Assembly: GCA_027624855.1 (NCBI GenBank) | Contig: JAQBTQ010000003.1 | Span: forward strand, 62,001-126,000 | DNA from: Bacteroidota bacterium | Lineage (GTDB): Bacteria > Bacteroidota > Bacteroidia > Flavobacteriales_D > Sanyastnellaceae | Reading direction: 5' to 3' | DNA: 64,000 bases | In this document: piece by piece, positions 1-64,000 of the stretch | Position numbering within the stretch: position 1 is the stretch's first letter | Layout of the letters: the number at the start of each line of letters is the position of its first letter | Notes under the pieces: model-generated | The model's input: only the letters and a program-made list of their open reading frames with translations | What the model was told of the DNA's origin: nothing | The model's database searches: none | Made by a program: the position numbers and the translations under genes

Positions 1-1
1 C

Positions 2-1087
2 TCTCAAAACGATTCCAATGGTCTAAATGAAGCTGATGTTGTAGCTTTTGTGACAACCCACATCGAGTCCCAAGTTGGTTATGAAGCGGCTTTAGAGCCA
101 TATAAATCAGGATTATCCGAAGAAACCAAGGTTTTTGTTGCGGGTCGAAATGCTGTCAATAATGTTTCGATGGAATCAATAGATCCAGAATGGTTCTACG
201 AGGATTCAGTAAGGGTTGAAATATTGGATACGCGTGTCTATGGAAGTTCAGCGAGCATTATGGGTAAAGTCCATTTTTACAATTTTGGTTTTCACTCAGA
301 GAGGAGCTTCCATGGCACAGTCGTGGAAGAAGAAGGGCGCTTGCGATGGGACCGTTGGTTTCATGCCGAGAATGGGAATCTTGCCCGCAACGTGATGAAG
401 TTTGATTCGGACGTTGAAGGAGCGAAAGACCTTGCTAATCAAATGCTTTACCGTTCGCTTCAAGGGGATTTCAATGGGGCTGGCGCGCTGTCAGATTCCC
501 TATTGCTTATGGATCCTGAGATGGCTATGGCACATTCCGGGTCCATGTGGCGTGCTTGGGCCAACGGAGATCAAGAAGCTTGGGATGCGAACGTAGATCA
601 AGCGGTAGCCAAAAGTGAAAAAGAATCTGCTGCTTTGAATTATTATTTCAAATCGCATTCAGGTCGTTATGGCGACCGCTTGGAAAATGCCCTCAAGGCG
701 CACATGCTGGCATCTGATTCGCCATTAACCCAAACCAATTTGGCATGGGTGCTAATGGGCTCCGAAGATTTTGAATCTGCGCGCACCATTCTAGAGCAGG
801 CTTCGGAGCGTTGGAGTGCCATCGGTGGTATTTATAACATGATGGGATATTTGAATATGAGGCAGGATAAAATGGAGGAGGCTAAAACGTGTTTCTCAAT
901 GTACTTAAGGCTGGCGGGTGACGTGGCCAATGCACACGATAGCATGGGAGATTTTTATCGCGCACAAGGGCAAAAAGACGAGGCCATTGCTTGTTATCAA
1001 AAAGCACTGGAATTGGATGCCACTTTTACCGCGTCACAGCGAAAAATTGATGAGTTGAATAACCCGGCACCCGAAGAAGGCGCCTAA
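2..1087 (+). CDS. TPR-repeat protein, 5' end cut by window edge
   Basis: The reading frame is open to the first bases of the window, so the true start lies outside it; the first possible start inside is a GTG at 50. The first ~100 visible residues alternate short beta-strand and helix-like stretches, ending in a conserved-looking GTVVEEEGRLRWDRW segment that resembles a SnoaL/NTF2-like fold (a guess). The remaining two thirds are tetratricopeptide repeats; the last one (DEAIACYQKALELD) is textbook. TPR arrays bind partner proteins; the partner is unknown. It converges on the next TPR gene with a 12-base gap. Confidence 0.8.
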   Translation, partial: SQNDSNGLNEADVVAFVTTHIESQVGYEAALEPYKSGLSEETKVFVAGRNAVNNVSMESIDPEWFYEDSVRVEILDTRVYGSSASIMGKVHFYNFGFHSERSFHGTVVEEEGRLRWDRWFHAENGNLARNVMKFDSDVEGAKDLANQMLYRSLQGDFNGAGALSDSLLLMDPEMAMAHSGSMWRAWANGDQEAWDANVDQAVAKSEKESAALNYYFKSHSGRYGDRLENALKAHMLASDSPLTQTNLAWVLMGSEDFESARTILEQASERWSAIGGIYNMMGYLNMRQDKMEEAKTCFSMYLRLAGDVANAHDSMGDFYRAQGQKDEAIACYQKALELDATFTASQRKIDELNNPAPEEGA

Positions 1088-1099
1088 AGGTCAGGAAGG

Positions 1100-2152
1100 T
1101 CAGGGGCGGTTATAGAACGACTTCAGTGCCCTTTCTTTTGCCAGTGCTGCCGAAGTGTAATCTGGTTTTAAACGGAGTGCCTCGCTGTAATCGGATAGCG
1201 CGGCCTCCGTTTCACCCATGCTTTCAAGAGCCAATCCCCGATTGAAAAAGGCTTGGTGATAATAGGGCAAATGTTCGATTGCCTCGCTGAACCAAAAAAC
1301 TGCACTATCGTATTGAGCATAGTATTCAAGGTGAATGAAGCCTTGGTTAAAAGACGCCGTTGCGTTTGTTGAATCAATTGCTAATATTTCGCGGTACAAT
1401 CCAAGGGCGTCTCTGTATTGTTCTGAATTTTGATAGAAAATGGCCAGGTTGTATTTCGCCTCGATTGAGCTAGGTCGCAACTCAATCGCGGAGCGATAAA
1501 ATTCCTCTGCTAAAGGGTTTTGTTGACCTGCCAAGTAAATTCCGAGCGAAATGTACCCATCAAAGAATTCAGGATTGACCTCAATCGCCGTTTGATAGGA
1601 ACTGATGGCCTTATCTTGGTCATTCTGCGAAGCATAAATTTTGCCTTTCATCCAATATGCCTCATGAAGTTGGTTGTCGATTCGGAGGGCTGAATTGAGG
1701 TCTTCAAATGCCCGCTCAAATTGATTGAGATGGACATAGAATTCTGCGCGAAGAAGCCGGCATTCAGTGCTTTGAGGAGCGAGTCTGATGCATGAATTGA
1801 GTTCATCCATGCAACCATCGAAGTTTTGCATTCGGTACAACATGTCCACTCGTTGTTCCCAAGCGGGTGCAAATGCAGAATCTGCTTTGAGGGCGAGTCC
1901 CCAATCTTCAAAAGCCCTCTGAGGCTGACCATAATTTGAATAGTACAATGCACGATCATGGTAGGCTTGCGGATCGTTGGGCGAATCGATGATTCGCGCG
2001 TTCAATGAATCTAGTTGCGTCGGCTGATTGCTCGATTCAGCTTGCTTAATAGAATCATTGCATTGGACGAGAGAGAATGATAGAAAAACAACAAGGGCAG
2101 CGGAAATCCGTGCCCTTGTTAGGATTGTTTTTTTTCGTGTCAATCGCCGCAT
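1100..2152 (-). CDS. TPR-repeat lipoprotein
   Basis: A 350-residue protein with a basic N-terminus, a hydrophobic stretch and a lipobox-like LVQC around residue 31, so it is probably an exported lipoprotein. From about residue 45 to the end there are roughly eight TPR units in tandem (examples: AFEDLNSALRID, AISSYQTAIEVNP, ALSDYSEALRLKPD). The function is unknown beyond protein-protein scaffolding in the envelope. It starts only 8 bases after the recA stop on the same strand, so it is probably co-transcribed with recA. Confidence 0.85.
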   Translation of the reverse strand: MRRLTRKKTILTRARISAALVVFLSFSLVQCNDSIKQAESSNQPTQLDSLNARIIDSPNDPQAYHDRALYYSNYGQPQRAFEDWGLALKADSAFAPAWEQRVDMLYRMQNFDGCMDELNSCIRLAPQSTECRLLRAEFYVHLNQFERAFEDLNSALRIDNQLHEAYWMKGKIYASQNDQDKAISSYQTAIEVNPEFFDGYISLGIYLAGQQNPLAEEFYRSAIELRPSSIEAKYNLAIFYQNSEQYRDALGLYREILAIDSTNATASFNQGFIHLEYYAQYDSAVFWFSEAIEHLPYYHQAFFNRGLALESMGETEAALSDYSEALRLKPDYTSAALAKERALKSFYNRP

Positions 2153-2160
2153 ACTTCGGT

Positions 2161-3192
2161 TCAGATTGCCTCCAAAACCTCCACTGGTGCAGGCTCTGAT
2201 TCTTGACGAATCGCGTCCTTGATCTTCCCTTCTAGCTCATCCTGCAATTCAGGATTGTCTTGAAGCAAAGACCGCACAGCATCACGACCTTGGCCTAGTT
2301 TGGTTTCACCGTAACTAAACCAGGACCCGGACTTTTTAATGATGTTGAGATCCACTCCCAAATCGATGATTTCGCCAGATTTTGAGATGCCTTCTCCATA
2401 GAGGATGTCAAATTCTGCTCGTCGGAAGGGTGGTGCGACTTTGTTTTTTACGACTTTCACTTTTGTGCGATTGCCCAAGACTTTGTCACCATCTTTCAAC
2501 TGAGTGGATCGGCGAATATCCAGTCGAACGGATGAATAAAACTTCAACGCATTACCACCGGTAGTGGTCTCAGGATTGCCGAACATTACACCGATCTTTT
2601 CGCGGAGTTGGTTAATGAAGATGCAACAGCATCCGGTCTTGCTGATTGAGCCAGTGAGCTTTCTTAATGCCTTGGACATCAATCGTGCTTGCAAGCCTAC
2701 CGAAGAGTCTGACATCTCTCCTTCGATCTCAGCTCTAGGCGTGAGGGCGGCTACCGAGTCAATGACGATTAAATCAATGGCCCCTGAGCGGATCAAGTTA
2801 TCCGCAATCTCCAATCCCTGTTCTCCATTGTCGGGTTGAGAAATCAAGAGGTTTTCAGTGTCCACTCCTAGGTTTTCGGCGTAGAACTTATCGAAAGCAT
2901 GCTCGGCGTCAATGATTGCGCAAATACCCCCTTGTTTTTGAGCTTGTGCGATCGCGTGAATCGCCAAAGTGGTCTTCCCAGAACTTTCAGGTCCATAGAT
3001 TTCGACAATTCGACCTTTTGGATAGCCTTGAATTCCCAAAGCCAGATCCAATGTCAATGAACCCGAGGGGATTGATTCGACGACTTCAACAGCTTCGTCA
3101 CCCAATTTCATTACGGCTCCTTTGCCATAAGTTTTGTCCATGCGGTCCAAAGTCATTTGGAGCGCTTTTAGTTTTTGTGCGTCTGCAGACAT
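2161..3192 (-). CDS. recA: Recombinase RecA
   Basis: RecA polymerises on single-stranded DNA, drives ATP-dependent strand exchange and triggers LexA-type autocleavage where present. The 343-residue length is standard. The Walker A GPESSGKT lies at about 67-74, Walker B LIVID at about 142-146, and the conserved [22 protein letters not shown] segment (loop L2 region) follows. The C-terminus is acidic as usual. The TPR lipoprotein gene follows 8 bases downstream. A 100-base gap upstream, before the bcp stop, carries candidate promoter elements (listed separately). Very high confidence. Confidence 0.99.
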
Positions 3193-3233
3193 TTTTCGTT
3201 GTTTTGGACGAAGGTATCTTACCTACATCGTAA

Positions 3234-3264
3234 TGAACTTACGGAGTGGGGTACTTTTTGTCAA
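3234..3264 (-). promoter_or_regulatory. Candidate recA promoter
   Basis: On the minus strand a TTGAC at 3264-3260 stands about 20 bases before TAAGTTCA (3241-3234), a partial match to the Bacteroidota -7 element TAnnTTTG. A second partial match, TACCTTCG, lies closer to the start codon. I cannot decide between them by eye. No LexA-type palindrome was obvious. Confidence 0.35.
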
Positions 3265-3292
3265 CGAAGTTCCCACTTTTGTTTTCGTTGCC

Positions 3293-3772
3293 TCAATTTT
3301 GAGCGAATCCATCGATGATTTCAGCAGCGTGATCTTTGGTTTTGGGTTTTGTGATAACCGCTTGAATGCATCCTGATTCATCAATCAAAAAAGTGGTTCG
3401 ATGCGTCCCTTCGTATTCTTTCCCCATGAATTTTTTCAATCCCCAAACCCCAAACGCCTCATGTAAGGAGAGGTCTTCGTCACAAGCCAAATCGAACGGC
3501 AACGCGTATTTGTCAATGAATTTTAAATGCTTCGATGCCGGATCTGGACTGACTCCCAGGATTTCAATGCCGTGTGATTTTAATTTGGCATAATGCTCCG
3601 TTAAGTTGCACGCTTGAGCCGTGCAGCCAGGCGTCATGTCCCGAGGATAGAAATACAAGGCGAGTTTGGAGCCTGTATAATCCGACAATTGCCGGGTCGT
3701 TCCGTCCTGGACGGTTGTTGAAAAATCGGGTGCGTCGTGACCCGCGGTAATTGGGGAAGCGATTTTAGTCAT
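3293..3772 (-). CDS. bcp: Thioredoxin-dependent peroxiredoxin, Bcp/PrxQ family
   Basis: Reduces hydrogen peroxide and organic hydroperoxides using thioredoxin. With the start at 3772 the protein is 159 residues, the usual Bcp size. The signature YFYPRDMTPGCTAQAC gives peroxidatic Cys50 and resolving Cys55 in the one-turn-apart PrxQ arrangement. The frame stays open upstream to 4009, but that would add a low-complexity non-homologous extension overlapping priA on the other strand, so I chose the internal ATG. It is divergent from priA with a 72-base shared regulatory gap. Confidence 0.95.
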   Translation of the reverse strand: MTKIASPITAGHDAPDFSTTVQDGTTRQLSDYTGSKLALYFYPRDMTPGCTAQACNLTEHYAKLKSHGIEILGVSPDPASKHLKFIDKYALPFDLACDEDLSLHEAFGVWGLKKFMGKEYEGTHRTTFLIDESGCIQAVITKPKTKDHAAEIIDGFAQN

Positions 3773-3844
3773 GTTGAATGAACAATTCTTTTTCCTGCAA
3801 GTTCGTTGCTGTCGTCTGCAATATTCTTCCCAATTTGCCAATCC

Positions 3845-6334
3845 ATGAAAACGCACGCCCTTTTTGTTGAGGTATTGGTGCCCTTGGCGCTGCCAAAGTT
3901 GCTGACCTATGTACTTGAAGGTGTCGAAGAACCCATCGAAGAGGGAATGCGCGTTGTGGTGCAAGTTGGAAATCGGAAACGATATACGGGCATTGTTTGG
4001 GAACTTCATGACATCCCACCCAAAGGTTTCGTGCCGCGTTCCATTGATTCTGTAATCGATGATCGGCCCGTTGTTACCCTTGCACAGCGCGAATTATGGC
4101 AATGGATGGCGGGGCATTACATGTGTACTTTGGGTGAGGTCATGTCGGCAGCCCTGCCTACGGGGTTAAAGTTGTCAAGTCAATCGCGGCTGGTCCCCAA
4201 TCCAGAAGCTGACTTGATGCGCATCTCATCTTTGGACGATCGCGCGCGATTGTTGTATGAATCCGTTGTGGCTCGAAATGGAATTCAACTAGCAGAAGCA
4301 GGAGCGATTTTAGATATCAAATATCCGCAGCGTTGGGTAAATCAATTGCTGGTGAATCAATTGGTTGTAAGTGAGGAGGAATGGAAGGCGAGGTACCGAC
4401 CAAAACAAGTCCATAGCATCCAATTGGCAGAGGAATTTCAAAACGAGGAAGAACTCAGCCAGCTGTTGGACCATTTAGAAAGACGGGCTCCCAAGCAAGC
4501 CCGTGTATTGAATGCGTTTTTACATATGGCGGATGAGCAAGGAGAGGGTTGGAACGCAGTATTCTTAGAAAGTGAAGTTGTCCATGCGGCTGAATCTGAT
4601 ACCTCAGCGATCAAGAGAATGGCAGACAAGGGAATTTGGTTAAGGGAAACAAAGAATGCACAGGTTGAGCGCCGCAATTCAGGACGCCCTGCTCCATTGC
4701 CTCAATTGAGCGCAACGCAGAAAGCCTCGTATAACGAATTGTTGGTCGCTTCAAACTCCAAGCGAAATGCGTTGCTTCATGGCGTCACAGGTTCGGGGAA
4801 AACTGAGGTGTACATTCATTTGATTGCGGACGCATTGGAGCGTGGTGAATCCGTGTTGTTTTTGGTCCCTGAGATCGCACTGACAACCCAGCTCATCGAT
4901 CGGTTATCGCATCATTTTGAACCGTTTCTTCACGTATATCACAGCCGATTTACGCGAAGGGAGCAGACGGAGACCTGGCTCAGTGTGCTGGGCAAAAAGG
5001 AAAAGGCCCAATCACCAAAACTATTGGTCGGAGCCCGATCAGCGATTTTCTTACCGATGCAGAAATTGGGGCTCATCATCGTGGATGAGGAACATGAACC
5101 GAGCTTTAAGCAGGTCGATCCGGCTCCACGTTATCACGCAAAGGACGTCGCAATATGGATGTCACGGCAGACACGTGCTTTTTTGGTATTGGGTTCAGCC
5201 ACACCTTCTGTTGAGACACATTGGCTGGTAGAAAATGGACGGATGGACAAAGTGGAGATGAATGAGCGATATGGAGGTGTGATGCTTCCTGAAATTTGGT
5301 GTGCGGACTTGAAAAAAGCCCATCGCCAACACGCCATGACGGGGCATTTTTCGAGGTTGCTCTTGCAAGAGATGGAATCGGTTTTGAAAGCCGAAAAGCA
5401 AATCATTTTGTTTCAGAACAGGAGAGGGTATAGTCCAATCTGGCAATGCGAAATATGCGCTTGGATGCCAAATTGCGAGCGGTGTGATGTGCCGCTTACC
5501 CTTCACAAGTGGAAAAATGAACTGAACTGTCATCACTGCGGGTTTCACTTGGATCCACCACCGCAGGATTGCTTGTCCTGTGGCAAATCTGCAATGAAAC
5601 CCAAAGGGTTGGGTACGGAGCGAATCGAAGAGGAATTGGGAGAATTGTTTCCAAAAGCACGTGTTGCCCGAATGGACGCAGATACGACACGTAACAAAAA
5701 CAGTCACCAGCACATGGTGCGCTCATTTGCTAATCGGGAATTCGATATTTTGGTGGGTACTCAGATGGTCACAAAGGGGCTGGATTTCGAGCACGTTGGC
5801 CTCGTAGGCGTGCTGAGCGCCGACCGCTTGTTGAATTTTCCAGATTTTAGAAATTTTGAGCGAGCCTTTCAAATGCTCACACAAGTGGCAGGTCGAGCTG
5901 GTCGATCCGGTCAGAGAGGCAAAGTGATTTTGCAGACGTTTAATCCCGATCATTGGGTGATGACCAAAGTGATGGCCAATGATTACCTCGGATTGGTCAA
6001 ACAAGAATTGCTCGATCGCAAGAATTATCGTTATCCTCCTTACGTTCGATTGATTCGTTTGACCCTGAAGCACAGCGATGAGGGTCGTTTGGAAGTCGCT
6101 GCAGACGTTTTGGCTTCGCGCCTAAAACAACGTTTTGCGGGGCGTGCAATAGGGCCCGAAACACCCATGATAGGCCGTATCAATGATCTTTATCAACGCG
6201 TCATTCTACTCAAGTTTGAGCGCGAATTGGGGACGAGCCAATACAAGCCGTTGCTGTCGGAAGATTTGCAAGCTTTTCAGAATGATGCCCGATTCAAACG
6301 CATCCGCCTTACGGTCGATGTTGACCCGGTCTGA
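3845..6334 (+). CDS. priA: Primosomal protein N' (replication restart helicase PriA)
   Basis: A superfamily 2 3'-to-5' DNA helicase that reloads the replisome at stalled forks. It is 829 residues from the ATG at 3845; an upstream in-frame start at 3806 would add 13 unconserved residues. The N-terminal 3'BD domain (FVEVLVPLALPKLLTY) is followed by Walker A GVTGSGKT at 313-320, the DEEH box at 414-417, and eight zinc-binding cysteines in pairs at about 535/538, 544/547, 562/565 and 576/579. The C-terminal helicase motif is QVAGRAGR. All key residues are present. The last 26 bases overlap the convergent propeller gene. Confidence 0.98.
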   Translation: MKTHALFVEVLVPLALPKLLTYVLEGVEEPIEEGMRVVVQVGNRKRYTGIVWELHDIPPKGFVPRSIDSVIDDRPVVTLAQRELWQWMAGHYMCTLGEVMSAALPTGLKLSSQSRLVPNPEADLMRISSLDDRARLLYESVVARNGIQLAEAGAILDIKYPQRWVNQLLVNQLVVSEEEWKARYRPKQVHSIQLAEEFQNEEELSQLLDHLERRAPKQARVLNAFLHMADEQGEGWNAVFLESEVVHAAESDTSAIKRMADKGIWLRETKNAQVERRNSGRPAPLPQLSATQKASYNELLVASNSKRNALLHGVTGSGKTEVYIHLIADALERGESVLFLVPEIALTTQLIDRLSHHFEPFLHVYHSRFTRREQTETWLSVLGKKEKAQSPKLLVGARSAIFLPMQKLGLIIVDEEHEPSFKQVDPAPRYHAKDVAIWMSRQTRAFLVLGSATPSVETHWLVENGRMDKVEMNERYGGVMLPEIWCADLKKAHRQHAMTGHFSRLLLQEMESVLKAEKQIILFQNRRGYSPIWQCEICAWMPNCERCDVPLTLHKWKNELNCHHCGFHLDPPPQDCLSCGKSAMKPKGLGTERIEEELGELFPKARVARMDADTTRNKNSHQHMVRSFANREFDILVGTQMVTKGLDFEHVGLVGVLSADRLLNFPDFRNFERAFQMLTQVAGRAGRSGQRGKVILQTFNPDHWVMTKVMANDYLGLVKQELLDRKNYRYPPYVRLIRLTLKHSDEGRLEVAADVLASRLKQRFAGRAIGPETPMIGRINDLYQRVILLKFERELGTSQYKPLLSEDLQAFQNDARFKRIRLTVDVDPV

Positions 6335-7385
6335 GTACAAAGGGTCTGCCTAATGGTGACAAAATTTGGATTAAATCAGAGTGCAAAGGCTCCCAACCCA
6401 ATTGTTCCATAGAAATTGATGCGTTGCCTGCTGACAAATCAATGCTCCTTTCATCCTTGAGCTGACCTGCTGTATTCCAGATGGCGAGATTCCAGACTCC
6501 TGGCATAGGGGAGAGGAGATGAATTGCGTTGGCCTCCCAATGCGCTTTTTCCGGTTTCGGATCGATTTCAGATAGGTCGTTAGAAGATCCAAAATCGTGA
6601 AAAGATGGAGTGCCATTTCCGCTATTGGCAACGCCCAATGTATCATTTTGCAAACTGTAGCTGATGTCAGCTGGATTGGCTAACCCGGAACTTGCTCCTT
6701 GAACGACGGTTTCTGAGCTGCTGAAGTCGTTGGTGTAGCGGGTGATGCGTGCAGGTGACCAAGAACTCACATAAAAACGACCCTGACCATCCATATCTAT
6801 TCCGTCGAGGTTTCCAAGACCCGTATTGGGAACGATGAAAGAAAATTCTCCCGTTTCCAGATCCACGCTAATGATGGATGCATTGTTTCCCCAATTGACT
6901 ACCAAGGCTCGGTTGTTGGCTTCATCTATGGTTACACCATTGGGCGTGGTTCCCGTAGCGGCCACCAGCACTTCTGAGCTCATCGCAGTAGGATCGGAAG
7001 TATCGATGCGATGGAGTTTTCCAGTCGAAAAATCGCTCACAATCAATTCGCCGGAGCGGCTACCCATTCCATTCAAGAATCCGGCTCCAGAAATGGAGAG
7101 GCTTCCTACCAATTCAGCCGTATTCAAATCATAGGCGCGAATGACATTGTTTCCTATTGCAAATAGATGGCCGTCAATGGCTTCCATGCCATGCGTCGCG
7201 ATTGCATTTCCAAAATACTCGTACGAATCTCCTACATCGGAAGTCACCAAAATGCTGTTGTTGTTTGAGATAAACCAGCGATTCGCTGAGCTGTCATATT
7301 CAACGGATTCGATGTTTCCGGGAGTTTGGGCCCAAGATATTGAATGGAAAAATGCCGCGAAAGCAATGAGTATAATTGGCTTCAT
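6309..7385 (-). CDS. Secreted SMP-30/NHL-like beta-propeller protein
   Basis: 358 residues with a signal peptide (cleavage near SWAQ, residue 20). The middle resembles SMP-30/gluconolactonase or NHL propeller blades: repeated NGVTIDEANNRALVV and LDGIDMDGQGRFYVSSW style strands. Metal ligands of true lactonases could not be assigned. The last ~75 residues (GVWNLAIWNTAGQLKDE and on) look like a degenerate T9SS type A sorting domain, suggesting surface display. It is last in the serC operon, with an ATGA overlap with the small membrane gene, and overlaps the priA 3' end by 26 bases in the opposite direction. Confidence 0.75.
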   Translation of the reverse strand: MKPIILIAFAAFFHSISWAQTPGNIESVEYDSSANRWFISNNNSILVTSDVGDSYEYFGNAIATHGMEAIDGHLFAIGNNVIRAYDLNTAELVGSLSISGAGFLNGMGSRSGELIVSDFSTGKLHRIDTSDPTAMSSEVLVAATGTTPNGVTIDEANNRALVVNWGNNASIISVDLETGEFSFIVPNTGLGNLDGIDMDGQGRFYVSSWSPARITRYTNDFSSSETVVQGASSGLANPADISYSLQNDTLGVANSGNGTPSFHDFGSSNDLSEIDPKPEKAHWEANAIHLLSPMPGVWNLAIWNTAGQLKDERSIDLSAGNASISMEQLGWEPLHSDLIQILSPLGRPFVLRPGQHRP

Positions 7386-7675
7386 GATCGGTTCGATTTA
7401 AGGGATTGGACATAAAGATGGGATATTCCTGCCCAAAACAAGGTAAACACCAAGGCTGCTGTAATCGCGTAAAAAACGAAGGCTTGAGGTTCTGCGGCGT
7501 CTGGTACCGGAGGAGCATCCCAAATGCTCCCGGCCTCTCCGTTAAGAATGGCCAGTGAACGCCTCCAAAAGTTGCGAATCAGGTAGTAACTCCCAAGTCC
7601 AATGATGGGCATCAATACAAGCCAGGCACGAAACCAAGGTTCGTAATTTGAATTACGTAAACCTTTAATAATCAT
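7382..7675 (-). CDS. Small membrane protein with two transmembrane segments
   Basis: 97 residues starting at the ATG at 7675, which overlaps the yggS stop as ATGA; the longer frame (to 7774) would lie inside yggS and is less likely. Two hydrophobic helices are visible, at about residues 17-35 (AWLVLMPIIGLGSYYLI) and 68-88 (FVFYAITAALVFTLFWAGI), joined by a proline- and acid-rich loop. No family recognised. Overlaps on both sides argue for translational coupling with yggS and the propeller gene. Confidence 0.7.
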   Translation of the reverse strand: MIIKGLRNSNYEPWFRAWLVLMPIIGLGSYYLIRNFWRRSLAILNGEAGSIWDAPPVPDAAEPQAFVFYAITAALVFTLFWAGISHLYVQSLKSNRS

Positions 7676-8331
7676 CGACTTCCAAATATGGCGCTTCCAA
7701 TGCGGACCATGGTGGACCCCTCGTTCAGCGCAATTCGCCAGTCGCCACTCATTCCCATGGAGCAAGTATCCCAATGTCCCGGATTCAATTCGTCAAAGGT
7801 GTTCCTGAGTGCTTTGAATTCTCTTCCTATCTGCTTTTCATCGTTCGTAAAAGTGGCCATACCCATGAGGCCATTGATTCGAACATGTGTTGACGGGATG
7901 CGGTGGATTTCTTCCAAGAACGCGTGGAGCTCATCCATGGTGAACCCAAATTTTTGCTCTTCGCTCGCGATGTGCATTTGAAGCAAAACTTGACTTATTC
8001 GATTGGAGCTGGCACTGTGATTTTGGATTTCCTTAAACAATCTTGGGCTATCCACCGCATGAATCAAATGTGCATGAGGGACGACCATTTTTACCTTATT
8101 GGTTTGAAGGTGGCCTATGTGGTGCCATCGGACGGTCTGGTCGTCAAAATGTTCAGCTTTTGATACCAATTCCTGGACACGGTTTTCACCCAAATCTACT
8201 TGTCCTGCATTCAATGCAGCTTGCAACAATTCAAAGGGTTTTGTTTTACTCACTGCAACCAGCGTCACATGGTTGGGCAATTCTGATTGAATCGCTTGAA
8301 GGTTGGCAGCAATGGTGGCAGACTCCATCAT
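7672..8331 (-). CDS. yggS: PLP homeostasis protein, YggS/PROSC family
   Basis: A fold-type III alanine-racemase-like barrel that binds pyridoxal phosphate and buffers its level, without known catalytic activity. It has 219 residues. The PLP-binding lysine is in VAVSKTKP (Lys29), and the phosphate-binding signature SMGMSGD and the terminal GSTMVRIGSAIFG are intact. It begins with two ATGs (8331 and 8328), the first overlapping the DUF1015 stop. Its position after serC, a PLP enzyme, fits cofactor supply, but this is inference. Confidence 0.95.
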   Translation of the reverse strand: MMESATIAANLQAIQSELPNHVTLVAVSKTKPFELLQAALNAGQVDLGENRVQELVSKAEHFDDQTVRWHHIGHLQTNKVKMVVPHAHLIHAVDSPRLFKEIQNHSASSNRISQVLLQMHIASEEQKFGFTMDELHAFLEEIHRIPSTHVRINGLMGMATFTNDEKQIGREFKALRNTFDELNPGHWDTCSMGMSGDWRIALNEGSTMVRIGSAIFGSR

Positions 8332-9551
8332 CGAATTTCATGGATAAACAATCCACTTCTGAGTTTTGGTTCTACCCAAGTGCTTTTTGGAGGCAAGAAT
8401 GCACCTCTGTCTGCGGTTGCTTTGATTTGTTCGGTTGAAACAGGAGCCAATTCGAACAGGACTGCGCCTGGATTTCTTTGAACGTACATGGCCAATTCGT
8501 CCGTCGTTTTTGTGCCGGGAATGTAGGTCAGGCGCTCATCGTTCCTGGCATCAGCAATGCCCAGAGATCGCTCGAAAAGGGTTTGTTGAAGGGCTTCGGC
8601 GTCAACTTGGTCCTTGTCGAAGTCTTTGCGACGCAAAATCCAATTTCCAGCACTTGAATGTACCTGAATTATCCCCAGTTGATTTGGAGCGCTGTCATGA
8701 GAGGTCACCCGCTGCCAATCAAAGCTAGAGGCATGTTCAGAGAAAGCGCGTTCCCAATCGCTCGCATTCCAGTTGGATTCGCACACCTCTCTGTGAAAAC
8801 CGCGAATTTTTATTTCAGATTCAGGAACGACGTAGGATAAGACTTGCTGTTTTGCTTTTTGACCAGGAAATTTCTCCGCGAGTCGAAGGCTTGAAGCAAC
8901 ACGATGGTGTCCGTCTGCTAGGTAAATGTCTTTGATGGCTTCAAATTCTTCAGACAAATCTTTTGAAATCGCTGAGTCAAGAATCCATGCCGTATGCCTA
9001 ATGCGGTCGGTTGTGCTGAAATCCAATTGTGGAGGCTGCGATTGCGTCCATTTTTGAATTGCGTTCCGCATCTTATTCCCAGCACTTTCTCCATCTGGAA
9101 ACATGCATAAAATTGGCTCTGCGTGGCATTCTACAACTTTGAGGTAGCGCTCAAAAAGCCTTTCTCTTTTGTCTAAAGTTTGTTCATGCAACTTCAGTCT
9201 TCCGGCTTGTATTCCATCAATGGACAACGCCCCAACAATCCCTGTACATTCATGATCCGGTCCAGATTGTCGGTAGATCACCAACACTTCCTCCGCGGAC
9301 TTTTGAAGCCATCCTGATTCGCAAAAGGAATCGTACCGGTCTTTTACCAGGCGAAAGAATCCATCTGATCCTCGACGCTCCGACGCTTTTTTTGTGCCGG
9401 CTGGATTGATGATGTGCAGGTACGAATAGGGGTTGCGGTCTAGCTTGTCTTGTAATTCAGACTTTCCATAAGTCAAATACGAGCGGGAAGCTACAAGATG
9501 TGCTTTGTCCGCAGCGGGTACAATAACGGGAAAGGGTGCAAGCCAATTCAA
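8328..9551 (-). CDS. DUF1015 family protein
   Basis: 407 residues, recognisable by AADKAHLVASRSYLTY near the start, the LKLHEQTL segment (about 119-126) and the IYLADGHHRVAS motif (DGHHR at 213-217). The GHHR-A element resembles box II of the ParB/sulfiredoxin fold, a fold also used by archaeal free-serine kinase SerK; DUF1015 itself has no firmly established activity that I know of. It starts at a TTG that overlaps the serA stop as TTGA, with no nearby ATG, so expression probably depends on coupling. The neighbours serA and serC suggest a role in serine or phosphoserine metabolism. Confidence 0.88.
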   Translation of the reverse strand: MNWLAPFPVIVPAADKAHLVASRSYLTYGKSELQDKLDRNPYSYLHIINPAGTKKASERRGSDGFFRLVKDRYDSFCESGWLQKSAEEVLVIYRQSGPDHECTGIVGALSIDGIQAGRLKLHEQTLDKRERLFERYLKVVECHAEPILCMFPDGESAGNKMRNAIQKWTQSQPPQLDFSTTDRIRHTAWILDSAISKDLSEEFEAIKDIYLADGHHRVASSLRLAEKFPGQKAKQQVLSYVVPESEIKIRGFHREVCESNWNASDWERAFSEHASSFDWQRVTSHDSAPNQLGIIQVHSSAGNWILRRKDFDKDQVDAEALQQTLFERSLGIADARNDERLTYIPGTKTTDELAMYVQRNPGAVLFELAPVSTEQIKATADRGAFLPPKSTWVEPKLRSGLFIHEIR

Positions 9552-10513
9552 GCAGTTTCTTTTTCGCTAAGTTCTTCAACAATTGCCGCGATTTCCAAAC
9601 CAATTCTTTCTTGGGCTTCATTCGTCGCTGCACCAATGTGTGGTGTAAGCGAAACCCGTGCATGCCGAACGATATCTTGTCGAGGTTTTGGTTCTCCGAC
9701 AAACACATCCAATCCCGCGCCGGACACCTGTCCTGAATTCAATGCTTCGATGAGTGCATCTTCATCCACAACCCCGCCTCTAGCCGCGTTGACTAGGATG
9801 ACTCCCTTTTTCATTTTGCTAAATTCGAGGGTACCGATGACGGCTTCACCATTGGATTGTGCCGGAATGTGGAGGCTGATAGCGTCGGCCTCAGCAAAGG
9901 CTTCGTCCATGGTTACCAATGGAACATCAACGGTGATTTCCTGGCCGGCAATGGCCACGGTAACCGGTTGTGAACCCAATTTTTGATCCACACCGATCAC
10001 TTCCATTCCACAGCCCAAGGCATATTGAGCGAGTGATTGACCGATGCGACCAAAACCGATGACGGCCAATTTTTTTCCGCGCAATTCAATCCCTTTGCCG
10101 TAGGCTTTTTTCAATGATTTGAATTGCTCGACGCCTTCAACGGGCATGCGACGATTGCTGTCGTGTAAAAAGCGACTTAAGCTGAATAAATGTCCCATGA
10201 CAAGCTCCGCTACGCTTTGAGAGCTTGAAGCAGGAGTATTGCGTACTTGAATTCCGCAGCTTCGAGCGTAATCAACATCAATGTTGTCCATGCCTACACC
10301 GCCTCGAATGATAAACTTCAATTGAGGGCAAGCGTCAATCAGCGGTTTTCTCACTTTGGTTGCACTTCGAACGAGGAGCCCTTCGATGGCATTGTCTTTT
10401 AAGAAAGATTCAAGCTCTTCTGGCTCAATGAATTCAGTCCAGACTTGATGTCCAGCGTTTTGAAGTTCTTTAAGTCCAACTGAGCTGATGCCGTCGTTTG
10501 CAAGAATATTCAT
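9548..10513 (-). CDS. serA: D-3-phosphoglycerate dehydrogenase-type 2-hydroxyacid dehydrogenase
   Basis: Oxidises 3-phosphoglycerate to 3-phosphohydroxypyruvate with NAD, the first step of serine synthesis. At 321 residues it is the short form without a C-terminal ACT domain, so serine feedback through ACT is not expected. The NAD-binding GFGRIG is at 153-158, and the catalytic set Arg245 (NAARGG), Glu274 (VGEP) and His292 (TPHIGA) is complete. The serC gene lies 21 bases upstream and DUF1015 overlaps downstream. The assignment to serA rather than another 2-hydroxyacid dehydrogenase rests on this context. Confidence 0.93.
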   Translation of the reverse strand: MNILANDGISSVGLKELQNAGHQVWTEFIEPEELESFLKDNAIEGLLVRSATKVRKPLIDACPQLKFIIRGGVGMDNIDVDYARSCGIQVRNTPASSSQSVAELVMGHLFSLSRFLHDSNRRMPVEGVEQFKSLKKAYGKGIELRGKKLAVIGFGRIGQSLAQYALGCGMEVIGVDQKLGSQPVTVAIAGQEITVDVPLVTMDEAFAEADAISLHIPAQSNGEAVIGTLEFSKMKKGVILVNAARGGVVDEDALIEALNSGQVSGAGLDVFVGEPKPRQDIVRHARVSLTPHIGAATNEAQERIGLEIAAIVEELSEKETA

Positions 10514-10534
10514 GGGGTATGCGGATGAATTAAA

Positions 10535-11602
10535 TTATTGTTTTTGTTCAAGGTGCTTCATGACATCGACCAATACCTGAACCGATTCGATGGGCAAGGC
10601 ATTGTACATTGAGGCGCGATAGCCACCGACGCTTCGGTGTCCTTTCAAGCCGCTGATTCCAGCTTCTTTGCACAGGGCATCAAAACGGGTTGCATGCGTT
10701 TCATCGATCAATTGGAAAGTCGCATTCATGTGGGATCGACTGCTCAACTCGGCATGGCCTTCAAAAAGGGAATTGCGATCGATTTCTTCGTAGATCAATT
10801 TGGACTTCGCTTCATTTCGCTCTTGAATGACACCAATCCCACCAAGGGATTTCATCCACTTCAAAGTCAACATCGTAACGTAAACGGAGAAGACAGGAGG
10901 AGTGTTGAACATGCTGTCTTTTGAAGCGTGAACAGCCAAATCCAAATAAGAGGGGATGGTGCGGTTTGTTTTTCCAATTTGCGTTCGGTCAAAGGCGTAC
11001 ATGACCGTACCTGCAGGGCCCATGTTTTTTTGCGCTCCAGCATAAATCAAATGAAACGGCTCGGGGTCGAAGGTCCGAGAAAATATGTCGGAACTCATGT
11101 CTGCTACCAGTGGCACTTCAACTTCAGGGGTGCCTTGGAATTGGGTCCCGAAAATCGTGTTGTTTGACGTGTAGTGCAGATAAGCTGAATCTTCATGTGG
11201 TATATCGAAAGCGGGAATCGCTTTGTAGTTATCGGCTTTGGATGATCCGATGACGTCTATTTGACCGAGGAGTTTTGCTTCCTTCACTGCCTTATTGGCC
11301 CAAGTTCCAGAATCAATGTAGCTCGCCCTTCCTCCTTCAGGCAGTAGGTTGATTGCTGCAGTGTAGAATCCTAGGCTCGCCCCACCTTGAAGGAACAGCA
11401 CATCAAATCGATCGGGCAAATTGAGCAACTCTTTCACAAGTGAACGAGCCTCCTCCATGACATTGACAAAATCCTTACTTCTGTGGGAGATTTCAATCAA
11501 GGAGAGGCCCAATTGATTGAAATTTTTGATTGATTCGGCGGCCTCATTCAATACCTCTTGTGGCAAGATGCAAGGGCCAGCTGAAAAATTGTGAATTTTC
11601 AT
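10535..11602 (-). CDS. serC: Phosphoserine aminotransferase
   Basis: A PLP enzyme converting phosphohydroxypyruvate plus glutamate to phosphoserine; it may also act in pyridoxine synthesis. 355 residues starting MKIHNFSAGPCILP, the family signature. The PLP lysine is Lys192 in YAGAQKNMGPAG. It is first in the serC-serA-DUF1015-yggS series. Just before the ATG the minus strand reads GAAATTTGCGGC, close to the Bacteroidota -7 motif and implying a very short leader. No serB (phosphatase) is nearby. Confidence 0.98.
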   Translation of the reverse strand: MKIHNFSAGPCILPQEVLNEAAESIKNFNQLGLSLIEISHRSKDFVNVMEEARSLVKELLNLPDRFDVLFLQGGASLGFYTAAINLLPEGGRASYIDSGTWANKAVKEAKLLGQIDVIGSSKADNYKAIPAFDIPHEDSAYLHYTSNNTIFGTQFQGTPEVEVPLVADMSSDIFSRTFDPEPFHLIYAGAQKNMGPAGTVMYAFDRTQIGKTNRTIPSYLDLAVHASKDSMFNTPPVFSVYVTMLTLKWMKSLGGIGVIQERNEAKSKLIYEEIDRNSLFEGHAELSSRSHMNATFQLIDETHATRFDALCKEAGISGLKGHRSVGGYRASMYNALPIESVQVLVDVMKHLEQKQ

Positions 11603-11655
11603 GCCGCAAATTTCTGTCTTGAAGTCAAGAAGTCCGAATCATTTCGCGCGATTTT

Positions 11656-12357
11656 TCAACGCGTTTCAAAGGTTCTCAACGCACGATTTAAAATGAAGTT
11701 CAATTGAAACAATTCTTGTAAATCTTCTTCACTCCAAAAGAGCGGAGTATTAAATGATTTTATCATCGTTTCCAGCCGCTTATCCTCGTTTGGCAGGAGT
11801 AAAAGCGCTTCAATGATTTGATCCGCAGTCATGCAAGATTCTTTTGCCTTTGATTCGAGTAATCGGCACTTATCAGCTTCGAATATGGCCAATCGCATTG
11901 CATCCAACAGCGACTCATGCTGACTCGAAAGCATGGGAGGGTAACAGCTATCTTCAACACGAACCGGATCAAGTGTCATCAATGAATCCCTTGAAAGCTG
12001 AATTCGACAGCCATAGCCTAGGTTGGAAGGTGTTCGATATTGATTTGTTTGTGTTTGTGTATTGCCGGAAGAAGTCGGCGCTTCTTCTCCTTCTTCTTTT
12101 TCTTCGCACGGGAAAAGCAGGGTGCTGCATTGGCCATTGGTGAATTCAAATCGAAACAATCTTTCTTTCGATTCACAAGGGCCATCCCAGGTCCAAGTGC
12201 TATCCGTCCATACGCTATCAACTTCAAAGGACTCATCGATGCTCCTGACCCGAATGGGGTCGATTGCTAGGGTGTCAAGAGTGGCTGCGGTCGCGCACAA
12301 AGCAGCGCCCCAAATTCCTGCGATAGTCAAACACAAAATGCTGATTTTACGTATCAT
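11656..12357 (-). CDS. Exported protein with DUF4476-like C-terminus
   Basis: 233 residues with an N-terminal signal peptide (ISILCLTIAGIWGAALCATA). The middle is cysteine-containing and low in complexity, with a Glu-rich stretch and a Ser/Thr/Gln-rich stretch around residues 84-105. The last ~65 residues (CMTADQIIEALLLLPNEDKR and onward) resemble the helical DUF4476 domain found in Bacteroidota. No function is known. Its start overlaps the end of the flippase gene by ATGA, so it is the last gene of the zapA-rny operon. Confidence 0.7.
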   Translation of the reverse strand: MIRKISILCLTIAGIWGAALCATAATLDTLAIDPIRVRSIDESFEVDSVWTDSTWTWDGPCESKERLFRFEFTNGQCSTLLFPCEEKEEGEEAPTSSGNTQTQTNQYRTPSNLGYGCRIQLSRDSLMTLDPVRVEDSCYPPMLSSQHESLLDAMRLAIFEADKCRLLESKAKESCMTADQIIEALLLLPNEDKRLETMIKSFNTPLFWSEEDLQELFQLNFILNRALRTFETR

Positions 12358-13901
12358 TTACGCATGAAGTTTACGAGAGGCTTTGGAAGATAACCTGTCC
12401 ACTTCTTTCGAAGTTCAGGATCATTCCCATCGAGGACCTCTGGATATCGCAAGGCACCAATGCACCAAGCGAACAGTGTCCATCCTAGCACCAGGGTGAC
12501 CCTAATGCCAAGCGCCATTGAATCCAATCCTCCCTCATCGGATTGCCATTCTGGACCAAAAGCCGAAATCGCCCAAAATCCTGGTGTAGCGATGACCATG
12601 CAGATGATTCCTGGAAGAATCGCGCGAATTGCACACTTGATATCCACCTTGAAAGCAAGAAACAACCAGAAGAAATAGATGCAAAATTGTGCAATCGTGC
12701 ATCCTACAACGGCCCAACCTACGCCTTTGAGTCCCATTCCCCAATGAAGCGCTGCCCAAGCTGAGCTGCCTAAGGCCAAAAAGTATCCGGCCTTGATGAT
12801 GATTGCCGGAATCAAACGGTCGGTTGCCCTGACCGCGGCATCTGCAAGTTTGATCAACGAGCGAAACGCTACACTGAGGAAGAGAATGCGGACCACGGGT
12901 CCCGCTTCAGCATATTCCATTCCCAACAAGATGACCGCTGTTTCGGTTGAAAACCAAGCCAGAGCCAAGCTTCCGGGAATAACAATCCACCCAATCAGCC
13001 CCAATCCGCGGATGAGCACGCGATTCAATGCAGATGCATTGGATTGTAAAGCTGACATGCCGCTGAATAGCACGCTATCACCCAATTTACCTAGAATTGT
13101 AATGGGCAGCGACATCAAATGAGCAGAGCGGTCATAAATGCCTGTTGTAGCCCAGCCATTTCCGGCTGATGAAGCTTGAGAATATTCACCCACGACGACA
13201 ACATCAATTTTAGTTGCTGCATAATTGAACCAATTGAAAACCGTCGATTTTCCGCCGTAGAGCAACATTGATCTTAAGTCGCCCCATTTCCATTTACCAA
13301 AAAATCCGCTCATTGGAGTAAGGTTAAAGCTCCAATAGGCGATTCCAAGCAACGCATTTTGACTGAGTAATGCAGCGACATAAGCCCAAATACCATATCC
13401 CAAATAAGCGAGGTATAATCCGATTCCGAGGTTTCCGAGGACCATCGCAATCAGCGTGGCTCCAAAGAGTTTCTTGAATTCCATTTTTCGGATTAAAAGG
13501 CTTCTCGGTACCAAGGCAATGCTCGAAAGGATAAAACTCAAGGCAATCCATCGCAAGACGCCGGTGAGGCTCTCACTGAGAAACCATTCGCCAACTTGCG
13601 GAGCGATGCCGAACAAAAGAAGAAAGAAAACCACACCCAACGCAACAGAAAATTGGAGCGCTGCTCTGATGTTGGCAGTCGATAGCTCCTTCTTTTGGAC
13701 AAGTGATGGTCCAATTCCGATTTGAGCGAAAATTTCGACAAAACCGACAACGACCAGCGCAATGGACATGATTCCAAAATCGGCTTTTGAAATGAGCCGA
13801 GCCAGGAGCATAATGAAGATCAGTTGCAACAGTACCTGACTGATCACATTGACCGTTTGCCAACGGATGGAAGTTGCGAAGTCAGGGCTGCCTTTTTTCA
13901 T
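12354..13901 (-). CDS. Polysaccharide flippase, MOP superfamily (WzxC/RfbX-like)
   Basis: 515 residues with about 12-14 predicted membrane helices and the usual N-terminal signature (ASIRWQ-like TSIRWQTVNVISQ, then LARLISKADFGIMSIA and IGIGPSLVQKKELS). Members move lipid-linked oligosaccharides across the inner membrane for exopolysaccharide, O-antigen or other surface glycans. No glycosyltransferases flank it, so the substrate cannot be guessed. It shares one base with the rny stop (TGATG) and overlaps the DUF4476-like gene, tying it into the rny operon. Confidence 0.9.
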   Translation of the reverse strand: MKKGSPDFATSIRWQTVNVISQVLLQLIFIMLLARLISKADFGIMSIALVVVGFVEIFAQIGIGPSLVQKKELSTANIRAALQFSVALGVVFFLLLFGIAPQVGEWFLSESLTGVLRWIALSFILSSIALVPRSLLIRKMEFKKLFGATLIAMVLGNLGIGLYLAYLGYGIWAYVAALLSQNALLGIAYWSFNLTPMSGFFGKWKWGDLRSMLLYGGKSTVFNWFNYAATKIDVVVVGEYSQASSAGNGWATTGIYDRSAHLMSLPITILGKLGDSVLFSGMSALQSNASALNRVLIRGLGLIGWIVIPGSLALAWFSTETAVILLGMEYAEAGPVVRILFLSVAFRSLIKLADAAVRATDRLIPAIIIKAGYFLALGSSAWAALHWGMGLKGVGWAVVGCTIAQFCIYFFWLFLAFKVDIKCAIRAILPGIICMVIATPGFWAISAFGPEWQSDEGGLDSMALGIRVTLVLGWTLFAWCIGALRYPEVLDGNDPELRKKWTGYLPKPLVNFMRK

Positions 13902-15442
13902 CAGCGCGCGATGCTCACCGATCGCTTTTCACGGATTACGGTCACTTTGACCTGACCTGGGTACGTCATTTCATTCATGATGCGTTGAGATAAATCAACT
14001 GAAAGTTGATCGGCTTGCTCGTCTGATACTTGGTCGCTTTCGACCATGACACGCAACTCTCTGCCCGCTTGGATAGCGAATGATTTCGTAACCCCAGGAA
14101 ATTCCAATGCTAAATTTTCGAGGTCGCGCAAACGCTGAATGTATGCCTCAACCATTTCGCGACGCGCTCCTGGACGTGCCCCTGAGATGGCGTCACAAAC
14201 TTGCACAATGGGCGAGAGGAGGGTGTTCATCTCGATTTCATCGTGGTGGGCACCAATTGCATTTAAGACGTCTGGTTTTTCGCCACATCGCTCCGCGATT
14301 TTCATTCCCAACAGTGCGTGAGGCAATTCACTTTCTTCATCACTCACTTTTCCAATGTCATGCAATAATCCGGCGCGCTTTGCGGCTTTTGTATCCAAAC
14401 CCAATTCCGCTGCCATGGTCGCGCACAAGTTGGCTACTTCTCGGCTGTGCTGAAGCAGATTCTGACCATAGGAGGAACGGTATTTCATTCGACCGACCAT
14501 GCGCGTGAGTTCACCCTTCATGTTATGAATTCCCAAATCGATGCATGTGCGCTTTCCAATTTCGAGGATTTCTTCCTCGATTTTCTTGCTGACTTTCGCG
14601 ACGACCTCTTCAATTCGAGCTGGATGAATTCTTCCATCGGTCACCAATTGGTGGAGCGATAGTCGAGCAATTTCACGACGCACGGGATCAAAACAACTCA
14701 AAATGATTGCTTCTGGGGTATCGTCTACGATGAATTCAACTCCAGTTGATGCTTCCAAGGCTCGAATATTCCGTCCTTCACGACCGATGATGCGGCCCTT
14801 CACATCATCATTGGCGATGTTGAATACGGAAACGGAGTTTTCGACGCTGTGTTCGGTTGCGACCCGTTGGATGGTTTGAATGACAATTTTCTTCGCCTCG
14901 TGATTTGCTTTTTGCCGCGCATCGTCGAGAATTTCTTGGACTTGGGCTGATGCCATGGCTTTGGCGTCATTCAACACCTGTTCCTTCAAGGCGTCCTTCG
15001 CTTCTTGAGCGGACATGGCGCTGATCTTTTCAAGCAATTCAACTGCTCGCTGACGTTCTTTTTCCAGATCTTTTCCTTTGTTTTCGAGCGCTTGGAGTCT
15101 TTGGATGATTTTTTCTTGCTCTTTGTTGACGCCCTGCTCTTTTGAATTCAATCGGTCCTGCTCTTTTTTCAGTCGATTCAATTCATTTCGAATCTTATCT
15201 TCCTTTGACTGAAGGTTCGAGTTCTGCTCCTTGATTTTTGCGTTGTGTTCCTCCTTCATTTGGATGAAACGCTCTTTGGCCTGCAGAATTTTTTTCTCTT
15301 TGATGTTCTCTCCTTGTTCTTCGGCTTTACTTAGGATCTGTTCTTTTTGACTAGATAGCATTCTGTTGAACAGGGCATACCCAATGCCTCCGCCTACAGC
15401 TAAGCCAGAAAGAGAACCAATGATTAATGTGGTGATGTCCAT
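13901..15442 (-). CDS. rny: Ribonuclease Y
   Basis: A membrane-anchored endoribonuclease that starts mRNA decay. 513 residues: one N-terminal transmembrane helix (about 4-26), a long charged coiled coil (about 30-190), a KH RNA-binding domain with [10 protein letters not shown] at 218-227, and an HD metal-phosphohydrolase domain with LLHDIGK (His361-Asp362). Everything expected is present. It follows zapA by 15 bases and runs into the flippase gene. Confidence 0.98.
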
Positions 15443-15457
15443 GAATTTCTGAATAAA

Positions 15458-15757
15458 TCAGATCTCCAATTCTTCTTGAATCCGTTGAATAAGGGGTTCG
15501 ATTCTATTGAGTGTTTCCGGAGCAATGGCCGGGGTTGACGTCGAAGCAGATGCCGGAGTTGATGGGGGGGCTGTTGAAAGAAGATTCAACGCAGTCATGG
15601 CCAACAAATCCCGGGCATCATCAATATTAAATTGTTTTTGAAAAGCAGCATATTGTGCATTGATAGCGGCGGCGGCGGCTTCCAATTTTGCCGATTCCCC
15701 AGCGGGAACTCGCAACGGATATTCTCTCCCTGCTATGTTCAGTCGGATTGTTTCCAT
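15458..15757 (-). CDS. zapA: Cell division protein ZapA
   Basis: A 99-residue FtsZ-ring-associated protein. The N-terminal beta hairpin (IRLNIAGREYPLRVP) and the following helix with an Ala-rich run ending in DARDLLAMTALNLL match the family. The C-terminal part has a Pro/Ser/Thr/Ala linker (about 63-80) before the final helix. The coiled-coil gene upstream ends exactly one base before its ATG, and rny follows; this gene order is often seen in Bacteroidota (from general knowledge, not checked here). Confidence 0.93.
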   Translation of the reverse strand: METIRLNIAGREYPLRVPAGESAKLEAAAAAINAQYAAFQKQFNIDDARDLLAMTALNLLSTAPPSTPASASTSTPAIAPETLNRIEPLIQRIQEELEI

Positions 15758-16117
15758 CTAGGCTTCCAATAATGCGATGCACGATTCTATTTCACTCAAA
15801 AGCTCTTGAACCTTTTCTCGGTCAATGCTTGGGGTATCTGATTGGTTAGTTTGGGGTGATGATGTAGAATTTGAACCGTTAGGAATGTTCAATGTCAGCT
15901 GATTCGATTCTGAAATCTCGTTGTTTTTCGCTCGATCTAATTCTTCAGTCAAGCGAAGAATTTCACGTTTCAAGTTACCGATTTCCGACTCCTGCTCGCG
16001 CAACTGCAACCGCTGCTGACCATGCTCATTGAGCAACCGCTCTGCCCACATGATGAGACTCGAGATGGCTTCGTTGGTTACCGAATTCTTCGTTTGGAGT
16101 GTCGAATCGTCAGACAT
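15758..16117 (-). CDS. Small coiled-coil protein, possible ZapA partner
   Basis: 119 residues, no signal peptide. Residues ~20-70 form a heptad-rich helix (ERLLNEHGQQRLQLREQESE and onward), followed by an Asn/Ser/Thr-rich linker (about 70-98) and a short final helix (REKVQELLSEIESCIALLEA). It resembles ZapB-like division coiled coils in shape, though I cannot show homology. It is directly adjacent to zapA (no intergenic base) and first in the operon, preceded by a good -7 promoter element. Confidence 0.75.
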   Translation of the reverse strand: MSDDSTLQTKNSVTNEAISSLIMWAERLLNEHGQQRLQLREQESEIGNLKREILRLTEELDRAKNNEISESNQLTLNIPNGSNSTSSPQTNQSDTPSIDREKVQELLSEIESCIALLEA

Positions 16118-16133
16118 ACTTTCTGGTTCACTA

Positions 16134-16141
16134 CAAACTTA
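16134..16141 (-). promoter_or_regulatory. Promoter -7 element TAAGTTTG for the zapA-rny operon
   Basis: On the minus strand TAAGTTTG is a perfect TAnnTTTG match, 16 bases before the ATG of the coiled-coil gene, so the leader would be about 10 bases. A clear -33 TTG was not found. Confidence 0.5.
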
Positions 16142-16205
16142 ATGATTGGAGATGCGAATTCATAGAGAAAGACGTTACGTTCCTATGTTAGTTTTGCCGA
16201 ATTCA

Positions 16206-17960
16206 ATGTTGATGATGTTCACAAGCGCAATAAAAAGAAAAATTTCCGGGTCGAAGTCCGTTGTATTTACCCTCTTCCTGTTGACCCTAATCGGGATTTG
16301 TGACGTTTCATATGGGCAATTGGAGTCACCCCGAGATTCTATGGGTTATGGCAAATTTGAAGGGTTGATTTCTCCCTTGACAATTCCGCTGGTGTTGTCT
16401 GGAAACTTTGGTGAATTGCGAGGTGATCACTTCCATACCGGACTGGATATGAAGACCCAAGGAAAGGAGGGCTTTCCGGTCATTGCCGCTTGCGCTGGTG
16501 TGATTTCGAGGGTTAAAGTTTCGCCCTACGGTTATGGCCGCGCATTGTACTTGAGTAGTCCAAATGGTTTGACGACTGTTTACGCTCATCTTCAGCGATT
16601 TGCTCCGGTGGTCGAGCAATGGACTCTTGATAAACAATATGAAAATCAACGTTTTGAAGTGGATGAGGCGCCGCTTAGGGCGTTTGCCTTCGAGCAAGGA
16701 GACACCATCGGTTGGTCGGGGAACTCAGGAGGAAGTGGGGGGCCTCATTTGCATTTTGAAGTGCGAGAAACACGGACACAGCACCCAATCAATCCATTTT
16801 TTTGGGGATTTGAAATCGCAGATACTACGCCTCCCTTGCTACAAGGTCTTTGGGTGTTGCCTTCAAGTGGAAGCACAGTCAATGGTTCAAGTCTTCCTGT
16901 TCGGTTCAATCTAGGAGATGGTCCAATCAGGATTAAAGGCCAGGCTCGCTTGGCCGTTGAGGCGCTCGATCGGTTGGATGCTGCAGCCAATCGATGTGGT
17001 GTTTTTCGGGCTCGATTGACCGTTGATGATGAGCAATGGTTTGAATGGTCCTTGGATACGCTGGATTTCAGTTGCAATCGCGACATGAATGCGCACGCTG
17101 TCTATGACCTTTGGGAGCGTACCGGGGAGCAAATTCATCGATTGCATCGTCTCCCAGGTAACCGTTTGCCGATTTATCAAGCCGACCGTTTGTCTCAAAT
17201 CATAGAGGGTGCAGAAGGCCAGTCGAGCACTGTTTCCATTGATGTTTGGGATATTCATGGGAATCATTCAGCTTCAGAGTGGCAGCTGCTTTTTCAGGGT
17301 AAAAATGATGAGACGCGGGAAGGCCAGGTATTGAACCGTTACAATCAATCATTCACTGCTCGAAATGGGATTGCTTCTGCTGAAATCGCAGCCTACACGT
17401 TTTATGAAGATTACGCATTTGAATTTGAGCCAACGGAAGACTCCTCGCTCTGGCGCATCGGTTCGATGGATTTGCCAGCTTCACGTAAAATAAAAGTCAA
17501 ATTGCCCGTCAACGGAGAATTGCAAGGAGCTTCCTCGGGAGTGGCGGTAAGAATCGGATTGGATGGAAAGCCCGCTGGATCGTATTCGGGTCGGATCAGG
17601 AATGGAATGCTCGAATTTTCAACCAAAACGCTTGGCACCTATCAGTTGCAACGGGACACCCAAGGTCCATCCTTGTCTCCTCACAAGCGCTATCTGGGAC
17701 CAGACGAAAATAACTTAGTCATTGATGGCTTCGATGAATTGAGGTTCAACGTTATGGATGAACTTTCTGGGGTTGAATCAATCGAGGCCAGCTTGGATGG
17801 TCAATGGATTCTGATGCGATGGGATCCAAAGCGACAACGCGTTTGGTACGAGTTGAATGACGGTAAACACCTCAAAGGTGAGCAGCAAACCCTCATCGTA
17901 AAAGCTGTTGATGAGGCAGGTAATCGAACTACTTGGAAGGGCACATTGCTTGTGAAATAA
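16206..17960 (+). CDS. Exported M23 (LytM) family metallopeptidase
   Basis: Cuts peptidoglycan cross-bridges or acts as an amidase activator; acts in the periplasm. The start is uncertain: the frame is open from a TTG at 16146, with ATGs at 16152, 16185, 16206, 16212 and 16215. I chose 16206 because it places the signal peptide (KRKISGSKSVVFTLFLLTLI, then SYGQ) near the N-terminus. The zinc motif HTGLD follows within GDHFHTGLDMKTQG, and the second HxH is in GGPHLHFEVR. The C-terminal two thirds have beta-rich domains of unknown role. It is convergent with the DUF5916 gene. Confidence 0.9.
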   Translation: MLMMFTSAIKRKISGSKSVVFTLFLLTLIGICDVSYGQLESPRDSMGYGKFEGLISPLTIPLVLSGNFGELRGDHFHTGLDMKTQGKEGFPVIAACAGVISRVKVSPYGYGRALYLSSPNGLTTVYAHLQRFAPVVEQWTLDKQYENQRFEVDEAPLRAFAFEQGDTIGWSGNSGGSGGPHLHFEVRETRTQHPINPFFWGFEIADTTPPLLQGLWVLPSSGSTVNGSSLPVRFNLGDGPIRIKGQARLAVEALDRLDAAANRCGVFRARLTVDDEQWFEWSLDTLDFSCNRDMNAHAVYDLWERTGEQIHRLHRLPGNRLPIYQADRLSQIIEGAEGQSSTVSIDVWDIHGNHSASEWQLLFQGKNDETREGQVLNRYNQSFTARNGIASAEIAAYTFYEDYAFEFEPTEDSSLWRIGSMDLPASRKIKVKLPVNGELQGASSGVAVRIGLDGKPAGSYSGRIRNGMLEFSTKTLGTYQLQRDTQGPSLSPHKRYLGPDENNLVIDGFDELRFNVMDELSGVESIEASLDGQWILMRWDPKRQRVWYELNDGKHLKGEQQTLIVKAVDEAGNRTTWKGTLLVK

Positions 17961-17980
17961 CGTCGCTGCTATTGATTGAT

Positions 17981-20347
17981 TTAGCCTTTTTCAAAGCCGC
18001 GTAACCCTTGTTTGATTCTACTGTAATCAATAAACGATACAAGCCTGATAGACAAACTATTAAAAAACTCTGAATCAAGCATTAATTTAACATTTTCTGA
18101 GTAGGATTCTGGGATATTGTTCGTCTCTAAATCACCTTGAAGTTGCTCTTGAAACAGCTGATTTTTCCAAACAATGTTGATTTCTGAGCCGGGTGCAAAA
18201 TTCCATTGATAAACCAAGTCGACACTCCATGCGTTGTAATTCAAATTGTAGTCACTGGTAGGCAATGATGTGATGTAGGGATCAGTGGAGAGACTTCCAG
18301 ATTCTGGAAGCTCGTAAAAGGAATCATAAATCACCTTGCTCCAAGAATGTCGAATGCGAGCGCTAATGCTCATTCTGTTGGTAAAAATGTATGAACAGTT
18401 CAGGACCTGGGTGAGCTCGCGATTTTCTCGCTGACCGAAAATGCTGGTCATATCTCCATTATCCAGGGTGTCCAGCATGGCCCATCCGCGTTCATTTTGT
18501 CGATCGATGATTTTCCAGACGTACCTCACCATCAATTGGTCATTGATTCGAATGCGCGGGGCGACGCGATAAGTCATCTCTTTCCAGTCGCGGTAGGTGC
18601 TGCCTCCCCCATACCAATAGCCCAAATCAATGGCAAATTGTTTTCTGTAATCACTACTATACCATCCGTTGAGGCTATACCACGAGGGTTCTTGCCAAAT
18701 TCTGCCGTCGATTCTTGAAGCAAAGAAATTATTACCGTCAACGGGCTGGGAATTGACTTCTAAGTTCCATGTATTGAATTTTCGTGTGGTTGCGCGACAG
18801 GAAGCGGAGAGAAACCAATTGTTGAACATTCGGGGTGTCTCAATGCGGTTGTAGAAAAAATTCAGAGAGTAATTGATGCGATTGAATTTCCCCCGTGGCT
18901 CGAAGATGCCGTAATCCAAATTCAGGTAGTTGACCACTTCATTTGGGGCTTGCAAGTAACCCAAGTCATTCGGGTCATACTCGGCAGATTCAATGTAGTG
19001 ACCCAAATTAAAGGTAAAGTTTCCGGACATCTTCTGGACGGCTAAGCCCCATTTATGCCCTTCATCATCTCGGGTCGAATCTGCGTTAAACTTTTGATTG
19101 AAAGCTCCATTTCCGCTGAGTGCCCAAGTATTCGCTTCGTTTCGGATTTCGAAATTCCCGGCTTGCACCCAAGCGTCATAATTGGACCCCTCTCGTGTAA
19201 CCAAGCTGGTCGTGCTTGTTACAAATCCATTGTTTGGAAGATTTTGATCTGCAACCGCTATGGTATAAGAGACCAAAGAAGTGTCCGAGTCATTGGTTGC
19301 AAGTGCTTGTAAAATCCCAAGTCCAAGTCCATTGTCCAATCGCCCAGAAACTTTAGAGGCATTTACCAGTCGTCCTTCTCCGCCGATCCGACGCGAATAA
19401 AAAACGCCGCTTTTATTAAACAGTTCGGTGCCCTCTTGAAAAAACTGGCGATTCTCGTTGAATTGAATTTCAAAAGGGGATAGGTTCAAAACCAAATTAT
19501 CCGTTACGACTTGGCCAAAGTCCGGGACCAAGGTCATATCCAAAGTGAAGGCGTTGCCCAAACCCACTTTCATATCCATGCCACCATTGTAAGAGTGACC
19601 ACTTTGAGCCCCCTGCCAGTCCTGATAGGCACTGAGGTAGGGGAAAATGCTCAGCCTTGGCGGCGGATCAACGCCTGCTATACCCGTCAAGACGCCTCCT
19701 TGATTTAACAATCGCTGGGTGGGGTCCATGGGGTTCCAAACACTTTCCTCTCGATGTCTTCGAATGCTCCGAAACATATTCATGCCCCACCTCTGGTTGG
19801 AATTTTCTGGAAACCTGAAGGCCATCCAGGGAATTCGAAATTCAGCGACCCATCCGAGGGAGTCGATGGAGCACACGACATCCCATACAGCATCCCAAGA
19901 TGGATCATTTCCATTTGGTGAGATCTGTTCATCAATTTGGACTCCGTCCGGAGTTGTAATGAATCGCACCGCATTTAGCCCGTCATTGAACGGACTGAAC
20001 CAAATTCCGAATTCATCGGTGTTCTGAGTTTCATCTCGTTCACTCAATTGATGCAAAATCGAATCGGGTGCGGTATCCCACATGCGTGCGCCGATGTAAA
20101 GCGCATTATCGTCGTAGGCAATTTTGACGGATGTGGATTGACTGGGAGATTGACCAGGCTGGGGAGCGTATTGAATGAATTGAGCATTCTCAGGGACATG
20201 ATTCCAGGCTGGATCATTCAGCTTTCCATCGATTTCAAGGGCGCTAGATAAGCGCACACCAGTGGCTTCGCGCTTTACTTGCGATAGCATGGTGTTATGA
20301 GTTAAGCACAAAGTCACCCATAAAATCCAGCACCTTTTCTCCATCAT
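17981..20347 (-). CDS. DUF5916 outer-membrane protein with CBM9-like N-terminal domain
   Basis: 788 residues from the ATG at 20347, chosen over the GTG at 20362 because a purine-rich AAGGGAA lies just before it and it gives a clean signal peptide (cleavage near MLSQ). Residues ~25-215 look like a carbohydrate-binding module family 9/DOMON-like domain (EIDGKLNDPAWNHVPE, YDDNALYIGARMWD). The rest has the aromatic-rich alternating pattern of an outer-membrane beta barrel, as in DUF5916. Substrate unknown. It follows mltG by 16 bases. Confidence 0.88.
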   Translation of the reverse strand: MMEKRCWILWVTLCLTHNTMLSQVKREATGVRLSSALEIDGKLNDPAWNHVPENAQFIQYAPQPGQSPSQSTSVKIAYDDNALYIGARMWDTAPDSILHQLSERDETQNTDEFGIWFSPFNDGLNAVRFITTPDGVQIDEQISPNGNDPSWDAVWDVVCSIDSLGWVAEFRIPWMAFRFPENSNQRWGMNMFRSIRRHREESVWNPMDPTQRLLNQGGVLTGIAGVDPPPRLSIFPYLSAYQDWQGAQSGHSYNGGMDMKVGLGNAFTLDMTLVPDFGQVVTDNLVLNLSPFEIQFNENRQFFQEGTELFNKSGVFYSRRIGGEGRLVNASKVSGRLDNGLGLGILQALATNDSDTSLVSYTIAVADQNLPNNGFVTSTTSLVTREGSNYDAWVQAGNFEIRNEANTWALSGNGAFNQKFNADSTRDDEGHKWGLAVQKMSGNFTFNLGHYIESAEYDPNDLGYLQAPNEVVNYLNLDYGIFEPRGKFNRINYSLNFFYNRIETPRMFNNWFLSASCRATTRKFNTWNLEVNSQPVDGNNFFASRIDGRIWQEPSWYSLNGWYSSDYRKQFAIDLGYWYGGGSTYRDWKEMTYRVAPRIRINDQLMVRYVWKIIDRQNERGWAMLDTLDNGDMTSIFGQRENRELTQVLNCSYIFTNRMSISARIRHSWSKVIYDSFYELPESGSLSTDPYITSLPTSDYNLNYNAWSVDLVYQWNFAPGSEINIVWKNQLFQEQLQGDLETNNIPESYSENVKLMLDSEFFNSLSIRLVSFIDYSRIKQGLRGFEKG

Positions 20348-20363
20348 GATTCCCTTGCTCACT

Positions 20364-21332
20364 CTATCGATAAACCCCTTGTTGGTTCAACATGTTCTGC
20401 CAAGCGCGAGCATTGCGAAGGTGTTCGCTGTACGTGCTGGCAAATGCATGGGTTCCGGAACCATCAGGTTTCGCGCACATGTATAGGTAATTGTGTTTCG
20501 GAGCGTTAAGGACGGCTTCGAGGTACATGGGTTCTGGAATGCGAATGGGTCCAGGAGGTAATCCAGGATTGCGATAGGTATTGTAGGGCGAATCGATTTT
20601 TTTGTCTGCATCGAGTAACCTTCGGATTTCCCAGTCGCCAATGGCAAACTTCAAAGTCGGGTCTGCTTGGAGCAGCATGTTTTTCTTGAGGCGATTTAAA
20701 TACAAGCGGGCAACGACAGGTGCTTCATTCAAATTTGCCGTTTCCTCTTGCACAATCGAAGCCAGAATGACCACTTCACGCTGACTCAAGCCCAAAGCCC
20801 AGGCTTTTTTCAGTCGATCGGCATTCCACCATCGATTGCTTTCATCGATCAATCTTTGTGCGATTTCTTCGCTGGTGCTTTCCCAATAAACGCGATAGGT
20901 ATTCGGAATGATTCGCCACAGAACGCTGTCTTTTGATAAATCCGAAACCAAAGAGGCGCTGTCGGCCCAGATTTTTGGGGCAATCGCACCGGCAAGTTCA
21001 CTCAGATCGCGTTTGGAAGGTATGGTTAGAGAAATTTCAGCTCGGTTTCCCGTGGCAATTCTGCGGGCGACCTCATGCGATGGTTGGATACCAATGGCGC
21101 AATAGCGGCCTGGAATGGTTTTCCAATTTCGCCATTCAATGATCTCGGCCAATTCAGGCTCGTTCGATTTCAGAAACTGGACGGGGTCTTCATCAGGAGG
21201 GATTTCGATGCACCAATTTCCAACTTCTCCGAAGGGGCTGGTCCACATGCTGTAGAATTGATACGCATAAATGCCAGCTCCAATGGCCGTGAGCAAAGCC
21301 AGGGTCAATGCAATCCGAAGCCACCGTTTCAT
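20364..21332 (-). CDS. mltG: Endolytic murein transglycosylase MltG
   Basis: Cleaves nascent glycan strands at the inner membrane and so sets chain length. 322 residues: an N-terminal membrane helix (about 5-25), a LysM-like region, then the YceG catalytic domain with ASIVQEET (conserved glutamate at about 196-197), NRLKKNMLLQADPTLKFA, and the YNTYRNPGLPPGPIRIP signature. The ATG overlaps the acetyltransferase stop as ATGA. It is followed by the DUF5916 gene. Confidence 0.96.
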   Translation of the reverse strand: MKRWLRIALTLALLTAIGAGIYAYQFYSMWTSPFGEVGNWCIEIPPDEDPVQFLKSNEPELAEIIEWRNWKTIPGRYCAIGIQPSHEVARRIATGNRAEISLTIPSKRDLSELAGAIAPKIWADSASLVSDLSKDSVLWRIIPNTYRVYWESTSEEIAQRLIDESNRWWNADRLKKAWALGLSQREVVILASIVQEETANLNEAPVVARLYLNRLKKNMLLQADPTLKFAIGDWEIRRLLDADKKIDSPYNTYRNPGLPPGPIRIPEPMYLEAVLNAPKHNYLYMCAKPDGSGTHAFASTYSEHLRNARAWQNMLNQQGVYR

Positions 21333-21850
21333 TTGCTCATGTTATTTGCTACACACTGCATCAAAATCGCATCAACCCATTCATGGCCGTCCCAAATCCA
21401 ATCCTTCAGCGTTCCACAAAATTCGAAGCCGGCTTTTTGAAAAAGATGAACGCTCTGCTCATTTTTAGAAGGAATCTCCGCCCATAATTGATGCAGCGAA
21501 AGATGTTGAAAGGCATAATCTACAAGCAATGATAATCCGGCCGCCGCATGTCCGTTACCGCGCTCACCGGGAGCAATGGCCAGGCCTACACCAGCTCTTC
21601 GATTTCTCGGATTCAAATCGTACAAATCGAAAGCTCCAATGGCTTTGTTTGACGATTCTAGAATCAACCGCATTTGTTGATCACGGTATAGATCATGATC
21701 ACCTACGATGTACCGCTTGAGGGCTTCGCCGCTGATGGGCGCGACGTTTGCTCCAAGCCACCATTCCTCAGAATGATTTTCCAGCTCCATCAACAGCGGT
21801 AAATCGGAGATTTCCATTGCGCGGAGTTTGTGGTTTTGTGACTGGAGCAT
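21329..21850 (-). CDS. GNAT family N-acetyltransferase (RimJ/RimL-like)
   Basis: 173 residues from the ATG at 21850 (an upstream frame extension to 21883 has no support). It has the LRAMEISDLPLLMELEN N-terminus, the acetyl-CoA binding region VGLAIAPGERGNGHAAAGLS, and the NEQSVHLFQKAGFEFCGTLKD helix typical of GNATs related to spermidine/ribosomal-protein acetyltransferases. The substrate is unknown. It is first gene of a short operon with mltG and DUF5916. Confidence 0.9.
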   Translation of the reverse strand: MLQSQNHKLRAMEISDLPLLMELENHSEEWWLGANVAPISGEALKRYIVGDHDLYRDQQMRLILESSNKAIGAFDLYDLNPRNRRAGVGLAIAPGERGNGHAAAGLSLLVDYAFQHLSLHQLWAEIPSKNEQSVHLFQKAGFEFCGTLKDWIWDGHEWVDAILMQCVANNMSK

Positions 21851-21868
21851 GTTGCAAAGATACCTTTG
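21834..21868 (+). promoter_or_regulatory. Promoter for the Wza-like gene
   Basis: TTTTG at 21834-21838, a 22-base spacer, then TACCTTTG at 21861-21868: a full match to the Bacteroidota TTTG / TAnnTTTG promoter. The predicted start is near 21873, giving a leader of about 50 bases to the ATG at 21925. The -33 half lies inside the 5' end of the divergent acetyltransferase gene. Confidence 0.65.
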
Positions 21869-21924
21869 TTCGTTCCGACTCAAGAAAGGTGCTTTTCATT
21901 CATGTTTTGGTTGCAAATTGCATC

Positions 21925-22740
21925 ATGGTTAATTTGAAGAATTCAGACGGATATAGAATCCTTGTATCCTGTGCCATTGGTGTTTCGTTGACCCTTGCGG
22001 GATGCACAATCAATCGTGACATCATGTTCAAGACTGGAGAAGATTTTGAATTTTCGCCTTTGGAGGAGATGGTCACAACGGGTTATAAAATCGCGCCAAA
22101 TGACTTGATCAGCTTTCGTGTTTTTTCGAGCAAAGGACAGCGACTGAACCAGGTCACTGCTGGAGGGATTTCATCGAGCGGGGGTGGCAATCAGCAGCAA
22201 ATGAACATGCAGATGAATCAGCAAAACCAGATGACCTATTTGGTCAAGCCGGATGGCATGGTTGAATTGCCAGAGGTTGGGGATATTCGCGTAACAGGGA
22301 TGACCATCGAGGAGGCGGAGGCCATGCTGGAGGAAGTGTTTTCTGAATTTTATGTCGACCCGTTTGTCATCTTGCGGGTCACCAATAACCGGGTGTACAT
22401 TTTTCCTGGGGAATCGGGTCGAGCTTCAGTCGTGACGCTCCAAAATATGAATACCACTTTATTGGAAGTGTTGGCTTTATCTGGGGGTGTCGGTGGAAGG
22501 GCAAACGCTTCCAAGGTGAAGTTGATTCGGAGGTCTGAAAAAGGCAATGAGGTTTACCTGATGGATCTTTCGACCATTGAAGGATTGGATGCAGCCAATG
22601 TGGTCGTTCAAGCTTATGACATCATTTATGTTGAGCCACTTCCACAGTTGGCTCGTGAAGCAACAGAGAGCTTGACACCTATTACCTCTTTGATTTCGAC
22701 GTTGACTTTCTTGTACGCGTTCATTTTGAATCCAAATTAA
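21925..22740 (+). CDS. Polysaccharide export lipoprotein, Wza-like
   Basis: 271 residues from the ATG at 21925, which puts a lipobox LTLAGC near residue 26; upstream in-frame codons to 21748 lie within the promoter. It has a Poly_export domain (YKIAPNDLISFRVFSS), a Gln/Met/Asn-rich insertion (about 85-100), a PDGMVELPEVGDIRVTGMTI segment and a SLBB-like domain (ESGRASVVTLQNMNTTLLEV). A hydrophobic C-terminal helix (LISTLTFLYAFIL) crosses the outer membrane in Wza. No tyrosine kinase/co-polymerase gene (wzc) follows; the next gene is rfbC, one base away. Confidence 0.92.
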   Translation: MVNLKNSDGYRILVSCAIGVSLTLAGCTINRDIMFKTGEDFEFSPLEEMVTTGYKIAPNDLISFRVFSSKGQRLNQVTAGGISSSGGGNQQQMNMQMNQQNQMTYLVKPDGMVELPEVGDIRVTGMTIEEAEAMLEEVFSEFYVDPFVILRVTNNRVYIFPGESGRASVVTLQNMNTTLLEVLALSGGVGGRANASKVKLIRRSEKGNEVYLMDLSTIEGLDAANVVVQAYDIIYVEPLPQLAREATESLTPITSLISTLTFLYAFILNPN

Positions 22741-22741
22741 T

Positions 22742-23308
22742 ATGGAAGTCAGTGCGCTCAAATTGGAAGGGTTGGTCTTGCTCACTCCGAAAAAATTCAT
22801 TGACGATCGAGGGGCTTTCTGGGAAACGTTTCGGCATGGGTTGCTCGATGAAGCGGCGGGTCAACCAATTCAATTTGTTCAAGATAATCTTTCCATTTCG
22901 AAAGCAGGAACGTTGAGGGGACTCCATTTTCAGCATGCTCCTCATGCACAGGGAAAATTGGTTCGCGTTGCAGCTGGGAGCATATTGGATATAACTGTGG
23001 ACTTGCGGGAGTCATCTGCGACCCGCGGACAATGGTTTCGATGTGTTTTGTCACAAGAAAACGGAAGCCAACTTTGGGTGCCACCGGGCTTTGCGCATGG
23101 ATTTTTGTCGCTCGAAGACCATACTGTTGTGGAATACAGATGCACCGCTTACTATCATCCGGAATCAGAGGGTGCGGTGAGGTGGGACGATCCAGACCTA
23201 AACATTGATTGGTCGGCAGAAGGTTTCGTGATGCCAGAGACTGGTCCATTCGTTTCAAAAAAAGATTCCAGTGCCTCTTCCTTGTCAGCATTGGATTGGC
23301 CATTTTGA
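22742..23308 (+). CDS. rfbC: dTDP-4-dehydrorhamnose 3,5-epimerase
   Basis: Epimerises dTDP-4-keto-6-deoxyglucose towards dTDP-L-rhamnose. 188 residues with the cupin-fold signatures FIDDRGAFWETF, QDNLSISKAGTLRGLHFQ (catalytic His in GLHFQ), GKLVRVAAGSILDITVDLR and WVPPGFAHGFLSL. The other rhamnose genes (rfbA, rfbB, rfbD) are not in the window. It is probably translated with the Wza-like gene (one-base spacing). Confidence 0.96.
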   Translation: MEVSALKLEGLVLLTPKKFIDDRGAFWETFRHGLLDEAAGQPIQFVQDNLSISKAGTLRGLHFQHAPHAQGKLVRVAAGSILDITVDLRESSATRGQWFRCVLSQENGSQLWVPPGFAHGFLSLEDHTVVEYRCTAYYHPESEGAVRWDDPDLNIDWSAEGFVMPETGPFVSKKDSSASSLSALDWPF

Positions 23309-23396
23309 TGGAACTCAAGGAAGATCATTGATTGATGCCGTCATCCTAAAGAGTTGTAAAATCGCTTCTGTTCAAGAAAAGAATCCTGGGATGACC

Positions 23397-23404
23397 TAAA
23401 TTTG
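23397..23404 (+). promoter_or_regulatory. Promoter -7 element TAAATTTG
   Basis: A perfect TAnnTTTG, 47 bases upstream of the ATG at 23452, in the 143-base gap after rfbC. The -33 region is weak (a TTC about 23 bases upstream). The same gap has a short inverted pair TCATCC...GGATGA of unknown meaning. Confidence 0.5.
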
Positions 23405-23451
23405 TGAATGTTGAAGACAGCGAGCAACAACACCCTTTTTCATCATTTATT

Positions 23452-24351
23452 ATGAATTTCATTCGAACCTTATTCATGCTTTCAATTGGCTTGCTCCTTT
23501 CAAGCTCGGTATCCAATTCGGGGATAACGGCAGATGCAGGTGAAAAAATGGAATTTTCTGATTGGGTTCAAAACCGTGCTCCACAAATTCCAGAGCAAGA
23601 AGATTTGGCAGGAGAAGTGGTGCCATTGGATTTGTTCGGCGTACGAGAGCAGCTCGACCGTGAAATGATTGCGAATACGTATCACCACAGTTCGACGATG
23701 TTGTATTTCAAAAGGGCGGCGCGATGGTTTCCGATCATCGAGCCCATCCTGAAGGAGAAAGGATTGCCAGATGATTTTAAGTATTTGTGCATCATCGAAA
23801 GTGGAATGACGCAAGCGGTATCTCCTGCTGGTGCTGCTGGATTTTGGCAATTTATGAAGGCGACTGCACCGCGGTATGGATTGGAGGTGACCAACGAGGT
23901 CGATGAGCGCTACCATGTGGAAAAATCCACTCAAGCCGCTTGCGATTACCTGCTCGAGGCGTATGACGAATTCGACTCTTGGGCATTGGCTGCGGCATCG
24001 TACAACATGGGCAAAGGGGGAGTGAGAAAGCAGCTGAGTCGCCAGGGTGTTGATACGTATTGGGAGCTTCATTTGAACAGTGAGACTGCACGGTACGTCT
24101 ATCGACTGTTGGCAGTGAAGACGATTTTTGAAGAGCCTGCGAAATATGGGTTTGCTCTGGAAGAAGAGACGCTTTATCGACCCTATCGAACTAGAAAAAT
24201 CCGCGTAGAGGAGTCCATTCCTGACCTTGCATCGTTTGCCGTTGAGCAGGGCTCGAATTTGAAAGCCTTAAAGGTGTTGAATCCATGGTTGAGAAAAGAC
24301 GAGTTAACGATTGAGCCAGGGGAGTCGTTTACCATAGAATTACCGGCATGA
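23452..24351 (+). CDS. Lytic murein transglycosylase, MltD/SLT family
   Basis: Cleaves peptidoglycan glycan strands to 1,6-anhydro-muropeptides. 299 residues from the ATG at 23452, which is the start of a signal peptide (MNFIRTLFMLSIGLLLSSSV); a GTG at 23404 is in the promoter. The catalytic Glu is in YLCIIESGMTQAVSPAGAAG, followed by GFWQFM and LAAASYNMGKGG, all typical. The last ~60 residues are LysM-like (VEQGSNLKALKVLNPWLRKD). The stop overlaps cysQ as ATGA. Confidence 0.94.
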   Translation: MNFIRTLFMLSIGLLLSSSVSNSGITADAGEKMEFSDWVQNRAPQIPEQEDLAGEVVPLDLFGVREQLDREMIANTYHHSSTMLYFKRAARWFPIIEPILKEKGLPDDFKYLCIIESGMTQAVSPAGAAGFWQFMKATAPRYGLEVTNEVDERYHVEKSTQAACDYLLEAYDEFDSWALAAASYNMGKGGVRKQLSRQGVDTYWELHLNSETARYVYRLLAVKTIFEEPAKYGFALEEETLYRPYRTRKIRVEESIPDLASFAVEQGSNLKALKVLNPWLRKDELTIEPGESFTIELPA

Positions 24352-25142
24352 GTGTGCACCGATCCCTCGCCTTGGAGGCGGCAATTGCAGCGGGTCGGGT
24401 CATCATGGAAATCTATGATTCAGGGGAGTTTGAAGTTCAATTGAAATCAGACGAGAGTCCATTGACAAAAGCTGATTTGGCTGCGCACCATGCAATCAAG
24501 GAGTGTCTTGCGCCATCGGAGATTCCAATTTTGTCCGAAGAGGGTCGTCATGTGGAATACTCACAACGTTCCAATTGGAAATCATTGTGGATCATTGATC
24601 CCATTGACGGCACCAAGGAATTCATCAAACGCAACGGCGAGTTCACGGTAAACATTGCACTGGTAGACGATGGGATTCCCACCCTGGGGGTCGTTTTGGT
24701 CCCTGCTTTGGGTCAACTCTTCATCGGGGATACACAGAATGGAGCACGTTGGGTGGAACATGGCGACTTGAATTGGAGCCCCTCGCAGTGGCTTGAAGCC
24801 TCCATTTCAATTCCAATGGAGCGGGGAAATCGGCCATTCACAGTTGTCGCGAGCCGCAGCCACATGTCTGAAGAGACGGATTCTTACATCAAAGAATTAC
24901 GAGAAATTCATGGAGAAATCGAATTGATTTCTAAAGGAAGCTCGCTTAAGTTGTGCATGGTCGCTGCGGGCATCGCAGATTGCTATCCACGTTTCGCTCC
25001 AACAATGGAGTGGGATACGGCTGCAGGTCAAGCCGTTTGTTTGGCAGCTCAATGCGAAGTGTTGGATTGGAATACACAAAAACCTTTGATGTACAATCGC
25101 GAGGAATTGCTCAATCCATGGTTTTTGGTTCGAAAAGCTTAG
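24348..25142 (+). CDS. cysQ: 3'(2'),5'-bisphosphate nucleotidase CysQ
   Basis: Hydrolyses 3'-phosphoadenosine 5'-phosphate to AMP, clearing an inhibitor made by sulfate assimilation. 264 residues with the metal-binding set PILSEEG, WIIDPIDGTKEF and MEWDTAAGQAV of the lithium-sensitive inositol monophosphatase superfamily. An alternative is a general inositol-phosphatase-like enzyme, but the KEFI following DPIDGT favours CysQ. It is coupled to the transglycosylase gene by ATGA; the metabolic link, if any, is unclear. Confidence 0.94.
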   Translation: MSVHRSLALEAAIAAGRVIMEIYDSGEFEVQLKSDESPLTKADLAAHHAIKECLAPSEIPILSEEGRHVEYSQRSNWKSLWIIDPIDGTKEFIKRNGEFTVNIALVDDGIPTLGVVLVPALGQLFIGDTQNGARWVEHGDLNWSPSQWLEASISIPMERGNRPFTVVASRSHMSEETDSYIKELREIHGEIELISKGSSLKLCMVAAGIADCYPRFAPTMEWDTAAGQAVCLAAQCEVLDWNTQKPLMYNREELLNPWFLVRKA

Positions 25143-25184
25143 GACTAGTTCTGAGCTGGTTCCCAAGGCATCACCCCCGAAGAA

Positions 25185-26249
25185 TTAAAAATGCTTGACA
25201 CGGTATGCCACGGCAAGTGGTCGACGAGCGCCAGATGCATTTTCAGTAGTCCAATTGTTTGCCTCGCTGCCTGATTGAAAAACTTCATCTATCGATCGTA
25301 CCACACCTGATGGAACTCCGGCAATTTGCAGCTCTTCTTTCAATTGCTCTTTGAAAAATTCAATAGAAGCCTGCTCAAGTTGGTGCATCATTCGTGCTCT
25401 ATTCAAGACACGCTGCTGATTCGTTGCGTACAGTTCGTCTTCGGCCCATTTTGGTTTACCCAGAACGGTACAAAGGCTTTTGAACTGCCGATCATTCCCT
25501 ACCGCCAACACAAGGTGTCCATCGCGACAAGGCAGCACTTCACCATAAGGCGCAATGTTGGGATGCAATCCTCCATTGCGTTCGGGAATGTTGCCTGCGA
25601 CCAAATAATTGGTCGCTTGATTGACCAACGCAGTAATTCCACTTGCTTCAAGGGAAACTTCTGCAAAAAAACCAGTTTTTCCCTCAGCTCTTCCCAGCAA
25701 TCCCTCCAATACCGCAGACCTTATTTGATGGGATGCCAATACATCCATGAGCGCAACAGGCATTCGAACCGGCGGTTGCTCTTTATGGCCATTCATGTGC
25801 ATAAAACCGGTTTCCGCTTGAACAACAACATCATAAGCGAGGCGATCAGGTTCGCTGCAAAATCCCACCAATCGCACCCGAATGAGGTGCGGGTGTCGCT
25901 TGGCGACTTCTTCCGGATCTAAATTGAATTTTTGGAGGTCGGCCGACTTGAAATTATCTAAGAGCACATCGTGATCCGCCAATTGTTTTTCTAACCAATC
26001 CCTTCCTTCGTCCGAGTTCAAATCCTTCCAGGCAATCGATTTATTGCCATTTGCACATTCATAGTAGGATGAGGTTTCAACGTGCGTGGATTCCCCTGCA
26101 GTTTTCCAACTCCTCGTTACATCGCCGCTTGGGGGTCTTTCAACCTTTGTGACATGCGCTCCCATCTCCGCCAACGCCGTTGCTGCAAGCGGTCCGGCCA
26201 ACACGCTGGCCAATTCCAACACTCGTATGGATTCCAAGGTTGAGCTCAT
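25185..26249 (-). CDS. CaiB/BaiF family (class III) CoA-transferase
   Basis: 354 residues starting with the family signature IRVLELASVLAGPLAATALAEMGAHVTKVE. The likely catalytic aspartate is in PVALMDVLASHQ, matching the position of the formyl-CoA transferase nucleophile. Such enzymes move CoA between carboxylic acids, or act as racemases (alpha-methylacyl-CoA racemase is related). No partner enzymes flank it, so the substrate is unknown. It is at the shorter end for the family (often ~380-400). Confidence 0.9.
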   Translation of the reverse strand: MSSTLESIRVLELASVLAGPLAATALAEMGAHVTKVERPPSGDVTRSWKTAGESTHVETSSYYECANGNKSIAWKDLNSDEGRDWLEKQLADHDVLLDNFKSADLQKFNLDPEEVAKRHPHLIRVRLVGFCSEPDRLAYDVVVQAETGFMHMNGHKEQPPVRMPVALMDVLASHQIRSAVLEGLLGRAEGKTGFFAEVSLEASGITALVNQATNYLVAGNIPERNGGLHPNIAPYGEVLPCRDGHLVLAVGNDRQFKSLCTVLGKPKWAEDELYATNQQRVLNRARMMHQLEQASIEFFKEQLKEELQIAGVPSGVVRSIDEVFQSGSEANNWTTENASGARRPLAVAYRVKHF

Positions 26250-26267
26250 GCGCCCAATTTACATAGC

Positions 26268-27635
26268 TCAGCTTGGTTTGAGTGCAGATTTGTACGTTTC
26301 AATGGCGCGAATTCTTGCGAACGCATGATCTACAATAGGGTCTGGATAATCGGATGTGCCGTATTCCGGAACCCATTGTCGCACGTATTTAAAGTCTTTA
26401 TCAAACTTTGTTAGTTGGGCGGTGGGGTTAAACACCCGAAAATAGGGTGCGGCATCACAGCCTGACCCTGCAGCCCATTGCCATCCACCGGCATTGGAGG
26501 CCAAGTCAAAATCCATGAGGTGTTCGGCGAAGAATCGCTCTCCCCAGCGCCAATCAGTCAAAAGGTGCTTGCAAAGAAAGGAAGCGACAACCATCCGCAC
26601 GCGGTTGTGCATGAACCCGGTTTGGACCAATTCGCGCATGCCTGCATCGACGAGTGGATAGCCCGTCTTTCCCTCGCACCACGCATTGAAATGTTGTTCA
26701 TCATTGACCCATGGAATGGTGTCATAGACCCGCCGAAAACTTTCATTTGCTGAATGGGGGAAATGGTAAATGATCATTTGATAAAAGTCCCGCCAAATCA
26801 ACTCAGTCGTCCATTTTTCACTATGCTCCAACCCGCATCTCAAAGCTTCTCGAATGCTTATCGTTCCAAATCGCAAATGCACAGACAGACGGGATGTTCC
26901 TTTGATTGACGGGATGTCCCGGTGCTCTCCGTAGTTCCTCAATATTTCCTTTGAAATGGTTCGCTCAGGAAAAGTTTCAATTGAAGCGCTCGACCAACTG
27001 AATCCCATTGATTCAAGTGAAGGGATTTCAGGCCAATCAATTGCTGTAGACGGGAGTATGGTCGAGGTGTTTAAACCACCCAAGGAAGGAGCTTCAACGT
27101 AATCTGAGATACGCAACAAGCTTCTCCACTTCTTGCTGTACGGCGTGAACACGGTGTAAGGATTGCCATCATCCTTGGTAACCTCAGATTTTTCGAAAAT
27201 GACGTGATCCTTTACTCCTTTGAAAGCAACACCCGAAGATTCGAAGAAATCGGCCAGCTCCCGGTCCCGCGTTTGTGCATAGGGTTCGTAATCCCTTCCG
27301 ATGTGAATGGATTGAACATCGATGTGATTGGATTGGAATGCCTTGATCCATTCGCGCCACACGTCCATGGGGTTGCCGTAGCCGACCAATAATCTACCCC
27401 CGAATGACCTCAATTGAATGTCGATTTTCGTGAGTTCTTGATGGATGAATGCCACTCGCCGGTCGCGGGTGTTCTCCAGCCTATCAAGAATCATTCGGTC
27501 GAAGATGAAGACTACTTGGACGGGATTTCCTTCGCTGAGAGCTGCTAGCAATGCTCGGTTGTCTTGCAGGCGTAAATCCCGGCGCATCCAATGAATGGCA
27601 ATCGGGCGTGGTTGGATTTCGGATTGGTTTGCCAT
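26268..27635 (-). CDS. phrB: Deoxyribodipyrimidine photo-lyase / cryptochrome
   Basis: Uses blue light and FAD to split cyclobutane pyrimidine dimers. 455 residues: an N-terminal Rossmann domain (IHWMRRDLRLQDNRALLAAL) and a C-terminal FAD domain with TSRLSVHLRFGTIS, ELIWRDFYQMI, WCEGKTGYPLVDAGMREL, HNRVRMVVASFLCKHLL and DFDLASNAGGWQWAAGSGCD, PYFRVFNP. All conserved FAD-contact blocks are present, consistent with an active class I enzyme. Whether it repairs DNA or signals cannot be decided from sequence alone. It lies 18 bases upstream of the CoA-transferase gene. Confidence 0.95.
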   Translation of the reverse strand: MANQSEIQPRPIAIHWMRRDLRLQDNRALLAALSEGNPVQVVFIFDRMILDRLENTRDRRVAFIHQELTKIDIQLRSFGGRLLVGYGNPMDVWREWIKAFQSNHIDVQSIHIGRDYEPYAQTRDRELADFFESSGVAFKGVKDHVIFEKSEVTKDDGNPYTVFTPYSKKWRSLLRISDYVEAPSLGGLNTSTILPSTAIDWPEIPSLESMGFSWSSASIETFPERTISKEILRNYGEHRDIPSIKGTSRLSVHLRFGTISIREALRCGLEHSEKWTTELIWRDFYQMIIYHFPHSANESFRRVYDTIPWVNDEQHFNAWCEGKTGYPLVDAGMRELVQTGFMHNRVRMVVASFLCKHLLTDWRWGERFFAEHLMDFDLASNAGGWQWAAGSGCDAAPYFRVFNPTAQLTKFDKDFKYVRQWVPEYGTSDYPDPIVDHAFARIRAIETYKSALKPS

Positions 27636-27712
27636 GGTTGTGGTCTAAGGTATTCGATTGGCTGTTTGATTGAACCTTTCGAAGTGCTGACGGTTACTTT
27701 TTCAAACAACCT

Positions 27713-29611
27713 ATGAAAATGAAAAAAGTTTTTTACCTGTTAGGCTTAGCCTTTGTGAGTCTTATTGGTTTATCCAATGCCCAAGACAATCCATGTGGCG
27801 TTGAAGGCGTCGTTGTCGAAGCGTCTAATTACTCCTTTACACCTGCAAACCTTGAAATAGAGGTTGGCGAAACAGTTGTTTGGGTCAATGTTGGCGGTTT
27901 TCACGACGTGAACGGAAATAGCAGCACCCTAGGCGATGTATGGAATAACCCGGAGACTTTTGCCTTAGGCGCAGTCAACGGAAATGCTGATGGGGTTTGC
28001 CTAGGCTCTCACACTTTCATGGTGCCTGGCACATACAACTATGATTGTTCAATCGGCAGTCACGCTGCCAATGGCATGGTGGCGACGATTACCGTCAATG
28101 CACCTCCTCCGAGCAATACGGTGGTGGACATCATCGTCAACAGTGATGACCATACTTTATTGGAAGCTGCGGTGATTGCTGCGGGATTGGATGGTCCATT
28201 GAGTGAGGACGGTCCATTCACGGTATTTGCACCCAATGATGCGGCCGTGATAGCATTGACAGAGGCGCTCGAAATCACTGCTGAAGATCTGCTCGCGCTG
28301 CCCAACTTAGCTGAAATTCTCCAGTATCATGTCGTTGGAGCCAATGCCATGAGTGGTGATTTATCAGATGGTCAAACCATTACTACCCTGCTGGGTGAGG
28401 ATGTTACGGTGACCATCAACCAGAATGGGGTGATGATTAACAATGCTATGGTCACCGTGGCGGACGTTGTAGCTGACAATGGCGTTGTTCATGTGATTGA
28501 CGCAGTTTTGCTGCCCCCAGCACCTCCAGTGACCATTTGGGACATTGTTGAAGGAAGTGAAGACCACACCATCCTGGAGCAGGCTATTTTGGCGGTAGGC
28601 TTGGATGCCAACTTATCGAATGCAGACTCGCTCACCTTGTTTGCTCCAACTGATGCTGCATTGAACGATTTGATGGAAGCATTCGAAATCACAGCCGAGG
28701 AGTTGCTTGCTGCAGAAGAGCTAATGGATGTGCTTTTGTACCACGTCGTTTCAGGAATTACCATGAGTTCTGAACTGTTCGATGGCCAACTCATCAACTC
28801 CCTTCAAGGTGGTCAAATTTTCGTCAACATCAATGGCACAGATGTCATCTTGAACACCTACGCCGCTGTCATCGTTCCAGATTTACAGGCTTCAAACGGT
28901 GTAGTCCATGTAATCGATGCAGTGTTGATTCCTGAATTTGAAATCGAAGAAACGGTTTGGGATCTGATTCAAGAAAGTGAAGATCATACCTTGTTGGAAG
29001 CGGCTATTTTAGCTGCCGGACTTGATGGAGCATTGAGTGATGAGGAAGCTGTGTATACTGTGTTTGCACCAGTCGATGAGGCTATTGAAACGCTTGCGAG
29101 TGCACTTTCGGTTACCCTAGAAGAATTGCTTGCACTTCCGAACTTGGCTGACATTCTCCTTTATCACGTTGTAGGGGATGAATATTACAGCGATGACCTG
29201 GAGGACGGTCAAGAATTGACGGCTTTGAATGAAGGAGTGCTCAATATCTCGATTTCGGATGTCGCGTTGGTGAATGATGCGGAAATCATCGATGTGGATT
29301 ACGAGGCTGTCAATGGAGTGATCCATGTCATCAATTCGGTGTTGTTGCCACCTACAGGGGTGATGAACGAAGGATTAGACAAACTTGTTGTCTATCCGAA
29401 TCCTACGGGACCATCGGGACTCTTCATTGAAGGAAGTTGGAGCCCAGAAGCCGTCTTTGAAATTTGGGAAGCTTCAGGCCGAAAAATAGCAGAGCTCAAC
29501 GCTGTACAAAACCCTATGCGCATCGAAACGCAGGGGTGGAATTCGGGATTGTATGTCCTCCGAATCATAGATATGGATCGAACGCAGGAAAGAGTAATTC
29601 TGGTCAATTGA
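27713..29611 (+). CDS. Secreted cupredoxin plus three fasciclin domains, T9SS type A
   Basis: 632 residues. Signal peptide to about 23 (LSNAQ). Residues ~30-130 form a plastocyanin/azurin-like blue-copper domain with all four type 1 ligands visible: His64 (FHDV), Cys112 (YDCSIGSH), His117 and Met122. Three FAS1 (fasciclin) domains follow at about 135-265, 275-400 and 415-545, each starting ...EDHT(L/I)LE(A/Q)A and ending NGV(V/I)HVI(D/N)(A/S)VL. The last ~75 residues (VVYPNPTGPSG... to RVILVN) are a T9SS type A sorting domain. Probably a surface adhesin with a copper site. A strong terminator follows. Confidence 0.93.
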   Translation: MKMKKVFYLLGLAFVSLIGLSNAQDNPCGVEGVVVEASNYSFTPANLEIEVGETVVWVNVGGFHDVNGNSSTLGDVWNNPETFALGAVNGNADGVCLGSHTFMVPGTYNYDCSIGSHAANGMVATITVNAPPPSNTVVDIIVNSDDHTLLEAAVIAAGLDGPLSEDGPFTVFAPNDAAVIALTEALEITAEDLLALPNLAEILQYHVVGANAMSGDLSDGQTITTLLGEDVTVTINQNGVMINNAMVTVADVVADNGVVHVIDAVLLPPAPPVTIWDIVEGSEDHTILEQAILAVGLDANLSNADSLTLFAPTDAALNDLMEAFEITAEELLAAEELMDVLLYHVVSGITMSSELFDGQLINSLQGGQIFVNINGTDVILNTYAAVIVPDLQASNGVVHVIDAVLIPEFEIEETVWDLIQESEDHTLLEAAILAAGLDGALSDEEAVYTVFAPVDEAIETLASALSVTLEELLALPNLADILLYHVVGDEYYSDDLEDGQELTALNEGVLNISISDVALVNDAEIIDVDYEAVNGVIHVINSVLLPPTGVMNEGLDKLVVYPNPTGPSGLFIEGSWSPEAVFEIWEASGRKIAELNAVQNPMRIETQGWNSGLYVLRIIDMDRTQERVILVN

Positions 29612-29632
29612 TTCTCAGACCGATTGACACGA

Positions 29633-29667
29633 AGCGGGTCGACTAAGCAGTCGGCCCGCTTTTTTTT
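29633..29667 (+). terminator. Rho-independent terminator after the fasciclin gene
   Basis: Stem AGCGGGTCGAC (29633-29643), loop TAAGCA, arm GTCGGCCCGCT (29650-29660): 11 pairs with one G-U wobble, then eight T. It lies between convergent genes and has a T-run only in the plus direction, so it serves the plus-strand gene. Confidence 0.9.
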
Positions 29668-30583
29668 AATTTGGATTTAGTAAGGACTCGAGGGCCGTAT
29701 CGACCCCAACGAAGTTGAAATGGAACCCAGCGGCACTTGCTTTGTCCGATGATACGCGTTGTGACGCCAGCACAATCGAAGCCATCGACCCGAACATCCC
29801 TTTTAGCACCCACGCAGGAACCCGCGGTGCCCAGAAAGGGCGGCGGCATGCACGGGCAATGGAGCGGCTCAAATCCTGATTTCGAACAGGATTTGGAGCA
29901 ACGGCATTCAACGGTCCAACGACATGTTGGTTTTCTGAAGCCCAAACAAACATTCTCGCAACATCTTCTATGTGAATCCAAGATTGCCAATGCTTGCCAG
30001 AGCCCACCGCAGAGCCAATGCCCATTCGGAATACCGGCAAGAGTCGTTTGAGCATTCCGCCGGATGGGCTAAGCACCAATCCTATGCGGATTTGTGCAGT
30101 GCGCAGTCCCAGCCCTTCGAACTTCTTGACTTCACTTTCCCAAGATTGCACCACCTCGCTTAAAAATCCTCGAGCGGGTTCGGAAGATTCGGTTTGCCAG
30201 TCTTCTGAATCGTGATAAAGACCAATAGCACTTGCGCTGATGCAGGTTTTAGGTCGCTGTTCTTCGGATAAATGGCGCACATGATCAAGGAGTATTTCGG
30301 TTGGCTCGATGCGGCTGCGTAGGATGGACTCCTTATTCACATTTGTCCAACGCTGTGCTACAGGTGCTCCAGAAAGGTGGAAAATCACATCGACATTTTC
30401 TAACGCTTCCGGATCCATCCATTGTTCATCAGGATTCCACTGGAAGTAGTTCAATTCCTGTGACTGAGCATTTCGAGCGGATCGGCTCAGCACATTGATG
30501 TCCCAACCTTCGTCAAGTAAGATGGATATGATTTCTCGTCCAATAAGGCCCGTGCCTCCCGTAATCAATGCCTTCTTGCGCAT
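29666..30583 (-). CDS. TIGR01777 family NAD(P)-dependent epimerase/reductase
   Basis: 305 residues from the ATG at 30583 (a TTG two codons earlier is less likely). An extended short-chain dehydrogenase/reductase: ALITGGTGLIGREI is the Rossmann glycine motif, followed by FHLSGAPVAQRWT, SASAIGLYHDSED and the C-terminal DUF1731-like region FWAPRVPAWVLKGMFGSMAS. It is related to YfcH and to plant SulA-like plastid proteins. The substrate is unknown. Confidence 0.92.
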   Translation of the reverse strand: MRKKALITGGTGLIGREIISILLDEGWDINVLSRSARNAQSQELNYFQWNPDEQWMDPEALENVDVIFHLSGAPVAQRWTNVNKESILRSRIEPTEILLDHVRHLSEEQRPKTCISASAIGLYHDSEDWQTESSEPARGFLSEVVQSWESEVKKFEGLGLRTAQIRIGLVLSPSGGMLKRLLPVFRMGIGSAVGSGKHWQSWIHIEDVARMFVWASENQHVVGPLNAVAPNPVRNQDLSRSIARACRRPFWAPRVPAWVLKGMFGSMASIVLASQRVSSDKASAAGFHFNFVGVDTALESLLNPN

Positions 30584-30685
30584 AATCAATCAAACAACTC
30601 TTTGGGTGAATTTGTTGTTGTTGTAAGTAAGGTCGTAACTTACATTGACTGCATAACTGCAGAGAATGGTGAAAAATTGAAGATT

Positions 30686-32527
30686 ATGAAATGGACGGAA
30701 TGGATGAGCCGAGTCCTATTCGGTGTGCTTTTGATTTGGAATTCGAATCCCGAAATGACGGGGCAGTCCTTGTGCGAAGGTGGATTTGCTGACGGTTTTC
30801 CGTGCGAGCGAATGGATTTGTTGTCCACCATGAGCAATGCCGATCTGATGGGGAATGGTGCGAATGATGTTTGGGGTTGGACGGACCCCGTGACGGGCGT
30901 TGAGTATGCTTTGGTAGGGGAAAAACAGGGGTTGGCGATGGTGGATTTGAGTGATCCAATGAACCCTGTATTGGTGGCTTTTATGGCGACGCAAACAACC
31001 AGTAGTACCTGGCGTGATATGAAGGTATATGAAGACCACGTTTATGTCGTCTCTGAGGCGAATGGCCATGGATTGCAGGTATTGGATTTAAATCAATTAC
31101 GGGATTTGACCTCATTTCCTACGACACTGACGCCAACGATATGGGTCTCAAACTTTTCCGATGCCCACAATGTGGTGATTGATGAAGGTTCGGGGATGTT
31201 GTATGCAGTCGGAACTAATCTAGCCGGTGGAGGAATCGTGGCTTATGACATCAGTGATCCTGCTAATCCGATCCTGATGGGAGATTACAGTGAAGCAGGG
31301 TATACCCATGATGCTCAAGGGGTGGTGTACAACGGTCCGGACTCGGATTACTTAGGGAAATCGCTGATTTTTTGCGCAAATGCCAACAAACTGGCGATTT
31401 TGGATGCTACTGACCCGACGGACATTGCGTCAATCAGCTTGACCTACTATGATTATTCATATACCCACCAATGCTGGTTGACTGAAGATCATCGCTACCT
31501 GCTTTTAGGTGATGAACTTGATGAGCAGAATCAAGGCATCAATACAAGAACTTTAATCTTTGACGTTCAGGATTTGACGAATCCAGTACTGATTGGAGAA
31601 CATTTTTCGGATGTTGCGGCCATTGATCACAATCAATACGTTGTGGGCAATTTGCTTTTTCAAGCCAATTATCGGGCGGGCCTCCGCATGTTATCCTTGG
31701 CTGACGTTGCCCAAGGGGAATTGACAGAAATAGCTTATTTTGATGTAGATCCCACGAGCAATGCGGCTCAATTTTCGGGTTCTTGGTCAACCTATCCCTA
31801 TTTCGAATCGGGAATTGTCGTTGTGACTTCAATCGGAGGTGGAATTTTTGTCGTTCGCCCCAAATTCATGGAGTTTGACGTGGTGAATCCAATGGTTTGT
31901 GTTGAAGAAGATTTGGTGGTCTATGTGGAAGTCTTGGACGGATTGTTGCCTCCCTATGAATTGTCCATACCGAATTTACCCGATGGTGCAACGCTAACAG
32001 ATTTTCAATACCAAATGGATGGACCGGGAAGTTTTGTCTTTTCAGTTTCAGGATTGGAAGGTTTGTCGGGGATTCAATCACTCACGGTTGAACTCAGCTC
32101 ATCACAAAATGTTGTCAAGCATTCGTTCGAATTTGACGTAGACCCTGGAACACCTTGGTATGCTGATGCGGATGGAGATGGATTCGGGGATGCTTCATTA
32201 ACGACTATGGCCTGCAACGCGCCGCAAGGCTTCGTGTCCAATGGTGATGATTGCAATGACGCTTCGTCTTCAGTCTTTCCAGGAGCCCCTGGAACTGGCC
32301 AAGGGTTGGACAACAATTGCAACGGGATCCTCGAAGCTTCGGAAGAACTTGGATGTCCTGGAGATTTCAATTCCGACGGGTTGATATCGGTTGCGGACTT
32401 GTTGGTTTACCTCGGTGAATTTGGTTGTGAAATCAATTGTGTCGCTGATTTTGACTCCGATGGGTTGGTCAACATCAATGATTTACTAGGGTTTTTGTCC
32501 GTGTTCGGAGAGGATTGTCCAAACTGA
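30686..32527 (+). CDS. LVIVD-repeat (choice-of-anchor B) surface protein with MopE and dockerin-like C-terminus
   Basis: 613 residues from the ATG at 30686; an upstream open frame to 30602 is not protein-like. After a signal peptide, residues ~35-400 are LVIVD-like propeller repeats (GLAMVDLSDPMNPVLVAFM, VAYDISDPANPILMGDY). Residues ~495-555 hold a MopE-type segment, YADADGDGFGDASLTTMAC then NGDDCNDASSSVFPGA and DNNCNG. The final ~60 residues are two EF-hand/dockerin-like loops (GDFNSDGLISVADLL, ADFDSDGLVNINDLL) framed by cysteines. No ordinary T9SS domain is seen. Stops one base before the convergent ABC gene. Confidence 0.88.
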   Translation: MKWTEWMSRVLFGVLLIWNSNPEMTGQSLCEGGFADGFPCERMDLLSTMSNADLMGNGANDVWGWTDPVTGVEYALVGEKQGLAMVDLSDPMNPVLVAFMATQTTSSTWRDMKVYEDHVYVVSEANGHGLQVLDLNQLRDLTSFPTTLTPTIWVSNFSDAHNVVIDEGSGMLYAVGTNLAGGGIVAYDISDPANPILMGDYSEAGYTHDAQGVVYNGPDSDYLGKSLIFCANANKLAILDATDPTDIASISLTYYDYSYTHQCWLTEDHRYLLLGDELDEQNQGINTRTLIFDVQDLTNPVLIGEHFSDVAAIDHNQYVVGNLLFQANYRAGLRMLSLADVAQGELTEIAYFDVDPTSNAAQFSGSWSTYPYFESGIVVVTSIGGGIFVVRPKFMEFDVVNPMVCVEEDLVVYVEVLDGLLPPYELSIPNLPDGATLTDFQYQMDGPGSFVFSVSGLEGLSGIQSLTVELSSSQNVVKHSFEFDVDPGTPWYADADGDGFGDASLTTMACNAPQGFVSNGDDCNDASSSVFPGAPGTGQGLDNNCNGILEASEELGCPGDFNSDGLISVADLLVYLGEFGCEINCVADFDSDGLVNINDLLGFLSVFGEDCPN

Positions 32528-34432
32528 TCAGTTTCTGCTCTGGTGTTGGCTTTGTTGCTTAACCATTTTAGCGAACAAACCATTGCTTTTTGCTAAAACG
32601 TCCGGCGCACCGCTCTCGACGATTCGGCCTTGATCCAAAACCACCACGTGGTCCGCTCCTCGGATGCTGCTGATTCGATGACTGATGAGCAATACCGCAG
32701 CATTTTCACCTTTCTTCCGAATGGCATCCAAAATGGACTCTTCCGTCTCGGTATCTACGGCGGACAAACAATCATCCAAAATCAAAAGTTGCGGATTGCG
32801 AATGAAGGCGCGCGCAATGGAAATTCTTTGCTTTTGACCTCCACTCAAATTGACGCCTCGCTCACCTAACAATGTTCCGTAGCCGTTTTCGAAAGCTTCG
32901 ATGTTGTGGGCAACGTGCGCTTCATCGGCGGCAACTTGGACTTGGCTCAATTCTGCATCACCGCCCTTCATGCCGAAAGAAATATTCCGTTCAATGGTGT
33001 CCGAAAAGAGAAAAACATCTTGTGGTACGTAGCCTGTCAACGCATGAAAAGCTGCCAAATCCCATTCCTTTAGATTCACACCATTGACCAATACTTCGCC
33101 TTCTTCGGCATCGAAAATCCGCATCGCGATTTGAGCAATGGTGGATTTTCCGCTGCCCGTTCGGCCGGTTACGGCCAGCACTTGACCAGGTGAAATGGAA
33201 AAACTCACCTGGTCTAAAGCCTTTATTCCTGTTTCTGGATAGGTAAAACTGACGTTTCGAAACGCAATTGAATCGATCTTCAAAGCTGATATTCCTTCTC
33301 GAGACGATTGTATCTGAGGAGCAGCTTCCATGAATGCGTTGATTCGCTTCATTGATGCCTCGGCTTTTTGCACCAATGAAGTGACCCAACCTACTGAGGC
33401 AAAAGGCCATGTCAATAAATTAACATAGAAGACGAATTGAAAGATGTGGCCGACGTCAAGATCGCCGGCCATGACCCGTTGCCCTCCGATGTAGATGGTC
33501 AATATGGTGCTCAAACCAACCAGCATCACGATGATGGGCATGAACAACGCTTCCGTTTTGACCAATTTGAGAGCGCTCATTTTGTATTCGTCAGCAGCAG
33601 CCGAAAATCGCAACCCGGCATCTTCTTCACGTCGAAATGATTTGAGTACCCGAATTCCTGCAATGTGCTGTTGAATGAACGTGCTCAATCCGCTCTGTTT
33701 TTCCTGAACCGCTTCGCTTTGGCGGTTGATTCTCGAACTGACGAAATAAATTCCAATCGACATAAAGGGCAGGGGCAATAAGGCATACAAAGTCAATTGC
33801 CAATCGATGTATACCATAACGCTGACCACCAAAACGATGAGCATCAACAAATTCAGGGTATACATGATGGCCGGTCCGAGGTACATTCGGACTTTGCTCA
33901 CATCTTCGCTGATGCGGTTCATCAAGTCGCCCGTATCATGCGCTTTGTAAAACGCTGCATCCAGCATTTGATATTGATCGAAGATATTTCGCTTGAGATC
34001 AAATTCAATTCTTCGACTCATGACAATGATGGTCTGTCGGGTAAAGAATAGAAAAATTCCCTTGATGAGGTAGGCGAGGATGAAAAGAACCGCTTGCCAG
34101 ATGGCCAATTGTGTCAGCCAATTCAAGGCTTCGCTTTTGGAGGCAATGGGTTGGTCCAATATTTTGAGGTCCGCTCCATTGGAAGCTAGCCACCCCAATG
34201 TTGAGGGCAGCGAGACCTGCACCTCATCCGCAAATACAGCAGATTCTGAAGCGCCTTCTCTCAATGGCTTCAAGGCGACTTCGTCGAGTGCCTTCAGGGC
34301 ATTGATTCCTTCTCCAATCAGTGAAGGGGCGTACACGGCGAAGATGTTCGTCAGCAGGATGAAGGCCATTCCGCCAAAGAGCAAATGGGGATAACGAAGA
34401 ATAAAAGGGTTTAGTTTCCAAAGTTCCCGCAT
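32528..34432 (-). CDS. ABC exporter, fused membrane and ATPase domains (MsbA/MdlB type)
   Basis: 634 residues: six membrane helices in the first ~350, then an ATPase with Walker A GRTGSGKS at 423-430, LSGGQ at 529-533 and Walker B LLILDD at 549-554. The residue after the Walker B Asp is Asp rather than the usual catalytic Glu (LLILDDCLSAVD), as in the degenerate site of heterodimeric exporters. A long periplasmic loop (about 45-105) between the first two helices is unusual in size. The substrate (lipid, peptide or drug) cannot be told. It is followed upstream by the TonB receptor with a 9-base gap. Confidence 0.92.
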   Translation of the reverse strand: MRELWKLNPFILRYPHLLFGGMAFILLTNIFAVYAPSLIGEGINALKALDEVALKPLREGASESAVFADEVQVSLPSTLGWLASNGADLKILDQPIASKSEALNWLTQLAIWQAVLFILAYLIKGIFLFFTRQTIIVMSRRIEFDLKRNIFDQYQMLDAAFYKAHDTGDLMNRISEDVSKVRMYLGPAIMYTLNLLMLIVLVVSVMVYIDWQLTLYALLPLPFMSIGIYFVSSRINRQSEAVQEKQSGLSTFIQQHIAGIRVLKSFRREEDAGLRFSAAADEYKMSALKLVKTEALFMPIIVMLVGLSTILTIYIGGQRVMAGDLDVGHIFQFVFYVNLLTWPFASVGWVTSLVQKAEASMKRINAFMEAAPQIQSSREGISALKIDSIAFRNVSFTYPETGIKALDQVSFSISPGQVLAVTGRTGSGKSTIAQIAMRIFDAEEGEVLVNGVNLKEWDLAAFHALTGYVPQDVFLFSDTIERNISFGMKGGDAELSQVQVAADEAHVAHNIEAFENGYGTLLGERGVNLSGGQKQRISIARAFIRNPQLLILDDCLSAVDTETEESILDAIRKKGENAAVLLISHRISSIRGADHVVVLDQGRIVESGAPDVLAKSNGLFAKMVKQQSQHQSRN

Positions 34433-34441
34433 GCTCGGTGC

Positions 34442-36820
34442 TCAAAAATTAAAGTTCCAAGTCACGGATGGAATGATTGGAAATAAACTGACTTGATTCG
34501 CTTTCAAATCTAAGGTCCCTGAGTTTAGGTCCCCTTCATTGGAGAAGTAGATGAAATAGGGGTTCATCCGGTTGTACGCATTGTAGACACCAAAATTCCA
34601 AGTTGAAACGCGATTGGTTTTCGTTTCATTATTGTTGCGCTTCTTGTCTGGAGTTAATGTGGCGCTGATGTCCGCTCTATGATATGGGGCCATTCGGTAA
34701 CCGTTTCGGCTCCCAAAGACATCAGTGATTCGTCCTTCGAAAAGGTAGCGTTGAACCGGTAGCGTCAATGAGTTTCCTGTTGCGTAGACAAAAGCGCCAC
34801 TAAGCCTCCATTTTGCATTGATTTTCCAATCCAACACGACACTGAGGTCGTGCCGTCGGTCATATTTGGATGGAAAAACGAGGCCTTGGTTGAGGTCATC
34901 AAATTGGCGCTCTGTTTTGCTCCATGTATAACCAACCCATCCAGTCAATTTTCCTTGGCTTCTTTTGATGAATGTCTCGACTCCATAGGACCAACCTTGA
35001 CCAAAGACCAGGTTGTTGTCAACGTTGTTGCCAATGTTGTCTTCTGGTCTCGAATTTTCTGCATAGGCGACAAGGTTTTCGAGGTCTTTGTAATAACCTT
35101 CAATCGAGGCTTCCCATGATTGTGTAGGACCCAAATCGCGGAAATAACCTAAGCTTAGTTGTCGTCCCCATTGTGGTTTTACTCGATCGGAACTGGGAAT
35201 CCAGATATCTCCCGGCAAGGATGAAGTGCCCAAAGAGGTCAGGTGGATGTACTGGTAGTTTTCGCTGTATCCCGCTTTAATGCTTGAATTCGGTCCGCTG
35301 ATCACCCGTAAAGCCAACCGTGGTTCCCAACCTCCATAAAATTGGACGAGTTCTCCGGGCTCATATACCGTGATCACTTGCGGCGTTATGCCAACGGAAT
35401 TCTGGGGGTATCGCGTAAAAGGTCCAACATGCCAAAAGCTTGACCAGCGAAGGCCCGCATGCAGTCGAATGATTTCATTGATATCGAAGTCATCTTGTAA
35501 GTAAATTCCTGATTCATGGCTAAACGTCTGCTCCGATGTCCCAGTGTCAAACTCGGTGTCCCCACTTCTCGCCATGAAATCAGTTGGAACAAAATCATGG
35601 CGCACATAGTCTATACCACCTTTGATTGAATGTTGGAGATTAGGATAAAAACTCCATTCTGTGCGACCGGCCCAATCCTTGATTCCACTTTCGAATCCAA
35701 ATTCAAAATCTTCTTGTCCAGCAATGAAGGAGAAATTGTATTCTGAATAGGTGGTTCCTACATTCAGGAACATTCGGTCATTGATGATGTGATTCCATCG
35801 CAATGACGCCATGGTGTTGCCCCAAGGTAACTCAGTCCTAAATCCTGCTTCATCGCTGTTAAAACTGAAAACATCTTCGCCGAAATAGCCCGAGAGAAAT
35901 ACCTGGTCTTTCTCGGATAACCGGTAATTGACTTTTGCATTGAGGTCATAGAAATAATATCCCGTACCCTCAAAAGCCGAGCCTTTCAATGCGGGCCTGG
36001 TAAGGACGTCGATGTAGGTGCGACGGCCAGAAAGAATGAGGCTGCTTTTATCTTCAACGAGCGGTCCTTCGATGGTCAAACGGGAACTGATTAGCCCCAA
36101 TCCACCAGAGGTTGTCCATTTTTTTGAATTTCCTTCTTTCAAAGCGATGTTCAGTACAGACGAAACACGACCTCCATATTCTGCGGGCATAGCTCCTTTG
36201 ATCAAATCGATGTGCTTAATGGCATCCGCATTGAACACGCTGAAAAAACCGAATAGATGAGACGCATTGTAGATGGTGGCGTCATCGAGCAAGATCAAAT
36301 TTTGATCGGGCCCTCCTCCTCGAACGTAAAAGCCTGAGTTTCCTTCACCTGCGCTGGATACGCCCGGTAAAAACTGCAAAACTTTCAACACATCCACTTC
36401 ACCTAACAGTGCGGGGAGCGCCTTGATTTGTTCAACCTCCACTGATTCGCGACCCAAGTCGGTACCCTTGGTGTGTTCTGAGCGGTTTCCGATGACGGTC
36501 ACCTCATCAAATTCTACAACGGCTGGCTCAAGTTGCACGTTCAAGGTCAGGGATTTTGTCAGGTCACAAGAGATGGTTTGCGTTTTGTATCCAATGAAAC
36601 TGAATGAAATTTCATGTTGTTTCGCTGGAAGTGTCAAGCTGTAAAAGCCATAGAGATTGGATGAGGTACCGCGGTTGCCACCTTTTGGGATAATTGTCGC
36701 ACCGATTATGGTCTCTCCGGAGCCTGCGTCGGTAATCGTTCCACTAACGGTACGTTGAGCCCAAACGCCATCGGCTATGAACCCAAACAAAAAGATCAAT
36801 ACGTATCGGTAAAATTTCAC
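34442..36820 (-). CDS. TonB-dependent receptor with carboxypeptidase-regulatory-like domain
   Basis: 792 residues starting at GTG (36820), signal peptide to WAQ (about 22). Residues ~23-110 are a CarboxypepD_reg-like domain (VSGTITDAGSGETIIGATI), ~125-235 the plug (LPGVSSAGEGNSGFYVRGGGPDQNLILLDD), and the rest a 22-strand outer-membrane barrel. No SusD partner is adjacent, so it is not a classic polysaccharide-utilisation pair; siderophore, cobalamin or peptide uptake are alternatives. Shares direction with the ABC exporter 9 bases downstream. Confidence 0.93.
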   Translation of the reverse strand: MKFYRYVLIFLFGFIADGVWAQRTVSGTITDAGSGETIIGATIIPKGGNRGTSSNLYGFYSLTLPAKQHEISFSFIGYKTQTISCDLTKSLTLNVQLEPAVVEFDEVTVIGNRSEHTKGTDLGRESVEVEQIKALPALLGEVDVLKVLQFLPGVSSAGEGNSGFYVRGGGPDQNLILLDDATIYNASHLFGFFSVFNADAIKHIDLIKGAMPAEYGGRVSSVLNIALKEGNSKKWTTSGGLGLISSRLTIEGPLVEDKSSLILSGRRTYIDVLTRPALKGSAFEGTGYYFYDLNAKVNYRLSEKDQVFLSGYFGEDVFSFNSDEAGFRTELPWGNTMASLRWNHIINDRMFLNVGTTYSEYNFSFIAGQEDFEFGFESGIKDWAGRTEWSFYPNLQHSIKGGIDYVRHDFVPTDFMARSGDTEFDTGTSEQTFSHESGIYLQDDFDINEIIRLHAGLRWSSFWHVGPFTRYPQNSVGITPQVITVYEPGELVQFYGGWEPRLALRVISGPNSSIKAGYSENYQYIHLTSLGTSSLPGDIWIPSSDRVKPQWGRQLSLGYFRDLGPTQSWEASIEGYYKDLENLVAYAENSRPEDNIGNNVDNNLVFGQGWSYGVETFIKRSQGKLTGWVGYTWSKTERQFDDLNQGLVFPSKYDRRHDLSVVLDWKINAKWRLSGAFVYATGNSLTLPVQRYLFEGRITDVFGSRNGYRMAPYHRADISATLTPDKKRNNNETKTNRVSTWNFGVYNAYNRMNPYFIYFSNEGDLNSGTLDLKANQVSLFPIIPSVTWNFNF

Positions 36821-36824
36821 GCGG

Positions 36825-36832
36825 CAAAAGTA
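36825..36832 (-). promoter_or_regulatory. -7 element TACTTTTG adjoining the TonB receptor start
   Basis: A perfect TAnnTTTG on the minus strand ending only 4 bases before the GTG start, which would imply a leaderless or nearly leaderless mRNA. A -33 TTG at the usual distance was not found. Confidence 0.4.
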
Positions 36833-36893
36833 TTCACAACTTGAAGGTGTTATGGATTAACAACTGGATTTAGCAATTGTTGGACATTACCTT

Positions 36894-38543
36894 GTGGGCG
36901 TGAAAAAGCGCTCCTTCAATGCTGTTTTTTGTGCGGTGATCGCTTGGCTGTTTTGCGGCGGCTGTGGCGACTCAATTGAATCAGATGAGAGCGTTTTTCG
37001 GTACAACGAGAGTGCCAATCTCAATTCGCTCGACCCAGCTTTTGCTCGGTCCCTCGAGCCCATGTGGGTTGTGGATCAACTTTTTGACGGATTGGTGGAG
37101 CTGGATGCGGAGCTTCAGATCCGTCCCGTTGTGGCGAGGGAGTATTTCATTTCAGATTCCGGGCGCACCTGGACATTCATTTTGCGCGATGATGTTTATT
37201 TCAGCCCTGCTCCTGGAGTGAGCGGATTGGAATCTGGACGACGCGTCGTTGCACAAGATGTGATTTACAGTTTAAATCGTCTTCGCGATCCTGCTGTGGC
37301 CTCTTCAGGTAAGTGGATTTTGGATCCGTTGAATTCAGAAGCGGCCGGCGGTGGCATCAGTGCCATAGGCAGCGACACCATTCGATTTGAGTTAACAGAA
37401 CCGTTTCCTCCCTTCTTAGGGCTATTGGCTACAGCATATGCCAACATTGTTCCAAAGGAAGCCGTTCAGCATTACGGTGAGGAATTTCGAAGAAACCCTA
37501 TAGGATCGGGCCCTTTTCAGTTGGCATGGTGGATGGAGGATGTTGCCTGTGTTTTGCATGCTAATCCTTTGTACTGGGAGTTTGACGATGCTGGAAAGCG
37601 TTTGCCCTACCTCGAAGCAGTTCATATCAGCTTTGTATCGGACATGGGAGCGGAGTTCCAAGGGTTGCTGCAAGGTCGCTACGATTTTGTGAGTGGATTT
37701 CATGCATCATACATGAATGAGGTGTTGGATGAATCAGGTGAATTGCGCGAGAAATTTCAATCCCAATTGCGCCTCGAGACGACGCCATTCTTGAAGACCG
37801 ACTACATCGGATTCATGGTAGAGAATCAAGAAGGTAAATGGCTTCCTTGGCAGGATAAGGCGGTGAGGCAGGCTCTATCCTTGGCCGTCGATCGTGAGGG
37901 AATTTCGATGCAATTAAGAAGGGGAACAGTCGTGCCAACTTCAAACTTTGTTCCACCTGCATTATTGCGAAAAACGAACCACTCCGCGGTTCCAATGAAT
38001 CAAGCCAAAGCGAAGCAAATACTGGACTCCGTTCAAATCATTCACCCTTTGCCATGGCCTGAATTGGTGGTGTCGACTACTTCCGATTACACGGATTTGT
38101 GCGCGGCTTTGCAATATCAATGGCAAGCCTTGGGCCTCGACGTTGCCATTGATGTCATTTCTCCTTCAACTCATCGAGAGCGAGTCGCTCAAGGGCAAGC
38201 GATTGCTTTCAGGAAATCTTGGCTGGCAGATTATCCTGATGCGGAGAACTTCTTGGCGGTTTTTCATTCTCAAAATTTTGCGCCTGAGGGTCCGAATTAC
38301 AGCCATTATTCAAATTCGAATTTTGACCTCACCCTAGATTCCGCATCCATAGAAATGAATGATTCAATTCGAATGGTTCATTATAAAAAGTTGGATAAGC
38401 TGATTGCATCGGATCTTCCAATCATTCCGTTGTTTCATGATCGAGTTACTCATTTTGTACGGCAAGGGGTCGAAGGATGGGAAATCAATGCGATTAATCG
38501 ATTGGATTTGAGGCGCGTAAAAAAAAGCAGTCCGGCCAATTGA
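36894..38543 (+). CDS. Oligopeptide-type ABC substrate-binding lipoprotein (SBP_bac_5)
   Basis: 549 residues; start GTG at 36894 or, equally possible, GTG at 36900. Lipobox LFCGGC about residue 24. The family signature runs from FRYNESANLNSLDPAFARS through RTWTFILRDDVYFSP, LRDPAVASSGKWI and AVRQALSLAVDREGI to a C-terminal lobe ending PIIPLFHDRVTHFVRQGVEG. It would bind peptides or other small solutes. No permease or ATPase genes (OppBCDF) are nearby, so it is an orphan here. Confidence 0.93.
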   Translation: MGVKKRSFNAVFCAVIAWLFCGGCGDSIESDESVFRYNESANLNSLDPAFARSLEPMWVVDQLFDGLVELDAELQIRPVVAREYFISDSGRTWTFILRDDVYFSPAPGVSGLESGRRVVAQDVIYSLNRLRDPAVASSGKWILDPLNSEAAGGGISAIGSDTIRFELTEPFPPFLGLLATAYANIVPKEAVQHYGEEFRRNPIGSGPFQLAWWMEDVACVLHANPLYWEFDDAGKRLPYLEAVHISFVSDMGAEFQGLLQGRYDFVSGFHASYMNEVLDESGELREKFQSQLRLETTPFLKTDYIGFMVENQEGKWLPWQDKAVRQALSLAVDREGISMQLRRGTVVPTSNFVPPALLRKTNHSAVPMNQAKAKQILDSVQIIHPLPWPELVVSTTSDYTDLCAALQYQWQALGLDVAIDVISPSTHRERVAQGQAIAFRKSWLADYPDAENFLAVFHSQNFAPEGPNYSHYSNSNFDLTLDSASIEMNDSIRMVHYKKLDKLIASDLPIIPLFHDRVTHFVRQGVEGWEINAINRLDLRRVKKSSPAN

Positions 38544-38596
38544 GTTTTCAGCGAAGCGGTTAGCGGATGAACCCTTAACTTGTGCTTCGCGAATCA

Positions 38597-39643
38597 ATGA
38601 ATTCAATGCTCAAAATTGACTGTCATACTCACATACTTCCCAGGAAGATGCCACGTTGGTCGGAGCGTTTCGGAGGTGGGGACTACATTTATTTGGAAGA
38701 GAGCACTCGCGAGGGATACGCCCGAATGATGCAGGGAGATTTGTTTTTTCGCGAAATCGCAGAAAATTGTTGGGATTCGGAAGTTCGTAAGGCAGAATAT
38801 CGAGCGTTTGGAGTCCAGGTCCAAGTGGTGTGTACCATTCCAGTCATGTTTAATTACCATGCGCCACTTTCCCACGCTGAAGACATTGCGCGATTTCTCA
38901 ATGATCACATTGCTGAATTGGTCAAAAATGACCCGAAACACTATGCCGGATTGGCAACGGTTCCTCTTCAAGATACCGACCATGCCATCATTGAATTGGA
39001 ACGAGCCAAAGAAATTGGGCATCTCGGGGTTCAAATTGGTTCGAATATCAATGGCCTAAACTTGTCTGACGATCGATTTTTTCCATTTTTTGAAGCTTGT
39101 CAATCATTGGATATGGCTGTGATGATTCACCCATGGGACATGATGGGCAAGGAGCAAATGGAGAAATATTGGTTGCCATGGTTGGTGGGCATGCCCGCGG
39201 AAACGGCTAGAGCAGCGAGTTCACTCATATTTGGAGGGGTTCTGGAACGATTGCCACAATTACGGGTGATGCTCAGCCATGCTGGAGGTTCATTTTTGCC
39301 AACGTTGGGTCGCTTTGAGCATGGATTCAATTGCCGACCGGATTTGGTGGCCATCGATAATGAAGTGAATCCGAGGGATTACTTAGGAAGGTTTTGGATT
39401 GACAGTATAACGCATGATGCGGATTTACTGCGATACGTGATGAAATTGCAGGGGTCCGAACGCATTTGTATGGGATCGGATTACCCTTTTCCATTGGGTG
39501 ATTTGGAATTGGGGTCCTACATGTTGGAAATGGGGCTTTCAGAAATGGAACTGGCGAATTTATTTTCCGGTGCGGCATTGTCTTGGTTGGGCGTTGGACC
39601 AGAATACTTCATGCAGGATTCCCAAAGCAACCATCTCTTTTGA
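38597..39643 (+). CDS. Amidohydrolase-2 family protein, ACMSD-like decarboxylase
   Basis: 348 residues from the ATG at 38597 (ATG at 38606 is an alternative). The metal site begins IDCHTHILPRKMPRW; then GLATVPLQDTDHAIIELERA, MIHPWDMMG, LSHAGGSFLPTLGRFEHGF and CMGSDYPFPLGD. These match 2-amino-3-carboxymuconate-6-semialdehyde decarboxylase of the kynurenine pathway, which diverts the intermediate away from NAD synthesis. No other kynurenine gene is in the window, so the exact substrate stays inferred. Confidence 0.88.
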   Translation: MNSMLKIDCHTHILPRKMPRWSERFGGGDYIYLEESTREGYARMMQGDLFFREIAENCWDSEVRKAEYRAFGVQVQVVCTIPVMFNYHAPLSHAEDIARFLNDHIAELVKNDPKHYAGLATVPLQDTDHAIIELERAKEIGHLGVQIGSNINGLNLSDDRFFPFFEACQSLDMAVMIHPWDMMGKEQMEKYWLPWLVGMPAETARAASSLIFGGVLERLPQLRVMLSHAGGSFLPTLGRFEHGFNCRPDLVAIDNEVNPRDYLGRFWIDSITHDADLLRYVMKLQGSERICMGSDYPFPLGDLELGSYMLEMGLSEMELANLFSGAALSWLGVGPEYFMQDSQSNHLF

Positions 39644-39676
39644 TCGATCGTTTCAATAGAAGCTGATTAACACGCT

Positions 39677-40234
39677 ATGGACGCGGCAGACATCGAAATC
39701 ATTGAGCTATGTAAAAAAGGTGATCCAAACGCTCAACGTAAAATTTATGCGCGCTATAGCCCATTGATGTTTGCGGTTGCACTTCGTTACACAAATGCTC
39801 GACCCGATGCAGAGGATGTACTTCAGGAGTCGTGGATCAAGGTTTTTCGTCACATAAAATCTTTCAGTGAGCATAATAGCTTCGAAGGATGGCTTCGCCG
39901 AATAGTGGTAAATACGGCGATCACCCATTATAGAAGAAATCAAAAGCATCAATTTCAATTGGAGATTTCGGAGGTCCATGCAACCCCCAATGATTTTGAA
40001 GCGTTTAAAGATTTAGATTTTACAAAGGAAGAATTGGCGCAGGCCATAGAACGGCTGCCAAAAGGATATGGAATGGTTTTCAAGATGTACGTGATTGACG
40101 GATTCAAGCACAAGGAAATTGCAGAACAATTGGGGATTGATTTAAATACCTCAAAAAGCCAATTGAGTCGTGCAAGGAAGTATTTGCAAGACGTCTTGGA
40201 AAGTATGTCGCGAAGGGCTAACGAAGAACATTGA
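39677..40234 (+). CDS. ECF-type RNA polymerase sigma factor
   Basis: 185 residues. Region 2: YARYSPLMFAVALRYTNARP, DAEDVLQESWIKVFRHI, FEGWLRRIVVNTAITHYRR. Region 4: IERLPKGYGMVFKMYVIDGF then KHKEIAEQLGIDLNTSKSQL, a helix-turn-helix. No region 3, as expected for group 4. The putative anti-sigma gene begins 17 bases after its stop, which suggests a membrane-regulated switch controlling envelope genes. Confidence 0.95.
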   Translation: MDAADIEIIELCKKGDPNAQRKIYARYSPLMFAVALRYTNARPDAEDVLQESWIKVFRHIKSFSEHNSFEGWLRRIVVNTAITHYRRNQKHQFQLEISEVHATPNDFEAFKDLDFTKEELAQAIERLPKGYGMVFKMYVIDGFKHKEIAEQLGIDLNTSKSQLSRARKYLQDVLESMSRRANEEH

Positions 40235-40251
40235 GAAGAACATTGAAAAAC

Positions 40252-40824
40252 ATGAAGCAAGAGGAATTCGATCAGTTGATTCAAGCGCAGTTTGCCAATG
40301 ATGTGGTTAACCCGCCAGCACATGTTGAAGAAGCGGTATTCCATACCCTTTCGGTATCCACTCGGAAAACAAAGTATTTCGGTTGGTTCATTTCATTGGT
40401 CGTGGTAGGTTTTACTTCACTCGCTGCATGGCAATTGGTAAATCACCCTGAGCCCGATGATGCCACGAACCCTTCCAACGCCGTTCCAGTTTTGTTGGAT
40501 AACACGGCGAGCGTCCCGATTGAAGGGGAGCTGAAAGGTCAGTCAAATGAAGATGCGTCCCTTGGTTTGAATGAGAGATCAAACGAGGCAATGGATGAAA
40601 CGGAATTTATTCTGGCGGTACCTCAAAGTACATCGAAAGAAGATCCTTCAGCGTTGACCGAAGGTGTTCAAGGGCGAATATTGGCGACAGAATCAACATT
40701 AGAAACAATTTCTTCACGCCCGGTTGAAGCCATTGAGTCGAATGAATTGAAGAATGAACCTGAGCTGGAAAAGGAGCACGAAGAGACTTGGACGTTGCCA
40801 GCAAAAGTCAAGGTCAAGCACTGA
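40252..40824 (+). CDS. Putative single-pass anti-sigma factor
   Basis: 190 residues, ATG at 40252 (upstream TTG at 40231 unlikely). A short cytoplasmic N-terminus (MKQEEFDQLIQAQFANDVVN), one transmembrane helix at about 44-62 (WFISLVVVGFTSLAAWQLV), then an acidic, Ser/Glu/Asn-rich periplasmic tail without recognisable domain. Topology and position directly after the ECF sigma gene indicate an anti-sigma factor, though no zinc-binding ZAS motif (HxxxCxxC) is visible. So this is inference from context. Confidence 0.7.
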   Translation: MKQEEFDQLIQAQFANDVVNPPAHVEEAVFHTLSVSTRKTKYFGWFISLVVVGFTSLAAWQLVNHPEPDDATNPSNAVPVLLDNTASVPIEGELKGQSNEDASLGLNERSNEAMDETEFILAVPQSTSKEDPSALTEGVQGRILATESTLETISSRPVEAIESNELKNEPELEKEHEETWTLPAKVKVKH

Positions 40825-40834
40825 AATCAAAGGC

Positions 40835-41704
40835 ATGAGTCGGACGTTATCGATTCTTGCGTTTTTGGGAGCTTGGTTTTTTGCTGCGAATTCGGTGTTG
40901 GCGGCGGATTCGGAATGGCAGATTACCAATGAATGGGACCGCAAGGATTCTATTATTGTAGATGGCAAAGTCATTCAAGTCCAAGCGGCAGTAAGCTTTG
41001 ATTCTCTTTCAAGAGCCCCCCGCACAACCAACAACTTCAGTGTTGCGACTGCATTTGAATTGAATCAAGCGGTCGGAATGGGTGGAAGAGGCGAAGATGA
41101 TGAATGGAGGAAATGGACAGGTGAGTTCGATCGAGCCTGGACGATGCAAGTTTCTTTCTCGCCGTCCAAGTCAAATCTTAATCGATATGACGGAACGGTC
41201 CGGTGGTCGCCGTCAATTGCATTTGGAGTGAACCGATGGTCGATTCAACATGTCAATCTCGAGAATTTGCCAGATTCACTCATTGGTTTCATCCCAAATT
41301 CGAGTTTGTCTCCCTTACAAGGCGTCATTTATGAGCGATTTCCAATCGGAGTAGAGACTGACACCTTGACCATACCTGTTGAACGAAACGATTCTTTCAT
41401 TCCACATGTTATGTTAGGCTTAAGCATGCAATCCAACTCATGGAATGGGACACTATCCATTGGATTTATGAGGATTTCTGCACATACCGAGAGGATATTA
41501 CTACGCGCTCCTTCATTGACTGAGGAACCCTTCGTTTTTGGTGACGATGTCGATGGTATGTGGAGGCCTAGGATGGAGTTCGTTTTAGGATATCAATTTG
41601 CTCAATCACCTTGGAGCGTGAGATTCAGTGCCCAGAAGATTCTCGGTTATCAGCAGGATCAGTGGATTGGTGTGGGACTCCGATATGAATTTGTTGGGCC
41701 ATGA
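40835..41704 (+). CDS. Exported protein, likely outer-membrane barrel
   Basis: 289 residues from the ATG at 40835; the longer frame overlaps the anti-sigma gene and lacks a signal peptide. Signal peptide LSILAFLGAWFFAANSVLAA. The mature part alternates hydrophobic and polar residues with many aromatics, and ends QWIGVGLRYEF followed by VGP, resembling a barrel of 8-12 strands. No family recognised. It lies 10 bases after the anti-sigma gene, so probably shares its operon. Confidence 0.75.
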   Translation: MSRTLSILAFLGAWFFAANSVLAADSEWQITNEWDRKDSIIVDGKVIQVQAAVSFDSLSRAPRTTNNFSVATAFELNQAVGMGGRGEDDEWRKWTGEFDRAWTMQVSFSPSKSNLNRYDGTVRWSPSIAFGVNRWSIQHVNLENLPDSLIGFIPNSSLSPLQGVIYERFPIGVETDTLTIPVERNDSFIPHVMLGLSMQSNSWNGTLSIGFMRISAHTERILLRAPSLTEEPFVFGDDVDGMWRPRMEFVLGYQFAQSPWSVRFSAQKILGYQQDQWIGVGLRYEFVGP

Positions 41705-41763
41705 ATCAAGTTGACTGGAAAAGAATCTCATTCGTTGTGAAATGCGTATCTTGTCCTTCACCT

Positions 41764-42822
41764 ATGAAGTGTCCATTCATAATAATCGCATCCTTTTGTT
41801 TGATCCTTTCGGCTGCAGCGGGTTTGAATAAACTGCATGGTCAAATGATTGTCAATGGTGGATTTGAATCCTTGGTGTCATTACCAACGACGACTGGACA
41901 ATGGTTTTTAGCTTCTGGATGGACTTCAACGGGAAGTTCTGAAAATGACCCCGATGTCTACCATGTCCAAGGCAACGGTGGAGGGGATTTACCAGAAACT
42001 CCGGTAGCCATTGTTTCGCCATACCAGGGGATGGCCATTGCAGGTTTCATGGCTTCTGGAACGCCAGGGACCAATCGAAGAGAATACATTACGGGAACTT
42101 TTTCGGTCCCATTGAATCCAGGGGCAACCTATCGTATGACGTTTCGAATGACCAATGGTGAGTTGACTCCTTTTTCCAATGGAGGACTTGGTATTGGTGG
42201 ATTGGGTATGCATTTTTCAATGGGGCCGTTGCAACAAATTGCCTCTTCACCGATTACAGTCGAACCAAATTTTGAATTGACCCCCGTTTTTTTCAGTCGA
42301 AATTGGGAAACAATTTCTTTCTCATTTGTTGCAGATGCTGCTTGGACCCATTTCACTTGGGGAGCATTTGGTTATGATGGGGAGCACACCATTACAGTTG
42401 AGGAGGGAAATGCACCCACCATGGCTTACTGTTTCGTTGATGATTTTACCGTAGTGCTTGATGATGGCGCAATTACACACGACGAGATAACAGATAAAGG
42501 GCCAACGGTAAAGCCGTCGGTCGAAATGGTGAATCTTGAAACGGAGCCTTCTTGGTTCGTTCCAAACGCATTTACGCCAAACGGTGATGGAGAAAACGAT
42601 TCATTCCGGCCTGTTTGGAACAACATGAGCCTTGAACGATTTGAAGTCTTTTCAAGGTGGGGAGAATTGGTGTATTCAATGGATGAAGGAGAAGCGGGCT
42701 GGAACGGAAAGACCCAAAAAGGAAAAGAGGCTGAACCCGGCATGTACATCTGGCAAATGGAGTTGATTGAAGACTCTGGCAAAAAGGTATCCGAATCGGG
42801 TGCAATTGTCTTGATTCGCTGA
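41764..42822 (+). CDS. Secreted protein with T9SS type B (gliding-motility-associated) C-terminus
   Basis: 352 residues from the ATG at 41764, signal peptide through about residue 27 (LHGQ). The N-terminal part begins MIVNGGFESLVSLP and looks like a jelly-roll carbohydrate-binding module. The last ~90 residues are the type B sorting domain: VPNAFTPNGDGENDSFRPVW, FEVFSRWGELVYSM, GWNGKTQKGKEAEPGMYIWQ. Exported and surface-bound by T9SS. It follows the sigma/anti-sigma/barrel series by about 60 bases and may be part of the regulon. Confidence 0.9.
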   Translation: MKCPFIIIASFCLILSAAAGLNKLHGQMIVNGGFESLVSLPTTTGQWFLASGWTSTGSSENDPDVYHVQGNGGGDLPETPVAIVSPYQGMAIAGFMASGTPGTNRREYITGTFSVPLNPGATYRMTFRMTNGELTPFSNGGLGIGGLGMHFSMGPLQQIASSPITVEPNFELTPVFFSRNWETISFSFVADAAWTHFTWGAFGYDGEHTITVEEGNAPTMAYCFVDDFTVVLDDGAITHDEITDKGPTVKPSVEMVNLETEPSWFVPNAFTPNGDGENDSFRPVWNNMSLERFEVFSRWGELVYSMDEGEAGWNGKTQKGKEAEPGMYIWQMELIEDSGKKVSESGAIVLIR

Positions 42823-42840
42823 AAATCGGTGAATTGCTCA

Positions 42841-44376
42841 ATGATTCAGACTTATACTCACGCAAATTTATTGGCCCCAAAGTCTCCAGCGCGCGATTGG
42901 TGCATTGACCCTTCGAGCTGTGATCAATTTTGGAAGCCGTTCGGCAATGCTGAAGGATTGGAACTGGTTGCTAAGTCCAGGACCATAGACTTGAATCTGA
43001 GAGAAGTGGTCGGAGAGGTCATTCGCAAACAATACATCCAATGCGGCATCCCCATTCCTGATGGCTTGAAAGAATTCCAATCAGGCGCGCAAGTCGTGTG
43101 TGCAGGGCATCAACTGGTGGTTGGAGGTGGTGCGGCATTTTTCCATTACAAAATGCTCTCGGCATTGCGATGGAGTCGGCATCTACGTTCTAGTGGTATT
43201 CCGGCAATTACGGTGTTTTGGATGGCTTCTGAAGACCATGATTTCGAGGAGATTTCAAAGGTGATTGGTCGGTCGAGCCCAGAAAATTCCATCTTTGAAT
43301 GGCGCCCTCAATCTAGAATCGATGAAAGCCCAGTCGGTCGATTGCAATGGGATGAAACTACCGAGAAATCGTGGCAATCGTGGTGTCACGAGCTTGGGAT
43401 AAGATCCGGTCGAAAAGCTGAAAACATGGAGTTGCGTGAGCGAATGCGCCATTGGCTTCTTGACTATTTTCCGGATGAGGATTTTCTGGTGGTGGATGGA
43501 GATGACGCTGAACTAAAGGCATGCGCGCAATTTTTGTGGGATGCTGAATGGAAAGGGGAAGGGATTGAAAATGCTTTACGCGCCGTTTCCCAAGATTTTA
43601 TTTCTAGGTGGAACCAAGCACCGTTGGTTCCTCGATCGAATAATTTGTTTGTCCTGTCAGATCAAGGGCAACGGGTTAGAGCAGATCGATGGGAATTAAA
43701 GCATTCAGCGGAAGCCTGGAAACAATTGAAGCCTGCCCAGAATAGCCCCAATGCTGCATTGCGTCCATTGTATCAAGAATACCTTTTGCAAAGTGCAGGG
43801 TTTGTTGGAGGACCATCGGAAATCGGATATTGGCTCTTGCTCGGAAAAGCGTTTGCCTTTCATGGAATTCAAATGCCCTCATTGATTCTGAGAGACGGTG
43901 GAATTGTTTTGGATGAAGCATCCAGGGTCCTTGCCAGTAGCTTGGAATGGAATCCAGAGCTCGGATGGTGGACTGGAGAGGAGGCGGTGAGGCGATGGAT
44001 TGATCAGCGAATGCAAAAGACGCCTGAAATAGAAAATTCAATTTCGAATTTATCGGAGGCGTTGATTCGATATGCCTCAAATCTATCCGGCGATGCGATT
44101 CCAACCACTCGTGCTGGGCTTGCTAGAATGGAAAAGGAATACGCCAGGATTCAAAAGAAGTGGCGGAAAATATTCAAGCAGACTCACGCTTCGGAATGCG
44201 ATGCCATTGAAAAATTGTTTGAAGAGGTCATCCGAGTTCAAGGGCAACCACAAGAGCGTGTGTTTCATGTGGGTTCGTTGATTGAAAAAGATGGAGGATG
44301 GGAACTTTTTCGAACGCGGTGGTTTGAATCGCTCAAAGATTGTTCTGAATCGCAGTTTGTGGTCTTTCATTCTTGA
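42841..44376 (+). CDS. bshC: Bacillithiol biosynthesis cysteine-adding enzyme BshC
   Basis: Adds cysteine to glucosaminyl malate, the last step of bacillithiol synthesis. 511 residues from the ATG at 42841. Signatures: VVCAGHQLVVGGGAAFFHYK, VFWMASEDHDFEEI, NAALRPLYQEYLLQSAGFVG and GGPSEIGYWLLL. The C-terminal part is a coiled coil (about 440-500), as in the known dimeric enzyme. bshA and bshB are not here. Later in the window ytxJ, a bacillithiol-linked redox protein, is present. Confidence 0.95.
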   Translation: MIQTYTHANLLAPKSPARDWCIDPSSCDQFWKPFGNAEGLELVAKSRTIDLNLREVVGEVIRKQYIQCGIPIPDGLKEFQSGAQVVCAGHQLVVGGGAAFFHYKMLSALRWSRHLRSSGIPAITVFWMASEDHDFEEISKVIGRSSPENSIFEWRPQSRIDESPVGRLQWDETTEKSWQSWCHELGIRSGRKAENMELRERMRHWLLDYFPDEDFLVVDGDDAELKACAQFLWDAEWKGEGIENALRAVSQDFISRWNQAPLVPRSNNLFVLSDQGQRVRADRWELKHSAEAWKQLKPAQNSPNAALRPLYQEYLLQSAGFVGGPSEIGYWLLLGKAFAFHGIQMPSLILRDGGIVLDEASRVLASSLEWNPELGWWTGEEAVRRWIDQRMQKTPEIENSISNLSEALIRYASNLSGDAIPTTRAGLARMEKEYARIQKKWRKIFKQTHASECDAIEKLFEEVIRVQGQPQERVFHVGSLIEKDGGWELFRTRWFESLKDCSESQFVVFHS

Positions 44377-44417
44377 TCTTTTCGATTGCCCACCTCATCG
44401 TTGCCACGTATTTTTGG

Positions 44418-44885
44418 ATGATGAATGATGGCAAAAGCAAAGAAGGCCGCCCTGGCGACCAACAAATCAACCTTGAAACGGCCTTCGATGCCAATGGACT
44501 AGCGGCATCGCCTCAATTACCAGGTCACGTCAAGAATTACTTGATTGATATAGACGGAACCATTACCGAGGATGTTCCAAATGAGGAGCCTGAGCGAATG
44601 GCCACCTGTGCTCCATTTCCTGACGCATTAGAGACGCTGAACAAGTGGTACAATGAAGGACACATCATCACCTTTTTCACTTCGAGAACGGAAGAGCATC
44701 GTCCAGTAACCGAGGCATGGTTAGACAAGCATGGTTTTTTGTACCATGGACTGCTCATGGGAAAGCCTCGAGGAGGTAACTACCATTGGATTGATAACCA
44801 CATTGTGCGTGCAACCCGTTATGAAGGGACATTCAGCGATTTGGTCAGGGAAACCATGGAAATCGAAGTCTTCAAAAAAGGCTAA
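44418..44885 (+). CDS. HAD-superfamily phosphatase-like protein
   Basis: 155 residues from MMNDGK at 44418. YLIDIDGTITED supplies the HAD nucleophile Asp44 and Asp46; ITFFTSRTEEHRPVTEAWLD is motif II (Ser/Thr), and LLMGKPRGGNYHWIDNHIVR contains the motif III lysine and motif IV acid. It resembles short LNS2/lipin-like HAD proteins found in Bacteroidota and sometimes labelled phosphoheptose isomerase, a label that the HAD motifs do not support. Substrate unknown. It follows bshC by 41 bases. Confidence 0.85.
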   Translation: MMNDGKSKEGRPGDQQINLETAFDANGLAASPQLPGHVKNYLIDIDGTITEDVPNEEPERMATCAPFPDALETLNKWYNEGHIITFFTSRTEEHRPVTEAWLDKHGFLYHGLLMGKPRGGNYHWIDNHIVRATRYEGTFSDLVRETMEIEVFKKG

Positions 44886-44890
44886 AGCTC

Positions 44891-45319
44891 TTAATTCATT
44901 CGAGAATCAATGAATCGTTGCAGAATGAGGGTTGCTGCGATCTTGTCCAACGCACCTTTTTTCGATCGATTTGACTTTTTCATACCGGCTTGGATCGAAG
45001 CCGTCAACGCTTCTTCACTGGTGTTGGTTTCGTCGACCAACTCAATCGCAAGGGAAGGCCACTTTTTCTGTAATTGGGATTGAAAAGCCAAAATGTCTGC
45101 TGTGCTGTGGGTCGTTCCCTTCCCTTGGCTCACTCCCCACTTATTTGGAATGCCCAAAACAATACCCGCGCACGGCTCAGCACCAATGAGGGTCGTAAGC
45201 GAATCCATCAGTTGGTCAGTCTTGATGGTGGCATGTGGAAATGCGATGATTGCCGTCGAGTCTGTGACAGCGAGTCCTGTGCGAACTTTTCCATAATCAA
45301 TGCCAATCCATCGCGCCAT
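44891..45319 (-). CDS. ruvX: Putative pre-16S rRNA nuclease YqgF / RuvX
   Basis: An RNase H-like fold nuclease implicated in 16S 5'-end processing and Holliday junction resolution. 142 residues. Conserved IGIDYGKVRTGLAVTD (catalytic Asp), GIVLGIPNKWG, LAIELVDETNTSEEA (Glu/Asp) and KKGALDKIAATLILQRFI. Five bases separate its stop from the convergent HAD gene. It is divergent from the GT9 gene with a 44-base gap. Confidence 0.96.
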   Translation of the reverse strand: MARWIGIDYGKVRTGLAVTDSTAIIAFPHATIKTDQLMDSLTTLIGAEPCAGIVLGIPNKWGVSQGKGTTHSTADILAFQSQLQKKWPSLAIELVDETNTSEEALTASIQAGMKKSNRSKKGALDKIAATLILQRFIDSRMN

Positions 45320-45363
45320 GGTGCAAGATACGGCTCACAATGTCCACGGCCTATCTTTACGGC

Positions 45364-46362
45364 ATGCCTAGCATAAGGAGTATCTTGTTCATCCAGACGG
45401 CGTTTATAGGCGATGCCATCCTAGCATCTGCCATGTGGGAGGCCTGGCATCAGGCGTATCCTCATGATCAGATCGACGTTTGCGTGCGAAAAGGAAATGA
45501 GTCCCTTTTCATCGATCACCCCTTCATAAGGCATGTCCATATTTGGGATAAAGGAGGGGGCATTGTTCGGTACAATCGGCTCATTGCCTTGGCGAAAAAT
45601 TTGCGGTCTTTAAATTACGATGTGGCAGTGACGCCGCATCGACACGCATCTTCGGGCCTGCTTTCAAGGTTTTCTCGTGCGCCGAAACGAATGGGATTTG
45701 GTTCGCATCCGCTTCACTGGCTTTTTACCAAAGTTGTTGCTCATGAGTTTCGAGAAGACTGGCATGAAGTTGACCGCAATCATCAATTGATCAGGGAAGA
45801 AGTGGGATTCGAGCGTTCAGTAATGCCTCGGTTGTATCCCAAAAATTCTGGACCAAAGACTCCTTCGGGAGTGTTCGGTGTAATGGCTCCAGCAAGTCAA
45901 TGGTTTACGAAGCAATGGCCTGAGAATAAGTGGATCGCATTGTGCGATTCATTGGAAGAAACGGAGACCATTGTTCTACTGGGTGGAAAACAAGATGCTG
46001 AAATCTTGTCCATGATTCAGCAAGGCACGAGGCACCCAAACGTGATGACATTCTCCGACTTGGCCCTCAGTGAATCATTGGCATTGATGTCTCAAGCTGC
46101 TTGGGTAGTGACGAATGACAGCGGCCCAATGCATATGGCCAGTGCCTTGAACATTCCCACTGTTGCCATCTTTTGTTCGACCTCTCCGAAGTTTGGATTC
46201 GGTCCGTTATCCTCAAAAAATGTGGTGATAGAGGCTAAGGTGAATCTTCCGTGCAAACCATGTGGGCTTCATGGCCATAAGGCTTGTCCAGAGCGACATT
46301 TTAATTGTGCCCAGCGCATTGAAGTGAGTGCAGTAAGCGAGGCGCTGAGAGGTCTCGCATAA
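45364..46362 (+). CDS. Glycosyltransferase family 9 (heptosyltransferase-like)
   Basis: 332 residues from the ATG at 45364. Typical of GT9: ILFIQTAFIGDAILASAM at the N-terminus, DVAVTPHRHASSGLLSRFSR, the sugar-nucleotide region APASQWFTKQWPENKWIALC, and WVVTNDSGPMHMASALNIPTVAIF. Probably adds a heptose or related sugar to lipopolysaccharide core. The C-terminal cysteines (PCKPCGLHGHKACPERHFNC) are common in family members. It ends before a hairpin terminator. Confidence 0.93.
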   Translation: MPSIRSILFIQTAFIGDAILASAMWEAWHQAYPHDQIDVCVRKGNESLFIDHPFIRHVHIWDKGGGIVRYNRLIALAKNLRSLNYDVAVTPHRHASSGLLSRFSRAPKRMGFGSHPLHWLFTKVVAHEFREDWHEVDRNHQLIREEVGFERSVMPRLYPKNSGPKTPSGVFGVMAPASQWFTKQWPENKWIALCDSLEETETIVLLGGKQDAEILSMIQQGTRHPNVMTFSDLALSESLALMSQAAWVVTNDSGPMHMASALNIPTVAIFCSTSPKFGFGPLSSKNVVIEAKVNLPCKPCGLHGHKACPERHFNCAQRIEVSAVSEALRGLA

Positions 46363-46364
46363 AA

Positions 46365-46394
46365 AAAGCGCAACCCAAGTTACGCTTTCTTTTA
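46365..46394 (+). terminator. Terminator between the GT9 gene and a small exported protein gene
   Basis: A stem AAAGCG/CGCTTT with inner AAC/GTT and a C-A mismatch, followed by CTTTT. It is A-rich on one side and T-rich on the other, so it may work in both directions, between two convergent genes. Confidence 0.65.
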
Positions 46395-46427
46395 ATCCTG
46401 TTCCTTCCCGTAATGACCCCGAGCGAA

Positions 46428-46790
46428 TCATTCACATTGATTCCCAATGCAAAAAGTTCGATCGGCACCTTGACCTTCCAGTCGGATCCAAATATCGGAG
46501 CTTTGGTCAATCTCGGTGTAGGTATTTCTTCTCATGGTTCCGTCTGGTAAAATGACCGCCATGCGAATGGACTTTAGCAGCCCATCTTCCCAATCGATTA
46601 AATCGTAGCGAAAGCCGATTCCAACGGCACTCATTTGCTTCTGGATTTGCGCAAGCGCATCACGTGAAGTGTTTTGATTCAAATGAATATCGAGTGTGCC
46701 CTGTTCAATGGTGGCCGACTGACATTGAGCAGTATGCTGAAATCCGCACAAGGCAACTGCTAAAACAAAAGAGGCGAGTGTTCTTTTCAT
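46428..46790 (-). CDS. Small exported protein of unknown function
   Basis: 120 residues, signal peptide LASFVLAVALCGFQHTAQCQ. The mature part (SRDALAQIQKQMSAVGIGFR, then YDLIDWEDGLLKSIRM) resembles the domain found after membrane metallopeptidase or TonB proteins in Bacteroidota that combine LTxEDLxxIKxxLxxxGIxFxY patterns; this resemblance is by eye. It contains a C-terminal CIGNQC pair. The start is preceded by CTAATTTGCATCC on the minus strand, a near-consensus -7 element. Possibly co-regulated with a missing partner. Confidence 0.65.
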   Translation of the reverse strand: MKRTLASFVLAVALCGFQHTAQCQSATIEQGTLDIHLNQNTSRDALAQIQKQMSAVGIGFRYDLIDWEDGLLKSIRMAVILPDGTMRRNTYTEIDQSSDIWIRLEGQGADRTFCIGNQCE

Positions 46791-46929
46791 GGATGCAAAT
46801 TAGTCCATTTCAGTTAAAAACTTCACGCAGTCCGTTCATTGCATGTGGAAAAATAAAACTCGAAAAACCGGCACAAAAAGCCCTCTGAGTAGCGATGTTG
46901 TTTCATCTTTGAAGGAACAAATTGTCCTT

Positions 46930-48048
46930 ATGCATTTTATTGTTTCAAGCAGCCAGTTGCTGCGCCATCTTTCGTCCTTGAGTGGTGTGTTGAATAACAG
47001 CAATACGCTTCCGATTCTTGATAATTTCTTGTTTGAGTTGGGTCCTGGAGAGGCGATCATATCCGCGAGTGATCTGGAGACGACAATGACGACAAAATTG
47101 GAAGTGAAAACCGAAGACACCGGTTCCATCGCTATTCCAGCGAAGATGTTATTGGACATCCTCAAGGCGTTTTCGGATATCCCATTAACCATTAAAGTGG
47201 ATCCATCAACTTTTGCGGTAGAATTGACGAGTGATGCGGGGAAGTATAAGTTGACGGGTGCAAATGGTGATGAATTCCCAAAATCACCTGCGCTGGATGA
47301 TTCCTCTGGAATGACCATTGATGCCAATGCGCTGCTGACCGCGTTAAATCGAACCTTGTTTGCAGCGGGAAATGATGATTTACGGCCTGTGATGTCAGGT
47401 ATCTTTTTTGAGTTCTATTCAGATAATGTCCGTTTCGTCGCGACGGATGCGCATCGGTTGGTGCGGTATGCTCGAAACGACGTCCAAGCATCTTCAAATG
47501 CTCAATTCATTGTACCTAAAAAGCCGCTGAACCTATTGAAAAATGCTTCATCGCACGCGGAGAAAGTCAATATGGTTTATACTGACTCAAATGTTCGCTT
47601 TGAGTTTGATAATGTGACCATCATTTGCCGATTGATTGAAGGCAAGTATCCAAATTATGAGGCGGTGATTCCAAAGGAAAATCCCAATCGAATGGTCATC
47701 AATCGACAGGATTTTTTACAAGCGATTCGACGAGTTTCCATTTTCGCGAACAAAACCACGCATCAGGTCCGATTAAAATTGGCAGGTAGCGAATTGGTAG
47801 TGTCAGCAGAAGATCTCGATTTCGCGAATGAAGCAAGCGAGAGGTTGAGCTGCAGTTATGCTGGAGAGGACATGGAAATTGGATTCAACAGCCGCTTTTT
47901 GATGGACATGTTGAATAACCTTTCAAGCACCGAGGTTTCACTTGAAATGTCAGCCCCGAATCGCGCGGGCATCATCAAACCAACAGAATCTGAGGACGAG
48001 GGAGAGGAGGTCTTGATGCTGGTCATGCCGGTCATGCTCAATGCTTGA
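46930..48048 (+). CDS. dnaN: DNA polymerase III beta sliding clamp
   Basis: 372 residues from the ATG at 46930; the open frame back to 46843 would add about 29 residues that do not look conserved. Begins MHFIVSSSQLLRHLSSLSGV with three clamp domains; typical ILDNFLFEL, DDLRPVMSGIFFEF, FVATDAHRLVRY and LNNLSSTEVSLEMSAPNRAG near the end. Ends in VLMLVMPVMLNA, the expected clamp C-terminus. dnaA and recF are not next to it, which is usual for Bacteroidota. Confidence 0.97.
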   Translation: MHFIVSSSQLLRHLSSLSGVLNNSNTLPILDNFLFELGPGEAIISASDLETTMTTKLEVKTEDTGSIAIPAKMLLDILKAFSDIPLTIKVDPSTFAVELTSDAGKYKLTGANGDEFPKSPALDDSSGMTIDANALLTALNRTLFAAGNDDLRPVMSGIFFEFYSDNVRFVATDAHRLVRYARNDVQASSNAQFIVPKKPLNLLKNASSHAEKVNMVYTDSNVRFEFDNVTIICRLIEGKYPNYEAVIPKENPNRMVINRQDFLQAIRRVSIFANKTTHQVRLKLAGSELVVSAEDLDFANEASERLSCSYAGEDMEIGFNSRFLMDMLNNLSSTEVSLEMSAPNRAGIIKPTESEDEGEEVLMLVMPVMLNA

Positions 48049-48070
48049 TGAGTGGCGAACGCCTTTCAAG

Positions 48071-48922
48071 TTAATTGGTTCTTTCTGAGGAATTGTCTCC
48101 CTTGCCGGAAGGCTTAATGCGGTAGTGAATCGTTATTGATTCTGGCTTGGTAGATGCGTCAACTTGAGATGCCCGTTCAATGTCTATTTCGCGTTGCTCC
48201 CTAACTTGAGGGTCGTCTGGATGTGCCTGAGCCCACCACTCTGGTAGTTTTTCATTTGGATCAAGTTCTGGCAGGAGTAGATCAGGCAGTGGACCGCGAT
48301 TTCTGATCACAGCTGCCCATAGCACTCCTGAGATTGCGCCAGCGACGTGTCCTTCCCATGAAATGTGTTCGTCTATCGGCAACATCCACCAGACCATGCC
48401 CCCGTATAAGAAAGCCACCAATAACGAAACCCTCAAAAGCAACGTGGACTTCCGAAAAATGCCTGAACAGAAAAGAAATGCAGCCAAGGCATAGTTTATC
48501 CCACTTGCGCCAATGTGATTTCCGCTATCGGCAAAAATCCACAGACCTAATCCGGAGAGAAGAAACAATGCGATGAATGTTGACGAGGCAATTGACCGAT
48601 AGAAATAGAACAATAATCCGTTGAGGGTAAAAAACGTCGCAGTATTATTCCAAAGATGTTCCAAATCTCCGTGCAAGAAGGGATACGTGAAAACACCCCA
48701 CGGATGACTCCAATCCCGAGGGTGATTTCCAAACCTTCTCCAATTCAAAGCATAAACTTCGTTGATTCCATATACCCCCCAAATCAAGACCAAAAACACC
48801 ATGGTGGCCCAAAGTGCGTAGAACAGCCTGTTGCTATCCAAAACGGCCGAATTCCATCGGGTTTGCGTTGTTTGACGGCCCATCCACATGTTGAAAAGAT
48901 ACGATTGTCGGAGTGAATGCAT
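48071..48922 (-). CDS. Rhomboid family intramembrane serine protease
   Basis: Cuts transmembrane proteins within the membrane. The start is unsettled: ATGs at 48982, 48922, 48889 and 48883 all fit; I used 48922. Hydrophobic helices surround HPWGVFTYPFLHGDLEHLWN (helix 2 HxxxN-type region), the Ser in IGASGINYALAAFLF, and the His in ISWEGHVAGAISGVLWA, the catalytic dyad. The last ~90 residues are a soluble acidic tail with NPDEKLPEW-like character. It is divergent from the SirB1-like gene. Confidence 0.92.
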   Translation of the reverse strand: MHSLRQSYLFNMWMGRQTTQTRWNSAVLDSNRLFYALWATMVFLVLIWGVYGINEVYALNWRRFGNHPRDWSHPWGVFTYPFLHGDLEHLWNNTATFFTLNGLLFYFYRSIASSTFIALFLLSGLGLWIFADSGNHIGASGINYALAAFLFCSGIFRKSTLLLRVSLLVAFLYGGMVWWMLPIDEHISWEGHVAGAISGVLWAAVIRNRGPLPDLLLPELDPNEKLPEWWAQAHPDDPQVREQREIDIERASQVDASTKPESITIHYRIKPSGKGDNSSERTN

Positions 48923-48981
48923 TCCACAACCGGGGTTGGAAAAGTGATTTTTATCAAGTTTTATCACCTGGTTTGCAGCCA

Positions 48982-48989
48982 TAGATTTG
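48982..48989 (+). promoter_or_regulatory. -7 element TAGATTTG for the SirB1-like gene
   Basis: A perfect TAnnTTTG, 34 bases before the ATG at 49024. Its first base coincides with the farthest rhomboid start candidate on the other strand, which makes that long rhomboid start less likely. No clear -33. Confidence 0.45.
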
Positions 48990-49023
48990 GAACCATTCCA
49001 TGTCAATCAAATAAATACCCATA

Positions 49024-49944
49024 ATGAGCATTTCCGAGATTCATGCTTTGTTGGCCTTGATGGATGATCCCGATGAAACGGTGTATCATCACGTCCGCGA
49101 TCGATTGTTGTCCAAAGGAAAAGAGGTATTGCCGTATGTGACCAGTGCTGCCGCATCAGGTCGGGAATGCAGTCTTTTTCAAAGTAGGATCAATCGACTT
49201 CAGGAAGGCTTGATGCAATCTGATATTCGGGAGGAATTGGCTCGTTGGATGGAAGAAGGCGGACGAGATTTGTGGTCTGGAATCTTGTTGGTGCAAAGAG
49301 CGGTGTATCCTGCGTGGTCCATCGCTGATTCCAATTTTGCTTTTGAAGCCTTGAAAAAAGAAGTGTGGTTAGAATTAAATGAAGAATTAACGGCGCTGGA
49401 ACAAGTTCGCATTCTAAACCATATCTTCTTCAGTACACATCAAATGGAAGGGGTCCGTCGACTTCCTCATCAGGCTGCCGAAGCCATTCCAAGTGGGGTC
49501 TTAAATTCCAAGAAAGGAAATCCTTTGGGGCTCGGTATGCTGTACTTGGCAATCGCCGAATCACTTGACATTCCAATGCGCGGAATCAATTTACCGAACC
49601 ACTTCATTCTTGCTTATTGTGATCGGGCGCATCTTGGAGATGATCTCAATCAAAAAGGACAAGCTGGTATTTTATTCTATGTCAATCCGTTCAGCCAAGG
49701 CACGGTCATAGGTCCCGATGAGGTGACTGAGTTTCTCAGTCACATGGATTCAGAAGAATCTGGCAGGCAATGGCGTCCAGCTCAAACCATTGAGCTCATC
49801 CAACGACTGGTTGGAAACGTGGCATTTGCGTTTCGTGAAGAGGGTGACGAAGAGCGGTCGAGTCAGTTGCTGGATGTATTTAGCCCGTTGCTCTCAATGT
49901 TTGAAAATGCGGAGGAGCGTTCGGATGATTATCCGAATGTCTGA
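49024..49944 (+). CDS. Transglutaminase-like protein, SirB1 family
   Basis: 306 residues. The core block (QVRILNHIFFSTHQMEGVRR, GNPLGLGMLYLAIAESLDIP, GINLPNHFILAY) matches the Tglut_core2/SirB1 domain. The canonical Cys of transglutaminases appears replaced: the motif reads KGNPLGLGML, so catalysis is doubtful and binding is more likely, as in other SirB1 proteins. An acidic C-terminus runs over the end of the sugar-transferase gene by 51 bases. Confidence 0.88.
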   Translation: MSISEIHALLALMDDPDETVYHHVRDRLLSKGKEVLPYVTSAAASGRECSLFQSRINRLQEGLMQSDIREELARWMEEGGRDLWSGILLVQRAVYPAWSIADSNFAFEALKKEVWLELNEELTALEQVRILNHIFFSTHQMEGVRRLPHQAAEAIPSGVLNSKKGNPLGLGMLYLAIAESLDIPMRGINLPNHFILAYCDRAHLGDDLNQKGQAGILFYVNPFSQGTVIGPDEVTEFLSHMDSEESGRQWRPAQTIELIQRLVGNVAFAFREEGDEERSSQLLDVFSPLLSMFENAEERSDDYPNV

Positions 49945-50481
49945 GCGCAGGCTGGCGGACTCCAGATAAGCTATTTGCGAGGTGACCTTTTTCGGTAAAA
50001 GGATTTCACGGTAAAATGTTTCTGGATCTTCTGCTTTCTCAAGAGATTCAGATTCATTGAATCCGATTAGACTGGCAGGGTCAGTCATGCCGGGGCGCAC
50101 GTCCAATACTCGCCTCATTTCTTCTGTATAAAGTGAGACATATTCCGGGATTTCTGGCCGAGGCCCGACGAGGCTCATGTCTCCACGGAGTACATTCCAA
50201 AGTTGAGGGAACTCATCGATTTTGTACTTTCTGATGAATCGACCAACGGGTGTGATGCGCGAGTCATTTGTTCCCATGGTTAATCCGGGCCCGGTGCTAT
50301 TGATTTTCATGGAACGGAATTTTACAAGCCAAAACAATTTCCCCTTTTTTCCGACACGTTGCTGGAAATAAAGGACCTTGCCAGATCCATCCATAGCGAT
50401 GGCCAATGCGACGATTCCGAAAATCGGAACCAATGCAATGATTCCAAAAAGACTCAGGAATAAATCCAATACCCGCTTCAT
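49894..50481 (-). CDS. Bacterial sugar transferase (PglC/WcaJ-like)
   Basis: 195 residues: an N-terminal membrane segment (LFLSLFGIIALVPIFGIVALA), then KFRSMKINS, RFIRKYKIDEFPQLWNVLRG and MSLVGPRPEIPEYV, the hallmarks of a phosphoglycosyl transferase that transfers sugar phosphate to undecaprenyl phosphate. The short single-domain form fits the PglC class. Its ATG overlaps the aminotransferase stop as ATGA. Together they suggest an amino-sugar initiator for O-antigen, capsule or glycoprotein synthesis. Confidence 0.94.
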   Translation of the reverse strand: MKRVLDLFLSLFGIIALVPIFGIVALAIAMDGSGKVLYFQQRVGKKGKLFWLVKFRSMKINSTGPGLTMGTNDSRITPVGRFIRKYKIDEFPQLWNVLRGDMSLVGPRPEIPEYVSLYTEEMRRVLDVRPGMTDPASLIGFNESESLEKAEDPETFYREILLPKKVTSQIAYLESASLRSDIRIIIRTLLRIFKH

Positions 50482-51701
50482 AGATGGGCTTCAACAGTTT
50501 CAATGACGGACGATACAATCCAGTCCACATCTTCATCACTCAATCCAAGATGGATGGGTAAGCTTATGGACTCTTCATAAAATTGTTGAGCATTTGGGTA
50601 GGTCTCCATGTGCTCTCCTCGACGTTTATGAATGGTCAGGCCAGGCAATGGAATGAAATGCACATTTGTTGGAATGCCAATGGTTTTGAGCGATTTCATC
50701 ACTTCATTGCGCTGCCTCGACGTGAAATTCTTGATGCGAATTTGAAACAAATGAAAGGCACTCAACCGCTTGCCATCCTTGAGGGGTGGCCCGTGATACC
50801 ATGTTTCGTTTTCAAATCCATGGTGATAGCGAAAAGCGATGGCCTGACGCCGCAATAATTGTTCAGGATATTTAATTAATTGCGAGCGTCCAATGGCGGC
50901 TTGGATGTCGGTCATATTGCATTTAAATCCAGCATCTAGGACATCGTATTGCCAATTGCCGGATTCGGTCTTTTCAAGTGCGCTCTTGGACTGTCCATGC
51001 AGCGACATTGATTTGAACCATTTCATGGTTTCTGTCATGTCAAATTCGGCTGGTAACGCAAATGCCAGTGCCCCACCTTCTGCAGTAGTGAGGTTTTTGA
51101 CAGCATGAAAACTGAATCCAGTAATATCCGCTTGGCTTCCAACTGGAATTTCATCGATTGTCGCTCCAAATGAATGAGCCGCATCTGACAAGAATAGTGG
51201 GCGACCTAGTTTGGCTTGATTTGGTCCTTTTGGAATGAAAGAAGACCTGACATCCGACGAATTGAGCCAATCCATGATGGCTTGATAGTCGACAGGCCAT
51301 CCACCTATGTCCACGGGCATGATCGCTTTGGTTCTTGCCGTCCAAGCCAATTTGATTGCATCGGCAGATACCACGGGTTCATGAGGCTGAATATCAACCA
51401 GAACAGGCGTAGCTCCGCAATGCAAGACAATGTTGGCGGTCGCGGCATAAGTCATCGCAGGCAAAATGACCTCATCTCCAGGACCAATATCGAACCAACG
51501 CAGAGCCAATTCACATGCTGCAGTCCAACTGGAGAAGCAAGCGATGTATTTGACATTGAGATAATCGGCCAATTCCGATTCAAAATTCAGTAGTTCTGGG
51601 CCAGAGGTAATCCATCCAGAACGCAAGACCTTCTCCACGGCCGTTATGGTATCTTCATCGATAGGAGGAGGAGCGAACCCAATGGCTCTTTTGTTACGCA
51701 T
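50478..51701 (-). CDS. DegT/DnrJ/EryC1/StrS family sugar aminotransferase
   Basis: A PLP enzyme that aminates nucleotide-linked keto sugars. 407 residues: FAPPPIDEDTITAVEKVLRS with GWITSGPELLNFESELADYL, VILPAMTYAATANIV, DAAHSFGA, and the PLP lysine Lys202 in FSFHAVKNLTTAEGGA. The next gene is a sugar transferase sharing ATGA. The start is preceded by GTAATTTGCACCC on the minus strand, close to the -7 motif. The actual sugar is unknown. Confidence 0.94.
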   Translation of the reverse strand: MRNKRAIGFAPPPIDEDTITAVEKVLRSGWITSGPELLNFESELADYLNVKYIACFSSWTAACELALRWFDIGPGDEVILPAMTYAATANIVLHCGATPVLVDIQPHEPVVSADAIKLAWTARTKAIMPVDIGGWPVDYQAIMDWLNSSDVRSSFIPKGPNQAKLGRPLFLSDAAHSFGATIDEIPVGSQADITGFSFHAVKNLTTAEGGALAFALPAEFDMTETMKWFKSMSLHGQSKSALEKTESGNWQYDVLDAGFKCNMTDIQAAIGRSQLIKYPEQLLRRQAIAFRYHHGFENETWYHGPPLKDGKRLSAFHLFQIRIKNFTSRQRNEVMKSLKTIGIPTNVHFIPLPGLTIHKRRGEHMETYPNAQQFYEESISLPIHLGLSDEDVDWIVSSVIETVEAHL

Positions 51702-51744
51702 GGGTGCAAATTACGGCCGCATTTTTTCGCATTGAAATTTTGAT

Positions 51745-51756
51745 TTCGATATCGAA
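51745..51756. repeat. Perfect 12-base palindrome TTCGATATCGAA
   Basis: Self-complementary without a spacer, 44 bases upstream of the DegT aminotransferase start and 11 bases from the TTTGAAA inverted repeat. Could be an operator; may be chance. Confidence 0.35.
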
Positions 51757-51766
51757 TGTGTGCGAG

Positions 51767-51784
51767 TTTGAAACATTTTTCAAA
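51767..51784. repeat. Perfect inverted repeat, candidate operator of the Crp/Fnr gene
   Basis: TTTGAAA-CATT-TTTCAAA, seven-base arms separated by four bases. Its centre is about 62 bases before the estimated start of the Crp/Fnr transcript, the usual spot for a class I Crp-family site. Not similar enough to E. coli CRP or FNR boxes to name the regulator. Confidence 0.5.
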
Positions 51785-51823
51785 TGAAATGAACTCCGGT
51801 TATTACAAAAAGGGGGTATCACC

Positions 51824-51831
51824 TAATTTTG
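51824..51831 (+). promoter_or_regulatory. -7 element TAATTTTG for the Crp/Fnr gene
   Basis: A perfect TAnnTTTG 40 bases before the ATG at 51871, so the leader would be ~33 bases. No -33 TTG at the proper spacing was found, which fits a promoter that depends on an activator. Confidence 0.5.
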
Positions 51832-51870
51832 CATCGTTGCAATAAATGATTTTGCGATTAACTCAAGTTT

Positions 51871-52479
51871 ATGGGAAACTTCAGATTTATCAGCCCTGAA
51901 TTAGCTGAGCAATTGTGCTCTATGGGGAAGCGGGTACAGTTGGAGAAAGGGACGGTTGTTGTGAGGCCTGGAGACAAATTGGAGGAATTTTACCTTTTGG
52001 AATCAGGGACAGTTAATTTCTATCGTATCGACAAAATGGCCCGTAAACAATTGCTCCACACGCTAAATGCGGCAGAAGCCTGTGCGCTTAGTTTGGTTTG
52101 TTCCTTATTTGGTGAAGAATCCTTTCTTCAGGCAGAAGTAAAAGACGATTGCGTAAGTTGGGTGATTCCGAAACAAGTTGGCCTGAAATTGATGCAGAGG
52201 CCGGACATGCAAAGGTTCATAATGGAAGCAACAATAGATGGTTGGAAAAACTCGCTGACTGCATTTGATGATGTGGCCTTTGCGTCGCTATCAGAGAGAT
52301 TATTGAGCTATCTTATTCATCAGAGCCGAATTCATGATGATCGAATGATCAAAAAGTCCCATTCTGAAATCGCGGATGACTTAAATGTGAGCCGCGAAAG
52401 CGTCAGTCGGCTGCTAAAAACAATGGAAGGGAATCGTGTTGTTCAATTACATCATGGTCATCTGAAAGTGTTAGTTTAA
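51871..52479 (+). CDS. Crp/Fnr family transcriptional regulator
   Basis: 202 residues: a cyclic-nucleotide-binding-fold N-terminal domain (about 10-110: GTVVVRPGDKLEEFYLLESG, TVNFYRI) and a C-terminal helix-turn-helix, with the recognition block HSEIADDLNVSRESVSRLLK. No cluster of four cysteines for an FNR-type iron-sulfur centre is visible (Cys only at scattered sites), so the ligand is unknown. A rhodanese follows 12 bases after, suggesting a sulfur or redox role. An inverted repeat lies upstream. Confidence 0.93.
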   Translation: MGNFRFISPELAEQLCSMGKRVQLEKGTVVVRPGDKLEEFYLLESGTVNFYRIDKMARKQLLHTLNAAEACALSLVCSLFGEESFLQAEVKDDCVSWVIPKQVGLKLMQRPDMQRFIMEATIDGWKNSLTAFDDVAFASLSERLLSYLIHQSRIHDDRMIKKSHSEIADDLNVSRESVSRLLKTMEGNRVVQLHHGHLKVLV

Positions 52480-52491
52480 ACCGATTTTGAG

Positions 52492-52794
52492 ATGTTTTTT
52501 GGACCAAAAGTAGATTTAAGTCCCAGTGATTTCAGGGAGGCTTTGCAATCGCATGGGGGCAGGGTGATTGATTGCCGAACTGCTTCAGAATGTTCATCCG
52601 GTATGTACCCTGGGGCCGAGAATGTGGATTGGATGGCGGGTAGAATGAATGCCGAATGCCAAAATTGGGACCGAGATGAACCAATTTATTGCTATTGCCG
52701 ATCGGGTGCGAGAAGCGGTGCTGCGGTTCAATTCCTCCGCAATCAAGGGTTTAAAAAAGTCTTTAACGTCGGTGGTTATGGAAGCTTACGGTAA
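52492..52794 (+). CDS. Rhodanese-like sulfurtransferase
   Basis: 100 residues, a single rhodanese domain. The catalytic cysteine is in YCYCRSGARSGAAV (active-site loop CRSGAR), with the earlier VIDCRTASECSSGMYPGAEN (DxR-like) and the terminal FNVGGYGSL. It moves sulfane sulfur from thiosulfate or persulfide. Co-directional with the Crp/Fnr gene and likely in its operon. Confidence 0.93.
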   Translation: MFFGPKVDLSPSDFREALQSHGGRVIDCRTASECSSGMYPGAENVDWMAGRMNAECQNWDRDEPIYCYCRSGARSGAAVQFLRNQGFKKVFNVGGYGSLR

Positions 52795-52812
52795 AGTTTG
52801 CATCCATACAAT

Positions 52813-53670
52813 TCACTTTTTTCTCGAAAAGAACTGATTCCTAGACACCACGCTTTCAGCTCTGAATCCTTGGATTTTACTTGGTGATAAAATCGAATGA
52901 TCCGTCAGAAAGATTTTTGCGGATCCAATGATGAGTTCGGTTTCGATGAAGACGGGCAGTCGCTGCTCATCAGCTGTTACAAACACTTGCATCAGATCTC
53001 CAGCTTTGAACACTGTTCCCTCAATGAGTTGGGGTTGGATGATCCAACACTCATAGGATTCATGTGAATCTGGATCAGTCCATGTTTCAATGCCCAAAAA
53101 CTGGATGTTGGTTTGGTGGATTTCTCCATCCAATATCAAGTCCATTTTCAACACTTTACCTTCCGAGTAGGTATCCCATGGGATTTGTCGGCACCAATGC
53201 ACAGCAGTCATTACATCCATGACCGTTGTTTTGCTCTCAAATAAAGTCACCTCTCCACTGGATAATTCATCATCATTGCCAATCCACGAAATAGAGAAGC
53301 CCTCATTGAATTGATATGCGCGATCGTAAGCATGGCTCCCTTCGATGCCTTTTCTCGAAAACTGGTGCGGTTGAAAATGTTTGTCTGCGGTGCTAGAGTA
53401 AATGCTGTTGACTGGATAAAACCAATTCCAATGTGATTGCGATGTTCCCCATCCTTCGAAGCTCCACAATGATCTTGGATCGTTGGGATTGAGTAGCGTA
53501 GTGAACGTAGCGTTTCCGACCTCCAAGTAGAGGGGCCCCCATTCGTATGTAATCACAAAATCCAGCCGCTCTCCATTGATGGGGCCATTCGCTGAGGGCT
53601 GAGCTAGTGAGAAGGGGGTTGTCAGCAATAGCAAAGAAAAAACCCCGCTGTGAAGCAGGGTTTTTTTCAA
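52813..53670 (-). CDS. DUF3108 family exported protein
   Basis: 285 residues if started at the TTG at 53670; another TTG at 53694 overlaps the DUF1573 stop as TTGA. I prefer 53670 because it yields the classic signal peptide (MKKTLLHSGVFSLLLLTTPF, then SLAQ). No ATG is available nearby. The mature part (FVITYEWGPLYLEVGNATFT) and the later beta-strands match DUF3108, a periplasmic/lipocalin-like family of unknown function. Its first codons contain a terminator-like hairpin, listed separately. Confidence 0.85.
   Translation of the reverse strand: MKKTLLHSGVFSLLLLTTPFSLAQPSANGPINGERLDFVITYEWGPLYLEVGNATFTTLLNPNDPRSLWSFEGWGTSQSHWNWFYPVNSIYSSTADKHFQPHQFSRKGIEGSHAYDRAYQFNEGFSISWIGNDDELSSGEVTLFESKTTVMDVMTAVHWCRQIPWDTYSEGKVLKMDLILDGEIHQTNIQFLGIETWTDPDSHESYECWIIQPQLIEGTVFKAGDLMQVFVTADEQRLPVFIETELIIGSAKIFLTDHSILSPSKIQGFRAESVVSRNQFFSRKK
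53640..53668 (-). terminator. Terminator-like hairpin inside the 5' codons of the DUF3108 gene
   Basis: On the minus strand AACCCTGCT (TCAC) AGCGGGGTT followed by TTTT: nine pairs with one U-G wobble. It stands 23-50 bases after the DUF1573 stop, so it may end that transcript. The hairpin also has an A/T-rich flank in the other direction but with a C-A mismatch there, so the minus direction is stronger. Confidence 0.6.
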
Positions 53671-53690
53671 AGCAGATGCAAAGAATGCGT

Positions 53691-54248
53691 TCAAGATCCT
53701 GCTGCGGCTGGGTCAACCTCTACGAATGCCGTGATCGTCAACATTGTTTGCGGTGGATCGGTATTCGCATTGATGGTGACCTTTTTGGTCTGGGCATCCT
53801 TTTTTCCTTTCGAATTGAATTTGACTTCAATTTGACCCTTAGCACCAGGTTGAATAGGCTCTTTGGGGCATTTGGGTACAGTGCATCCGCATGAACCTTT
53901 GCAGTTATCGATGACCAACGGCTCATCACCGGTGTTGGTGAATTCGAACATGTGTGTGACTGATTCAGGCTGGGTGATGGTGCCGAAATCGTATTTGTAC
54001 TCCGCAAATTCAATGGTCGTCGTAGGTCCCGCAGGAGGTGGTGTTTGCGCTTTTGCTAAATCGTCTGTTGGGCTGACAGTCGTACCATCCATACCAGGGC
54101 TGGTGTTGACAGCAATTTCACGTGATACTTCAGCTCCTTCGGCTGAACGAGAAGTAGCGGCAGCCCCCTCTTCTGATCCGTTGGATTCGCAACCGATCAT
54201 CAATAGGCCCAAGGCTGGTGCCAAAAAGAATTTCAAATTCATATGCAT
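53691..54248 (-). CDS. DUF1573 lipoprotein
   Basis: 185 residues from the ATG at 54248 (or 54242). Lipobox LLMIGC. A low-complexity Ser/Glu/Ala-rich linker (about 20-70) leads to a DUF1573 domain (TIEFAEYKYDFGTITQPESV, then HMFEFTNTGDEPLVIDNCKG with CGCT). Its Ig-like domain is common in Bacteroidota outer-envelope proteins; the paired cysteines CKGSCGC are conserved. Preceded by a strong promoter and followed by a terminator-like hairpin, so it is possibly expressed alone. Overlap at its 3' end is with the upstream DUF3108 TTG. Confidence 0.9.
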   Translation of the reverse strand: MHMNLKFFLAPALGLLMIGCESNGSEEGAAATSRSAEGAEVSREIAVNTSPGMDGTTVSPTDDLAKAQTPPPAGPTTTIEFAEYKYDFGTITQPESVTHMFEFTNTGDEPLVIDNCKGSCGCTVPKCPKEPIQPGAKGQIEVKFNSKGKKDAQTKKVTINANTDPPQTMLTITAFVEVDPAAAGS

Positions 54249-54265
54249 AATGTTGGATTTGAGTG

Positions 54266-54297
54266 CAAAATTAAGAGCTATTGGATTCGAAGTCAAA
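54266..54297 (-). promoter_or_regulatory. Promoter for the DUF1573 gene
   Basis: Minus strand: TTTG (54297-54294), spacer of 20, TAATTTTG (54273-54266): a full match to the Bacteroidota promoter. It lies over the 3' end of the S41 protease gene, so the lipoprotein has its own promoter inside the protease unit. Predicted leader about 10 bases. Confidence 0.7.
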
Positions 54298-55909
54298 AAG
54301 TATCGTGAGCCAAGTTGCTCCGGTCAAATGTGCCATCTTCAAGTACTTCGATGGCTTTTAAAAGTGATTCATTTAAATCTGAGATCACGCGATAGAAAGT
54401 GCTTTGTTCATGAAGGTTCCTGCCAATCATCGCTTTCAAACGCAATGCGATGGCTTCCCCTGAAGCAGCCCAATCGTCAGCATTGAATTCCACTCCTTCT
54501 TCCGACGCGAATGCTTGGAAATCGGTTAACATTTTCTCGGAAACGATGAACTCATCTAAAAATGAATCTTCGGTTGGAAACCTTTTTTCAAGTTTAGCTC
54601 GTGAATCATCAACGAAGGTCAAAGCGAAACGGCTGTCAAGGCCTTTGCGAAGAATGCTGGTGAAGTAGGGTGAGTTATCGGTCGTGTCGAGCGGGACAAA
54701 CACATCGGGCACAATTCCGCCCCCTCCATAGACCGTTCGATTTTGAATTCGCGTTTTGTACTGCAAACTATCTGGTAATTGCAAGCTATCAAGACTGAGC
54801 AATTCCCCCGTTTCATAGCGTTCAAATTTCTCCGCACGATAGGCTTCGACCCCTTCGTCATAAGACTTTTGTATGCATCTTCCGGCTGGTGTGTAGTACT
54901 TCTGGACCGTCAATCGAACAGCGCTTCCATCGGGAAGTTCAACGGGTCGTTGGACTAAGCCTTTGCCAAAACTTCTCCGGCCAATGATGAGCCCTCGGTC
55001 CCAGTCTTGTATGGCGCCAGAAACGATTTCAGATGCTGAGGCACTTCCCTGATCGATGAGTACGACGAGTCGTCCTTCCTCGAATCGCCCTGGAATTCTT
55101 GCATAGGTGTTATCTCTGGGAAAGGAGCGCCCTTCGGTGTAAACGATAAGCTTGTCTTCTGAAAGGAACTCATCGGCCATTTGAATCGCTGTTCGGAGCA
55201 TCCCACCGCCGTTGCCTTGCAAGTCGAGCACCAAATCTTGCATGCCTTCGCGCTGAAGTTGGGCAAATGCCTCATACATCTCGCTCATCGTGGATCGGGA
55301 GAAGCGGTTGACTTTGATGTAGCCAATCTCCGGAGTAACCATGAATGCCGCATCGACTGAAAAGATTGGGATTTTATCTCGAATGATTTCAAATTCGAGC
55401 AATTGACGCACTTTGCTTCGCTTGATGCCGACGGTCACCTTGGTCCCTTTGGGTCCTTTGAGGAGTCGTTGGACGTCTTTGTTTGTAACGCCCACTCCAG
55501 CGACGATTTCCCCATCTACAGTGACGATGCGGTCTCCAGCCATGATGCCTAACTTCTCGGATGGTCCTCCTGAGATAGGCGAAACCACCATAATGGTATC
55601 TCGAAAAATGTTGAATTGTATTCCTACACCTTCGAAGTTTCCATTCAATGGTTCATCGGCTTCTTGCAATTCATCCGCAGGGATATAAACGGAATGGGGG
55701 TCCATTGCCTCCAGCATGCTGACAATAGCTTCCTCAACCAGTGATTCCATATCGGTCTCCTCGACATACAACTGATCCATGTAATAGAGGAGCGTGTTGA
55801 ATTTTTGTCCTTGGGTTTCAAAATCAGCACCTAGCTCTTGGCTGGAGATCCAAGGGCTAATGGTCATTGCAATGAAGCAGGTCAGCCCAGTTGCGATCAA
55901 TTTTTGCAT
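54293..55909 (-). CDS. ctpA: C-terminal processing peptidase, S41 family
   Basis: 538 residues from the ATG at 55909, with an N-terminal signal segment (about 1-25). A PDZ domain lies around residues 95-165 (GVGIQFNIFRDTIMVVSPIS) and the catalytic dyad is Ser291 (DQGSASASEI) and Lys316 (GRRSFGKGLVQ), 25 apart as in E. coli Prc. The tail after residue ~410 is a helical region found in Bacteroidota CtpAs. Degrades or trims periplasmic proteins. The gene starts opposite the trypsin-like gene across a 139-base gap. Confidence 0.96.
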   Translation of the reverse strand: MQKLIATGLTCFIAMTISPWISSQELGADFETQGQKFNTLLYYMDQLYVEETDMESLVEEAIVSMLEAMDPHSVYIPADELQEADEPLNGNFEGVGIQFNIFRDTIMVVSPISGGPSEKLGIMAGDRIVTVDGEIVAGVGVTNKDVQRLLKGPKGTKVTVGIKRSKVRQLLEFEIIRDKIPIFSVDAAFMVTPEIGYIKVNRFSRSTMSEMYEAFAQLQREGMQDLVLDLQGNGGGMLRTAIQMADEFLSEDKLIVYTEGRSFPRDNTYARIPGRFEEGRLVVLIDQGSASASEIVSGAIQDWDRGLIIGRRSFGKGLVQRPVELPDGSAVRLTVQKYYTPAGRCIQKSYDEGVEAYRAEKFERYETGELLSLDSLQLPDSLQYKTRIQNRTVYGGGGIVPDVFVPLDTTDNSPYFTSILRKGLDSRFALTFVDDSRAKLEKRFPTEDSFLDEFIVSEKMLTDFQAFASEEGVEFNADDWAASGEAIALRLKAMIGRNLHEQSTFYRVISDLNESLLKAIEVLEDGTFDRSNLAHDTF

Positions 55910-56016
55910 GTCATTCACCAATTAACTTCTATCTCGCCCAAAAGGTACCCATTCTTTATCACCTATGTCATGAAAGCCTCCCCAAAATTCTCCAATTCAA
56001 ACGGAGAATCGATGTA

Positions 56017-56045
56017 ACTTGCTTGTTCAACTGCAAGTAATTTTT
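56017..56045 (+). promoter_or_regulatory. Dyad and -7-like element upstream of the trypsin-like protease
   Basis: ACTTGC-N10-GCAAGT (56017-56022 and 56033-56038) overlaps a TTG (-33-like) and abuts TAATTTTT (56038-56045), one base from consensus. The ATG at 56049 follows within four bases, so mRNA would be nearly leaderless. Confidence 0.4.
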
Positions 56046-56048
56046 AAG

Positions 56049-57746
56049 ATGCGAATTGGAAAGAGATCCATTGCTTGGATGGGGATGATGTTTTTTGCGA
56101 TTTTGAATGCTCAATCTCAAGGTGAGCGGCAAATCGAAATTCCTTTACTTGAACTGGAATCACCTAACGTTGAGCAACTGTGGGCTCGAGCATTTTGGCA
56201 TGAGGAACACACCGGTAAGACCCTTCAAGGTGAAATTCTTGAGGCTGATTGGGACTTTTTCGACCATGCGACCCAATCGACTTTACCGAATGGTGATTCG
56301 GTTTGGAAACTTCGCATCCGTGTGCAAGGGGCTCCTGCGCTGTGCGCATATTTCAATGAATTTCATTTACCGATCGGAAGTACGCTTTCATTTGAGTCTG
56401 AAACGGGAAGATTTGAAGTGCCTTACAAAGAAGGTCCATTCGACTTCAGTGAAAACAACGATCATGGCCAATGGGTGAGCGGGGAAATTCCGGGAGACGA
56501 GTTTATCATGGTTTACGAGCAATCACAAGAGGCTGTTGGGGATGCGCAATTGCATTTGAACGGTATCGGCTTCTTTTTCAGGAACCTTTGGTTGGATGGA
56601 GAATACGACCTGCTTGCTGAAAACAATCGCGGGTCTGACCCCTGTCAAGTCGACGTCATGTGTCCTGAGGGCGAGGGTTGGCTTTGTCAGCGCGATGCTG
56701 TGGTGCGATTGAGAATTTCAATGGGAGGGGGGATTTACCTCTGTTCTGGTGCAATGGTGAACAACACCGCGCAAGATTGTCGGCAGCTATTACTGAGTTC
56801 ATTTCATTGCGCAGATGACATGGCGGAAAATGAATGGGCATTGATGAAGGTTCGATTCAACTACGAATACTTTGAATGCGACGGTGCTTCAAGCTTTAAT
56901 TCCCACGTTCGGACAGGGGTGTATTTCTTGACCAGTTCTGATGACGCGGTGGGCAACAACATCAATGGATCAGATTTTTTGTTGCTCGAAGTTGAAGACC
57001 CCATCTTTGATTCATGGACTCCGTTTTACGCGGGATGGGATGTCACAGGCTTGAGTCCAACAGAGGGAGTGGGTATTCACCATCCTTCGGGAGATCGAAA
57101 GAAAATCTCCACATTTACGACCACTGCTACCAATAGCAGTGTATATCATCCTGGAGCCCATTGGAGGGTTTATTGGCAAGAGACCGAGACAAATCACGGT
57201 GTTACCGAAGGGGGTTCGTCGGGATCTCCCTTATTCGATCAAAATCAGCGAATCGTAGGCACGCTCACTGGTGGGGCATCGTTCTGTGATTCGCCAAATG
57301 CTCCGGACTACTATGGAAAGATGAGTTATCATTGGGATGGTAACAACCCCATCACCGAGCAGGAGAAGCTTTATAATTTCCTTGATCCGCTCGAGACCGG
57401 TCAAGAAATCTTGGATGGCAGTTATGTGACGGAACTTGAGGTTCCATGTGCAGAGCAATCCATTTGTGGTGTGGTTGATATCGAAGAAGAGTGGTTGGTG
57501 TCAAACGATTGGAAGATTCGACCAAACCCTGCTCAAAGCCATCTTTACATCGATTGGTCTGGTGAGATTCAGGCGGACCAATTGAGGATTTATGATCAGA
57601 TGGGTCGTCAAGTTGGTCGGCACAATGTTTTTGGGATGCGGGTCCCGGATGTGGACGTATCTGGTTTGGTTCCAGGTTTTTACTACTTGACGCTTGAGAC
57701 CGAACATGGGGCGACGGCGACCCGGCAATTTATCATTGAAAGATGA
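56049..57746 (+). CDS. Secreted trypsin-like serine protease, T9SS type A
   Basis: 565 residues from the ATG at 56049; a signal peptide ends near NAQSQG. The central part is an S1 fold of the lysyl-endopeptidase type: SGAMVNNTAQDCRQLLLSSF then HC (catalytic His), NNINGSDFLLLEV (Asp), VTEGGSSGSPLFDQNQ (Ser). Residues ~495-565 (KIRPNPAQSHLYIDW ... RQFIIER) are a T9SS type A sorting domain. Secreted to the surface or medium for protein digestion. It converges on mutS2. Confidence 0.93.
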   Translation: MRIGKRSIAWMGMMFFAILNAQSQGERQIEIPLLELESPNVEQLWARAFWHEEHTGKTLQGEILEADWDFFDHATQSTLPNGDSVWKLRIRVQGAPALCAYFNEFHLPIGSTLSFESETGRFEVPYKEGPFDFSENNDHGQWVSGEIPGDEFIMVYEQSQEAVGDAQLHLNGIGFFFRNLWLDGEYDLLAENNRGSDPCQVDVMCPEGEGWLCQRDAVVRLRISMGGGIYLCSGAMVNNTAQDCRQLLLSSFHCADDMAENEWALMKVRFNYEYFECDGASSFNSHVRTGVYFLTSSDDAVGNNINGSDFLLLEVEDPIFDSWTPFYAGWDVTGLSPTEGVGIHHPSGDRKKISTFTTTATNSSVYHPGAHWRVYWQETETNHGVTEGGSSGSPLFDQNQRIVGTLTGGASFCDSPNAPDYYGKMSYHWDGNNPITEQEKLYNFLDPLETGQEILDGSYVTELEVPCAEQSICGVVDIEEEWLVSNDWKIRPNPAQSHLYIDWSGEIQADQLRIYDQMGRQVGRHNVFGMRVPDVDVSGLVPGFYYLTLETEHGATATRQFIIER

Positions 57747-57764
57747 TCAGATTGGGTGCGCAAT

Positions 57765-59933
57765 TTAGTTTGCTACCCAGGAGAGTTGCTCCAGTTTTAC
57801 CTTCGTTTTAAAAGCACCGAAAAGCACTGTTACCGCAGTGCCTTGCATCAGAATGACTGTCCCTCGTTCTTTGCCTCCGTTTCGGAGCCGTACCGTTGAT
57901 CCGACCTTTATTCGCTCGGTAAAGTGCTGGGGACGACGCTTTTTGGAGGTGCGAGAAGCCCGGGCTTGCTCTTTTACTTTCTTCGCTTTCTCAGACTCAA
58001 GCCTTTTGGTTTGCTCAACGGCGACGTACTTAAGGATGTCGTCAACCAGTGCTTGATTTTTCTTTCCGGGATCAAATCGCTGGACGAATTGTTGCATTTT
58101 TCGTCCTCGATGTAAAGCCTCGTTTTGTTCCTCTGAAACGGCTTGCTGCGCGTCCAGCCGTTCCTGGATATGTTGTTCCCGCCGCACCAATTCTGCGCGA
58201 AGTTGCTCGAGTTCTAATTCTTTCTTGAGATTGCGATCGGTGGTTCTAGTCAAGGTGTTTTTCTCCTTTTGGAGATCGGAAATGAGTTGATCCAATTTAA
58301 CCTTGTTTCGGTCGAGCTTGCTCTTGGCTCGTTCGATTAGTTTTTGTTCGATGCCATTGATTTGGGCAACTTCAAAAGTGAATGAACTTCCGGGAGTCCC
58401 CACATCCAATTTGTACAGTGGAGCAAGCGAGTCTTGGTCAAAGCGCATGCTCCCATTGATGGCATGCGGGAGTTGAGCGGCCCGGGTTTTGATGTTGGCA
58501 TAGTGGGTGGTGATGACGGCATAAACGTTCCGTTCATAGAGTTCTTCGAAAAAAACTTCTGCCAGCGCTCCTCCCAATTCAGGGTCCGAACCGGTGCCAA
58601 ATTCATCGAGAAGCAACAATGATCGTTTGTCAGCAACCGACAAAAACGACTTCATTCTATTTAACCTATAACTATACGTACTGAGCTGGTTTTCAATACT
58701 TTGATTATCACCAATATCAGTAAGAATGGCTCCGAAACATCCCATTTCACTGTTTGGGTGTACAGGTACAAGCAAACCACTTTGCAGCATCACCTGCAAC
58801 AAGCCAACTGTTTTCAAAGCGATGGACTTACCGCCGGCATTCGGGCCGGAAATAACCAGCATGCGCTCTTTTGAGTTCAAAGCAATGGTTTGTGGTTCGG
58901 TATGCTTTTGTTGGGCCTTGTTTTGAAGAGAGAGTATAGGGTGGTAGGCCTGAATCAAGTGGAAACTTGAATCTTCCCGTAATCCAGGTAAATCGGCTTC
59001 CATTTCCACGGCTAATTGCGCTTTGGCTCGTAGCCAGTCCAACTCGATCAAAGCCCATTCATAATCGCGCAGCTGAGGTAAGAATTGTCTGGCTTTACTT
59101 GTGAGTTGTCGAAGAATTCTCAAAATCTCCTTTCGCTCATCATCCTGCATCATTTCCATCTCGAAATTCAACGAAACGGTCGAGGCAGGCTCAATGAACG
59201 TGATGGTGCCATTTTTGGACTGCCCAAGCACTGTGCCGGTAACCTTGCGCTTGTGGGTGCTTTGAATAGCAAGCACTCTTCTGTTATTTATGAAGCTTTC
59301 CTTGGTATCTGCCAGCCAACCTTTTTCCAGATTTTTCTTGACTTCACGAGAAAAATTACGATTGATGTTCCTTCGCAATTTGATCATTGCCTCCCGAATT
59401 TGAATCAATTTTGGAGAGGCGTTGCTTTTGACTTGACCCTTGGCATCGAAGACCTCATCAATCAGTTTTGGGAGCTGGGTGTTGGGTTCAATCGAATCGA
59501 GCAATGCGGTTAAACGCGGAATGAATTCGTAATCCATTGAATGAACGGACTTCAGAACTTCATTCATTGTGGAGATTGCCAGCCTCAATCGGGCAAATGC
59601 GGCTTCATCAAGGACAGAATCTCGAACGGCTAGTCGCTTGTTGTCAGGGCCAATTTCTTCGCATCCAACGGCAGGAAATGGAACTCCTGTTCTTTTGATT
59701 TCGAGGAATTCCTTGGTAAGATGGAGAAAGTGATGCCAATCCTTTGAATGAGCCAATGGAACCACTTGTTGGGCTCGAGCGATGATGGTCGGATTGTGGC
59801 AATGATTTAGTAGTAACCTTCGCACCAAATCAAATTCCAAATCCTTTACCGTTTGTGAGTCGAAGTGAGGCAAAGACTTATGCGTCGAATTCACCGAGGA
59901 CGTAGCATTTGTTGAACCCGTGGACCGTTTCAT
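57765..59933 (-). CDS. mutS2: MutS2-type DNA mismatch-family ATPase without Smr domain
   Basis: 722 residues with core and clamp regions, Walker A GPNAGGKS at 363-370, LLLLDEFGTGSDPELGGALA (Walker B and D-loop) and HYANIKTRAA (switch). A long helical segment (about 520-640) and a short KOW/SH3-like end (IKVGSTVRLRNGGKERGTVI) follow. The typical C-terminal Smr nuclease domain of MutS2 is missing, as in many Bacteroidota. Acts on branched DNA or stalled ribosomes in other bacteria. One base shared with the miaA stop (TAATG). Confidence 0.95.
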   Translation of the reverse strand: MKRSTGSTNATSSVNSTHKSLPHFDSQTVKDLEFDLVRRLLLNHCHNPTIIARAQQVVPLAHSKDWHHFLHLTKEFLEIKRTGVPFPAVGCEEIGPDNKRLAVRDSVLDEAAFARLRLAISTMNEVLKSVHSMDYEFIPRLTALLDSIEPNTQLPKLIDEVFDAKGQVKSNASPKLIQIREAMIKLRRNINRNFSREVKKNLEKGWLADTKESFINNRRVLAIQSTHKRKVTGTVLGQSKNGTITFIEPASTVSLNFEMEMMQDDERKEILRILRQLTSKARQFLPQLRDYEWALIELDWLRAKAQLAVEMEADLPGLREDSSFHLIQAYHPILSLQNKAQQKHTEPQTIALNSKERMLVISGPNAGGKSIALKTVGLLQVMLQSGLLVPVHPNSEMGCFGAILTDIGDNQSIENQLSTYSYRLNRMKSFLSVADKRSLLLLDEFGTGSDPELGGALAEVFFEELYERNVYAVITTHYANIKTRAAQLPHAINGSMRFDQDSLAPLYKLDVGTPGSSFTFEVAQINGIEQKLIERAKSKLDRNKVKLDQLISDLQKEKNTLTRTTDRNLKKELELEQLRAELVRREQHIQERLDAQQAVSEEQNEALHRGRKMQQFVQRFDPGKKNQALVDDILKYVAVEQTKRLESEKAKKVKEQARASRTSKKRRPQHFTERIKVGSTVRLRNGGKERGTVILMQGTAVTVLFGAFKTKVKLEQLSWVAN

Positions 59934-60931
59934 TATTCAGAAATTCTCGATTCCTCTGGTAATGTCCACCCCCTTATGACACACTGACGTTCCAACTCTC
60001 TGTGGATGTGATCAACCTGCTCTGCATCGAACCAGTTGATGCCGTTCATTTTTTTAAACCATGTCATTTGTCGCTTAGCGAATTGCCGGGTTCTTAATTG
60101 GATTTCAGATTGAACCTCTTCCAATGTGCATTCATTGTCAAAGTATCTTCCCCATTCTTTGAACCCTACGGTCTGTAGCGCATTTTCATCTTTCAAGTGC
60201 CAGAGGGATTTCACCTCCTTGAGTAACCCATCTTGGATCATGCTTTCGACCCGCTGATTGATGCGGTCATTGAGCTTTTCACGATCTCGATGCAGCCCAA
60301 TAATCCACGTGTCAAAGGGTCGAGAGGCCATCTGATTTGCAAGAAAACTGGAATAGGGATTTTTAGAGGCTAAGCATACCTCGAGGGCCCGGATGACACG
60401 CTGAGGATTGTTTAAATCGATCACGTCAACAATCTTTGGATCGAGGCTTTGCAATTCTTTTGCCAAGGTGGCCAACCCCTCTTGCTCGAGGCGCTCATTC
60501 AGTGCGTTTCGAACCCCCAAGTCAGAGGGAATGTCGTCTAGTCCTTCCAAAACGGCTTTGACATACAAACCACTTCCCCCGCACATGATGGCAGTGCGGT
60601 GTCTTTCAAACCAAGCGTTCAACCATTGATTGGCGTCTTGTTCAAATTGTCCGGCACTGTAAAGTGCATTGGGATCTTTACAGGCGATGAAGTGATGAGT
60701 TACGAGTCGAAGCTCCTCATCAGAAGGTTGAGCTGTTCCGATGGCCATATTCCGGTAAACTTGGCGAGAGTCAGCGCTAACGATTTCGCATCCGAGTCGC
60801 TGGGCAAGTTGAATGGCGATTGACGTTTTTCCGACAGCGGTTGGGCCTACAATGACCACTAGAAGGGGGCGTTCGGTTTTGAGGATGGGAGCCCGAACAG
60901 AGCGGGCAAGCACGTCAGTGTCGGCGGTCAT
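59933..60931 (-). CDS. miaA: tRNA dimethylallyltransferase
   Basis: Adds a dimethylallyl group to A37 of tRNAs that read codons starting with U. 332 residues: VIVGPTAVGKTSIAIQLAQR (P-loop at 29-36), EIVSADSRQVYRNMAIGTA, IMCGGSGLYVKAVLEGLDD, LQTVGFKEWGRYFD and QLRTRQFAKRQMTWFKK-like end, all conserved. It is in a series with ytxJ and the pRiA4b ORF3-like gene upstream and mutS2 downstream, all overlapping or nearly so. Confidence 0.97.
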   Translation of the reverse strand: MTADTDVLARSVRAPILKTERPLLVVIVGPTAVGKTSIAIQLAQRLGCEIVSADSRQVYRNMAIGTAQPSDEELRLVTHHFIACKDPNALYSAGQFEQDANQWLNAWFERHRTAIMCGGSGLYVKAVLEGLDDIPSDLGVRNALNERLEQEGLATLAKELQSLDPKIVDVIDLNNPQRVIRALEVCLASKNPYSSFLANQMASRPFDTWIIGLHRDREKLNDRINQRVESMIQDGLLKEVKSLWHLKDENALQTVGFKEWGRYFDNECTLEEVQSEIQLRTRQFAKRQMTWFKKMNGINWFDAEQVDHIHRELERQCVIRGWTLPEESRISE

Positions 60932-61527
60932 TAAAACAATTCGTCGTAATCGTCGATGTTTTCCATTCCCTCCGTATCATCTTCATCTTCATCAGACAGG
61001 TAGGCGTCCAATTCTGGATCTCCTGTTGATTGCCTTCCATTTTTCGAATGACCGTGTTCATCACCTTCATCTCCAAAAATTTCAGCCATGAGCAGCGCAT
61101 CGTCCAGTCCTTCAGGCTGACGGCTGAGGGGGTCAGGACTGGTTCCAAATTCGAGCATCAGTCTTGGATACCCCACTTCATCATTGCCGGGTTCAATGGA
61201 TACGGGTTCGAGGTAGAAGCACCACATCCTCAAATAATCATATACATAAAGGCCCCGAGAAGTCGTGTTTGGGAGGATATCGCGAACGCTAGCTGATTCC
61301 ATGGAAGGTAAATCTGGCGACATGGCCATCAATGGGAATTCATCTCCTTTATCCCATGATTCATTGCTTTTGTAAAAGGAAGCCATTTCATGAGCGTCAT
61401 TCCAATTGAATGCGTCAAGCATGGCAATATGCAAATGCATCAATGGCGCATCCAATGCGATTTCTAAATCTCGAAAAACATCTTCTTCAACGTCTAATAT
61501 GACGCGAAGCTTCACAATTTCGTCCAT
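60931..61527 (-). CDS. Plasmid pRiA4b ORF-3-like protein
   Basis: 198 residues. The conserved core (LRVILDVEEDVFRDLEIALD, FNWNDAHEMASFY, VRDILPNTTSRGLYVYDY) matches PF07929, a family named from a plasmid open reading frame and also seen next to IS1096; its activity is unknown. A C-terminal acidic stretch (about 165-198) is not part of the core. It overlaps miaA by one base (TAATG) and sits 3 bases after ytxJ, so it is chromosomal and part of that operon, not mobile here. Confidence 0.9.
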   Translation of the reverse strand: MDEIVKLRVILDVEEDVFRDLEIALDAPLMHLHIAMLDAFNWNDAHEMASFYKSNESWDKGDEFPLMAMSPDLPSMESASVRDILPNTTSRGLYVYDYLRMWCFYLEPVSIEPGNDEVGYPRLMLEFGTSPDPLSRQPEGLDDALLMAEIFGDEGDEHGHSKNGRQSTGDPELDAYLSDEDEDDTEGMENIDDYDELF

Positions 61528-61530
61528 GGC

Positions 61531-61860
61531 TTAAAGATACGTTTTCAAATCAACCGGGTCGATGCCTGAATGGTTCGCGTGATGCACGACTTTACCATTG
61601 ACAAGATAAATCAGTTGTGGTGATTGATGCTGAAGCTTCAAATCTGAGGCTATGGCATCGCTCACGTCACGATGGATAAGCAGATCCAGGAGAAACGCTT
61701 CAATTTTTTCAGGTAAATCCCAGCGTTGCTCGGTGAGTCTAAGGGCCATTCGACTGACGCTGCATCGTGTGCTGTGCTTGAAAATCACAACCGGTGCAGT
61801 CTTAGATCGCTCGTAAGCCATCTTCCAGTCTTCCATTGAAGCCAATGTTTTCCAATTCAT
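61531..61860 (-). CDS. ytxJ: Bacillithiol-linked redox protein YtxJ
   Basis: 109 residues of the DUF2847 family with a thioredoxin-like fold. The active-site-like cysteine is Cys33 in IFKHSTRCSVSRMAL, the family signature, and LIYLVNGKVVHHANHSGID is the end. A monothiol, it probably removes bacillithiol from protein mixed disulfides; this is partly inferred from association with the bacillithiol pathway. It is first in the operon and has its own promoter with a short leader. Confidence 0.93.
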   Translation of the reverse strand: MNWKTLASMEDWKMAYERSKTAPVVIFKHSTRCSVSRMALRLTEQRWDLPEKIEAFLLDLLIHRDVSDAIASDLKLQHQSPQLIYLVNGKVVHHANHSGIDPVDLKTYL

Positions 61861-61869
61861 CTGTTGCGG

Positions 61870-61877
61870 TAAATTTG
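61870..61877 (+). promoter_or_regulatory. -7 element TAAATTTG for the membrane/TPR protein gene
   Basis: A perfect TAnnTTTG 20 bases before the ATG at 61897. The -33 area has TTTT at about 18 bases instead of TTTG. Confidence 0.5.
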
Positions 61878-61879
61878 CT

Positions 61880-61887
61880 CAAAAATA
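61880..61887 (-). promoter_or_regulatory. -7 element TATTTTTG for ytxJ-miaA-mutS2
   Basis: A perfect TAnnTTTG on the minus strand, 20 bases before the ytxJ ATG. It faces the plus-strand element TAAATTTG at 61870-61877 two bases away, so two divergent transcripts would overlap slightly. Confidence 0.5.
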
Positions 61888-61896
61888 CCAAGCTCC

Positions 61897-62430
61897 ATGG
61901 ATACCCGATTCATAAAAATACCGCTCGTTTTGGCGACTTTAGCTTACACTGTTCAACTTTTTGTTGATGGTTATTATGGTTATGGTTCGGGGATGGCGTT
62001 ATTGACTGTTTTAATGGTTCTTCTCACCCTGCAAAGCATGCGGATGATTATGGCTTTTCTCAGTCTGCGTCAACAAAAGATGGAAGATGCGCGTAAATGG
62101 TTGGGTAGGGTGAATCCCAATCACTTGTGGAAGAGAAGGAGGGGCTATTGGTATTTCTTGTCTGGCAGTTTAGCGATGGAGATGAACATGAATGAAGCTG
62201 AGAAACTGCTGAAGCATGCCCTGGATTTGGGCTTGAAACAAGATCACGACAAAGCTGCTGTGAAACTGAACTTGGCCGTTGTGGCTTCTGCGAAACGCAA
62301 ACCGAAATTGGCAAAAGCTTTGTTGAATGAATGCAAAAGGCTCGATGCAAAGGGAATGCTGAAAAAGGACATCAAGCAGGTCGAAGCCGCGATGCGCAAC
62401 CCCATGCAAATGCGCATGAAAGGGCGCTAA
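61897..62430 (+). CDS. Two-helix membrane protein with TPR-like tail
   Basis: 177 residues. Two hydrophobic helices near the N-terminus (IPLVLATLAYTVQLFVDGYY, MALLTVLMVLLTLQSMRMIM) are followed by a basic helical region (EDARKWLGRVNPNHLWKRR, then EAEKLLKHALDLGLKQD-type repeats), which looks like about two TPR units facing the cytoplasm. Lysine-rich C-terminus. No named family. Divergent from ytxJ. Confidence 0.75.
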   Translation: MDTRFIKIPLVLATLAYTVQLFVDGYYGYGSGMALLTVLMVLLTLQSMRMIMAFLSLRQQKMEDARKWLGRVNPNHLWKRRRGYWYFLSGSLAMEMNMNEAEKLLKHALDLGLKQDHDKAAVKLNLAVVASAKRKPKLAKALLNECKRLDAKGMLKKDIKQVEAAMRNPMQMRMKGR

Positions 62431-62452
62431 TCAAGATTTGACGGCATTTAAA

Positions 62453-62767
62453 TCAAAGGGAATCGAGATCGGTGGATGTCGATTCTTGGGCTTCTATAAA
62501 AACTGCTTGTACACGTTTGAGCAGCATGGTACTGCACAATTCGGCCTCTCTACAGAGCGCTTTCAATTCTGCTTCTCCTGTTTTGTTTGACCAATTAGTA
62601 GACTTGAGTTGACCGATGAAATGCCTCAATTCCTTGTTGCTCTGTCGAACGATTCGCTGCGCTTCGGCTTGTTTTTCTGGATGCCTCAACAACAATTGCA
62701 AGCACTGTTCATTCACTTCGCTGAAGAAGGAATGGATCGCACGTTGAATGTGATTAAGAGGTAGCAA
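62453..62767 (-). CDS. Small helical protein, unknown function
   Basis: 104 residues from a TTG at 62767 (no ATG in frame up to the preceding stop at about 62822). Entirely helical in appearance: QRAIHSFFSEVNEQCLQLLL, KQAEAQRIVRQSNKELRHFI, AELKALCREAELCSTMLLKR. Three helices may form a bundle. No family recognised. It lies 85 bases downstream of the E1 gene on the same strand, so it could be co-transcribed. Confidence 0.5.
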   Translation of the reverse strand: MLPLNHIQRAIHSFFSEVNEQCLQLLLRHPEKQAEAQRIVRQSNKELRHFIGQLKSTNWSNKTGEAELKALCREAELCSTMLLKRVQAVFIEAQESTSTDLDSL

Positions 62768-62837
62768 TGGAGAAGCGTTGTGATCAAGAATGCATGAAGT
62801 GCACCTCCCAATATAGAGTGATTAACGCCTGATTCCA

Positions 62838-62861
62838 AACGAGTTATGAAAATTACTCGTT
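62838..62861 (-). terminator. Hairpin over the stop codon of the E1 gene
   Basis: AACGAGT-N10-ACTCGTT, seven perfect pairs read on the minus strand, covering the TAA stop. The following TGGAATC has no real T-run, so it is a weak terminator at best, or an mRNA-stabilising end. Confidence 0.35.
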
Positions 62862-64000
62862 GAGAAGTTTTCGAATGGCCTCTGCCAATCGGGCATTGGC
62901 TAAAAATTGCCTTTCCAAGTTTTCTGCAAATGGAAATGCAGTGTCCAAGCCGCCAACCCTTCTCACGGGCGCATCCAGATGATGCCAGGCCATTTCTTGA
63001 ATTCGCGCACTGATCTCTGCTCCGATTCCTCCTGTAATTGTGTCTTCATGCAGCACCAATACACGATTGGTCTTCGCAACGCTTTGTGAGACCGTTTCTT
63101 CATCCCATGGAAGCAACGTTCTTAAATCAATGATTTCAATCGATGCTTCGGAGGCTTTTGCAGCTTCTTCCGCCCAATGCACCCCGAGGCCATAAGTTAC
63201 GATGGTTAAATCATCGCCTTTTTGTACAAGTCGCGCTTTGCCAATTTCAGTTGAATAAGGTTCTTCAGGTACCACGCCACTCAATGATCGATAGAGGAAT
63301 TTATGTTCGAAGAACAAGACCGGATTTGGATCTTCTAAAGCTCGGAGTAACAGGCCTTTCGCATCGCTGGGAGTCGATGGGTAAACTATTTTCAATCCGG
63401 GGACATGAAAAAACCACGCCTCAGTTGATTGACTATGAAAGGGCCCAGCCCCAACATTTCCTCCTGTTGGCATGCGAACAACGACATCGGCATTTTGTCC
63501 CCACCTCCAATGAATTTTAGCCAAATTGTTCACGATTTGGTTGAATCCAACCGTTACAAAGTCGCTGAATTGCATTTCCATCATGGCCTTCTTGTTGGCG
63601 ATGCTTAATCCAAGCGCGGCTCCAACAATAGCTGATTCACACAGGGGTGTGTTCCTAACGCGATCATTTCCGAATCGCTCAACGAATCCTTCAGTCACCT
63701 TGAACACGCCTCCATATTCCGCTATGTCTTGGCCCATCAGCACCAAATCGGGATACGCCTCCATCGCCTGACTGAGACCTTCACTAATCGCATCGATCAG
63801 CCGCAATTCCCTTTCAGAATGGACAGCCGAGGCATCTGGCAATTGCGAATTTGGAACCGGAGCGAACCGATCTGCCAATTCAACATCAACCGAAGCTTCA
63901 ATTGGTGGCTGATTTGCGGCTTCCTCCAATCCAGAGAGAATGGATTGACTGTGTGCGGTTCTTATTTCTTCGATCCAATCGTCTTGGAACACACCAGAAT
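62853..64000 (-). CDS. 2-oxoacid dehydrogenase E1 component, beta half, cut by window edge
   Basis: The frame remains open to the end of the window, so the true start is outside it. The visible 380 residues cover the E1 beta part: ISEGLSQAMEAYPDLVLMGQ, DIAEYGGVFKVTEGFVERFG, NTPLCESAIVGAALGLSI, MQFSDFVTVGFNQIVNNLAK, VVRMPTGGNVGAGPFHSQST and LLPWDEETVSQSVAKTNRVL. The segment preceding it (IEEIRTAHSQSILSGLEEAA, then LADRFAPVPNS) looks like the linker of Bacteroidota fused alpha-beta E1 proteins. So this is probably a thiamine-diphosphate-dependent branched-chain or pyruvate-type dehydrogenase. Confidence 0.93.
   Translation of the reverse strand, partial: SGVFQDDWIEEIRTAHSQSILSGLEEAANQPPIEASVDVELADRFAPVPNSQLPDASAVHSERELRLIDAISEGLSQAMEAYPDLVLMGQDIAEYGGVFKVTEGFVERFGNDRVRNTPLCESAIVGAALGLSIANKKAMMEMQFSDFVTVGFNQIVNNLAKIHWRWGQNADVVVRMPTGGNVGAGPFHSQSTEAWFFHVPGLKIVYPSTPSDAKGLLLRALEDPNPVLFFEHKFLYRSLSGVVPEEPYSTEIGKARLVQKGDDLTIVTYGLGVHWAEEAAKASEASIEIIDLRTLLPWDEETVSQSVAKTNRVLVLHEDTITGGIGAEISARIQEMAWHHLDAPVRRVGGLDTAFPFAENLERQFLANARLAEAIRKLLNE

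Follow-up and report, generated by a model that had tools for sequence, protein, structure and literature searches.

Can a stretch of DNA that ends the transcript of one gene also encode the export signal of the next? The question is raised by a junction in the window, the whole stretch of 64,000 nucleotides that was analysed here, on whose minus strand the gene order is S41 peptidase, DUF1573 (PF07610) and DUF3108 (PF11306), with a hairpin and T-run of the intrinsic-terminator kind lying among the first codons of the last gene (Table 1). Comparison with related genomes indicates that the answer is very probably yes: in this marine bacterial group, one stretch of DNA would serve as both terminator and protein export code, and the arrangement is conserved family-wide.

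Table 1. Features of the DUF1573-DUF3108 junction and of a second embedded hairpin in the window
Feature	Position	Strand	Basis or detail
DUF1573 lipoprotein gene	53691..54248	-	ATG 54248, TGA 53693-53691
DUF3108 gene	52813..53694	-	open reading frame and Pfam
DUF3108 TTG start codon, overlapping the DUF1573 stop	53692..53694	-	frame and relatives
Intrinsic-terminator-like hairpin and T-run, within DUF3108 codons	53637..53666	-	pattern, fold, relatives, recoding, stem pairing
DUF3108 signal-peptide codons, 31 aa	53602..53694	-	by eye; cleavage before Gln inferred from the Q-rule
Bacteroidota-type promoter match TTTG-N20-TAATTTTG upstream of DUF1573	54266..54297	-	match to consensus
Hairpin then T-run, in signal-peptide codons of TPR-like lipoprotein, 39 nt past the recA stop	2089..2121	-	gene names by eye

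Structure of the junction

The hairpin runs from 53666 to 53637 on the minus strand, 24 nt after the DUF1573 TGA. Its 13 pairs (five G-C, one U-G and the remainder A-U) enclose a loop of four, and the T-run is continuous with the stem. The initial annotation had described a stem of nine GC-rich pairs with a T-run in the same direction; the T-run and its direction hold, but the description of the stem does not. The fold of 53700-53625 has an energy of -22.2 kcal/mol (z -3.2), which none of 200 shuffles equalled, and no competing fold of the antiterminator kind is present in the minimum-energy structure of this segment. A match to the terminator pattern alone means little, because a scan of the region found three such sites against 2.3 expected; the claim rests on conservation.

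The DUF3108 frame is open from the TTG at 53694, from which it reads MNAFFASALKKTLLHSGVFSLLLLTTPFSLAQ, and contains a second TTG at 53670. By eye, the N terminus reads as a signal peptide with a basic n-region, a hydrophobic core and a Gln at the cleavage site, a residue that some relatives do not obviously have; under the Q-rule outlined for Bacteroidetes, Gln is expected after signal-peptide cleavage (PMC5837995). The stem and T-run encode KKTLLHSGVF. As the initial annotation had proposed, the hairpin thus falls inside the signal-peptide codons of DUF3108, the frame being open across 53666-53637 and the signal peptide recognized by eye.

Conservation of the hairpin within the family and beyond

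At an E-value of 0.001 the DUF3108 protein was found in all 22 genomes of the genus and in 81 of the 114 genomes of the family, weaker matches being paralogues elsewhere. A search of genome contigs with the single protein matched no relative; the alignment-based contig search returned 60 loci, some of them duplicate contigs under public names (Flavobacteriales UBA979, Crocinitomicaceae MED692). Junctions were retained where DUF3108 follows DUF1573 with E below 1e-40, to which the partial locus L030 was added. This gave 27 family junctions: 16 genus loci, L030 and ten from five other genera. Paralogue loci (L018-L029 and L041-L044) were inspected and left out of the counts.

A predicted terminator lies 22-37 nt past the DUF1573 stop in all 27 junctions, each with a T-run (at least five T in eight) that was demanded by the search itself. 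In 25 of them the hairpin is embedded, that is, the start codon of DUF3108 precedes the stem by 23-34 nt and both hairpin and T-run are translated. The start codons of these 25 loci (17 ATG, four GTG and four TTG) overlap the DUF1573 stop in 14 cases and lie within 10 nt of it in every case. The two non-embedded junctions belong to one genus; L039 has its ATG in the loop, and that of L040 follows the T-run. In a protein tree built without the signal peptides, by a quick method that left several weak forks, every early branch of the family has the embedded form, and L039 and L040 nest inside; the minimum is three changes when the next family is included. An alignment was made of 23 of the 25 embedded loci (without L008 and L030), and no count rests on it.

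These comparisons also bear on the start codon, which the initial annotation had placed at either 53670 or 53694. We prefer 53694, since each of the 25 embedded loci has a start codon at this place, and only some have one at the other; the TTG at 53670 was rejected as a start, being without a match in most relatives. The claim of a non-ATG start overlapping the DUF1573 stop is upheld in the window, where the TTG at 53694 overlaps the TGA at 53693-53691. Of the two elements whose conservation had been in question, the hairpin is kept in 27 of 27 junctions and the TTG is not, 17 of the 25 embedded loci having ATG. Relatives with an ATG and no hairpin were sought: in the family the 17 ATG loci all retain the hairpin, and it is in the next family that four of five junctions are without it.

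The latter junctions come from another family of the order, in which four of the five DUF1573-DUF3108 junctions fetched show no clear terminator (L103 gave a weak match) and the terminator of the fifth, L098, is embedded. The gene pair can therefore live without a terminator. Further afield, among 35 DUF3108 loci of Bacteroidales, at least four (L134, L139, L148 and L155), which stand behind a different gene, have a hairpin and T-run at the signal peptide, perhaps of independent origin.

Selection on the stem and on the protein code

The stems vary between groups, with CCCTGC, GGTCCTGC, GGCTCC, AGCCCC and others in use. In the 16 distinct stems, standard pairs make up 97.2% of the total compared with 64% when partners are shuffled (none of 2000 shuffles reached the observed value), and there are 22 pair types beyond the first compared with 17 (reached by 4 of 2000), in a shuffle that takes no account of relatedness. 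Compensatory changes occur at eight of nine pairs, a count that 269 of 2000 shuffles reach and that is, alone, no better than shuffles. Moreover, when the protein was held fixed, only 0 to 12 of 1000 synonymous recodings per locus reached the observed hairpin score across the 25 loci (3 of 1000 at the window locus). Because recoding so rarely recovers the hairpin, the protein sequence does not explain it. On this comparison of stems, which have been rewritten and yet still pair family-wide, the hairpin is not a matter of chance.

Assignment of the terminator and its promoter

All 22 genomes of the genus have a predicted terminator behind DUF1573, 17 with DUF3108 adjoining and five without (L059, L062, L063, L065 and L066). 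In all five the terminator is strong and stands 35-39 nt past the DUF1573 stop; no DUF3108-like frame was found among the frames beside DUF1573 in these genomes, and a rhodanese-like frame (identified by eye) converges on DUF1573 in three of the five. Since these congeners keep the hairpin in the absence of DUF3108, it belongs to DUF1573. Its position is also typical, as its distance from the stop matches the median of 28 nt for terminators near stops in the window's genome (n=45). The embedded stems of the genus (n=17) score below those of the five genomes in which DUF3108 does not follow (Mann-Whitney p 0.013), which fits partial read-through, though the five may be one clade.

A strong promoter of its own had been ascribed to DUF1573. 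Sites of the E. coli type do not bear this out (four against 3.0 expected), but TTTG-N20-TAATTTTG at 54297-54266 matches the Bacteroidota-type promoter consensus. The full motif is present upstream of DUF1573 in two of 27 loci, and its -7 part, TAnnTTTG, upstream of the DUF1573 ATG in 15 of 27. Inside DUF1573 this consensus found no full match in any of the 27 loci, of which L011 was only partly covered. An internal promoter bypassing the terminator was rejected on this count and on position: the DUF3108 start codon precedes the hairpin, so a promoter further downstream could not supply the whole signal peptide.

Other hairpins within signal peptides

When about 805 kb of the window's genome, with 617 frames, were surveyed strictly, four sense cases emerged, namely DUF3108 and three more, along with four antisense cases, two of which are the same palindromes; a further five sense matches, whose ATG comes after the T-run, were excluded. 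All four sense cases have signal-peptide-like starts by a loose hydrophobicity test that 239 of the 617 starts pass. In 400 kb each of three other genomes, sense and antisense cases numbered five and none (the congener G010, with none of the five at 20-40 nt past a start codon), three and one (G068), and one and two (G190). No genome-wide enrichment of signal-peptide-embedded hairpins was demonstrated in these 805 kb and three times 400 kb, and we claim none, because antisense cases are as frequent as sense cases and the G010 matches do not have this geometry.

The hairpin that follows recA (Table 1) was compared at 21 of 23 loci (without L205 and L206). By eye, 15 of the 21 genus loci keep it within the lipoprotein signal peptide, with stems that differ and a T-run that is weak in many; the other six have lost it. 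At L243 (8176, minus strand), the signal-peptide codons of an alpha-amylase-like lipoprotein contain a hairpin AGCCATGC..GCATGGCT with a T-run, which is found in eight of the 17 genus loci whose 5' end is complete (that of L254 and L256 is missing, and L267-L269 are outside the count). At L169 (19709, minus strand), a hairpin and T-run lie in the signal peptide of an OmpA-like protein that starts at a TTG. Related hairpins occur in L277, L280 and L281, and three of six usable relatives show one, about ten of the 16 rows of that comparison having picked a neighbouring paralogue and being uninformative.

Proposed mechanism and alternatives

We consider it probable that the hairpin serves DUF1573 as its ordinary intrinsic terminator, that the signal-peptide codons of DUF3108 run through it, and that DUF3108 is made by read-through. 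DUF3108 would start at or beside the DUF1573 stop, its signal-peptide codons crossing the terminator, with the A-run read as Lys, the stem as a few variable codons and the T-run as the hydrophobic residues Phe, Val and Leu. Signal peptides are permissive as to sequence, which may be why such dual coding is tolerated. Transcription from the DUF1573 promoter would then mostly end at the hairpin, and a minority of transcripts that read through would make DUF3108, giving a high ratio of DUF1573 to DUF3108, while the overlapping start could let ribosomes reinitiate on the read-through mRNA. Full-length DUF3108 needs copying past the hairpin because its start lies upstream of it; this position of the start codon relative to the predicted terminator supports the dependence on read-through that had been offered as one of two explanations.

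A broader reading, possible though doubtful, is that several loci of the lineage keep intrinsic terminators that double as signal-peptide code, because A-run, stem and T-run translate into Lys and hydrophobic residues, and that stop-less transcripts, weak or coupled initiation and ribosome rescue together control both genes. If so, each shortened transcript would have a start codon without a stop codon. The E. coli analogy described below suggests that strong starts at this junction may be costly; eight of the 25 starts are not ATG. Ribosome rescue is likely, as predicted for the window's genome, because SmpB is encoded there; a tmRNA was sought in this draft genome (G000), with no match over the Rfam cut-off.

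The second explanation originally offered was attenuation gated by translation, in which ribosomes restarting at the overlapping codon would cover the 5' arm before the polymerase leaves the T-run, so that transcription of DUF3108 would require efficient translation across the junction. The geometry would agree with such gating, with start and stop overlapping or within 10 nt in every embedded locus and the start held 23-34 nt from the stem. We nevertheless think it unlikely, as the close E. coli analogue shows an effect of only ~10%, the stem stands as far from the stop as is usual in this genome, and at a similar distance (35-39 nt) where DUF3108 is absent, and an Rfam scan of the junction found no known regulatory RNA at its cut-off.

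Very unlikely, in our judgement, is that the hairpin is a translated mRNA structure rather than a terminator, which would slow ribosomes at the signal peptide or aid weak start codons. Its near-constant distance past the start codon (25 of 27 loci) and the non-ATG starts in eight of 25 would agree with such a role, but the hairpin and T-run are kept in the five genomes in which DUF3108 does not follow, and a T-run comes after the stem in 27 of 27 junctions, though the search demanded one. Finally, the idea that signal-peptide codons just happen to fold is hardly credible, since the near-expected number of pattern matches in the region and the equal sense and antisense counts of the 805-kb survey, which would suit it, are set against relatives whose stems change and still pair and against the synonymous null.

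Under the favored reading of a DUF1573 terminator crossed by DUF3108 codons, the junction offers a clean system for the interplay of read-through, reinitiation and the rescue of stop-less mRNAs. It also carries a warning, because annotation that shifts starts past terminators or drops TTG starts would remove the signal peptides of real genes.

Comparison with known systems

The hairpin resembles intrinsic (Rho-independent) terminators in its stable short stem, short loop and T-run 22-37 nt past a stop codon, and differs from them in doubling as codons of the next gene, within a signal peptide. Gene pairs are also known whose translation is coupled through an overlap of stop and start, and the overlaps TTGA, GTGA, TGATG, TAATG or TAGTG place the DUF1573-DUF3108 pair beside them; here, in contrast, a terminator directly follows the coupled start.

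A closer likeness is the W48 construct of E. coli, in which the tR2 terminator stands 30 bp after an AUG. Translation lowered its efficiency by only ~10%, mRNAs ending at the terminator contained a start codon but no stop codon, and expression of the upstream gene was about half that of the reference (PMC4824070). According to the same source, E. coli terminators beyond ~30 bp from the stop are near the maximum of ~0.9, whereas the efficiency of nearer ones depended on the intervening sequence (PMC4824070). Although it comes from another organism, the W48 result favors read-through over strong gating by translation. W48 shares with our junction a terminator shortly after a start codon and behind an upstream gene, and the stop-less mRNAs that this entails; it is synthetic, and the sections of the source cited here report no signal peptide, conservation or overlap of start and stop (PMC4824070). 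The ribosome-mediated attenuator bmrB of Bacillus subtilis is alike in that a terminator within a translated frame controls downstream expression, but bmrB is an open reading frame of 53 aa whose terminator controls later genes, whereas that of DUF3108 sits in the functional gene itself (PMC4191407). Any regulation at the DUF3108 junction, in contrast, is putative. We found no description of a conserved terminator inside a signal peptide in the open literature, as covered by titles and the openings of abstracts, with subscription journals mostly outside. Terminators inside reading frames are thus known, and what is new here is a conserved natural one that is dual-coded as the signal peptide of the next gene.
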